From NCBI GenBank assembly GCA_903876865.1, contig CAIRBY010000318.1:1-36020 (forward strand): a DNA stretch of 36,020 bases, read 5' to 3'. A program made the translations under genes and the position numbers. The DNA comes from an uncultured Acidobacteriia bacterium (GTDB lineage Bacteria; Acidobacteriota; Terriglobia; Bryobacterales; Bryobacteraceae). Position 1 is the first letter of the stretch; each line of letters begins with the position of its first letter. Below are positions 1-36,020 of this stretch, piece by piece. Under the pieces are notes generated by a model. It had not been told where the DNA came from and did not search any database. It worked only from the letters and a program-made list of their open reading frames with translations.

Positions 1-378
1 AATGTGGTGGTGAGTTCGGCACTGGATGCGGATCGCGTGCGCTTCAAGCAGGTGCTCTACAACCTGCTGAGCAACGCGGTGAAATTCACGCCGCACAGCG
101 GGAAAGTGCACGTGGAAGCGGGCGAGGACGAAGGCATGCTGCAGGTCGCGGTGACGGATACCGGGATCGGCATCGCCAAGGAGCAGCACGCGTCGGTATT
201 CAACAAGTTCTATCAGGTGGGAGCCACCACCAAGGGAGTGAAGGAAGGCACGGGGCTCGGACTGGCAATCACCAAACACCTGGTGGAGCAGCACGGCGGG
301 CGCATTTCGCTCGCGAGCGAACCGGGCAACGGCAGTTGCTTCACTGTCCGGCTTCCCTTCTCCGCACCTGTCCTATGA
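1..378 (+). CDS. Sensor histidine kinase, C-terminal ATPase part (5' truncated by window)
   Basis: This is the catalytic end of a two-component sensor kinase, which would autophosphorylate a histidine and pass the phosphate to a response regulator. Only the HATPase_c domain is in the window. The N box (LLSNAVKFTP), the G1 box (DTGIGI) and the G2 box (GTGLGLAI) are all visible in the right order, followed by the usual end of the fold (GGRISLASEPGNGSCF). The reading frame is open to the first base, so the sensor and the phosphoaccepting His lie upstream. The stop is 10 bases before a single-domain response regulator and an NtrC-type regulator, so the three probably form one signalling operon. 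The signal sensed cannot be told. Confidence 0.93.
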   Translation, partial: NVVVSSALDADRVRFKQVLYNLLSNAVKFTPHSGKVHVEAGEDEGMLQVAVTDTGIGIAKEQHASVFNKFYQVGATTKGVKEGTGLGLAITKHLVEQHGGRISLASEPGNGSCFTVRLPFSAPVL

Positions 379-388
379 GGGCACGCGC

Positions 389-760
389 ATGAAAAAAGTC
401 CTGATCGCAGACGATAAAGCGACCAGCCGCGAACTGGTGCGCACGGTGCTGGAAAAGGAAGGCTACTCCGTGGTGGAGGCAGCCGACGGCATCGAAGCGC
501 TCGAGAACGCGCGGAGCGCGGAGCCCGACATGATCATTCTGGACCTGCAAATGCCGGGTCTGGACGGGTTCAGCGTGCTGGAGGAACTGCGCAAGGACGA
601 GCGGTTCCACGACACGCCGATCATGGCATTGACCGCGAGCGCGATGCAGGGCGACCGGGAGCGGGCGCTGACGATCGGATTCACGGGATATGTGACCAAG
701 CCGATCCGGCTGCAAGTCTTACGAAGCGAAGTCGAACGCCTGCTGCGCCTGCTACGATAG
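389..760 (+). CDS. Single-domain response regulator (CheY-like receiver)
   Basis: A 123-residue stand-alone receiver domain with no output domain. The acidic pair is D8/D9 (IADD), the predicted phosphorylated aspartate is D52 (LDLQMPG), the conserved Thr is T82 (LTAS) and the Lys is K104 (TKPI). All residues needed for phosphoryl transfer are present. It follows the kinase gene by 10 bases and precedes the NtrC-type gene by 9, so it may serve as a phosphorelay intermediate or as a protein-interaction switch for the same pathway. The start ATG AAA AAA is the natural one; the upstream GAGGGCACGCGC offers a weak ribosome site. Confidence 0.93.
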   Translation: MKKVLIADDKATSRELVRTVLEKEGYSVVEAADGIEALENARSAEPDMIILDLQMPGLDGFSVLEELRKDERFHDTPIMALTASAMQGDRERALTIGFTGYVTKPIRLQVLRSEVERLLRLLR

Positions 761-769
761 TAAGGCTCA

Positions 770-2146
770 ATGCCAACCGTACGCAGGCAGACGATTACGC
801 TGCTTATTATCGACGATAACCCCGGCAGTCTGGAACTGCTCTCTAGCGCCTTGGCGCAGCCCGATGTGGAGATACTCACCGCGTCGGACCCGGAGCAGGG
901 ACTGGACCTGATCTTCGAACACCATCCGCAGATTGTACTGACGGATCTGGTGATGCCGCGCCTGACCGGGCTGGACGTCCTGGACAGGATTATGGAGTTC
1001 GACCCTTCGATCGACGTGGTGCTGATGACGGCGCACTACTCGACGGAATCGGCGGTGGAGGCGATCAAAAAGGGCGCGTGCGATTACCTGAACAAACCGG
1101 TCTCGCTAGCCTCGCTGCGGGAGCGGGTGGGGCGGCTGATCGAGAGCGCGCGCAAACGGCAGCACGCCTCGCAGCTTGAGGACGAACTGCTGACGAGTTC
1201 GGAGTTCGAAGGCATCATCGGCAACAGCCCGCTGATGTGGGATCTGTTCTCGCGCATCCGGCGGGTGGCGCCGCATTACCGCACGGTGCTGATCACGGGC
1301 GAGACGGGCACGGGAAAAGACCTGGCGGCGCAGGCGCTGCACCGGCTGAGTCCGGCGGCGAGCGGACGGTACGTGGTGCTGAACTGCTCGGCGGTGGTGG
1401 AGACGCTGTTCGAGAGCGAATTGTTCGGCCATGTGAAGGGCTCCTTCACGGGCGCGGCGACGGACAAGGCGGGACTGGTGGAGCACGCGCACGGCGGCAC
1501 GCTTTTCCTGGACGAGATCGGGGATATGCCGCTGGCGACGCAGGCGAAGCTGCTGCGGGTGCTGCAGAACCAGGAAGTGCAGCGGGTGGGCTCGCTGACG
1601 CCGCGGAAGGTGGATGTGCGGGTGATTGCGGCGACCAACCGCGACCTGCGCGCGGGGATTGCGGACAAGCGTTTCCGCGAGGATCTCTACTACCGGCTGT
1701 CGATGGTGGAAATTCAAGTGCCGCGGCTCTCGCAGCGGCGCGAGGATCTGCCGCTATTGGAACGTTTCTTCGTGAGCCGTTTCGCGGCGCAGTACGGGAA
1801 GCGGATCCGGGGACTGAGTCCGCGGGCGCAGATCCGGCTTTCGCTGCATAGCTGGCCGGGGAACGTGCGCGAGTTGGAGAACGTGATCGGGCACGCGTGC
1901 ATGATGGCGCAGGGGGACACGATCGACGTGCCGGACCTGCCGCAATACCTGCATTCGGCGAGCGACGCTCCGGCGCTGGCTCCGGATGTGGCGAACAGCG
2001 CGGAAGTGGCGACGCTGGAGGATCAGGAGCGGCAGTTGATCATCCGCGCGCTGGAGCAGGCGGGCGGGAACCAATCGCAGGCGGCGCGGCTGTTGCGGAT
2101 CGGGCGGGACGCGCTGCGCTACAAGCTCAAGAAGCACAACCTCTAG
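770..2146 (+). CDS. Sigma-54-dependent response regulator, NtrC family
   Basis: A 458-residue activator of RNA polymerase carrying sigma-54 (RpoN). Domains in order: receiver (residues 8-125; predicted phospho-Asp D59, Lys K109), AAA+ domain (about 147-375) and a Fis-type helix-turn-helix at the C-terminus (NQSQAARLLRIGRDALRYKL). The AAA+ domain has Walker A GETGTGKD (177-184), the sigma-54-contacting loop as GSFTGA (224-229, a common variant of GAFTGA), Walker B TLFLDEIGDM and the second-region motif WPGNVREL. It is therefore expected to be a working activator. A sigma-54-type promoter element lies 100 bases downstream in front of the next gene, a likely but unproven target. Confidence 0.95.
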   Translation: MPTVRRQTITLLIIDDNPGSLELLSSALAQPDVEILTASDPEQGLDLIFEHHPQIVLTDLVMPRLTGLDVLDRIMEFDPSIDVVLMTAHYSTESAVEAIKKGACDYLNKPVSLASLRERVGRLIESARKRQHASQLEDELLTSSEFEGIIGNSPLMWDLFSRIRRVAPHYRTVLITGETGTGKDLAAQALHRLSPAASGRYVVLNCSAVVETLFESELFGHVKGSFTGAATDKAGLVEHAHGGTLFLDEIGDMPLATQAKLLRVLQNQEVQRVGSLTPRKVDVRVIAATNRDLRAGIADKRFREDLYYRLSMVEIQVPRLSQRREDLPLLERFFVSRFAAQYGKRIRGLSPRAQIRLSLHSWPGNVRELENVIGHACMMAQGDTIDVPDLPQYLHSASDAPALAPDVANSAEVATLEDQERQLIIRALEQAGGNQSQAARLLRIGRDALRYKLKKHNL

Positions 2147-2153
2147 GCAGTGT

Positions 2154-2173
2154 CCGCCGGTAGCAGCAGGCGG
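2154..2173 (+). terminator. Weak hairpin after the regulator gene
   Basis: CCGCC (2154-2158) can pair with GGCGG (2169-2173) just after the stop of the NtrC-type gene. The stem is only five base pairs and no T-run follows, so it is at best a weak or Rho-assisted end. Confidence 0.2.
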
Positions 2174-2245
2174 CCGGGCATGCGTGAAAAGACCCAACAA
2201 TCCCATTAAGCCCAGACCAAACGACTGATAACAGGCCACTTGGAC

Positions 2246-2262
2246 TTGGCACGCGGTGTGCA
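2246..2262 (+). promoter_or_regulatory. Sigma-54 (-24/-12) promoter candidate for the acyl-CoA synthetase gene
   Basis: TTGGCACGCGGTGTGCA fits the RpoN consensus YTGGCACGRNNNTTGCW at all but two specified bases. The invariant GG (2248-2249) and GC (2260-2261) have the required 12-base phase. Transcription would begin near 2273, two bases before the ATG at 2275, giving an essentially leaderless message. An alternative is that translation uses the in-frame ATG at 2287. It sits directly downstream of a gene for a sigma-54 activator. Confidence 0.6.
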
Positions 2263-2274
2263 CGCTGGGAGGGC

Positions 2275-4959
2275 ATGAGTAGTTCGATGGACGTGTCCGC
2301 CAGCAGCCGTCCGGCCCTGACCGAATTCTTTGCCCCTTACACCGTCGCAGTGATCGGAGCATCGGAAGCAGAAGGCACCGTGGGGCGCACGGTGATGCAG
2401 AACCTGGCCACGTACAAGGGCGCGGTGTATCCGGTAAACCCGAAGCGCACGGAAGTATTGGGGAAGAAGGCGTACGCCTCGATTGGCGCGGTGCCGGAGC
2501 CGATCGACCTGGCGGTGATCGTGACGCCGGCGGAGACGGTACCGGGCGTGGTGCGGGAGTGCGCGGCGGCCAAGGTTCCGGCGGCGATCGTGATCTCGGC
2601 GGGCTTCAAGGAAGCGGGCGCGCGGGGCGTGCAACTGGAGCAGGAGATCCTGGCGGCGCGGGGGAAGATGCGCGTGCTGGGGCCGAATTGCATCGGGCTG
2701 ATGGCGCCGTTGAGCGGGCTGAACGCGACCTTCGCGGGCAATCCGGCGCCCTCGGGCTCGATCGGATTCCTGAGCCAGAGCGGGGCGCTGTGCACGTCGA
2801 TTCTGGATTGGAGCATCCGCGAGAAGGTGGGGTTCAGCGCGTTTGTGTCCACGGGTTCGATGCTGGATGTGGGTTGGGGCGACCTGATCAGCTACCTGGG
2901 CGAGGACCGGCGCACGAGCGCGATTCTGATGTACATGGAATCGGTGGGGGATGCGCGCAGTTTCCTTTCGGCGGCGCGGGAAGTGGCGCTGACCAAACCG
3001 ATCATCGTGATCAAAGCGGGGCGTTCGGAGCAGGCGGCGCGGGCGGCGGCTTCGCACACGGGCGCGCTGACGGGCAGCGACGAAGTGCTGGACGCGGCGC
3101 TCAGGCGTTCGGGCGTGCTGCGCGTGAACCGGATCAGCGACCTGTTCTATATGGCGGATACGCTGGCGAAGCAGCCGCGGCCGAGCGGTCCACGGCTGTT
3201 GATTGTGACGAATGCGGGCGGGCCGGGCGTCTTGGCAACGGACGCGCTGATGATGGGCGGGGGCGAACTGGCGGAGCTCTCGGCGGCGACGATCGCGGAA
3301 CTGGATGCGATTCTGCCTTCGCACTGGAGCCACCAGAACCCGATCGATATCTTCGGCGACGCGCCGGTTAAGCTCTACTCGCAGACCATGGCGATCGCAG
3401 CCAAGGATCCGAACGTGGATGGAATCCTGATGACGTTTTCCCCGCAGGGGATTACAGATCCGGCGCGGGTGGCGGAACAGTTGAAGCCGTTTGCGAAGAT
3501 CCCGGGCAAGCCGATGCTGGCAAGCTGGCTGGGCGGGGCGACGGTGGAAGCGGGACGCGCGGTGCTGAATGCGAGCGGCATCCCGTCATTCCCCTTCCCC
3601 GATACGGCGGCGCGCGCATTCACGTACATGTGGCAGTACAGTTCGAACCTGCGTGCGCTCTACGAGACGCCGGAGCCGGTGGCGACGCAGAGCGACCGCG
3701 CCGTGGCGGAAGCGATTCTGGCGACGGCGAAGGTGGCGGAACAGACGCTGCTGCCGGAGGCGGAATCGAAGCGGCTGCTGGCGGCGTATGGGATTCCAAC
3801 GGTGCGCACGGAGGTGGCGGACGCTGAGGACGAAGCGGTACGGCTGGCGGCGGAGGTGGGGTATCCGGTGGCGCTGAAGCTGCGCTCGCTGACGATTTCG
3901 CACAAGACGGATGTGGGCGGGGTGCAGTTGAACCTGCGCAACGAAGCGAGCGTGCGGGCGGCTTGGAAGCTGATCGAAGCCGGGGCGGCGGCGCATGCGG
4001 GGCCGGGGCATTTTCAGGGCGTGACGGTGCAGCCGATGGTGGATACGCGCGAAGCGTACGAGCTGATTCTGGGCTCGAGCGTGGATGCGCAATTCGGACC
4101 GGTGCTGCTGTTCGGCTCAGGGGGACAGCTGGTGGAAGTGCTGCGCGACCGGGCGCTGGGGCTGCCGCCGCTGAACTCCACGCTGGCGCGGCGGCTGATG
4201 GAGCAGACGAAGATTTACCAGGCGCTGAGAGGCGTGCGGGGCCGCAAGCCGGTGGACCTGCCGCTGCTGGAACAGATTCTGGTGCGGTTCAGCCAACTGG
4301 TGGCGGAACAGCCGCGGATCCGCGAGATCGACATCAATCCGCTGGTGGCTTCGGCGGCGGGAATTGTGGCGCTGGACGCGCGCATTGTGCTGCACGAATG
4401 GAGCCTGTCGGACGCGCAGTTGCCGCATCCGGCGATCCGGCCCTACCCCTCCGAATACGTCACCACCGGGGCGATGCGGGACGGCAGCACGCTGACGCTG
4501 CGGCCGATCCGGCCGGAGGACGAACCGGCGATGGTGCACTTCCACGAATCGCTGAGCGAGCGCAGCGTGTACCTGCGCTACTTCCATCACCTGAGCCTGA
4601 GCGAACGGGTCTCGCACGAGCGGCTGACGCGGATCTGCTTCGGGGACTACGACCGGCAGATGGTGCTGGTGGCGGAGAACGGGATCGGGCAGATCGTAGG
4701 GGTAGGGCGGCTGAACCGGGAACCGGGCGGGGCGGAGGCGGAGTTCGCGCTGCTGGTAGGCGACCCGTGGCAGCACTCCGAGATCGGCACGGAACTGCTG
4801 ACGCACCTGCTGCGGATCGGGAGGGGCGAGCGGATTCCGCGGATTTACGGTTACATTCTGGAACAGAACCGGGCGATGCAGGAGATCTGCCGCAAGCTCG
4901 GATTCCACGTGAAATATGTGCCGGGAGAGGCGGCGTTCGAGGCTTCGATCGAGTCGTAG
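2275..4959 (+). CDS. ADP-forming acyl-CoA synthetase fused to a GNAT acetyltransferase domain
   Basis: An 894-residue fusion of the acetate/acyl-CoA ligase (ADP-forming) family with a C-terminal GNAT domain, the architecture of the Pat/YfiQ protein acetyltransferases. Order: CoA-binding Rossmann domain (about 15-140; VAVIGAS), succinyl-CoA-ligase-like domains (about 150-460), ATP-grasp domain (about 490-715; ends [11 protein letters not shown]) and GNAT (about 735-894). The predicted phospho-histidine is H261 ([11 protein letters not shown]) and E222 (MYMESVGD) is a candidate partner, so the ligase half could be active, unlike Pat, where it is thought to be only regulatory. In the GNAT acetyl-CoA loop the usual Q-x-x-G-x-G/A reads QHSEIG, with Glu at the first Gly. 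It could make acetate plus ATP, acylate proteins, or both. ATG 2287 is an alternative start. Confidence 0.88.
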
Positions 4960-4964
4960 GCGAG

Positions 4965-4983
4965 GCTTAGGATTGCGCTAAGC
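4965..4983 (+). terminator. Small hairpin after the acyl-CoA synthetase gene
   Basis: GCTTAG and CTAAGC form a perfect six-pair stem with a seven-base loop starting five bases after the stop codon. No T-run follows, so termination is doubtful; it may only stabilise the 3' end. Confidence 0.3.
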
Positions 4984-5049
4984 GACGCAAGGTCTGGGTC
5001 AAATCCCGCACTTTTCCGTTCAAGCTACTCATACTAAGCAACTTACAGA

Positions 5050-5065
5050 TGGCGGCAGGATTGCA
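5050..5065 (+). promoter_or_regulatory. Weaker sigma-54-like element before the radical SAM gene
   Basis: TGGCGGCAGGATTGCA has a perfect -12 half (TTGCA), the -24 TGGC core, and the GG (5051-5052) to GC (5063-5064) phase required for RpoN. The CAC part of the -24 box is missing. The implied start point is near 5076, two bases before ATG 5078, the same geometry as at the preceding gene. A start at ATG 5099 would leave a normal leader. Confidence 0.35.
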
Positions 5066-5077
5066 CTGAAGTTAGCG

Positions 5078-6172
5078 ATGCATCCCGTGAGCACACCGAT
5101 GAACATCGATCAGGCGCCACTGGTGGTTACCTGGGAGACGACGCAGGCGTGCGACCTGGGATGCGCCTCGTGCAGGCTGGGAGCAAACCCGTACCCGGAT
5201 CCGGCGGAACTGACCACCGGGGAGGGCTTCCGGCTGCTGGAACAGATTCGTGAATTCGGGACGCCGCTCCTCATGTTCTCCGGCGGCGATCCCTTGAAGC
5301 GGCCAGACCTCACCTCCCTTCTGCGCCGCAGTGTCGCGCTGGGGCTTCGGACCCAAATCTGCCCCCGCGCGACACCACTACTCACGCGCGATGCGATGCG
5401 GCGGCTGCAGTCTTGCGGAGTCGAGCGGATGTCGATTTGCCTGGACGGACCCAACGCGTGGCAGCACGATGGCTTCCGGGGTGTGGACGGCGCCTACGAG
5501 CGGGCGGTGGAAGCGCTGGAAGACGCGCGGCTGATGGACCTGCGAACGGAGGTCCGCACCACGGTGACGCACCGCAACCTGCACTCGCTGGAGCAGATCG
5601 CGGAGATCGCGGCGAGCGTGGAAGCGCACACCTGGAGCCTGTTCTTCCCGGTGCCGCTGGGCGGCTGGAAGAACCAGGCATTGCTGGCGGACGAATACGA
5701 GCAGGTGTTCGAGCAACTGCAGGCGATTTCGAGCTGGGCGCCGTTCGAAGTGGTGACGAACGAAGCGGCGCACTACCGGCGGCACCTGGTAGACAGCGAG
5801 CAGTCGGAGAGCGGGCAAGGCGAGAGCCGGGAACGCTGCGCGGCTGTTAGCGACGGGCGCGGAAGCCTGTTCATCTCGCATACCGGGGAGATTCATCCGA
5901 GCGGTTTCCTGCCGGTCTCGGCGGGCAACGTGAGGCGGGATTCGCTGGTGGAGGTATACCGCAACTCCAGCCTGTTCCGCATTCTGCGCGATTCCCGGGG
6001 ACGCGAAGGCAAGTGCGGGTTCTGCGAATACGGAAGAGTGTGCGGCGGTTCCCGGGCGCGGGCGTATGCGGCAACGGGAGATTTTCTGGCCGAGGATCCG
6101 GGTTGCACGTACGAACCCGCTCGGGCGGCGGTCGAGGCACGGCGCATGAGCCGCCCGGTGCTGGTGCAATGA
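5078..6172 (+). CDS. Radical SAM/SPASM protein, NirJ/AhbD-like
   Basis: A 364-residue radical S-adenosylmethionine enzyme. The [4Fe-4S] motif is C25-x3-C29-x2-C32 (CDLGCASC), followed by the SAM-binding GGDP at 69-72. The C-terminal SPASM-type region carries C254, C313, C316, C322 and C343. Its GKCGFCEYGRVCGG and AEDPGC segments resemble the heme-modifying enzymes NirJ and AhbD and the related TIGR04053-type proteins. Where AhbD-like proteins have CGGC, this one has CGGS, so one auxiliary cysteine is absent. The gene lies just upstream of the multiheme cytochrome run, so a role in heme or tetrapyrrole supply is attractive but unproven; peptide modification is the alternative. ATG 5099 is an equally plausible start. 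Confidence 0.85.
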   Translation: MHPVSTPMNIDQAPLVVTWETTQACDLGCASCRLGANPYPDPAELTTGEGFRLLEQIREFGTPLLMFSGGDPLKRPDLTSLLRRSVALGLRTQICPRATPLLTRDAMRRLQSCGVERMSICLDGPNAWQHDGFRGVDGAYERAVEALEDARLMDLRTEVRTTVTHRNLHSLEQIAEIAASVEAHTWSLFFPVPLGGWKNQALLADEYEQVFEQLQAISSWAPFEVVTNEAAHYRRHLVDSEQSESGQGESRERCAAVSDGRGSLFISHTGEIHPSGFLPVSAGNVRRDSLVEVYRNSSLFRILRDSRGREGKCGFCEYGRVCGGSRARAYAATGDFLAEDPGCTYEPARAAVEARRMSRPVLVQ

Positions 6173-6230
6173 GCGGCATGGGGAAACGTGCAATGAGCGG
6201 CATGGGGAAACGTGCAATGAGCGGCATGGG
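6167..6230 (+). repeat. 24-bp tandem repeat, 2.7 copies, starting at the radical SAM stop codon
   Basis: Two identical 24-base units (6167-6190, 6191-6214) are followed by 16 bases of a third (6215-6230). The first unit starts inside the last sense codon and stop of the radical SAM gene. The period is a multiple of three; in another frame it reads as the octapeptide MSGMGKRA repeated. No ribosome site clearly serves that frame. Confidence 0.9.
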
Positions 6231-6311
6231 TGTTTCATTCCATACGCTTGCGAAGGAATCCGAAGTGCGGGAAATGCTAATGTTGGAAAATACCACAGGA
6301 AGGGTGACAGC

Positions 6312-8474
6312 GTGAAAAACCTGTTTCAGATCAAGCGATCGGCGGTGATTCTTGCCGTACTCGCCATGACATTGATGGGGGCTGGGACCGGACCTGGAAG
6401 CAGGCTTGCGACCAAACTGGGGAACATCGCCCGCCGGAAGCTCGACTTCACGCAGCGGCAACGGGCGCTGGCGGCGGATCCTTCCGCAGCGGCCTTTGCG
6501 CGGCCGGGCCTGGTGATGACGGTCACGGGCGCGAAGATCGCGAGCGACGGCACGATCACGGCGACGGTATCGGTGACGGATCCGACGGGGGTCCCGCTGG
6601 ACCGGACCGGAGCCACGACGGCCGGCGCGATCTCGATGAGTCTGGTTGCGGCGACCATCCCCAAAGGCCAGACGCAGTATGTGGCCTACACGACGCGGAC
6701 GCAGACGAGCCCGATCACCAAAGTATCGGCGATTCAGGCGGGCGCGGATTCGGGCGGGACGTGGACGGTGGTGAGCGACGGCGTCTATTCCTACAAGTTC
6801 GGGATCAAAGCGCCGACGGGTTTTGACGCGACGGCGACGCACACGATCGGCCTGTATGGATCGAGAGACCTCTCGGCATCCGGGCTGGGGGTGGAGTATG
6901 CCTCCAACGTATTCACCTTCGTGCCGGCGGGCGGAGCGGTCACGGTGACGCGCGACGTGGTGCGGACCTCGGGCTGCAACAACTGCCACGATCAACTCTC
7001 TTTCCACGGCGGCTCACGGCGCGGCGTGGAACTCTGCATTTTGTGCCACACTCCGCAGACCATCGACCCGGACACGGGCAATACGCTCGATATGAAGGTA
7101 ATGGCGCACAAGATCCACATGGGATCGAGCCTGCCAAGCGTGAAGGCGGGTAAGCCTTACCAGATCATCGGCTTCAATCAGGCGGTGACGGACTGGTCCA
7201 CGGTAGTGTATCCGGCGGATGTACGGCGCTGCGAGACGTGCCATCAGCAGAACGTGGGCGCGGCGCAGGCGAAGAATTACCTGCTGAAGCCGACGCGGAT
7301 TGCGTGCGGCGCCTGCCACGACGACATCAACTTCACGACCGGCGCAAATCACGCGGGCGGACCGATGGTGGACGATACGATGTGCTCGATCTGCCACATC
7401 CCGCAGGGCGAGTTGGAATTCGACGCGTCGATCAAGGGCGCGCACACGATCGCGACGGAATCGGCCTCGCTGACGGGCCTGGTGGTCAACATTACGAAGA
7501 TTCAGAACGGCACGGCGGGGAAGGCGCCCTCGGTGAACTTCACGATCAAGAACGGGAACGGAGCGCCGCTGCCGATTTCGGCGCTGGGTTCGATCTCCTT
7601 CACGATGGCGGGACCGACTTCCGACTACGGCTACACGAGTTTCGGCAGCGATGTGACGACGCCGGGCTACGTGACGGAGAGTGCGACGAGTGCGAGTTGC
7701 GGTTCGGACGGCAGCTGCCTCTACACCTTCAAACACACGGTGCCGGCGAAGGCGACGGGCACTTACTCGATCGGCGTGGAAGCACGGCGCACGGAGACGA
7801 TTCTGGCGGGCACGACGACGCAACAGAATGTGCAGTACGGCGCCAAGAATCAGGTAGTGAGCTTCTCGGTGGACGGCAGTCCGCTGGTACCGCGGCGGAC
7901 GATCGTGGCGACGAGCAATTGCAATCAGTGCCACGTATCGCTTTCGGTACACGGGACGCTGCGGAACCAGACGGAATACTGCTCGCTGTGCCACAACCCC
8001 TCGAACACGGATTCCTCGGTGCGGCCGGTGGCGGTGGTGGCGGCGGATAAAGCGGCGCCGGCGCAGGGTGTCAACTTCAACCTGATGGTGCACCGCATCC
8101 ATACGGGGGAGAACATGCTGGCTGACGGGCGCACGTATTCGATCGTGGGATTCGGCGGAAGCCACAACGATTTCAGCGATGTCCGCTACCCGGCGATGAG
8201 CGCCACGGGTGGGGTGGGCGATACGCGGAACTGCTCGATCTGCCACGTGAACAACAGTGAGCAGACGCTGCCGGTGGGCAAGAACAAGGTAGTGGACCCG
8301 CAGGGACCGATCAACCCGATCCCGGCGGTCTCCTCGGCGTGCACGGGCTGCCATACGAGCCTGGAGACGGCGGGACATACGTTGCAGAACACGACGGTGC
8401 TGGGAGAGAGTTGCACGGTTTGCCACTCGGCCAGCGCCCCATACAGTGTAGGTCAGGTCCATGCGCAATATTAA
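6312..8474 (+). CDS. OmcA/MtrC-like decaheme c-type cytochrome
   Basis: A 720-residue exported cytochrome predicted to act as the outer-surface terminal of an extracellular electron conduit. It starts at GTG 6312, seven bases after AGGAAGGG. An N-terminal signal segment is followed by a beta-rich domain, five CxxCH motifs (residues 222-361), a second beta-rich domain (about 385-525) and five more CxxCH motifs (about 534-710). That makes ten hemes in two pentaheme halves, the MtrC/OmcA plan. MtrC and OmcA are lipoproteins, but no lipobox cysteine is visible here, so surface anchoring would have to differ. The 3' end overlaps the next cytochrome gene by 14 bases, showing an operon with the MtrA-like and MtrB-like genes. 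Confidence 0.9.
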   Translation: MKNLFQIKRSAVILAVLAMTLMGAGTGPGSRLATKLGNIARRKLDFTQRQRALAADPSAAAFARPGLVMTVTGAKIASDGTITATVSVTDPTGVPLDRTGATTAGAISMSLVAATIPKGQTQYVAYTTRTQTSPITKVSAIQAGADSGGTWTVVSDGVYSYKFGIKAPTGFDATATHTIGLYGSRDLSASGLGVEYASNVFTFVPAGGAVTVTRDVVRTSGCNNCHDQLSFHGGSRRGVELCILCHTPQTIDPDTGNTLDMKVMAHKIHMGSSLPSVKAGKPYQIIGFNQAVTDWSTVVYPADVRRCETCHQQNVGAAQAKNYLLKPTRIACGACHDDINFTTGANHAGGPMVDDTMCSICHIPQGELEFDASIKGAHTIATESASLTGLVVNITKIQNGTAGKAPSVNFTIKNGNGAPLPISALGSISFTMAGPTSDYGYTSFGSDVTTPGYVTESATSASCGSDGSCLYTFKHTVPAKATGTYSIGVEARRTETILAGTTTQQNVQYGAKNQVVSFSVDGSPLVPRRTIVATSNCNQCHVSLSVHGTLRNQTEYCSLCHNPSNTDSSVRPVAVVAADKAAPAQGVNFNLMVHRIHTGENMLADGRTYSIVGFGGSHNDFSDVRYPAMSATGGVGDTRNCSICHVNNSEQTLPVGKNKVVDPQGPINPIPAVSSACTGCHTSLETAGHTLQNTTVLGESCTVCHSASAPYSVGQVHAQY

Positions 8475-9681
8475 AATCGCACTAGGAGCGGCGCTCTTCC
8501 TGATAGCAGCCGCATCCGCAAGCGCTCAGGAGAAGGCAGCGGCGGCAGCGCCCGCGCCGGCGAAAGAACGGAAAATCGTCGGTTCGGAAGCTTGCGCCAT
8601 GTGCCACGAAGACATTCCCAAGGCGATGCTGCTGAAGAATCCGCATCGGAAGCTGGAGACAGATCCGCGGCGGAAGGTTCAGGGTCACGCCTGCGAAGCG
8701 TGCCATGGAGGAGCTTCCGCCCACACGGAGAGTCTCGCCAAGGACGACATCAACAATCCCAAGACGATGGAAACGGGCGCCTCCCGGGCGATCTGCCTGA
8801 CGTGCCACGGGGACAAGAAACGCCATGCGGGCGGGCAGAGCGCGTGCACCACGTGCCACTCGATGCACCGCAAGCCGCCCACCGACGACGCAGCGGCAGC
8901 CGCGGCACCGGCAGCAGCCGAGCCCAAGGCTGAAGCGAAAGCCGAAGTAAAGACCGAAGCCAAAGTGGAGGCCAAGGCGGCGCCTCAGGCCGCAGCCAAG
9001 GCAACGGCGGCGAAGAAGACGAAGGCTGGCGGAGCCGAGCCGGTGAACTGCCTGACGGCAGAGTGCCATGTGCACGCCGGGCACACCAGCCATCCTCCGG
9101 TAGCGGGGGGCGGCGACGCCTGCGTGTCGTGCCATACCAACGTCCCGGCCGGCCACACGGCGAACCTGGTGGCGCTGGATGAAGGCGCGGCGGCGAAGAA
9201 GGCGGTCGGGAAGGTGCCGGCGGATGTGTGCGGCACGTGCCACACGAATGTGGTGGCGCAGTTCCAGAAGCCATTCCATCACAAAGTTCCCGAAGGCGCG
9301 ATGACGTGCGTGGATTGCCACAATCCGCATACCGCCACGAAATCGCCGATCCTGCGGAGTATGGGCGCGAACGAGCCGGGCTGTTTCAAATGCCACGGCG
9401 ACAAGCGCGGGCCCTTCACGTTCGACCATGCGCCGGTGAAGTTTGAAGGCTGTGGCGCCTGCCACGAAGCGCACGGCTCGGCAAATCCAAGAATGTTGAC
9501 GCGACCGACGGTCAATCAGGTGTGCCTGGAGTGCCATGCGAACCTGCCGGCCGCACCCTCGAGCGTCGCCGGTGTGGTGCCGCCGGCCTTCCACGATCTC
9601 CGCTCTCCGCGGTATCAGAACTGCACGGTGTGCCACCAGAAGATCCACGGAAGCCACGTGGACCGGAATCTACTGAAATGA
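8461..9681 (+). CDS. MtrA/DmsE-like periplasmic multiheme cytochrome, 11 CxxCH plus one CX4CH
   Basis: A 406-residue cytochrome with a Sec signal (cleavage probably after ASASA, residue 22), expected to fill the outer-membrane barrel from the periplasmic side. Eleven canonical CxxCH motifs are visible, plus C197-x4-C202-H203, a spacing known from tetraheme cytochromes c3, giving 11 or 12 hemes where MtrA has 10. Four hemes lie before and the rest after a segment of about 50 residues (141-191) made almost entirely of Ala, Lys and Glu. This linker would separate an N-terminal tetraheme module from the remaining wire. The start overlaps the upstream gene, and the stop overlaps the MtrB-like start as ATGA. 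Confidence 0.9.
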   Translation: MRNIKIALGAALFLIAAASASAQEKAAAAAPAPAKERKIVGSEACAMCHEDIPKAMLLKNPHRKLETDPRRKVQGHACEACHGGASAHTESLAKDDINNPKTMETGASRAICLTCHGDKKRHAGGQSACTTCHSMHRKPPTDDAAAAAAPAAAEPKAEAKAEVKTEAKVEAKAAPQAAAKATAAKKTKAGGAEPVNCLTAECHVHAGHTSHPPVAGGGDACVSCHTNVPAGHTANLVALDEGAAAKKAVGKVPADVCGTCHTNVVAQFQKPFHHKVPEGAMTCVDCHNPHTATKSPILRSMGANEPGCFKCHGDKRGPFTFDHAPVKFEGCGACHEAHGSANPRMLTRPTVNQVCLECHANLPAAPSSVAGVVPPAFHDLRSPRYQNCTVCHQKIHGSHVDRNLLK

Positions 9682-11768
9682 GACCGCTCCTCCTGATCGT
9701 GTGCCTATTGCCACTGGCTGCGCAGCAACCGCAAGCGCAGCCCACCACCGCCGCGGCGACTACCGCGGCGGACGCCAAGCCGGCAGCGGAGCAGAAGCCC
9801 GCTGGCGACGCGAAGGCTCCTGACGCGAAAGCGGCCGATGCGAAGCCGGCTGACGCCGCGCCCGCGCCGGCGCCAAAGCCCGCGGCGGATCCCAATGCCG
9901 AGAACTGGCTGAAAGGCTCGATCGATTTCGGGTACCGATGGCGCAGCGACGTGGCCGGCAGCATGGCCACCTACCGCAGCATCGTGGACCTGGGATCGGG
10001 CCCGAAACTGCTGGGCGCGGATTTCACCATCATCGACCCGAAGCGGCGCGGCTTCGACCGGCTGGATGTGCGTGCGTACGGCTGGGGCGGCGACCCCTAC
10101 TCCACACTGCATGTGGGGCTGAAGCGGGCGCGGATGTACGATTTCACGGCCGACTACCGCAACATCGCGTACTTCAACATGCTGCCCTCTTATGCGGATC
10201 CGCTGCTCGGGCGCGGCATCACGTTGAGCGAACAATCCTTCGATATGCGGCGGCGGATTGCGAGCTTCGAGTTGGATTTACTGCCGGGATACTGGATCGT
10301 GCCGTATCTGGCGTACGACCGGAATTCGAATTCGGGCTCGGGCGCCACGGCGTTCGTTTCGCAGGGCAACGAGTATCCGGTGCCGAACAAACTGAGCGAC
10401 CGGACCAACCTCTACCGGGGCGGCTTCCGGATCGAATTGCGGCGCGTGCACGCGACGCTGGAGCAGGGCGGCACCTCATTCACGGACGACCAGAATGTGT
10501 ACGACACTCCGGGCGCGGCCAATTACGGCAATGTGAACACGCTGGTGTTCGGACAGAAGCTGAACCTGACGAGCCTGCTGGCAACCTACGGCATCAAGGG
10601 CAACAGCGTCTACACCAAGGGGCTGATCACCTACAATGTGGCGAGCCGGATCGACCTGTACGGGCAATTCCTGTTCAGCCAGCCGCACAGCGACGTGAAT
10701 TACCAACAGGCAGACGCGGGCAATCTGTATCTGCAGAGCCAGATTCTGTTTTACAAGAGCGAGCAGTTCCTGCTCGCCGCCGCCTCCAAGATGCCGCACA
10801 CCACGGCCAATCTGGGCGCGGAACTCCGGCCCGTCAAGGGGATCCGGGTGGTGGAATCGTGGCTGACCGACCGGATGCACAACGCCGGGTCGGCGAGTTC
10901 CTCGCTGGCGATGACCGGCACCGGGCTTTCGCAATCCACGGCGGCGCTCTTGGCCTCTTCGCTCGCAAACAACTACAGCCAGCACCAGACGGACGTGATT
11001 GTGGACGCGGCGAAGAAACTGACGCTGCGCGCGGGATACCGGTTCGTGTGGGGCGATGCGCGGGACCTGGTGCTTCCGGTGGCGGGCGTTTCCAATTCGA
11101 TGACCGGCACGCTGCGGCGCAATGTGGCGCTGATCGGCGGCACGTACCGCGCGGGGCAGAAGTTCGTGCTGACGGCGGATGGGGAACTCGGCACCTCGAC
11201 GGGCACATACTTCCGGACCAGCCTGTACAACTACCAGAAGGTACGCGCGCAGGCGCGCTACCAGGTGGCGAAATCGCTGAACCTGTCGGCGGATTTCCTG
11301 CGGCTGAACAATCAGAATCCGACAACGGGGATCAAGTACGATTACCTGGCCAGCCAGGAATCGCTTTCGTTGCAGTGGAAGCCGGCAATTCTGAAATACG
11401 TCGACCTGATCGGCTCCTATAGCCGCTCCAATATGCGGTCGAATCTTGGCTACCTGATGCCGCAGGATCTCTCGCAGCAGCAATCGATCTACCGGGAGAA
11501 CGCGCACACGGCCACGGGGCTGCTCAAGGTGAGACTGCCGCACACGGCGACGATCGCACCGACGCTGGAAGCGGGGGGTTCGCTGTTCCTCTCCTCCGGC
11601 AGCCGGGCCACGTCGTCCTACCAGCCGAGGTTGAATTTGTGGGTCCCTTTCACAACGAAGTTCGGGTGGTTCACAGAGTGGCGATATTATGACTACGGCG
11701 AGGCCCTTTATCTGTACGAGGGCTTCCGCACACAAGTGGTGACGGCCGGAGTGAGGATTACGAGATGA
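9678..11768 (+). CDS. MtrB/PioB-like outer-membrane beta-barrel of the porin-cytochrome complex
   Basis: A 696-residue exported protein expected to form the barrel that sheathes the MtrA-like cytochrome. ATG 9678 overlaps the preceding stop (ATGA) and begins a signal peptide (MRPLLLIVCLLPLAAQ). It is followed by an Ala/Pro/Lys-rich linker with ADAKPA-like repeats to about residue 75. The remainder alternates short amphipathic strands with turns rich in Asn, Gly, Ser and Tyr, as expected of a large barrel. The open frame extends upstream to 9522, but that part lies over the previous gene and lacks a signal. The C-terminus is VRITR, without the usual terminal aromatic residue. The family call rests on size, barrel pattern and position next to MtrC- and MtrA-like genes. 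Confidence 0.83.
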   Translation: MRPLLLIVCLLPLAAQQPQAQPTTAAATTAADAKPAAEQKPAGDAKAPDAKAADAKPADAAPAPAPKPAADPNAENWLKGSIDFGYRWRSDVAGSMATYRSIVDLGSGPKLLGADFTIIDPKRRGFDRLDVRAYGWGGDPYSTLHVGLKRARMYDFTADYRNIAYFNMLPSYADPLLGRGITLSEQSFDMRRRIASFELDLLPGYWIVPYLAYDRNSNSGSGATAFVSQGNEYPVPNKLSDRTNLYRGGFRIELRRVHATLEQGGTSFTDDQNVYDTPGAANYGNVNTLVFGQKLNLTSLLATYGIKGNSVYTKGLITYNVASRIDLYGQFLFSQPHSDVNYQQADAGNLYLQSQILFYKSEQFLLAAASKMPHTTANLGAELRPVKGIRVVESWLTDRMHNAGSASSSLAMTGTGLSQSTAALLASSLANNYSQHQTDVIVDAAKKLTLRAGYRFVWGDARDLVLPVAGVSNSMTGTLRRNVALIGGTYRAGQKFVLTADGELGTSTGTYFRTSLYNYQKVRAQARYQVAKSLNLSADFLRLNNQNPTTGIKYDYLASQESLSLQWKPAILKYVDLIGSYSRSNMRSNLGYLMPQDLSQQQSIYRENAHTATGLLKVRLPHTATIAPTLEAGGSLFLSSGSRATSSYQPRLNLWVPFTTKFGWFTEWRYYDYGEALYLYEGFRTQVVTAGVRITR

Positions 11769-12913
11769 CGACACGGATTGCCATACTTCTGGGATCGGCG
11801 CTATTGGCGACGGCGCCACTGGCATCAACAGCGGCGGCGCAGACTACGGCGCTGACGGCGGACTCGGAGCGGGGACTGGGATTGTTCGAGTCGCTCTCCT
11901 GCGTGAAATGCCATAGCGTGAACGGCAAAGGCGGCAAGGTTGGTCCCGATCTGGGACGGCTGGTGGATCGCGATTTCACGCCCGCGGCGCTGGCCTCCAC
12001 CATGTGGAACCACGCGCCGAACATGTGGGAGACGATGAAAGAGAAGGGAGTGAAGGTCCCGGACCTGACTCCGCAGGCAGCGGCCGATCTTTTCGCGTAC
12101 TTTTACTCGGCGCGTTTCTTTGAGAAGCCGGGCGACGCGGGACGGGGCAAGCGCCTGTTCACGGAGCGGGTGTGCGCGCAGTGCCACGGACTGACGAGCA
12201 AGGGTCCGGAAGGCGCGCCGGCGGTGAGCGAGTGGCATACGCTGAACTCCCCGTTTACGCTGGCGGAAGCGATGTGGAACCACCTGCCGCGCATGCGCGA
12301 AGTGGCGGCCACGAAGAAAGTGACTTTGCCGCAGTTGAGCGCGCAGGACCTGGTGGACCTGCTGGTGTATCTGCGCAACCTGCCGGCGCTGCAAGACAAA
12401 CAGGGCGGGTTCCAGACTACGTCTGGCGCCGATGGCGCGGCCCTGTTCCAATCGAAGGGCTGCGCGGGCTGCCATAAGGAAGGCTCGGCGCTGGCCAGCC
12501 GGATCCGCGGGACGACGCTGACGGAGATTGCCTCCGCGATGTGGAATCACGCACCGAAGATGGCCGACGCGGGCGCGCCGGCGGTGCAGTTCCAGGCTGG
12601 CGAGATGCGGGAGTTGCTCAGCTTTCTCTGGGCGAAGCAGTTTTTTGCAGGCACGGGAGAACCGGCTAAGGGCAAGAAAGTATTCACCGCGAAGAAGTGT
12701 GTGACCTGCCACGACGACCCGAGTTCGGGCGCGCCGAAATTGCAGACGCTAGCCAACACCTTCAGCGCCGCCGGGATGGTGTCCGCCCTGTTTCATCACG
12801 GGCCGATCATGCTGGAGAAGATGCGGGGCCGCAAATTGGGCTGGCCGCGGATCGAGTCGCTGGAAATGGCGGATCTGATCGCCTATTTGAATTCTCAGGA
12901 ACGCAGTAAATGA
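11765..12913 (+). CDS. Tetraheme cytochrome built of four tandem monoheme domains
   Basis: A 382-residue secreted protein (signal to about residue 26, STAAAQ) made of four class-I-like cytochrome c domains of roughly 90 residues each. CxxCH motifs are at 46, 137, 233 and 312. Each is followed 26-34 residues later by a copy of a shared motif: MWNHAPNM (80), MWNHLPRM (170), MWNHAPKM (259) and LFHHGPIM (342). The last residue of each copy is Met and the fourth is His, either of which could be the distal heme ligand. It starts on the ATGA overlap with the barrel gene. A periplasmic shuttle between inner- and outer-membrane complexes is the likely role, inferred from the operon. Confidence 0.87.
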   Translation: MTTRIAILLGSALLATAPLASTAAAQTTALTADSERGLGLFESLSCVKCHSVNGKGGKVGPDLGRLVDRDFTPAALASTMWNHAPNMWETMKEKGVKVPDLTPQAAADLFAYFYSARFFEKPGDAGRGKRLFTERVCAQCHGLTSKGPEGAPAVSEWHTLNSPFTLAEAMWNHLPRMREVAATKKVTLPQLSAQDLVDLLVYLRNLPALQDKQGGFQTTSGADGAALFQSKGCAGCHKEGSALASRIRGTTLTEIASAMWNHAPKMADAGAPAVQFQAGEMRELLSFLWAKQFFAGTGEPAKGKKVFTAKKCVTCHDDPSSGAPKLQTLANTFSAAGMVSALFHHGPIMLEKMRGRKLGWPRIESLEMADLIAYLNSQERSK

Positions 12914-12956
12914 GAAACGTCACGCAAGTGTCGGATTATTACCAAGGAGTCCTACT

Positions 12957-13175
12957 ATGTCGAAGTTGAAGTTGATTGCGCCAGCCGTCATCCTGGCCTG
13001 TGGTTTCGCGGTGCTGACAACCGCGTCTTATGCCAAGCCCGAGTACACCAAGAGCGAAAAGAAAGCCTGCACCTTCTGCCATGTGGATGCGAAGGCGAAG
13101 CCGAAAGAGCTGAACGACGCCGGCAACTATTACAAGGATCACAATCACAGTTTCGAAGGATACACAAAGAAGTAA
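12957..13175 (+). CDS. Small monoheme c-type cytochrome
   Basis: A 72-residue protein with a clear signal peptide (cleavage near TTASYA, residue 26), leaving a mature protein of about 46 residues. One heme motif CTFCH follows, then a Lys/His/Asn-rich tail with no obvious distal methionine; a His from the DHNHSF segment could be the sixth ligand. A strong ribosome site AAGGAG (12944-12949) lies seven bases before the ATG. The very small size suggests a soluble electron shuttle or a subunit. Its stop overlaps a possible upstream start of the next gene. Confidence 0.85.
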   Translation: MSKLKLIAPAVILACGFAVLTTASYAKPEYTKSEKKACTFCHVDAKAKPKELNDAGNYYKDHNHSFEGYTKK

Positions 13176-13190
13176 TGCGGCGACTTGGGG

Positions 13191-13198
13191 AAAGGAGG
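13191..13198 (+). promoter_or_regulatory. Strong ribosome-binding site that sets the GTG start at 13205
   Basis: AAAGGAGG is a near-perfect Shine-Dalgarno sequence six bases before GTG 13205. An in-frame ATG at 13175 is only poorly served by upstream sequence. The GTG lies in an 11-base sequence repeated once with a 12-base period, so a second in-frame GTG is present at 13217. Confidence 0.7.
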
Positions 13199-13204
13199 CA
13201 TTCC

Positions 13205-13609
13205 GTGGAGCGATCCGTGGAGCGATCATTAGCCGAACTGGAAGCAATTGTTCGCAACAAGCTCTGCCGGTACTGTACCGACCGCACACCGGAAGGGTGT
13301 TGCGGCCTGGAACGGCCCGAAGAGTGTGCCCTGTTCCGCCTGTTTCCCCAGGTTGTCCATGCGATTCAGTCCACCGACAGCGACAATGTCAACGATTACG
13401 TAGCGGCGATCCGCGGCGAAGTGTGCGTGATCTGCCAGGAACAGTCCACAGACGGTTCCTGCGAGAAACGGCACGACGTGCAGTGCACGCTGGATGCGTA
13501 TCTGTTGCTGGTGGTGGACGCGATCGAAGAGGCCACAGGGAGGGACTTCGGCCGCGCCGCGTTAGATGCGGGGCGACGATGGACCTCCCCTGCCGTACTC
13601 AGCCATTAA
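13205..13609 (+). CDS. Unrecognised protein with two four-cysteine repeats, inside the cytochrome operon
   Basis: A 134-residue protein with no signal peptide, so probably cytoplasmic. Two copies of a repeat of about 35 residues share exact cysteine spacing C-x2-C-x8-C-x7-C: C21, C24, C33, C41 and C74, C77, C86, C94. Each is followed by a hydrophobic helix ending in VV-x-A-I. An extra cysteine, C32, sits in the first copy. Four evenly placed cysteines per copy could bind one [4Fe-4S] cluster or one zinc each. I do not recognise the family. It sits between the small cytochrome and the CbcL-like gene, so possible roles are cofactor assembly, regulation or electron transfer to the inner-membrane complex. 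The start is GTG 13205 on ribosome-site evidence. Confidence 0.8.
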   Translation: MERSVERSLAELEAIVRNKLCRYCTDRTPEGCCGLERPEECALFRLFPQVVHAIQSTDSDNVNDYVAAIRGEVCVICQEQSTDGSCEKRHDVQCTLDAYLLLVVDAIEEATGRDFGRAALDAGRRWTSPAVLSH

Positions 13610-13649
13610 ACGGCACGATGTGGATGGCGACGCCGAACGGAACTAGCAT

Positions 13650-15353
13650 ATGGACACCCGTAGGATACGTTTGACCCGATTTGGCCCACCTCTGCTTCTG
13701 CTGCTGGTCGGTTTTCTTTTCCAGGGAGTGCTGCCGGCCGAGGAGTGCACCACCTGCCACACGGAGCAGGCGGGAAAGCTCACCAAAAGCGCGCACGGCA
13801 GCCTGACGTGCGACACCTGCCACGAGCAGCACGAGAAGTTCCCGCATCCGGCGAACGTGGCGAAACCGGTATGCGCTACCTGCCACGCCGACGAATCCAC
13901 TGAATTCCAGAAGAGCGTCCATAGCGACGAACAGAAGAAGGGCAACACGGCGGCGCCGGATTGCGGATTGTGCCACGGCAGCGCACACGAGTTGCTGAAG
14001 CCGAAGACCGAGGCGTTCCGCAAGGCGCTTCCCGACCAGTGCGGGATGTGCCACAGCGACATTGCCGAACAGTTCAAGACGAGCGTGCATGGGATGGCGG
14101 TGGCGAGCGGCATCGGGCAGGCGCCGGTCTGTTCGGATTGCCACGGGTCGCACGCGATTCTGCGGCACACGAATGTGAATTCGCCGGTGTTCCGGACGCA
14201 CGTGCGCGACACCTGCGGAGGTTGCCACGGGAACGTACAGCTTTCGCGGCAGATGAAGATGCCGGAAGACCGGCTGGTGAGTTTCGACGAGAGCTTCCAC
14301 GGATTGGCGGCGAAGGCGGGCAACCAGACGGTGGCGAACTGCGCGAGTTGCCACGGAGTGCATCATATTCTGCCCTCGACCGATCCGAAATCGATGATCA
14401 ATCCCAAGAATCTGCCGGCGACTTGCGGGCAGTGCCATCCGGGCGCGGGCAAGCGCTTCGCGATCACGCAGGTACATTTCCTGCAGGGCAAGGAATCGCA
14501 GGCGGTGGCGTGGGTACGGCAGTTCTACTCGCTGGTGATTCCGCTGACGCTGGGCTTGATGCTGCTGCACAATCTGGGCGACTGGCTGCGCAAATTGTTC
14601 CGGCTTCGCTCGCGGCGGATGGTGCTGGCGACGGCGCGACAGTCGGCACACGCCGATTCACACGGCCTGGCCCACGCCGATGCCCAACCCGAAATGAGGA
14701 TGTTGCCGTTCGAGCGGGTGCAGCACCTGGTCACGGCGGTTTCCTTCCTGGTGCTGGTATGGACGGGCTTCGCCTTGAAGTATCCGGACCAGTGGTGGGC
14801 GCGTCCGCTGATGATGACAGAGGCTTCGCGGCCGATGCGCAGCCTGATTCACCGCGCGGCGGCGATCGTGTTCATGGCAATCAGCGTCACGCACCTGATC
14901 TCACTGATTGTGAACCGGAAATTGCGGCATCACTGGATGGAACTGGCGCCCAAGGTCAGCGACGCCACGGAAGCGGCGGGCACCTTCGCCTACAATCTGG
15001 GACTGATCCAGACCAAGCCGGCGCGCTCGGCGCACAGCTATGTCGAGAAGGCGGAATACTGGGCGGTGGTTTGGGGAGCTATCGTCATGGTAGCCTCGGG
15101 ATGCATCCTGTGGGCCAATAACCTGATTCTGTCGCATTTCTCCAAAGACTGGCTGGATGTGGCGACTTCGGTGCACTTCTACGAAGCGGTACTGGCCACG
15201 CTGGCGATCGTGATCTGGCATTTCTATTCGGCCATTTTCGATCCCGATGTTTATCCGTTGGATACTGCCTGGTACTCGGGATTTAGCGTAAGAAAGCATG
15301 CAAAACACGAAGGGGAGAAGCCCGGGTCCGACAAGGGTCCGGCGCATAAATAA
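13650..15353 (+). CDS. CbcL-like fusion: nine-heme cytochrome c domain plus membrane cytochrome b domain
   Basis: A 567-residue inner-membrane protein, the likely quinol oxidase that feeds electrons into the periplasm. After a signal/anchor (residues 11-30), nine CxxCH motifs occupy residues 33-263. Four or five transmembrane helices follow (about 290-555), with histidines placed as for b-type hemes (ERVQHLVTA, RSLIHRAAA, SVTHLI, IVIWHFYSAIF). Nine c hemes fused to a diheme cytochrome b is the arrangement described for Geobacter CbcL, used for low-potential extracellular electron acceptors. A gene encoding a NapC/NirT-type protein begins four bases after its stop. The organism may therefore have two entry points from the quinone pool. 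Confidence 0.87.
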   Translation: MDTRRIRLTRFGPPLLLLLVGFLFQGVLPAEECTTCHTEQAGKLTKSAHGSLTCDTCHEQHEKFPHPANVAKPVCATCHADESTEFQKSVHSDEQKKGNTAAPDCGLCHGSAHELLKPKTEAFRKALPDQCGMCHSDIAEQFKTSVHGMAVASGIGQAPVCSDCHGSHAILRHTNVNSPVFRTHVRDTCGGCHGNVQLSRQMKMPEDRLVSFDESFHGLAAKAGNQTVANCASCHGVHHILPSTDPKSMINPKNLPATCGQCHPGAGKRFAITQVHFLQGKESQAVAWVRQFYSLVIPLTLGLMLLHNLGDWLRKLFRLRSRRMVLATARQSAHADSHGLAHADAQPEMRMLPFERVQHLVTAVSFLVLVWTGFALKYPDQWWARPLMMTEASRPMRSLIHRAAAIVFMAISVTHLISLIVNRKLRHHWMELAPKVSDATEAAGTFAYNLGLIQTKPARSAHSYVEKAEYWAVVWGAIVMVASGCILWANNLILSHFSKDWLDVATSVHFYEAVLATLAIVIWHFYSAIFDPDVYPLDTAWYSGFSVRKHAKHEGEKPGSDKGPAHK

Positions 15354-15357
15354 CTGA

Positions 15358-16821
15358 ATGCCTCGAAAACTAATTGGCGACTGGTTGTCGCCGCTGATTT
15401 ACTTCGCCGACAACTGGACCAGCCGCATTGGGATGGGGATCGTGACCACAGCGACCGTGCTGTGGATCTTCCTGCTACCCACGACCTTGCGCGGTGAAAT
15501 GCAGAACCCGTACATCGGGATTCTCTCTTACCTGGTACTGCCGGGCGTCTTTTTTGGCGGCCTGGCATTGATCCCACTGGGAATCATCGCCAAGCGGAAA
15601 CTGTCCCGGCGGAAGGGGAGGGTGCCAACGTCTTTCGGCCCGTTGAACTGGGCCAACACGGAGTTCCGGCGGCTGGTGATTCTGATCGGACTGCTGACGT
15701 TCGCCAATATTGCGATCGGGAGCCAGTTCACCTATGGCGCGATCAATTACATGGATTCGGTGACGTTCTGCGGCAAGACGTGCCACACGGTGATGCAGCC
15801 GGAATTCACGGCTTACCAGGATTCGCCGCACTCGCGGGTGGAGTGCGTGAAGTGCCATATCGGTCCGGGAGCGTCGTGGTTCGTGCAGAGCAAGTTATCG
15901 GGGGCAAGCCAGTTGATCGCGGTGACATTGAACACGTACCCGCGCCCGATTCCGGCCCCGGTGCATAACCTGCGCCCGGCGCGCGACACCTGCGAGACCT
16001 GCCACTGGCCGCAGAAGTATGCGACCGACCGCGTCAAGATCTTCCCCAAGTACGCGGAAGACGAGACCAACACGGCGAGCAAGACGGTGGTGATGATCAA
16101 GATCGGCGGCGGGAATAACGGGATCGGCATTCACGGCACGCATCTCGGGGTGGGCGTGAAGATTCGCTACGCGCCATCCGACGAGCAGCGCCAGACGATT
16201 CCGTGGATCGAATACAACGGTCCGGGACGGCAGACGGTATACCAGGCGGACGGCACGAAGGGTCCGGGGAATATGGCGGTGCGCGAGATGGATTGCATGG
16301 ATTGCCACAACCGTCCGGCGCATGCCTATCAGCTGCCGGAGCGCGCACTGGACGAGGCGATGTTCGCGGGAAAGGTCTCGCCGACGCTGCCCAACGCCAA
16401 GAAGGAAGGCCTGGAACTGCTGAAGGCTACGTACGCGACGCGCGAGATGGCGGCTGCGCGGATTCCGGCGGCGTTCACGGATTTCTATAAGCAAAAGTAC
16501 CCGGCGGTTTACAGCCAGAACGCGGCGCTGGTGGCACAGAGCGGCAAGGAAGTGCTGGCGGTGTGGGAGCGCAACATCTTCCCGGACATGAATGTGACCT
16601 GGGGCAAGTACCCGGTGAACATTGGCCACACGGATTTCCCGGGCTGCTTCCGCTGCCACGATGGTTCGCACGCGAGCCCGGACGGTAAGACGGTGACGCA
16701 GGATTGCGGCGCCTGCCATACCGTACTGGCGGTGGAAGAGGCGGCGCCGAAGATTCTCACGGATCTTGGCATGGCGCCGGCGGAAGATACCAAACCGAGC
16801 GCGCCGAGTGGTAAAAAGTAG
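15358..16821 (+). CDS. NapC/NirT-type membrane multiheme cytochrome (ImcH-like candidate)
   Basis: A 487-residue inner-membrane cytochrome predicted to take electrons from quinol. Three transmembrane helices (about 24-42, 55-78, 105-121) precede a periplasmic domain. Heme motifs are C138-GKT-C-H (a CX3CH variant with three spacing residues), then five CxxCH: CVKCH, CETCH, CMDCH, CFRCH and CGACH, so six hemes. The first motif is followed by TVMQPEF, the place where NapC-family proteins carry an unusual methionine or other ligand near the quinol site. Length and membrane anchor fit the NapC/NirT group that includes Geobacter ImcH. The assignment to ImcH itself is tentative because heme numbers differ. 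Confidence 0.82.
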   Translation: MPRKLIGDWLSPLIYFADNWTSRIGMGIVTTATVLWIFLLPTTLRGEMQNPYIGILSYLVLPGVFFGGLALIPLGIIAKRKLSRRKGRVPTSFGPLNWANTEFRRLVILIGLLTFANIAIGSQFTYGAINYMDSVTFCGKTCHTVMQPEFTAYQDSPHSRVECVKCHIGPGASWFVQSKLSGASQLIAVTLNTYPRPIPAPVHNLRPARDTCETCHWPQKYATDRVKIFPKYAEDETNTASKTVVMIKIGGGNNGIGIHGTHLGVGVKIRYAPSDEQRQTIPWIEYNGPGRQTVYQADGTKGPGNMAVREMDCMDCHNRPAHAYQLPERALDEAMFAGKVSPTLPNAKKEGLELLKATYATREMAAARIPAAFTDFYKQKYPAVYSQNAALVAQSGKEVLAVWERNIFPDMNVTWGKYPVNIGHTDFPGCFRCHDGSHASPDGKTVTQDCGACHTVLAVEEAAPKILTDLGMAPAEDTKPSAPSGKK

Positions 16822-16881
16822 ATGCGGGTGCATTACAAGTTTCTGCAACCGGCAGAATGTAGCAGCAAGTCTAACAAGTGT

Positions 16882-16889
16882 AGAGGAGG
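16882..16889 (+). promoter_or_regulatory. Strong ribosome-binding site that sets the start at 16900
   Basis: AGAGGAGG lies ten bases before ATG 16900, which opens directly into a signal peptide. The frame also has ATG 16822 immediately after the previous stop, but that adds 26 residues rich in Lys, Cys and Ser in front of the signal, so it is unlikely to be used. Confidence 0.7.
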
Positions 16890-16899
16890 TTATCAGAGT

Positions 16900-17217
16900 A
16901 TGCGAGTGTTTTTGACAACATTGACGGCGGTAGTATTGAGCGCCACGGCCGGCATGGCCGCTGACGCCGCGGCGGGGAAGGCCGCCTATGACAAGTCCTG
17001 CAAGAGCTGCCACGGCGCGGACGGCACGGCGAACGCGGCGATCGCGAAGATGATGAAGGTCGACATCAAAGATATGAAATCGGCTGAAGTGCAGGCGATG
17101 AGTGCCGCCGACGTGAAGAAGATCATCACCGATGGCAAGGGCAAAATGAAGGCGGTAGCCGCAGCGGCGGCGGACGCGGACAACATTGCAGCCTTCATCA
17201 AAAGTTTGAAGAAGTAG
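16900..17217 (+). CDS. Small class I monoheme cytochrome c
   Basis: A 105-residue periplasmic cytochrome with a signal peptide cleaved near TAGMA (residue 20). The heme motif CKSCH lies soon after (SCKSCHGADG), and the GKGKMKAV segment about 55 residues later supplies a plausible distal methionine, as in class I cytochromes. The C-terminus is a helix ending AAFIKSLKK. It is the last gene of the cytochrome run and probably a soluble electron shuttle between the quinol-oxidising complexes and the outer-membrane conduit. Confidence 0.9.
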   Translation: MRVFLTTLTAVVLSATAGMAADAAAGKAAYDKSCKSCHGADGTANAAIAKMMKVDIKDMKSAEVQAMSAADVKKIITDGKGKMKAVAAAAADADNIAAFIKSLKK

Positions 17218-17244
17218 TGTTTCAGAAGTGAGTTCACCGGACTG

Positions 17245-17276
17245 GGCGCGGGCTTTCCCCCGCAGGATACCGCGCC
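17245..17276 (+). terminator. Possible terminator of the cytochrome operon
   Basis: GGCGCGG (17245-17251) pairs with CCGCGCC (17270-17276), enclosing a smaller possible hairpin GCGGG/CCCGC. Only a short TGTTT follows, so it is a weak intrinsic terminator candidate located 28 bases after the last cytochrome gene. Confidence 0.4.
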
Positions 17277-17343
17277 TGTTTCGGACCGTTCTTTGTACTG
17301 CCGGGCCTTACGTAAAATTGCAGGAAGCAGCACAAAATAATAA

Positions 17344-17372
17344 TTGACAATCAGGTCTTAAACTCGTATTAT
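17344..17372 (+). promoter_or_regulatory. Near-consensus sigma-70-type promoter
   Basis: TTGACA (17344-17349), a spacer of exactly 17 bases and TATTAT (17367-17372) give 11 of 12 consensus bases. An AT-rich stretch just upstream (AAAATAATAA) could act as an UP element. Such a sequence stands out in this GC-rich window. The start point would be the A near 17379. No good start codon lies within 90 bases; a strong terminator follows instead. Confidence 0.75.
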
Positions 17373-17378
17373 CGAATT

Positions 17379-17473
17379 AACCAAGACAGCATCCCTTGGC
17401 GGCGAATCCCCTTCCGCCGCCATCCCTCTGAGTGCAGGGCCCCGAGATCCCATCTCGGGGCCTTTCTCCTTTT
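17379..17473 (+). ncRNA. Candidate small RNA or terminated leader, about 95 nt
   Basis: The interval runs from the predicted start point of a near-consensus promoter to the T-run of a strong terminator. It holds two hairpins: TGGCGGC/GCCGCCA (17397-17403 with 17416-17422) and the terminator stem at 17438-17462. There is no ATG on this strand, and the only short frame starts at a TTG without a ribosome site. It could be a trans-acting small RNA or an attenuator-like leader of the Gfo/Idh gene starting 130 bases further on. I do not recognise it as a known RNA family. Confidence 0.55.
17438..17473 (+). terminator. Strong intrinsic terminator
   Basis: A perfect 11-base-pair stem (GGCCCCGAGAT with ATCTCGGGGCC) closes a CCC loop and is followed by TTTCTCCTTTT. 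This is the clearest rho-independent terminator in the window. Confidence 0.85.
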
Positions 17474-17495
17474 AGCCCCCACTTTTTCAGTCTGC

Positions 17496-17549
17496 GCGGC
17501 GTTGCTTTTTAACAAGTGCGGCGTTGCATTTCAAGAAGTGCGGCGTTGC
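17496..17549 (+). repeat. 22-bp tandem repeat, about 2.5 copies
   Basis: The ten-base core GCGGCGTTGC occurs at 17496, 17518 and 17540, exactly 22 bases apart. The first two copies share a similar AT-rich tail ending AAGT. The third copy loses the tail. The array sits between the terminator and the Gfo/Idh gene. Confidence 0.85.
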
Positions 17550-17603
17550 CGCGGCGCGCGAGGTTCGCCTTGATTGCGGCGAGCCTGTTAAGATCATGAA
17601 TCG

Positions 17604-18593
17604 ATGCGTATCGCGGTAGTTGGTTTGGGATTCATGGGCAGCGTTCACCTGCGCGCCCTGCGCGAGTTGCCGGGCGCGGAACTCGCCGCCGTCTGTTCGA
17701 GCGACCCGCGCCAACTCACGGGCGATCTCACGGCGAGCCAGGGGAATCTCGGCGGACCCGGCGAGGTCTTCGATTTCTCGGGCGTGAGCAGGTATGCCGA
17801 GGTCCCGGCACTGCTGGAAGACGCTTCCGTGGAGGCAGTCGATCTTTGTCTGCCGACCCATCTGCACGAGGAGGTGGCGGTACAGGCTCTGCGCGCCGGC
17901 AAGCACGTGCTGGTGGAAAAGCCGATGGCTCTGGACGGAGACTCGGCGCGGCGCATGATCGCGGCCGCGCGCGATGCGGGGCGCACGCTGATGTGCGCGC
18001 AGGTGCTGCGCTTCTTCCCCGAATACAAGGCATTGCGCGATGCCCTGCCCCGCTTCGGCGCGGTCCGCGGCGCATTCCTGCGGCGGCGCTGCGCGGCGCC
18101 GGCATGGGGCGGCTGGCTACGCGATGCATCGCTCAGCGGGGGCGGCGCATTCGATCTGCTGATTCACGATATCGACATGTGCCTGCACCTGTTCGGCTAT
18201 CCGAAGGCGGTCTCCGCCACAGGGGGCAGCGAGAGCCTGCTCGCGCAATTGTTCTACGACTTCGGTGCGGTGACGGTAAGCGGCGGCTGGCAGCAGGCGT
18301 CCGCCTTCCCGTTCGGGATGGAATACAGCGTGACGCTGGAGGGCGGGACGATCGAATTCCGGTCGGCGGGGCTCGCGCCCACGGTATTCACGGCTACAGC
18401 CGAGCCCTTGTCCGTAGAGACCCGCGATGGATACGCAGCGGAGATCGAGTATTTCCTGGAGTGCTGCCGTACGGGCCGGGAGCCGGAGCGCTGCCCGCCG
18501 CGGGAATCGGCGGCAGCGATCGACCTGATGCACGCCATACTCGGCGCGTGCGAGCGAAACGGAGAGAAACTCTTATGTTCGAACCCGGCGTAA
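17604..18593 (+). CDS. Gfo/Idh/MocA-family oxidoreductase (cytoplasmic)
   Basis: A 329-residue NAD(P)-dependent oxidoreductase of the glucose-fructose oxidoreductase family. The N-terminal Rossmann motif is GLGFMGSVH (7-15), the catalytic-lysine motif EKP is at 105-107, and the active-site helix is GGGAFDLLIHDIDM (179-192), with H188 and D184 as likely catalytic residues. The substrate is likely a sugar, inositol or glycoside. There is no signal peptide. The next gene starts within its last codons and encodes a xylose-isomerase-like TIM barrel, a pairing common in sugar and glycoside catabolism. ATG 17604 opens directly on the Rossmann strand, so the start is secure. Confidence 0.92.
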   Translation: MRIAVVGLGFMGSVHLRALRELPGAELAAVCSSDPRQLTGDLTASQGNLGGPGEVFDFSGVSRYAEVPALLEDASVEAVDLCLPTHLHEEVAVQALRAGKHVLVEKPMALDGDSARRMIAAARDAGRTLMCAQVLRFFPEYKALRDALPRFGAVRGAFLRRRCAAPAWGGWLRDASLSGGGAFDLLIHDIDMCLHLFGYPKAVSATGGSESLLAQLFYDFGAVTVSGGWQQASAFPFGMEYSVTLEGGTIEFRSAGLAPTVFTATAEPLSVETRDGYAAEIEYFLECCRTGREPERCPPRESAAAIDLMHAILGACERNGEKLLCSNPA

Positions 18594-19402
18594 TGATCTG
18601 GGCCGAGCGCGACGAGGCGCAGACGCCGATGGACCTGGGCGTCAAGTACGCGCAACTCGGCGTTCCCGGCGGCATGCAGTTGACGGAGACGGCGGCGAAG
18701 GAGTGGAGAGAGACGCTGCAGGAAACATCGGTGACGGTGGTCACGGTGTTCGCGGCGTACGATGGCGAGGATTACGCGGACATCCCCACGGTGCAGCGGA
18801 CGGTGGGCTTCATTCCGCCGGCGACGCGCGCGTCGCGGGAGGCGCGGACGCTGGCGGTCAGCGACTTCGCGGCGAGACTGGGCGTGAAGAGTATCGCCTG
18901 CCATATTGGGTTCGTTCCGGAAGATGCGACGCACCCGGATTACGTGGCGGTGCGCGGCATGGTGCGGCGGGTGTGCGATCACGCGGCGAAGCACGGGCAG
19001 ACGTTTGCGCTAGAGACGGGGCAGGAGGCGGCGGAAGTATTGCTGCACTTCATCGCGGATGTGGCGAGGCCGAATCTGCGGATCAATTTCGACCCGGCGA
19101 ATCTGATTCTCTACGGCACCGGGGAACCGATCGCGGCGTTGCGGCAACTGGCGCCGCTGGTGGTGAGCGTCCATTGCAAGGATGGGGACTGGCCGGCGGC
19201 GGGGGTGCCGGGCGCACTGGGCAGGGAGCGAGCGCTGGGTGAGGGATCGGTGGGCATTCGACGCTTCGTGGAGACGCTGCGGGAACTGGGCTTTCCCGGT
19301 CCGCTGAATGTGGAGCGGGAGGCGGAAGATCCGCAGGAGCGATTGCGCGACATGGCGCGCGGGGTCGAGTTGCTGCGGACGCTGACGGGGTCCGTCACTT
19401 AG
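18575..19402 (+). CDS. Xylose-isomerase-like TIM-barrel protein (sugar isomerase/epimerase family)
   Basis: A 275-residue protein of the AP-endonuclease-2/xylose-isomerase-like superfamily. Candidate metal ligands appear in the usual order: H in ACHIGF, E in ALETGQE, D in NFDPANL, H in SVHCKDGDW and E in NVEREAED. Members are isomerases, epimerases, dehydratases or, as recently shown for some, lyases of 3-keto-glycosides. The start ATG 18575 has GGAGAG upstream and overlaps the oxidoreductase gene by 19 bases, so the two are co-translated. The frame is open further upstream, but over the previous gene. The pair probably oxidises a sugar-like substrate and then isomerises or cleaves it; the substrate is unknown. 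Confidence 0.87.
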   Translation: MFEPGVMIWAERDEAQTPMDLGVKYAQLGVPGGMQLTETAAKEWRETLQETSVTVVTVFAAYDGEDYADIPTVQRTVGFIPPATRASREARTLAVSDFAARLGVKSIACHIGFVPEDATHPDYVAVRGMVRRVCDHAAKHGQTFALETGQEAAEVLLHFIADVARPNLRINFDPANLILYGTGEPIAALRQLAPLVVSVHCKDGDWPAAGVPGALGRERALGEGSVGIRRFVETLRELGFPGPLNVEREAEDPQERLRDMARGVELLRTLTGSVT

Positions 19403-19408
19403 GGCTGG

Positions 19409-19573
19409 CTAGACGGCTTCGGCGAAGTAGAACTCTTCTTCGGCTAACTCGTGCGTCACCTGGCGGCGGAACCAGAGGTGGATGTTGAGAGTGGCCTGAT
19501 GAATCTCTTCATCGTGGTCGGCGCAGCAGACGGCGCATTCGAATTCGGGGGCATCGGTGAACTCATCAGACAT
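19409..19573 (-). CDS. Small acidic protein with clustered cysteines, unknown
   Basis: A 54-residue protein starting at ATG 19573 (minus strand), eight bases after a strong GAGGAGG ribosome site. It begins MSDEF and is rich in Glu and Asp. It carries CAVCC (residues 13-17) followed by H20, H25 and H33, a set that could bind a metal. There is no signal peptide and no recognised family. It ends six bases from the convergent TIM-barrel gene. Its upstream side is occupied by a 26-bp tandem repeat. A frame extending to 19642 would read into the repeats and is less likely. Confidence 0.65.
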   Translation of the reverse strand: MSDEFTDAPEFECAVCCADHDEEIHQATLNIHLWFRRQVTHELAEEEFYFAEAV

Positions 19574-19587
19574 TGCAGTATCCTCCT

Positions 19588-19716
19588 CAACAGCCGCTTC
19601 CGCGACATTGACGCAACAGCCGCTCGCGCGACATTGACGCAACAGCCGCTCGCGCGAATTTGGCGCAACAGCCGCTCGCGCGACTTTGGCGCAACAGTCG
19701 CTCGCGCGACTGGTAC
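19588..19716. repeat. 26-bp tandem repeat, five copies
   Basis: Copies begin at 19588, 19614, 19640, 19666 and 19692; each starts CAACAG, continues with a C/TCGC core and contains CGCGCGA or CCGCGA. The copies differ by a few bases and the last is truncated near 19716. They lie directly upstream of the minus-strand small gene. The period is not a multiple of three, so it is not a coding repeat. Confidence 0.92.
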
Positions 19717-19786
19717 TCGGCTAAAGATAATCCCCGACGCAAATCCGCGCAAGGCTGGTTCTGGGTAGCGGCGGGATAGCAACAAC

Positions 19787-19812
19787 GGTTAACAGCGAGG
19801 AGTTAACCTCGC
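19787..19812 (+). promoter_or_regulatory. Overlapping, mutually exclusive hairpins before the TPR-like gene
   Basis: GGTTAAC (19787-19793) pairs with GTTAACC (19802-19808). GCGAGG (19795-19800) pairs with CCTCGC (19807-19812). Both stems are perfect but cannot form together. The second ends directly against the ribosome site AAGGGGAG (19813-19820). This could be a translational switch or simply a dyad operator. Confidence 0.4.
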
Positions 19813-19827
19813 AAGGGGAGCGAGCGC

Positions 19828-20250
19828 ATGGCAGACGGGGGTGCAATGGAGCGGGCGAACCGGTTACGCAGCGCTGGCGAACAGGCGCGAGGGCGCGACC
19901 GGGCGCTGGCGTGCAGGAATTACGAAGAGGCGGTAGCGTTGTTGCGCGGGTGCGGCGAGGGACTCCTGCTGGCACACACGGTACGGCACTTGGGCGACGT
20001 GCGTTGCGAGGCCGGGGAGTGGGAGGAGGCGGGGCCATGCTACGTGGAGGCGCTGGCGCTCTATCGCGCGCATCCCGCTGCGCCGGCGATGCACCTGGCG
20101 AACGCGCTGCGGGCGATGGCGGTGTGGATGGAGCATGGCGGCGCGCGGGCAGAGGCGCGGGGCCTGTGGGAAGAGGCGCGCGGACTCTACGCGGAGTGCG
20201 GGATTGCGGCGGGAGTTGCGGAGTGCGAGCGGCGGATGAGCGAACGCTAG
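19828..20250 (+). CDS. Small TPR-like helical protein
   Basis: A 140-residue soluble protein made of helix pairs resembling tetratricopeptide repeats (for example ACRNYEEAVALLRGCGEG, AGEWEEAGPCYVEALALY, GGARAEARGLWEEARGLY). The spacing of Ala, Leu, Tyr and Gly fits three or so repeats. No enzyme motif or export signal is present. Such proteins usually bind partner proteins; the partner is unknown. A ribosome site AAGGGGAG lies eight bases before the ATG. The related phrase ARGLYAECGIAAGVAECERRM closes the protein. Confidence 0.7.
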   Translation: MADGGAMERANRLRSAGEQARGRDRALACRNYEEAVALLRGCGEGLLLAHTVRHLGDVRCEAGEWEEAGPCYVEALALYRAHPAAPAMHLANALRAMAVWMEHGGARAEARGLWEEARGLYAECGIAAGVAECERRMSER

Positions 20251-20312
20251 CGCGCCAACAGGGGGAATGCGGGCTACTCGGCGCCCCACCAACGTGGTCT
20301 TAGAATGACGGA

Positions 20313-20513
20313 GTGAGTACTCCTATCCAACTTCATCCGTTCCCGCTGTTCGAGGGCAGAGCCGAAGAGGCGCGAAGGCTGGCGAACGCGCTGGCGGAGG
20401 GCGGCAGCGAATTGCTGCCGCTGGGCAATTCCGGCTTCAGCCCGCTATTCGCATGGGTGAACAACTGGGTGAACAACCGCTACGGCGTCTCCTGGAAGTT
20501 GAACTGCGCGTGA
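20313..20513 (+). pseudogene. VOC-family (PhnB-like) gene remnant with internal deletion
   Basis: A 66-residue frame from GTG 20313. Its first part (HPFPLFEGRAEEA) matches the opening strand of PhnB-like VOC proteins. The rest (NALAEGGSELLPLGN, FSPLFAWV, RYGVSWKLN) matches their C-terminal end. The middle of about 80 residues, with the metal-binding and catalytic parts, is missing. The join lies near residue 19 in frame. A 12-base tandem duplication (20454-20465 and 20466-20477) inserts an extra VNNW. It is therefore most likely a decaying gene, unless the short product has a new role. Confidence 0.65.
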
Positions 20514-20532
20514 GCGCGGTGACGCGCCGCGA

Positions 20533-21159
20533 TCACTGATTCTCGATGGCGAAGTGCGCGGTGGCGGAGAGAGACTTCGCCTCGTCGGCGGTGATGGTCC
20601 AACCGGGCGGACGGCGTTCGCCGGTAGGCGGGCGGCCGACGCGGATGAAGGCGATGTCGCCGGACTTGAGGGCGAGCGAGGAATCGGCGAGACCGCAATA
20701 CTTGCCGTTCGCGATGCAGACATGGGTCAAGCCGCCGCCAATGGGCAGGATGCTGGAGACGCGTCCCTGCACGATGCGGTGGCTATCGACATATTCGAAC
20801 ATCGGGATGCGGTTGAGTTCGCCCTTGGTGGCGGAGAATTCGCGGAGAGATTCGCCGCCGGGTTGCGGTCCGCCGGTGATGTAGAGCGCGAAGCGGCGTT
20901 CGCCGCCGACTCCGACGAAGGTCAAGGCGTAGTAGAAGGCAATGACCATCGTGAGGCAGGCGAGCGCCGAGGCGAGGCCTGAGATGCCCTGCACGATATC
21001 AAGCCGGCGGCTGTTCGAAGCCCACTGGCTGAAGCGGCCGTGCCAGGTGGTCTCCTCGTCGCCCTGCCAGATATCGGCGAAGTGATCGATGGTGAAGGTA
21101 GCGGCGAAGACCACCGCGAAGAACGCAAAGCAGGCCAACGAGATCATCAGGAATAACAT
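20533..21159 (-). CDS. Uncharacterised membrane protein
   Basis: A 208-residue protein with two predicted transmembrane helices, at about residues 1-22 (MLFLMISLACFAFFAVVFAA) and 58-84 (GISGLASALACLTMVIAFYYALTF, in part). The region after the second helix (about 85-208) is soluble and has no recognised motif. A ribosome site GAGGAGG lies before ATG 21159. The C-terminal half includes two cysteines (CIANGKYCG) that could form a disulfide if periplasmic. It runs convergent with the VOC remnant. No function can be assigned. Confidence 0.7.
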   Translation of the reverse strand: MLFLMISLACFAFFAVVFAATFTIDHFADIWQGDEETTWHGRFSQWASNSRRLDIVQGISGLASALACLTMVIAFYYALTFVGVGGERRFALYITGGPQPGGESLREFSATKGELNRIPMFEYVDSHRIVQGRVSSILPIGGGLTHVCIANGKYCGLADSSLALKSGDIAFIRVGRPPTGERRPPGWTITADEAKSLSATAHFAIENQ

Positions 21160-21440
21160 GATTCCTCCTCACTACGGGCGGTCAGGGGAGCGCAAGGCAG
21201 GGAGGCGGAGGCGGTGAATGCGGCGATGTACGCGACGGAGGAGTGACCCGCCATCGCGACCGCAGGAGTTTCAGCGGCAATCCCGGAAAGAGCGCCAGCC
21301 GACCGCATGGGAGTGTTTCCCATTGTGCCCGCACCTCACAACTCCGGTGTAACACCATTCGACACGCAGCGGGTAGGGGAATCTGAGAGGGCGCCCAGAG
21401 AAGGCTTGTCACCGGGTGCGGCGGGGCGTAGAATCCAGCC
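21160..21440. other. Divergent intergenic region with one short dyad
   Basis: This 281-base stretch separates two divergent genes and must hold both promoters. I see no clear -35/-10 pair. ATGGGA and TCCCAT (21307-21312 and 21318-21323) form a perfect six-base inverted repeat with a five-base gap, which could be an operator. No RNA gene was seen. Confidence 0.35.
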
Positions 21441-21914
21441 ATGAGAACTTGTGGAGTTTTTACTCTGCTTCTCTGGTTCGCTCCGGCCGCATGGGCGCAG
21501 ACCGTACCGCCGGGATGGAAGACCGTGAAAGACCCGAAGGGCGTGTGCCAGATCGCGGTACCGCCGGAGTGGACACCCTGGGCGGAGAACACGGGCGCGG
21601 CAGTGCTACAGGAGACCACGACCGGCCTCGCGGTGGTCACCTATCAGCCGGGACAGGCGTTCCAGGCGCTAACGGAGAGCATGCAGCGGATGCTCGGCAT
21701 TCCGAAGGAGAAGCTGTTCGAGAATACGGCGAAGCGGGCCTTTTATCAGGACAAGACATCGGAGGGCAAGGAAGATCCGAACGGGTACAGCGGCAGCGCG
21801 CCGGGGAAGGACGGGACGTGCAGTTGCCGCGTGGTCTTTCTTCCCAGCATCCCGGCAGAGACGGCGAAGAAGATCGTGCTGAGTCTGGGTCCGGCGGCGC
21901 AGGCTAAGACCTGA
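21441..21914 (+). CDS. Small secreted protein, unknown
   Basis: A 157-residue exported protein with a clear Sec signal peptide (cleavage after AAWA, residue 19). The mature part begins QTVPPGWKTVKDPKGVCQIAVP. That phrasing is common in secreted proteins of this type and is followed by a mixed alpha/beta region with three cysteines (C36, C126, C128). No catalytic motif is recognised. It is transcribed toward the YhhN-like gene on the other strand, and the two 3' ends overlap by 11 bases. Confidence 0.7.
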   Translation: MRTCGVFTLLLWFAPAAWAQTVPPGWKTVKDPKGVCQIAVPPEWTPWAENTGAAVLQETTTGLAVVTYQPGQAFQALTESMQRMLGIPKEKLFENTAKRAFYQDKTSEGKEDPNGYSGSAPGKDGTCSCRVVFLPSIPAETAKKIVLSLGPAAQAKT

Positions 21915-22527
21915 GGACGGGGTGCGGTTCCGCCAATACACCGAGGGCGATGGCGCATTGGGCAGCGTAGTAGGTGGTCCAGACGAGGACACCGCCCAGC
22001 GGGAGCGGTGATTTGAAGCGTCCGGCGCCGAGCAGAGAATCCGAGACCAGGAACAGCAGCGCGCCGAGGAGCACCCAGCGAGTGGGATACGCGGCCTGGC
22101 TGGCGGCGGCGGCCATGGCGAGAATCGCGGCGATGTAGCAGAAGACGGGCACGCGCAGGGGACCGAGGGAAGGCGCGAGCCACGCACCGAACACCAAGCC
22201 ATAGAGCAGCAGGAAGACGAGCAGGGCCGGAGTGCGCAGCGCGCCGCGACACCTCAGGAACAGAGCGAGGTAGACAAGGTGGGCGCAGAGGAAGAGCGCG
22301 AGTCCGCCCAGGAAATAGGCGTTGCCGCAGGCGAGCAGGATATCGCCGCAGGAGGAGAGGAGCAAGGCGAGGGCCAGCAGACGGTGCGCGGAGGCGAACG
22401 CAATGCACGCGAGCAGGGTGATGGAGAGGCCCTTGCACAGGATGGAGAGCGGAGGCGGGACGAGCAGATAGGCGAGGGCGGACGCGGCGGAGAGACCGAG
22501 GATCAAGGTGTGGGAACGGGAGCGCAT
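21904..22527 (-). CDS. YhhN/TMEM86-family membrane protein, lysoplasmalogenase-like
   Basis: A 207-residue integral membrane protein with about eight hydrophobic helices. Two conserved Asp-containing motifs of the YhhN family are present: CGDILLA (60-66) and VSDSLLG (161-167). Animal members (TMEM86A/B) hydrolyse the vinyl-ether bond of lysoplasmalogens. The start is taken at ATG 22527; a longer frame reaches 22578 but would overlap the divergent neighbour's start. The neighbour resembles alkylglycerol monooxygenase, another ether-lipid-cleaving enzyme, which supports a lipid role. The enzyme's activity in bacteria is known for few members, so the function is inferred. Confidence 0.85.
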   Translation of the reverse strand: MRSRSHTLILGLSAASALAYLLVPPPLSILCKGLSITLLACIAFASAHRLLALALLLSSCGDILLACGNAYFLGGLALFLCAHLVYLALFLRCRGALRTPALLVFLLLYGLVFGAWLAPSLGPLRVPVFCYIAAILAMAAAASQAAYPTRWVLLGALLFLVSDSLLGAGRFKSPLPLGGVLVWTTYYAAQCAIALGVLAEPHPVLRS

Positions 22528-22576
22528 CCTCTCTACAATAACGGTTGCGGGGGTTCGGGCATAAGGCTGAGTTATC

Positions 22577-23881
22577 ATGTCTGGCAGGGTTCAAATGGAT
22601 ACCACCTACGGCCGGGCGGTGGCTCTCGCAGTTCCGGTTTTCATCTTCCTGATCGCGCTGGAGTTCACGATTGACCGCGTACGGCGCACACACTACTACC
22701 ACCTCGCCGACGCCATCAACAGCTTGAGTTGCGGCATTGTGAGCACGGGCATGCGCGTCTTCTTCGGCTTTCTGGGGCTGTTCGTGTATGAGTGGGTATT
22801 GCAGCACGCGGCGCCGCTACAGCTTGCCGCGAACCGGTGGTTCACCTGGGTGTACGCCTTCGTGCTCTACGACCTCTGTTACTACTGGCAGCACCGGTTG
22901 GGACATACGGTCGGGCTGTTCTGGGCTACGCACTCGGTGCACCATCAGAGCGAGGAGTTCAACCTGACGACGGCACTCCGGCAGCCGGGAACCGGGGCGT
23001 TCACGAACTGGATCTTCTACGTGCCGCTGGCGCTATCCGGCGTGCCGATCCAAGTCTTTCTGCTGACGGGCGTGGCGCAACTCTTCTATCAGTTCTGGCC
23101 GCACACACAGTTGATCGGCAGGCTGGGGGTGCTGGACCGGTGGATCCAGACGCCCTCCAACCACCGCGTGCATCATGCGCAGAACGATCTCTATCTGGAC
23201 AGGAACTACGTGGGCGTCTTCCTGGTGTGGGACCACCTGTTCGGCACGTTTCAGGAAGAGCGCGACGAGGAGCCGTGCATCTATGGGGTGCGCGGTCAAT
23301 TGAAGAGTTGGAACCCGGTGTGGGCCAACCTGCACTACTGGTGGCTGATGGCTGTGGACTGCGGGCGCGCGCGGCGCTGGAGCGACAAGGCGCGAATCTG
23401 GATTGCGCCGCCGGGATGGCGTCCGGCGGATGTGGAGGCGCGTTTCCCGAAGACGGAGTACGATCCGTATCGCGATTTTTCGCGCTACGATCCGGCACGG
23501 AGCGTGGGGCTGAGCGTGTATGCGGCGGTGCAGTTTCTGGGTGTGATGGCGGCCAACAGTCACTTTCTGGCGCTGTTGGCGAAGCAGGGGACGTGGTGGA
23601 ATCTGGCCTACTTCGGGTTCATTCTGGGCAGCCTGCTGTGCCTGGGCGGAGTGCTGGAAAGCCGGCGGGAGTTTCTGCTGCTGGAGGCGGTGCGGATGGC
23701 GGGCATCGCGGCCTGTACGTTGGGCGGCGGAGTGTGGTTCGGGGGCGTGCAGGATGCGCGGGTGGTGATGGGGATTGGCGCGTTCGCGGTGGCGTCACTG
23801 GGTGGGCTTTGGATGGCTGCGGCCGGGAAGGAAGAGCCGTCGGCACGTGAGCGCGCAAACGCCGGGGCAGGCACGACATGA
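22577..23881 (+). CDS. Alkylglycerol-monooxygenase-like membrane enzyme (fatty acid hydroxylase superfamily)
   Basis: A 434-residue membrane diiron enzyme, close in length to human AGMO (445). The eight-histidine signature is present: HRLGH (106-110), HSVHH (119-123) and HRVHH (196-200), plus H176. The surrounding text, such as DLCYYWQHRLGH, HHQSEEFNLTTALRQ and NYVGVFLVWDHLFGTF, matches the alkylglycerol monooxygenase branch more than the sterol desaturases. AGMO cleaves the O-alkyl bond of glyceryl ethers to an aldehyde, using tetrahydrobiopterin in animals. Helices flank the His cluster, and four more hydrophobic segments form the C-terminal part. Acidobacteria make glycerol ether lipids, so a housekeeping role is plausible. 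ATG 22595 is an alternative start. Confidence 0.85.
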   Translation: MSGRVQMDTTYGRAVALAVPVFIFLIALEFTIDRVRRTHYYHLADAINSLSCGIVSTGMRVFFGFLGLFVYEWVLQHAAPLQLAANRWFTWVYAFVLYDLCYYWQHRLGHTVGLFWATHSVHHQSEEFNLTTALRQPGTGAFTNWIFYVPLALSGVPIQVFLLTGVAQLFYQFWPHTQLIGRLGVLDRWIQTPSNHRVHHAQNDLYLDRNYVGVFLVWDHLFGTFQEERDEEPCIYGVRGQLKSWNPVWANLHYWWLMAVDCGRARRWSDKARIWIAPPGWRPADVEARFPKTEYDPYRDFSRYDPARSVGLSVYAAVQFLGVMAANSHFLALLAKQGTWWNLAYFGFILGSLLCLGGVLESRREFLLLEAVRMAGIAACTLGGGVWFGGVQDARVVMGIGAFAVASLGGLWMAAAGKEEPSARERANAGAGTT

Positions 23882-25476
23882 TTTTGCAGAACCTGCTGGA
23901 CCAACTGGACACGTGGAAGAGCAACTTCGGCCGGGGCGATAGCGGCGAACTCGAAGCGTTGCTGCGGAGCGCCGCGGAGCGGCGGCCGGAGACGCCGGGA
24001 GAGGCGATCCGGCTACACGAGACACTGCTGTTCCTGCGCGCGTACCCGCGCAGCGTGCGGGTGGCGCGACTGGCGGACCGGATCCTGTTCGATTTTGCGA
24101 AACATGTGGCGCGCCTGCGCGAGGCGGGCGCGGATATGGAGGCCTTCGAGGCCGCGGAGGTTTCCGGAATCGCGGGGAGCGCGCTGGGCGCGGTGTTCAG
24201 CTACGAGTTCGCGGTGAGCCTGGCGGCGCGGCACGCCGGCGGGATCGATATCGGGTGGGACCGCTGCGATGAGCTTGACCGGATCGGGCCGGTGCTGGCA
24301 CGCATTCTGCCGCTACTCGGCGAGGACTGGCCAGTGGAGGCGCATGCTCCGTTCCGCGAGTGGATCGCGGCCGCGCGACCGCCGCACATCACGGATCTGG
24401 CATGGCTGCTGCAGCAACTGGAGGCGCTGCCGGAAGCGCCGGCCGAGCGCGCCAAAGTGTACGGATCGATGGGGCTGCCGCTCACGTGGGAGATCGGCAA
24501 CTCGGCGTCTTCGCGTTCGCGGCTGCGGCTGCCGGGCGGGAAACTCTTCACGCACCGGGAACCGCTGCTGCGACGCGGCGATGTTTCGCTGGAACGGGAG
24601 TTGCAGAGCGCGCCGCTCCCGGTACGAAGAGTTTTACCCGAGGAGGCGCGGCGGGTGCTGAATGCGATCGTGGATACATCGGCGATGCGGTACAGGGAAC
24701 TGCACGGCTTCAGTCATCCGGACGTGAACGCGGTGGATCACGCGGACCTGGGGCGCGGTGTAGACTTGTACTTCTTCGGCGTGCCGCCCGCGCAGCGCCT
24801 GCCGTTCCGCGCGTATCACGGAGGGATGTTCTTCAAAAACGGCGTGCCCGCCGGATATGTGGAACTGCTCTCGCTGTGCGAGCGCGCGGAAGTGGGGTTC
24901 AACCTCTACTACACGTTTCGCGAAGGCGAATCGGCGTGGCTGTATGCGCAACTGCTGCGGCTCTTCCATCAGGTGCTCGGCGTCAACTGCTTCTCGGTGG
25001 ACCCGTATCAGATCGGGCTGGAGAATCCGGAAGCGATCGACTCGGGCGCGTTCTGGTTTTATCGCAAGCTGGGCTTCCGCCCGGTGGAGCCGGAGGCGGC
25101 GGCGCTGGTCGCAAAAGAGGAGGCGCGAATGCGGCGCAAGCCGGGGTCCCGCAGTTCCAAGCGCACGCTGGAGCGGCTGGCGGAGAGCTACCTGGTATAC
25201 GACGGTCCCGGAGCGGTAGCGGGCGCGTGGGATCGCTTCCGCGTGCGTAATCTCGCGCTGGCGGTACAGCGAGCGGGCGGAAATCCGAAACGGAGCGGTC
25301 TGGCGCAGTTGCTGGAGGCGATTCCGGAGAGCAGCGGTTGGAGCGCGGCGGAGAAGCGCAGCGCAGCGCGGATTCTGCGCGCCAAATACACAGCCGAGGA
25401 GAGCGTTTACCTGCGCGAGATGCAGGGCCACGCAAAGCTGCGAGCGGCGCTACTCCGACTGGGTGAGACCCGATAA
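23878..25476 (+). CDS. Uncharacterised protein, possible GNAT-like C-terminal half
   Basis: A 532-residue soluble protein whose start overlaps the stop of the AGMO-like gene as ATGA. The N-terminal 200 residues are helical and the middle is unclassified. Around residues 320-400 the segments KNGVPAGYVELLSL, GFNLYYTF and GAFWFYRKLGFRP have the rhythm of a GNAT acetyltransferase fold, ending with the typical F-x-KLGF-x-P phrase. No acetyl-CoA loop is clear. The last 110 residues are rich in Arg, Lys and Ala. Translational coupling implies that it works with the ether-lipid enzyme, but I cannot say how. Confidence 0.65.
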   Translation: MILQNLLDQLDTWKSNFGRGDSGELEALLRSAAERRPETPGEAIRLHETLLFLRAYPRSVRVARLADRILFDFAKHVARLREAGADMEAFEAAEVSGIAGSALGAVFSYEFAVSLAARHAGGIDIGWDRCDELDRIGPVLARILPLLGEDWPVEAHAPFREWIAAARPPHITDLAWLLQQLEALPEAPAERAKVYGSMGLPLTWEIGNSASSRSRLRLPGGKLFTHREPLLRRGDVSLERELQSAPLPVRRVLPEEARRVLNAIVDTSAMRYRELHGFSHPDVNAVDHADLGRGVDLYFFGVPPAQRLPFRAYHGGMFFKNGVPAGYVELLSLCERAEVGFNLYYTFREGESAWLYAQLLRLFHQVLGVNCFSVDPYQIGLENPEAIDSGAFWFYRKLGFRPVEPEAAALVAKEEARMRRKPGSRSSKRTLERLAESYLVYDGPGAVAGAWDRFRVRNLALAVQRAGGNPKRSGLAQLLEAIPESSGWSAAEKRSAARILRAKYTAEESVYLREMQGHAKLRAALLRLGETR

Positions 25477-25515
25477 CGGCGCGCGCGAGGATGTAGACTG
25501 ATCGAGGGAGTGAGT

Positions 25516-26619
25516 ATGAATGTAGATCGCAGATTCTTCCTGCTGGGCTCGGCTGTGGCCGCACACGCATTCCAACCCGACCATAGCGTGGGCACGGCGA
25601 TGATCGGCACCGGCAATCGCGGATCGTTTTTGCTACAGGGCGTGCTGCAGCAACCCAATGCCAAAGTGCTAGTGGTGTGCGACACGAAGCCGGACCGTCT
25701 GGACAAGGCGGCGACCACGGCGGTGCGAGACCGTCCCGCGACCTACGCCGACTGGCGGCGGGTGCTCGAGCGGAAGGACGTGGACGCGGTGTTCATCGCC
25801 ACGCCGCCGCATCTGCACGCGGAGATGGCGATCGCGGCGCTGCAAGCGGGCAAGTACGTCTACTGCGAGAAGCCGGTGGGGATCACGCCGGCGCAGGTTC
25901 GCGCGATTCTGCAGGCGGCGCGCGGCTCCAAGACGGTGCTGGTGGCGGGGCAGCAACTGCGCTCACAGAAGCAACTCTCCGAGACGGTCCGGCAGATCCG
26001 CGAAGGCGCGATCGGCGACGTGATCATGGTGAAGGCGCAGCGCCACGCGACGGCCGATCTGCCGCACGATGGCACGTCCGGCGACTGGTATTTCGACGTG
26101 ACGAAATCGGGCGGCTACCTGATCGAGCAATCGGTGCACAATCTGGATCTGTGCAACTGGGCGATCGGTGCGCATCCGTTGCGCGCATCCGGGTTCGGAG
26201 GAATTCTGATGTACAAGAACGACCCTCCCGGACGTACGATTTTCGATTGCGGGAGCCTCACGTACGAGTATGCGAACGGGGTGAAAATGTCCTTCACGCA
26301 GAACGTCTTTCACCCCGCGGGAATGCCGGGCGGCGGACAGTATGTGTACGTGTACGGCACCAAGGGGACGGTGGACCTGATGGGCAGCGCGACCCTGTAT
26401 CCCTTGGGAACGGGGCGCCAACCGGTGGTGCTCTCGCCCAAAATTCAAGAAGACCAGTTCGCGCACATCACCGCCTTCTACGCCTCGATCACGAAGGGGA
26501 CGCCGCCTCCGGTGGACATCACTATTGGGGCTACGGCGGCGCTCACGGCCATCCTGGGGCATCAGGCGATGGTGCAGAGCAAGGTGGTGGAGTGGAGCGA
26601 TCTGGGAGTGGATGTTTAG
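25516..26619 (+). CDS. Gfo/Idh/MocA-family oxidoreductase with twin-arginine signal
   Basis: A 367-residue oxidoreductase with an N-terminal DRRFFLLGSAVAAHA, a twin-arginine (Tat) signal, so it is exported with its cofactor bound. The nucleotide motif is GTGNRGS (31-37), EKP is at 118-120, and the active-site segment SGGYLIEQSVHNLDLCNW follows. ATG 25516 is chosen because GAGGGAG lies five bases before it; GTG 25510 overlaps that site. Periplasmic Gfo/Idh enzymes oxidise glycosides or sugars at C3 in related organisms. The next gene, 13 bases on, encodes a Tat-exported TIM-barrel protein, so they likely work as a pair. Confidence 0.88.
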   Translation: MNVDRRFFLLGSAVAAHAFQPDHSVGTAMIGTGNRGSFLLQGVLQQPNAKVLVVCDTKPDRLDKAATTAVRDRPATYADWRRVLERKDVDAVFIATPPHLHAEMAIAALQAGKYVYCEKPVGITPAQVRAILQAARGSKTVLVAGQQLRSQKQLSETVRQIREGAIGDVIMVKAQRHATADLPHDGTSGDWYFDVTKSGGYLIEQSVHNLDLCNWAIGAHPLRASGFGGILMYKNDPPGRTIFDCGSLTYEYANGVKMSFTQNVFHPAGMPGGGQYVYVYGTKGTVDLMGSATLYPLGTGRQPVVLSPKIQEDQFAHITAFYASITKGTPPPVDITIGATAALTAILGHQAMVQSKVVEWSDLGVDV

Positions 26620-26632
26620 GGAGGTGACCACG

Positions 26633-27535
26633 ATGACGCGCCGTGACCTGATTGCCTTGCCGATTGCCGCCACGGCGTTTTCCGCGCGCGCGCAAGCCCC
26701 TGCCCGCTTCGTGAAGGGAATCAGTTCGATTATTTTTCCGAAGGAGATGCCGCGCGCGGAGTGCTTCGCACAGGCCAAGGCGGCGGGCTTCGATGCGATG
26801 GAACTCGCCATTGGAACGGATCTGCCTCTCGAGATCGGGCGGGAGGAGACGCGGCGCATGGCGGACGCGGCGGCGAAGGCCGGGATCCGGATCGCGACGC
26901 TGTGGGTCTCCGAACCGCTGAGCCGGAATCCGCTGAACTCGCCGGATGCGGCGGTGCGCGGGCGCGGGGTGGAGGCGATCCGCACCGCGATACAGATTGC
27001 GGCGGACCTGAATTGCGGCGCACTGTTGCTCTACGCGGTCCGGCTGGGCAGCGGCGCGAGGCTCGACGTGGGTTCGCAGGAGACGTGGGACCGCTACAGC
27101 GCGGAGCTGGCGAAGGTAGTGGCGGATGCGGAGCGGGCCAAGGTGTTTCTCAATCCCGAGAATGTGTGGAACAAATTCCTGCTGAGTCCGCTGGAGATGC
27201 GCAGCTTCGTGGATCAGTTTCACAGTCTGTGGGTGGGCGTGCATTTCGACGCGGGCAACGTGATGCAGTATGGCTATCCGGAGGATTGGATTCTCACGCT
27301 GGGACAGCGGGTCAAGCGCATCCACTTCAAGGATTTCAAGCTGGGGACTTCGTCCGAAGCGGCGCATTTTGCGGATCTGCTGGAAGGCGACGTGAACTGG
27401 AAAGCGGTGATGGCGGCGTTGGTCAAGACGGGCTATAGCGGGCCGATCTCGCCGGAGATCGGGCGCAATCCCAATCAGCCGGATCAGTTGAAGCGGGTCT
27501 CGCAGGCTCTGGACAAGATTCTGGCGCTGGCGTGA
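26633..27535 (+). CDS. Tat-exported xylose-isomerase-like TIM-barrel protein
   Basis: A 300-residue protein starting MTRRDLIALP, a twin-arginine signal ending near SARAQA. The body is a sugar isomerase/epimerase-type TIM barrel; candidate metal ligands are E in NPENVWN, D in HFDAGNVM, H in RIHFKDFK and E in ISPEIGR. AGGGAGG (26618-26624) lies eight bases before ATG 26633, with the preceding gene's stop inside the site. It repeats the oxidoreductase-plus-TIM-barrel arrangement seen at 17604-19402, but in exported form. A 3-keto-glycoside lyase or isomerase role is inferred. Confidence 0.86.
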   Translation: MTRRDLIALPIAATAFSARAQAPARFVKGISSIIFPKEMPRAECFAQAKAAGFDAMELAIGTDLPLEIGREETRRMADAAAKAGIRIATLWVSEPLSRNPLNSPDAAVRGRGVEAIRTAIQIAADLNCGALLLYAVRLGSGARLDVGSQETWDRYSAELAKVVADAERAKVFLNPENVWNKFLLSPLEMRSFVDQFHSLWVGVHFDAGNVMQYGYPEDWILTLGQRVKRIHFKDFKLGTSSEAAHFADLLEGDVNWKAVMAALVKTGYSGPISPEIGRNPNQPDQLKRVSQALDKILALA

Positions 27536-27579
27536 TGCGCTGGCTGGCGCCGTGGAGTTTCAGAGCGGTTGAGGCGTTG

Positions 27580-27596
27580 GCAGGCGGAACGCCTGC
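27580..27596. repeat. REP-like palindrome between convergent genes
   Basis: GCAGGCG-GAA-CGCCTGC is a perfect seven-pair hairpin with a three-base loop in a 70-base gap between convergent genes. Its form resembles short palindromes repeated across Acidobacteria-type genomes. It could also serve both strands as a weak terminator. Only one copy is in the window. Confidence 0.45.
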
Positions 27597-27605
27597 GAGA
27601 CCCGG

Positions 27606-28787
27606 CTAATGGCAGATTTCGAAATCAAGGGCAGCGCCGGACGGAAGGTCGCCGACCGGGATATCGCCCCCGGGGCGGCGGTGAAAGACGTTCTGCGCGC
27701 GGCAGAGGTTGCTGCCCTCGGGCGCGATAATCCCCACGGAGGGCACGGACACCGGATTGCGATTTTCCAGATGCACGAGGGAACCTTGCTTTGACAAGGA
27801 GACATGCCGCATCAGGGCCACGCGGTCCAAAATTGTGCCGGCGGGCACGAGCCAGGCGTTCCTGGATGCGATGTAGCGAAGGCTCTGGCGCAAGCTGAAA
27901 CGCATTCGGCGGGTTACCGGATCGAGCCATTTTTCGTTGAGGTGAGTGTACACCAGGGCGATGCCGCGATCGCGTTCCAGAGTATCGACGTTGGCCTTGC
28001 TGTACCAGCGGAGGAAGCCCTCGCCGTTGGATTCGGCCCAACGTCCGGTGCGGGCAAAGACCTTGGCGATGCCGTACCGGCGGGCGGCTTCGTCGCTGAA
28101 CGGCGCGCCCCGGAACGCGATCAAGTCGAAGTAGCGGGGGTCCCCGGGCAGGGGGAGTCCGAGTTTCCCATCGACCCATACCCAAGGCGCGTAACGGTTG
28201 AGAATGTCACGGCTGTAATAAGGGCTTTGCGGTTTCGCGCCCTGGTTTTCCTGCGTCTCTTTGTTGGAACGGGAGGAGTGCTCCACATAGACCGAAGGCG
28301 GATGGCCGAACACCGCAGTGAAGTACTCAAAGGCGGCGGAAAGCTGCGTGGTGGTATCGGAGGAATCACTGGGCGTGTGCATGCCGATCTCGTGCCCACG
28401 GGCGGCAAGGTCGAGGTAGAACTTTCGCTCCACGTCATCGACGAGCGGAGATCCGCGGGTACCGAAGAAGGCTTCCGGTGAGTCCGGGTCGATGGGTCGC
28501 TGAGCGCGAAGTTGTCCGCCGTCAGCCCAATCGGGCCAGAAGACGAAGAGCGTCACCGTGAGTTTCATGCGTAGTGCGTCGAATTCGTCGAAGAGGGGAG
28601 CGAGGCGGCGGCTATAGGCGGAATCGGCATCGTGGACGATGGCGAAGGCGAAGGCATGGCCCTCGGGATAGAGGTTGAGGCGCCATTCGGGCCGGGCGAC
28701 CGGTGGCAGTGGAATGGGAGCGAGGGGCTCAATCTGAAGGCCGGCAGCCAGCAGAATGATGAATGATACCGCACTGATACACTTCAC
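27606..28787 (-). CDS. Polysaccharide-deacetylase-like secreted protein
   Basis: A 393-residue exported protein (signal MKCISAVSFIILLAAG) with a divergent NodB-type deacetylase fold. The first metal motif reads HDADS (52-56) in place of TFDD. The second reads GHEIGMHTPSD (131-141), where the usual H-S/T-x-x-H would be; the second His is Asp (D141). A late YTHL (TLN-type) segment and the repeated beta strands fit the superfamily. Activity therefore needs proof. It begins 29 bases from the divergent glycan cluster, so it may modify the same polysaccharide. Confidence 0.7.
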   Translation of the reverse strand: MKCISAVSFIILLAAGLQIEPLAPIPLPPVARPEWRLNLYPEGHAFAFAIVHDADSAYSRRLAPLFDEFDALRMKLTVTLFVFWPDWADGGQLRAQRPIDPDSPEAFFGTRGSPLVDDVERKFYLDLAARGHEIGMHTPSDSSDTTTQLSAAFEYFTAVFGHPPSVYVEHSSRSNKETQENQGAKPQSPYYSRDILNRYAPWVWVDGKLGLPLPGDPRYFDLIAFRGAPFSDEAARRYGIAKVFARTGRWAESNGEGFLRWYSKANVDTLERDRGIALVYTHLNEKWLDPVTRRMRFSLRQSLRYIASRNAWLVPAGTILDRVALMRHVSLSKQGSLVHLENRNPVSVPSVGIIAPEGSNLCRAQNVFHRRPGGDIPVGDLPSGAALDFEICH

Positions 28788-28816
28788 CGGCTAACAGCCA
28801 TCTTCGCTATCATAAT

Positions 28817-29707
28817 ATGACTATGGGGAGGGAGGGGTTCCAACCTGCAATCAGTGTAATTGTGCCCGTTTACAACGCCGAGGAGACCTTGGGAGCGTGC
28901 GCGGAATCGTTGCTGAAACTGGATTATCCGCGCGGATTGCACGAGCTGATTTTCGTCGATAACGCTTCCACCGATGCTTCCCGCAGGATCCTGGATGGTT
29001 TCGGCAGCCGGATTCGTACAGTGCACGAACCCAAACGCGGCCCCTCCGCCGCGCGCAACTGCGGGATCCGGAACGCGCGCTTCGAGGTGGTGGCGTTCAC
29101 CGATTCGGATTGCCGCGTGGACGCACAATGGCTGACGCATCTGGCGGCGCCGCTGATCGATCCGGAGGTGGGCGTGAGCGGGGGCAGAATCCGGGCACCG
29201 CGCCCCTGCAATCCGGTCGAGGCGTTTGGCGAAAGCGTTCACGACAATTCGAAAGCGATCACGTACTACAAGCCTCCCTATAGCGATTCGGCCAACTGGG
29301 CATCGCGGCGGGAGGTGTTGCTGCAGCTCAACGGCTTCGACGAGAGCTTTCCGCGTTCCGAGGACGTGGAGCTTTCGTGCCGCATGCTACAGGCCGGCCT
29401 GAAACTCGCGTACGCGCCCGAGGCGATTGTGGTTCACCGCAACGAACGCACGTACTCGGGGCTATTCAAAGAGGGATTCACGCATGGCAGGCACAGCGTG
29501 GCGCTGCTGGAGCGGCACCGGGAGTTTTACGAGGGCTTCGGTTACAATCCGCGACGACTGGCGCTTTACCGGCAGTTGTGGGACGAACTACGCAGATACC
29601 TGAAGGGGATCGAGCCGGAGACGTCCCGGTGCAGCCTGATTTTCAATGCGGGCAAGCGTGTGGGGCGGTTGGCGGGGTCCGTCGAATGCGGAGCGATCCA
29701 CCTATGA
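28817..29707 (+). CDS. Family 2 glycosyltransferase
   Basis: A 296-residue inverting GT-A glycosyltransferase. The opening strand is SVIVPVYNAEETL, with the nucleotide-binding DNAST and the DxD-like TDSDCR. The acceptor region contains FDESFPRSEDVELSCRM, with the ED catalytic motif. It would add a sugar from a nucleotide-sugar donor to a cytoplasmic glycan or lipid-linked acceptor. No membrane helix is present. Its stop overlaps the start of the next gene (ATGA), the first of a chain of such couplings in this glycan cluster. A second ATG at 28823 is possible. Confidence 0.92.
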   Translation: MTMGREGFQPAISVIVPVYNAEETLGACAESLLKLDYPRGLHELIFVDNASTDASRRILDGFGSRIRTVHEPKRGPSAARNCGIRNARFEVVAFTDSDCRVDAQWLTHLAAPLIDPEVGVSGGRIRAPRPCNPVEAFGESVHDNSKAITYYKPPYSDSANWASRREVLLQLNGFDESFPRSEDVELSCRMLQAGLKLAYAPEAIVVHRNERTYSGLFKEGFTHGRHSVALLERHREFYEGFGYNPRRLALYRQLWDELRRYLKGIEPETSRCSLIFNAGKRVGRLAGSVECGAIHL

Positions 29708-31068
29708 GCCGTACCCGGGCCCTGTTGCAGACCGCGATTGTCACAAGCAATCCGGTCTTCCCGTTCCGCCATTTGAACCGTTTGCCCTATCGGCTGGCGC
29801 TGCATTTGTTCGTGCGCAACTGCCGTTCGATGCCGGAGATCCGCGGCGTCTATTTGCGGCACGGCATGGCGCAAGGCGATTGGATTCCGGGCATCAGCGA
29901 TATCGATCTTACGGTGACAGTCCGCAAAGGCCTCACGCTGGAAGAGGAATTCCGGGTGCTCACCGGCTTCTGGCGGCGACAGGCGGGATTGCGGCGCTGG
30001 TTCCCGATGCTATCGGACGTACTGATTCTGAGCGAAGACGAACTCGACGCGTGGGGCCGGTTCGGCATCTGGGGTTATCAGATGCGCGATTGGAATTGCC
30101 TGCTGGGCGCGCCACCGGCCTGCTCGTATCGCGAGGCGGGGTTGCAGAAAGACGCGCTGGACGACGCGCTCTACCGCTATTTCGATCGCTTGCTCGCGTG
30201 GTATTTCGAGCCGCATACCGAGTTGAACTGTCAGCGCATGCGGCGCGTAGCCACGCGAATTTTCCGGCACGCTCCGGTGGAGTTGCGAACCCCGGAGGAC
30301 CCGGCATTGCTGGTGGCGCGTACGCTAATCGGCCTGGAACGGTGGATCGCGCAGGTGGAGGAGACGGGCGCCACCGCGGAGGGCGGCGCCGGAGCGGAAG
30401 AGTCGGTGATTGTTCATCACGATTTCTATCTGGTAGTGCCGGGCCTGGACGGGAAGGAGGACCGGAACGAGGACCGGGAGGCGGCGCTCCGGCAGAGGCT
30501 GCTGCAACTGCGGGAGGAGGCACCGAAGGGCAAGCGGGTGCGGTTTGCCACGCGAGGCCTAGTGCAGTATTGGCTTCGAATCTGGAATCCGCGGCAGCAT
30601 CAGGATTGGCTCACGGATTCGGAAATCGTGTTGGGGAAGAATGTCGTGCGGGAGATAGGACCTCCTGACGAGGAGGCGGGTATCCGAAGCCTGTTGAACA
30701 GCGCCAGTCTGGTGCTGGGCTTTCCGCAACTGGAGGAAGTGATCTTGCAGAAGCGTGCGGCTTGGTTTGCGGGCAGCGCCTTCCACTCGATGGTAGAGCG
30801 CGGCTGCTTGCTGCGAATGTATCTGGAGACGGGGAAGCAGTGGCTGCGGCACGCGCACGGACTGCGCGCCATGCGGCGGGAGCATCCGGCGGTGGAGCAG
30901 GAGTTGGAGGAGATCCGCAAACTGGCTTCGGCGGAGGGTTGCGACCTGGTGGCGATTCGCTTGCGGGCATTCCGGCTGCTGAAAGAAAATGCTCTGGCGG
31001 TGAGGCGCGCGCTGCCCGCAGCGGTTCCCGCGGAGAGCGCATTGCGGGCGGCAAAGGTCGGGGTGTAG
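29704..31068 (+). CDS. Nucleotidyltransferase-like protein of unknown role in a glycan cluster
   Basis: A 454-residue protein starting on the ATGA overlap. Near the N-terminus, GDWIPGISDIDLTV resembles the nucleotidyltransferase core, with D66 and D68 as the metal-binding pair. The remaining 380 residues are mostly helical and unrecognised. Family members include aminoglycoside nucleotidyltransferases and other NMP-transferring enzymes. Here it may modify a sugar, a lipid head group or a protein of the surface polysaccharide system. Its place between the GT2 and the ABC exporter genes, all co-translated, makes a glycan role most likely. Confidence 0.7.
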   Translation: MSRTRALLQTAIVTSNPVFPFRHLNRLPYRLALHLFVRNCRSMPEIRGVYLRHGMAQGDWIPGISDIDLTVTVRKGLTLEEEFRVLTGFWRRQAGLRRWFPMLSDVLILSEDELDAWGRFGIWGYQMRDWNCLLGAPPACSYREAGLQKDALDDALYRYFDRLLAWYFEPHTELNCQRMRRVATRIFRHAPVELRTPEDPALLVARTLIGLERWIAQVEETGATAEGGAGAEESVIVHHDFYLVVPGLDGKEDRNEDREAALRQRLLQLREEAPKGKRVRFATRGLVQYWLRIWNPRQHQDWLTDSEIVLGKNVVREIGPPDEEAGIRSLLNSASLVLGFPQLEEVILQKRAAWFAGSAFHSMVERGCLLRMYLETGKQWLRHAHGLRAMRREHPAVEQELEEIRKLASAEGCDLVAIRLRAFRLLKENALAVRRALPAAVPAESALRAAKVGV

Positions 31069-31074
31069 GCACCG

Positions 31075-31845
31075 ATGCAATTCATGGATAAGCCGTACAG
31101 GAACCTCTTGCGCGAGATGACCTTCTCGCAGTTTGCCGTGCGCGACCAGAACTCCGTGCTAGGGATGCTCTGGAGCTTCGTGAATCCCGTACTGATGGTG
31201 GGCGTGCTGTTCGCGTATTTCCGGATGAACGCGGGCGCGACCATCCAGCATTATGGGATCTACCTGTTGTTCGGAATGATCCACTACACGCACTTTTCCA
31301 ACACCACCGCGGCGGCTATGAACTCGCTGAGCGGGATGGCGCAATTGACGAGGCATACGGTGCTGCCGAAGGAAGTGCTGGTGATCGGGTCGGTGCTGGC
31401 CACCAGCATGGAGTTCGCTGTCTCGATGGCGTTTTGCCTGGTACTGGCGTGTATCACCGGGGTCCCGATTACGGGGGGCATGGCGATCCTGCCCGCGGTG
31501 ATTTTGCTGCAACTGATGTTCGTGATGTGGGTCTCGCTCCTGCTCGCCGCGGCGCGCGTCTTCGTGAAAGACCTGACGCATCTCTATCAGGTCTTTCTGC
31601 GTCTGCTGTTCTTCACGACGCCGATTTTTTATGCGGCGGCGTTTCTGCGGAATCCCTTCGCGCAGCGGATGCTGCGCTTCAATCCGCTGGCTCAACTGAT
31701 CGGCTTTTCGCGCACGCTGGTCATCGAGGGGCAGTGGATTTCATGGAAGCTGTTTCTCGCGTTGTGCGTGATTCATGCCCTCGCTCTGTGGGGAGCGTTT
31801 CGCTGCTTCAAGCGTTACGAGCCACGATTTGCCGAATATGTCTGA
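31075..31845 (+). CDS. ABC-2 type polysaccharide exporter permease (Wzm-like)
   Basis: A 256-residue inner-membrane protein with about six transmembrane helices. The opening LLREMTFSQFAVRDQNS and the LGMLWSFVNPVLM segment are typical of the Wzm/TagG permeases that export finished lipid-linked O-antigen, capsule or teichoic-type polymers. It starts six bases after the preceding stop. The ATPase gene starts inside its last codons. The nearby glycosyltransferases would build the cargo in the cytoplasm. There are no Wzy or Wzx genes in the window, consistent with the ABC-dependent route. Confidence 0.9.
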   Translation: MQFMDKPYRNLLREMTFSQFAVRDQNSVLGMLWSFVNPVLMVGVLFAYFRMNAGATIQHYGIYLLFGMIHYTHFSNTTAAAMNSLSGMAQLTRHTVLPKEVLVIGSVLATSMEFAVSMAFCLVLACITGVPITGGMAILPAVILLQLMFVMWVSLLLAAARVFVKDLTHLYQVFLRLLFFTTPIFYAAAFLRNPFAQRMLRFNPLAQLIGFSRTLVIEGQWISWKLFLALCVIHALALWGAFRCFKRYEPRFAEYV

Positions 31846-32590
31846 GCGCGAGACCATCATCCGGATGAACGGCGTGACCAAGCGGTTCCCCGCCGGGGAC
31901 AGGCAGCACTCGTTATTCCGCACGCTGATGGCGAGCGTGTCGCGGAAGGCCGCGGAGGGCGAGACGTTCGAGGCGCTGAGCGCAATCGATCTGGAAGTAG
32001 ACCGGGGCGACAGAGTCGCGGTGATTGGCAACAACGGGTCTGGCAAGTCGACACTCCTGCGGGTGATCGCCGGCCTGCATCCGCCCACTACCGGCAGCGT
32101 CGAAGTACACGGCGAGACCACTTTGCTGGCGGGCCTGGGAGTGGGCATGGTGGACGAACTGCGCGTGGAGCACAACATCTATCTCTACGGCGCCGTGCAT
32201 GGAATCCCGCGGGAAGAGTTGCGAGAATCTCTCGGCGAAATTCTCGAGTGGGCGGAGTTGACGGATTTCCGCCACGCGGCGCTGAAGACGCTCTCCACGG
32301 GAATGCGCAGCCGGCTGGCGTTTTCGGTGACGCGTTACTTTCACTCAGACATATATCTGCTGGATGAGGCCCTGACCGCGGGCGATCAGGTCTTTCGCGA
32401 AAAGTGCGACGAGGTGCTGATGCGCGATCAGCAGAGCGGCCGGACGATGGTGGTGGCGACGCACGATTTCAAGTTCGTGGAGCGGCACTGCAACAAGGTG
32501 CTGTGGCTGCAGCGGGGCAAGCAGTTGGGCTTCGGCACGGCGGCGGAAATCGTGCCGCTCTACCATCGTGAACGGGTACGGAAGGCATGA
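31838..32590 (+). CDS. ABC transporter ATPase for polysaccharide export (Wzt-like)
   Basis: A 250-residue ATPase. Walker A is GNNGSGKST (64-72), the signature is LSTGM (152-156, the S-T-G-M form used by Wzt-type proteins), Walker B ends LLDEAL (D176, E177) and the switch histidine is H209. It is short and lacks the C-terminal carbohydrate-binding domain found in O-antigen-specific Wzt. Chain-length or end-group recognition would therefore lie elsewhere. The start ATG 31838 overlaps the permease gene by eight bases. The frame is open upstream, but over the permease. Confidence 0.93.
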   Translation: MSERETIIRMNGVTKRFPAGDRQHSLFRTLMASVSRKAAEGETFEALSAIDLEVDRGDRVAVIGNNGSGKSTLLRVIAGLHPPTTGSVEVHGETTLLAGLGVGMVDELRVEHNIYLYGAVHGIPREELRESLGEILEWAELTDFRHAALKTLSTGMRSRLAFSVTRYFHSDIYLLDEALTAGDQVFREKCDEVLMRDQQSGRTMVVATHDFKFVERHCNKVLWLQRGKQLGFGTAAEIVPLYHRERVRKA

Positions 32591-33705
32591 GCGGAGGGCA
32601 ACGCGTGCGCGTGCTGTACTACGTGCCCTGCCTCGAAGTGGGGGGCACGGAGAAAGTGGTTCACGATCTGGCGGTGGCGCTGCCGCGCGACCGGTTCGAG
32701 GTTACCGTGCTCTGGTCCTGCTACTGGGGACCGCTGGGCGAGAAACTGCTGGAGGCGGGTGTCCCAGTCCGGCACCTGCCTTTCAATGAGGCGAGACGGT
32801 TTGCCGAAGTGGTCGAGGGAATCCGCGAAATTCAACCGGACATTTTTCATTCCTTCAGCTACCGCAAGGAAGATCGCGATGTGCGCGCCGGCATGGAAGC
32901 GGGCGTGCGGACCATCATCACAGCCCGCGGCGATATTCGTCACTGGGATCCGGCGCAGTCGCGCCAGGAGTGGGAGGTATTCCGCAATGCTGGCGCGCAG
33001 CGCATCACGACGTGCAGCGATGCCATCGCGGACGTCGTGAGGCGCGTCGAAGGAGTTCGGCAAGAACAGCTCTGCGTGATTTATAACGGCGTGACGATGC
33101 CGGGCAGCGCTTCCGAGGGGCCGACGTTGCGCGAGGAGTTGGGGATCGGCGCCGGGGAAACGCTGCTCGGGTACGTGGGAAACTACCGTCCGGAGAAGGG
33201 GCATCTGAATCTGCTGCCGGCATTCCGCAAGGTGCTGGATACACGGCCCGGCGCGCGCCTTGTCTGTTGCGGAGGCGGTGCGCCGCGGATGAAACCGGCG
33301 GTGGAAGCCCGCGCGAAGGAACTGGACCTGGCGGACAGCAGCTTCCTGCTGGACCTGCAGATGAACGTTGGGAGGGTTTATCGCGACCTGGACCTCTACG
33401 TTCATCCTTCGGACTGTGAAGGCTTTTCGAATTCGCTCTTGGAAGCAATGGCACACGGGCTGCCGATTGTCGCGACGCGGGTGGGCGGAACGGTGGAGGC
33501 GATCCGGCACGGCGAGCAGGGACTGCTGGTGCCGGCGCGCGACCCCGAGGCGCTGGCCGCGGCCATTGAGACGCTGCTGGCCGATCGGGAGATGGGGGCG
33601 AGGCTGGGGCACGCCGCCCAGGAACTGGTCCGCGAGCGTTTTCAATTCCACCATATGCTGAACGGCTATACACGCCTATACGAGGAGGAGTTCGCGAAAC
33701 AATGA
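32587..33705 (+). CDS. Family 4 glycosyltransferase
   Basis: A 372-residue retaining GT-B enzyme. The N-terminal acceptor domain opens VRVLYYVPCLEVGGTEK. The donor domain holds GNYRPEKGHL and the E-x7-E motif EGFSNSLLEAMAHGLPIVA. It probably adds a hexose or similar sugar to a lipid-linked glycan. The start is an ATGA overlap with the ATPase gene. It closely parallels the first half of the next gene in several phrases (REIQPDIFHSFSYR against RELNPDIFHTFSCR), so the two are likely an old tandem duplication. Confidence 0.93.
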   Translation: MSGGQRVRVLYYVPCLEVGGTEKVVHDLAVALPRDRFEVTVLWSCYWGPLGEKLLEAGVPVRHLPFNEARRFAEVVEGIREIQPDIFHSFSYRKEDRDVRAGMEAGVRTIITARGDIRHWDPAQSRQEWEVFRNAGAQRITTCSDAIADVVRRVEGVRQEQLCVIYNGVTMPGSASEGPTLREELGIGAGETLLGYVGNYRPEKGHLNLLPAFRKVLDTRPGARLVCCGGGAPRMKPAVEARAKELDLADSSFLLDLQMNVGRVYRDLDLYVHPSDCEGFSNSLLEAMAHGLPIVATRVGGTVEAIRHGEQGLLVPARDPEALAAAIETLLADREMGARLGHAAQELVRERFQFHHMLNGYTRLYEEEFAKQ

Positions 33706-35621
33706 GTGAGCGGGTTCGAGTTCTGCTGCATGTCGATTCACTAATCCTGGGGGGGTTGGAGCGCAAGGTGGCGCAACTCGCACTCCGCCTGGACCGCGAG
33801 CGTTTTGAGGTCACAGTTTCTTACTCGTGGGAGTGGGGAATCCACGGGGAGGAACTACAGCGCGCGGGGATCCCCGTGCTGCGGATTGTCCCGGCGGCCG
33901 CGCGTTGCAAGGGAGTGGGCAGGGCCACGCAGCAGGTCCGCGAGCTGAATCCGGACATCTTCCACACGTTCAGTTGCCGTCAGAATGCGAGCGACACGCT
34001 AGTAGCGAAGCGCGCGGGGGTTCCGGTGATTATCTCGGCCCGCGACAATATACGGCATTGGGCGAAGCCCGGTCCGCCACGAAATTGGGAGTTCGACCGC
34101 AACGCGATGACGCATTTTGTCACACCCTGCTGCGAGAAGGCGGCGGAACTGTGCCGGGAACTGGAAGGAGTCCACGCGGAGAAGATCGTGGTGATTCCGA
34201 ATGGCGTGGACCTTCCCGACCTGTGCGAGGGACCTTCGATTCGCGATACGCTGGCGCTGCCTGAAGGGGCGTTCGTCATCGGCTATGCCGCGAAATACCG
34301 GGTGTTGAAGGGGCACGAACACCTGTTGCGCGCAACGCGCAAGCTGGCGGAAAAGCGGCCGGAACTGCACCTGGTGTGCTGTGGAGAGGATGAAGACGGA
34401 CACCGGGAAAGGTTGCAGGAAATGGTAACCCGGCTCGGGCTGGGCAAGCATGTCACGCTGCTGGGCGCGGTGCGGGAGATGGACTCCTTCTACCGGAGCC
34501 TCGATCTTTACGTGCACCCCTCCACTTCCGAAGCGCTCTCCATGGCGATTCTGGAGGCCATGAGCCACCAACTGCCGGTTGTGGCAACCGCGGTGGGCGG
34601 CACGCCGGAAGCGGTAGTGGATGGCTGTACCGGGGTGCTGGTGCCACCTGCAAATGGCGCAGCGCTGTGCGAAGCGATTCTGCATCTGGCGGAGCAGCCG
34701 GAGATGCGCGATTCGATGGGGAAGGCGGGCCGGGCACGGGTCTCCGCGCAGTTTTCCGCCGCCAGGATGGTGCGGGAATACGAGGAACTCTACCTCCGTG
34801 TGACACGGACTCCGGCTCCGCCAGCCATCGCAGCGCCCGCGGCGGAGCCGCTCACCGGCGCCGCTGGTTGCCCGCTGCTGGAGGACACCACGGTGTTCGT
34901 CACCACGATTGGCGACGAAGCGAATTTTTCCGATTGCATGGCCCACCTGCGCGCACAGACGGTGCGCTGCCGCATCGAAGTGATCGACCGCGTGGCGCCG
35001 ATGTCGGCCGCCTTTGCGTGCATGCACGAGCGCTGCACCACACCGTATTACGTGCAGGTGGATGAAGATATGCTGCTGCATCCGCACGCGCTCGAACAGT
35101 TGCACGCGGAGATTGCGCAGGCACCCGCGGAGGTGGCGATGGTGTGTGCGGCGCTGTGGGATTGCGATATCGAGCGAGCGATTCTGGGAGTCAAAATCTA
35201 TCGCCACGAAATCGTCAGGCAGTTTCCCTACAGAGACGCGGTGAGCACCGAGGTGAAGCAGCTACACGCCATGCAGGCAGCCGGCTACAAGGCGATCCTT
35301 CACCCCACCGAAGAGGACGCGGTCTGCCTGGGCGAGCACGGCAAGCACTACACGCCGGAGACGATCTTCCGCCGCTGGCAGCGGCTGTTTCACAAGCGCA
35401 ATCAGCTGGGGCACCTGACGTGGCTGGAGCCGTGGCCGGAACGCCTGCTGGCGCGATACCTGGCAACGCGCCAACCGCTCCACCTCTATGCCGCGCTCGG
35501 CGCCATTGCGGGCATCGGAGGGCGAGCGGAGGGCGACCGGGAGTTGGACTGGCGCGATACGAATCCGGCATTTCAGCGCATGCGCTACTACTTTCCAGCC
35601 GACCCGGACGGGAAGTCATGA
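33702..35621 (+). CDS. Two-domain glycosyltransferase: GT4 fused to a GT2-like domain
   Basis: A 639-residue fusion. Residues 1-370 are a GT4 enzyme (opening VRVLLHVDSLILGGLERK; donor motif EALSMAILEAMSHQLPVVA). A short Ala/Pro linker follows. From about residue 397 a second domain begins VFVTTIGDEANFSDC and carries a metal-binding VDEDML near 452, in the manner of GT-A glycosyltransferases. One polypeptide could thus add two sugars in sequence. The gene is coupled on both sides (ATGA at 33702 and at 35618). The GT2-like half is divergent, and its donor and acceptor cannot be predicted. Confidence 0.88.
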   Translation: MSERVRVLLHVDSLILGGLERKVAQLALRLDRERFEVTVSYSWEWGIHGEELQRAGIPVLRIVPAAARCKGVGRATQQVRELNPDIFHTFSCRQNASDTLVAKRAGVPVIISARDNIRHWAKPGPPRNWEFDRNAMTHFVTPCCEKAAELCRELEGVHAEKIVVIPNGVDLPDLCEGPSIRDTLALPEGAFVIGYAAKYRVLKGHEHLLRATRKLAEKRPELHLVCCGEDEDGHRERLQEMVTRLGLGKHVTLLGAVREMDSFYRSLDLYVHPSTSEALSMAILEAMSHQLPVVATAVGGTPEAVVDGCTGVLVPPANGAALCEAILHLAEQPEMRDSMGKAGRARVSAQFSAARMVREYEELYLRVTRTPAPPAIAAPAAEPLTGAAGCPLLEDTTVFVTTIGDEANFSDCMAHLRAQTVRCRIEVIDRVAPMSAAFACMHERCTTPYYVQVDEDMLLHPHALEQLHAEIAQAPAEVAMVCAALWDCDIERAILGVKIYRHEIVRQFPYRDAVSTEVKQLHAMQAAGYKAILHPTEEDAVCLGEHGKHYTPETIFRRWQRLFHKRNQLGHLTWLEPWPERLLARYLATRQPLHLYAALGAIAGIGGRAEGDRELDWRDTNPAFQRMRYYFPADPDGKS

Positions 35622-36020
35622 GCTACAGCGCCTCCATCGTGATCCCCCTGCTGCGCCAGCGCGATGCGTGGCTGGAGCAGTGCGTGCGCTCGGCACTGGC
35701 TCAGACGGCTCCGTGCGAGACGATCGTGGTCACCTCGCGCGAGACGCCGCACTCGAATCGCAAACTGCTGAGCAGTCTCGCCGCGCAACACAACAACCTG
35801 CGCGTGCTGTTCCGCGACCTGCCCAAGGGCTTTCCGCAGACACTGAACTTCGGCATGCGGGCCGCCACTGCAGGACGGATCGGCATTCTGCTCTCGGACG
35901 ATTGGATGGAGCCGGAGTGCGTGGCCGCGTGCCTCGCGCACGCAGAGGACATCGTATCCACCAGTCACCACACCTATCATGCCGATGGCGTGACCCCGGT
36001 GGAAGGCGCTGCCCGCCGGC
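35618..36020 (+). CDS. Family 2 glycosyltransferase, 3' truncated by window
   Basis: The frame starts at ATG 35618, overlapping the previous stop (ATGA), and is open to the window end (134 residues). It begins MSYSASIVIPLLRQRDAWL, with a GT2-type opening strand and the continuing SALAQTAPCETIVV. The expected DxD-like site is LLSDDWM, near residue 92. It is the last visible gene of the glycan cluster, which clearly continues beyond the window. Confidence 0.88.
   Translation, partial: MSYSASIVIPLLRQRDAWLEQCVRSALAQTAPCETIVVTSRETPHSNRKLLSSLAAQHNNLRVLFRDLPKGFPQTLNFGMRAATAGRIGILLSDDWMEPECVAACLAHAEDIVSTSHHTYHADGVTPVEGAARR

Follow-up and report, generated by a model that had tools for sequence, protein, structure and literature searches.

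A conserved, previously unnamed family of eight-cysteine proteins encoded in respiratory gene clusters of Acidobacteriota

CbcL and NapC take electrons from quinol in the membrane and carry their c hemes outside. Bryobacteraceae and other soil Acidobacteriota carry genes for extracellular electron transfer. Clusters of the CbcL/MtrCAB type are the genomic setting of the eight-cysteine protein described here, both in the window (the whole stretch of 36,020 nucleotides that was analysed) and for most members from Bryobacteraceae, but it is itself no cytochrome, and such clusters also exist without it. Three groups of described proteins resemble it in part. First, the cytoplasmic PAS protein NreB holds, by means of four cysteines, a [4Fe-4S] cluster that is labile to oxygen and governs anaerobic respiration (PMC4601167). 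NreB-type PAS oxygen sensors and other Cys4 Fe-S sensors likewise combine four cysteines, a cytoplasmic location and a link to genes of anaerobic respiration; however, the eight-cysteine protein has neither a PAS domain nor a kinase, the likeness to NreB is one of analogy, and it suits the neighbouring PAS/sigma-54 regulator better. Second, regulators of the Rrf2 family (IscR/NsrR) are also cysteine-rich and redox-linked, and are encoded beside several eight-cysteine members, but no DNA-binding domain was detected in the eight-cysteine protein. Third, C-x2-C-x8-C-x7-C appears in print as the opening half of the B-box 2 zinc finger of plants, and plant B-box (BBX) proteins, in which the first four cysteines have this spacing, often contain two tandem copies (PMC3485221). 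The second half of the B-box, C-x2-C-x4-H-x8-H, is nevertheless found as a strict pattern in 0 of 52 members, the eight-cysteine family is bacterial and no sequence match links the two; the B-box identity was rejected because this second half is missing. The original prediction that no named family has this pattern is thus upheld for the family but not for the spacing as such.

In the window, an extracellular electron transfer cluster is encoded on the forward strand. In brief, it includes: (i) an OmcA/MtrC-family decaheme cytochrome (6312-8474; TIGR03507, E-value 2e-148); (ii) a DmsE/MtrA-family decaheme cytochrome (8461-9681; TIGR03508, above cut-off); (iii) a probable MtrB/PioB-like outer-membrane barrel (9678-11768), which has no family match and is recognised by its position and size and by the MtrC-MtrA-barrel order; (iv) an exported c-type cytochrome with four hemes (11765-12913); (v) an exported monoheme c-type protein of 72 residues (12957-13175), with one CXXCH motif and no match in Pfam or NCBIfam, which is the conserved upstream partner in Bryobacteraceae; (vi) the eight-cysteine protein (13205-13609); (vii) a CbcL-like inner-membrane protein (13650-15353), whose gene begins 41 nt further downstream and whose label refers to its nine CXXCH motifs and its cytochrome b domain (PF01292) and not to a sequence comparison with CbcL; and (viii) a NapC/NrfH-like membrane cytochrome with five hemes (15358-16821; PF03264, with TIGR03153 below cut-off). 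A radical SAM/SPASM protein is encoded just upstream of the cytochrome cluster (5078-6172), and in another locus (L065) the NapC-like gene is followed by one whose product has a similar N-terminus.

The eight-cysteine gene encodes a protein of 134 residues. Translation confirms two copies of C-x2-C-x8-C-x7-C, offset by 53 residues: site 1 (13265-13327) consists of C21, C24, C33 and C41, and site 2 (13424-13486) of C74, C77, C86 and C94. An additional cysteine adjoining C33, C32, is not conserved among members and does not belong to site 1. Three starts may be considered: GTG 13205 is supported by an AGGAGG motif at 13193-13198, 6 nt upstream; the starts of orthologues correspond to GTG 13217 and not to GTG 13205; and a TAATG overlap permits ATG 13175. 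Neither a signal peptide nor a transmembrane segment is evident from hydropathy, in agreement with the original prediction on the signal peptide, and the protein is probably cytoplasmic.

Searches of Pfam and NCBIfam, with the single protein and with alignments, gave no match above a curated cut-off, and a sequence search of the PDB with the same queries returned nothing significant. The view in the original prediction that no named family is involved is supported by these searches. Some members matched zinc-binding Pfam domains weakly, PF13832 and PF13771 among them, but an identity as one of these zinc fingers was dropped since the scores lie below the cut-offs of both. A Pfam match to Rrf2 was obtained for one of 17 members, with an E-value of 0.33, and no ferredoxin family matched. 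A scan of 84,980 species with the single sequence recovered eight relatives, all of them in metagenome-assembled genomes of Acidobacteriota, and two chance matches in Actinopolyspora (L009, L010), set aside as short segments of 45-49% whose translation contains no CxxC pair. A further match (G361, E-value 7e-5) was left out because it sits in a SecA-like frame of 927 residues with a cysteine-containing tail. Profile searches, which covered Acidobacteriota, recovered the family in 46 of 400 relatives, of which 40 belong to Bryobacteraceae, the family of the window; members also occur in other classes of the phylum. No member was found in the collections of viral contigs and plasmids searched, and the literature search yielded no description of the family. 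Judged by these searches, the eight-cysteine proteins are an unnamed family missing from Pfam and NCBIfam, and for this reason annotation pipelines miss it.

The cysteines are strongly conserved among the 52 aligned members, from which one locus (L106) was excluded as its two halves lie in different frames. Site 1 is invariant (C21, C24, C33 and C41 in 52/52), whereas at site 2 C74, C77 and an arginine three residues past C86, R89, are present in 52/52, C86 in 51/52 and C94 in 46/52, so that this site is complete in 46 members (positions are those of the window protein; the alignment numbering is 4 lower). The spacing (2,8,7) is kept at both sites in most members. In five divergent proteins (L107-L111) the final cysteine of site 2 is the sole one missing, and in one member (L037) two cysteines of this site are missing. 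The loss of the cysteines in homologues, named beforehand as a reason to abandon the original prediction, was thus not observed. Furthermore, the two halves of the protein align with a BLOSUM62 score of 60, which none of 1000 shuffles reached, whether all residues were shuffled (mean 21.7, sd 4.0) or the cysteines were held fixed (mean 27.0, sd 6.9). The same signal was found in five of six members tested; in the most divergent of the six (L039) it is marginal with the cysteines fixed, being reached by 31 of 1000 shuffles. The two cysteine units are explained by tandem duplication, and the two equivalent four-cysteine sites proposed at the outset are supported. The dN/dS ratios of the relative pairs measured were about 0.05-0.26, and the gene encodes a real protein under purifying selection.

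At the level of sequence, the conserved quartets have the composition of Cys4 metal-binding sites (Zn or Fe-S). Because such quartets are conserved in a cytoplasmic protein, they point to a bound metal, and each unit most probably holds a single metal centre, either zinc or an Fe-S cluster. Two structure models were of moderate confidence (mean pLDDT 61 and 65). In the better model, both halves run in the same order, from a helix that stops near the CxxC pair through a short bridge or hairpin at the third cysteine to another helix past the fourth; the unit is modelled as a helix, a CxxC knuckle, a short hairpin that bears the third cysteine and a second helix with the fourth cysteine at its N-terminal end. 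Foldseek returned no match at E <= 0.001 with these models. The best fold-search matches (Z 5.6, rmsd 3.1 over 74 aligned residues, and Z 5.2, rmsd 3.3 over 71) are low-scoring, common helical arrangements, and none of them is convincing.

In most loci of Bryobacteraceae, the gene belongs to a conserved block. The gene for a PAS/sigma-54 regulator, divergently oriented and no more than about 1 kb away, is followed by those for the monoheme protein (72 residues), a receiver-like protein (145 residues), the eight-cysteine protein, a protein of 93 residues with two transmembrane segments, the CbcL-like nine-heme/cytochrome b protein and the NapC/NrfH-like five-heme protein; a universal stress protein is a frequent addition. 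The receiver-like protein (for example L001:5509-5946, forward strand), encoded in many of these loci, has no match in Pfam or NCBIfam, and its label is a reading of its sequence. The two-segment protein (for example L001:6428-6709, forward strand) precedes the CbcL-like gene in most loci, even where the eight-cysteine gene is absent. The window differs from the usual block: the receiver-like and two-segment genes are not adjacent, the PAS/sigma-54 regulator does not adjoin the eight-cysteine gene, and the genes for OmcA/MtrC, MtrA and the probable barrel lie upstream; the genome of the window yielded no homologue of the receiver-like protein. The original statement that all neighbours are exported or membrane proteins holds for the adjacent genes in the window but not for the relatives, where cytoplasmic regulators are among the neighbours. 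The PAS/sigma-54 regulator (for example L001:3738-5078, reverse strand, and 23 further loci) carries C-x5-C-x2-C-x3-C in its PAS region, a motif that is invariant across all 24 loci examined whether or not the eight-cysteine gene is present; this region is a candidate Fe-S or redox-sensing PAS domain. Genomes that have no eight-cysteine protein can also encode this regulator and the receiver-like protein; as the regulator keeps its own four-cysteine motif in them, it does not need the eight-cysteine protein.

Among 37 sampled genomes of Bryobacteraceae, the eight-cysteine gene is present in 12 of the 25 that have a CbcL-like gene and in none of the 12 that do not (Fisher p = 0.003, not corrected for phylogeny). 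A core part would be present wherever the CbcL-like module is; the eight-cysteine gene was found in 12 of 25, and operon loci that lack it were inspected. Its absence from about half of the CbcL-like-bearing genomes sampled indicates an accessory protein and not a part of the conduit. Given also that the family occurs far from conduits, the idea of a specific conduit part is unlikely. The original prediction is partly supported, its suggested coupling of the cytoplasmic redox state to the conduit being a conjecture. Near the CbcL-like operon, four loci encode a protein that combines 19 CXXCH motifs with predicted transmembrane segments (L128:853-3663, forward; L130:3-2594, L042:2212-5154 and L064:2596-4980, reverse).

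Distant members are encoded in other contexts. In two loci (L034, L036) the member adjoins an Rrf2 regulator and a molybdenum oxidoreductase; in L047 a PAS-LuxR protein and a pyruvate:ferredoxin oxidoreductase are adjacent, with a molybdenum oxidoreductase and Rrf2 nearby; in L046 a PAS-LuxR protein and a 2-oxoacid dehydrogenase are found; and in L104 a sigma-54 response regulator, a fructose bisphosphatase and a 2-oxoacid:ferredoxin oxidoreductase. The member adjoins genes for Rrf2 and a cNMP-binding protein in L107, and for a cNMP-binding protein in L108 and L109. Other members are encoded beside a heme A synthase (CtaA), a UbiA-type farnesyltransferase and an ABC ATPase (L103), in a similar order with COX3 and DUF420 in addition (L105), beside COX3/COX4 (L037), beside an FTR1 iron permease (L035), or next to an MgtC-family (MgtC/DUF4010) membrane protein (L038, L039); no adjacent regulator was identified in these six loci. 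The members L038:1870-2631 (reverse strand) and L039:8383-9147 (forward strand) are extended at the N-terminus by about 130 residues. Respiration and redox enzymes are the shared theme, and a transcription regulator or signalling domain is present in about half of the context types, as a tally across these loci uncorrected for the genomic background.

Since the enzymes vary while respiration-linked regulators recur, a sensor or adaptor is favoured over an assembly factor, a zinc adaptor or an electron carrier. Our leading reading, which is tentative and could well prove wrong, is that of a cytoplasmic protein whose Zn or Fe-S centres respond to redox state and which acts together with neighbouring regulators. 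The two putative centres would sense the redox state of the cytoplasm, oxygen or the supply of metal. Protein-protein contact would then pass the signal to the regulators encoded alongside: in Bryobacteraceae, the PAS/sigma-54 activator and the receiver-like protein; in other clades, Rrf2, PAS-LuxR or cNMP-binding proteins. Expression of the neighbouring respiratory module would thereby be adjusted; in the window, this would be the CbcL-like quinol oxidase feeding the MtrCAB-type conduit.

A cofactor or assembly factor, which would carry or insert a metal, an Fe-S cluster or heme, or chaperone adjacent respiratory complexes, is a rather doubtful explanation. Members do occur within clusters of CtaA, UbiA-type farnesyltransferase, COX3 and DUF420 (L103, L105) and COX3/COX4 (L037), in molybdenum oxidoreductase clusters (L034, L036, L047) and with FTR1 (L035); however, no single cofactor is common to the nine-heme cytochrome, the heme-copper oxidase, the thiamine-dependent 2-oxoacid enzymes and the molybdenum enzyme, and about half of the CbcL-like operons manage without the protein. 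The all-cysteine CxxC sites and the predicted helix-knuckle-hairpin-helix unit would also be consistent with a structural double zinc-knuckle adaptor that mediates protein interactions without redox chemistry, and the Pfam matches common to most members are to zinc-binding domains. These matches are all weak, below every cut-off, and may reflect cysteine spacing alone, and the L107-L111 clade, with three cysteines at site 2, tolerates the loss of a ligand, so we regard such an adaptor as unlikely. A soluble ferredoxin-like carrier feeding adjacent quinone or cytochrome enzymes is very improbable: eight conserved cysteines could hold two clusters and one member (L047) adjoins a pyruvate:ferredoxin oxidoreductase, but no ferredoxin family was matched, and quinol in the membrane is the expected electron source of the CbcL-like and NapC-like proteins, so that no cytoplasmic carrier is needed.

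The proteins form a real, conserved, previously unnamed family in respiratory gene clusters, for which metal-based sensing is a plausible hypothesis. Encoded between regulators and a quinol oxidase, the eight-cysteine protein is a specific, testable candidate link from intracellular redox state to extracellular respiration. The broader form of the sensing reading is speculative and on balance improbable as a whole: a two-centre Acidobacteriota family would read the cytoplasmic redox state and, through regulator types specific to each clade, set the output of the co-encoded respiratory module, be it for mineral respiration, oxygen respiration or molybdenum enzymes. In the tree, members tied to electron-transfer operons group together and members with other contexts fall outside; the L107-L111 branch is nested within the electron-transfer-linked group, but it is long and its placement is unsure. 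One locus (L112) encodes two eight-cysteine paralogues head to head (160-507, reverse strand, and 593-1429, forward strand), one of which groups with the PAS-LuxR-linked clade and the other with the CbcL-linked clade.
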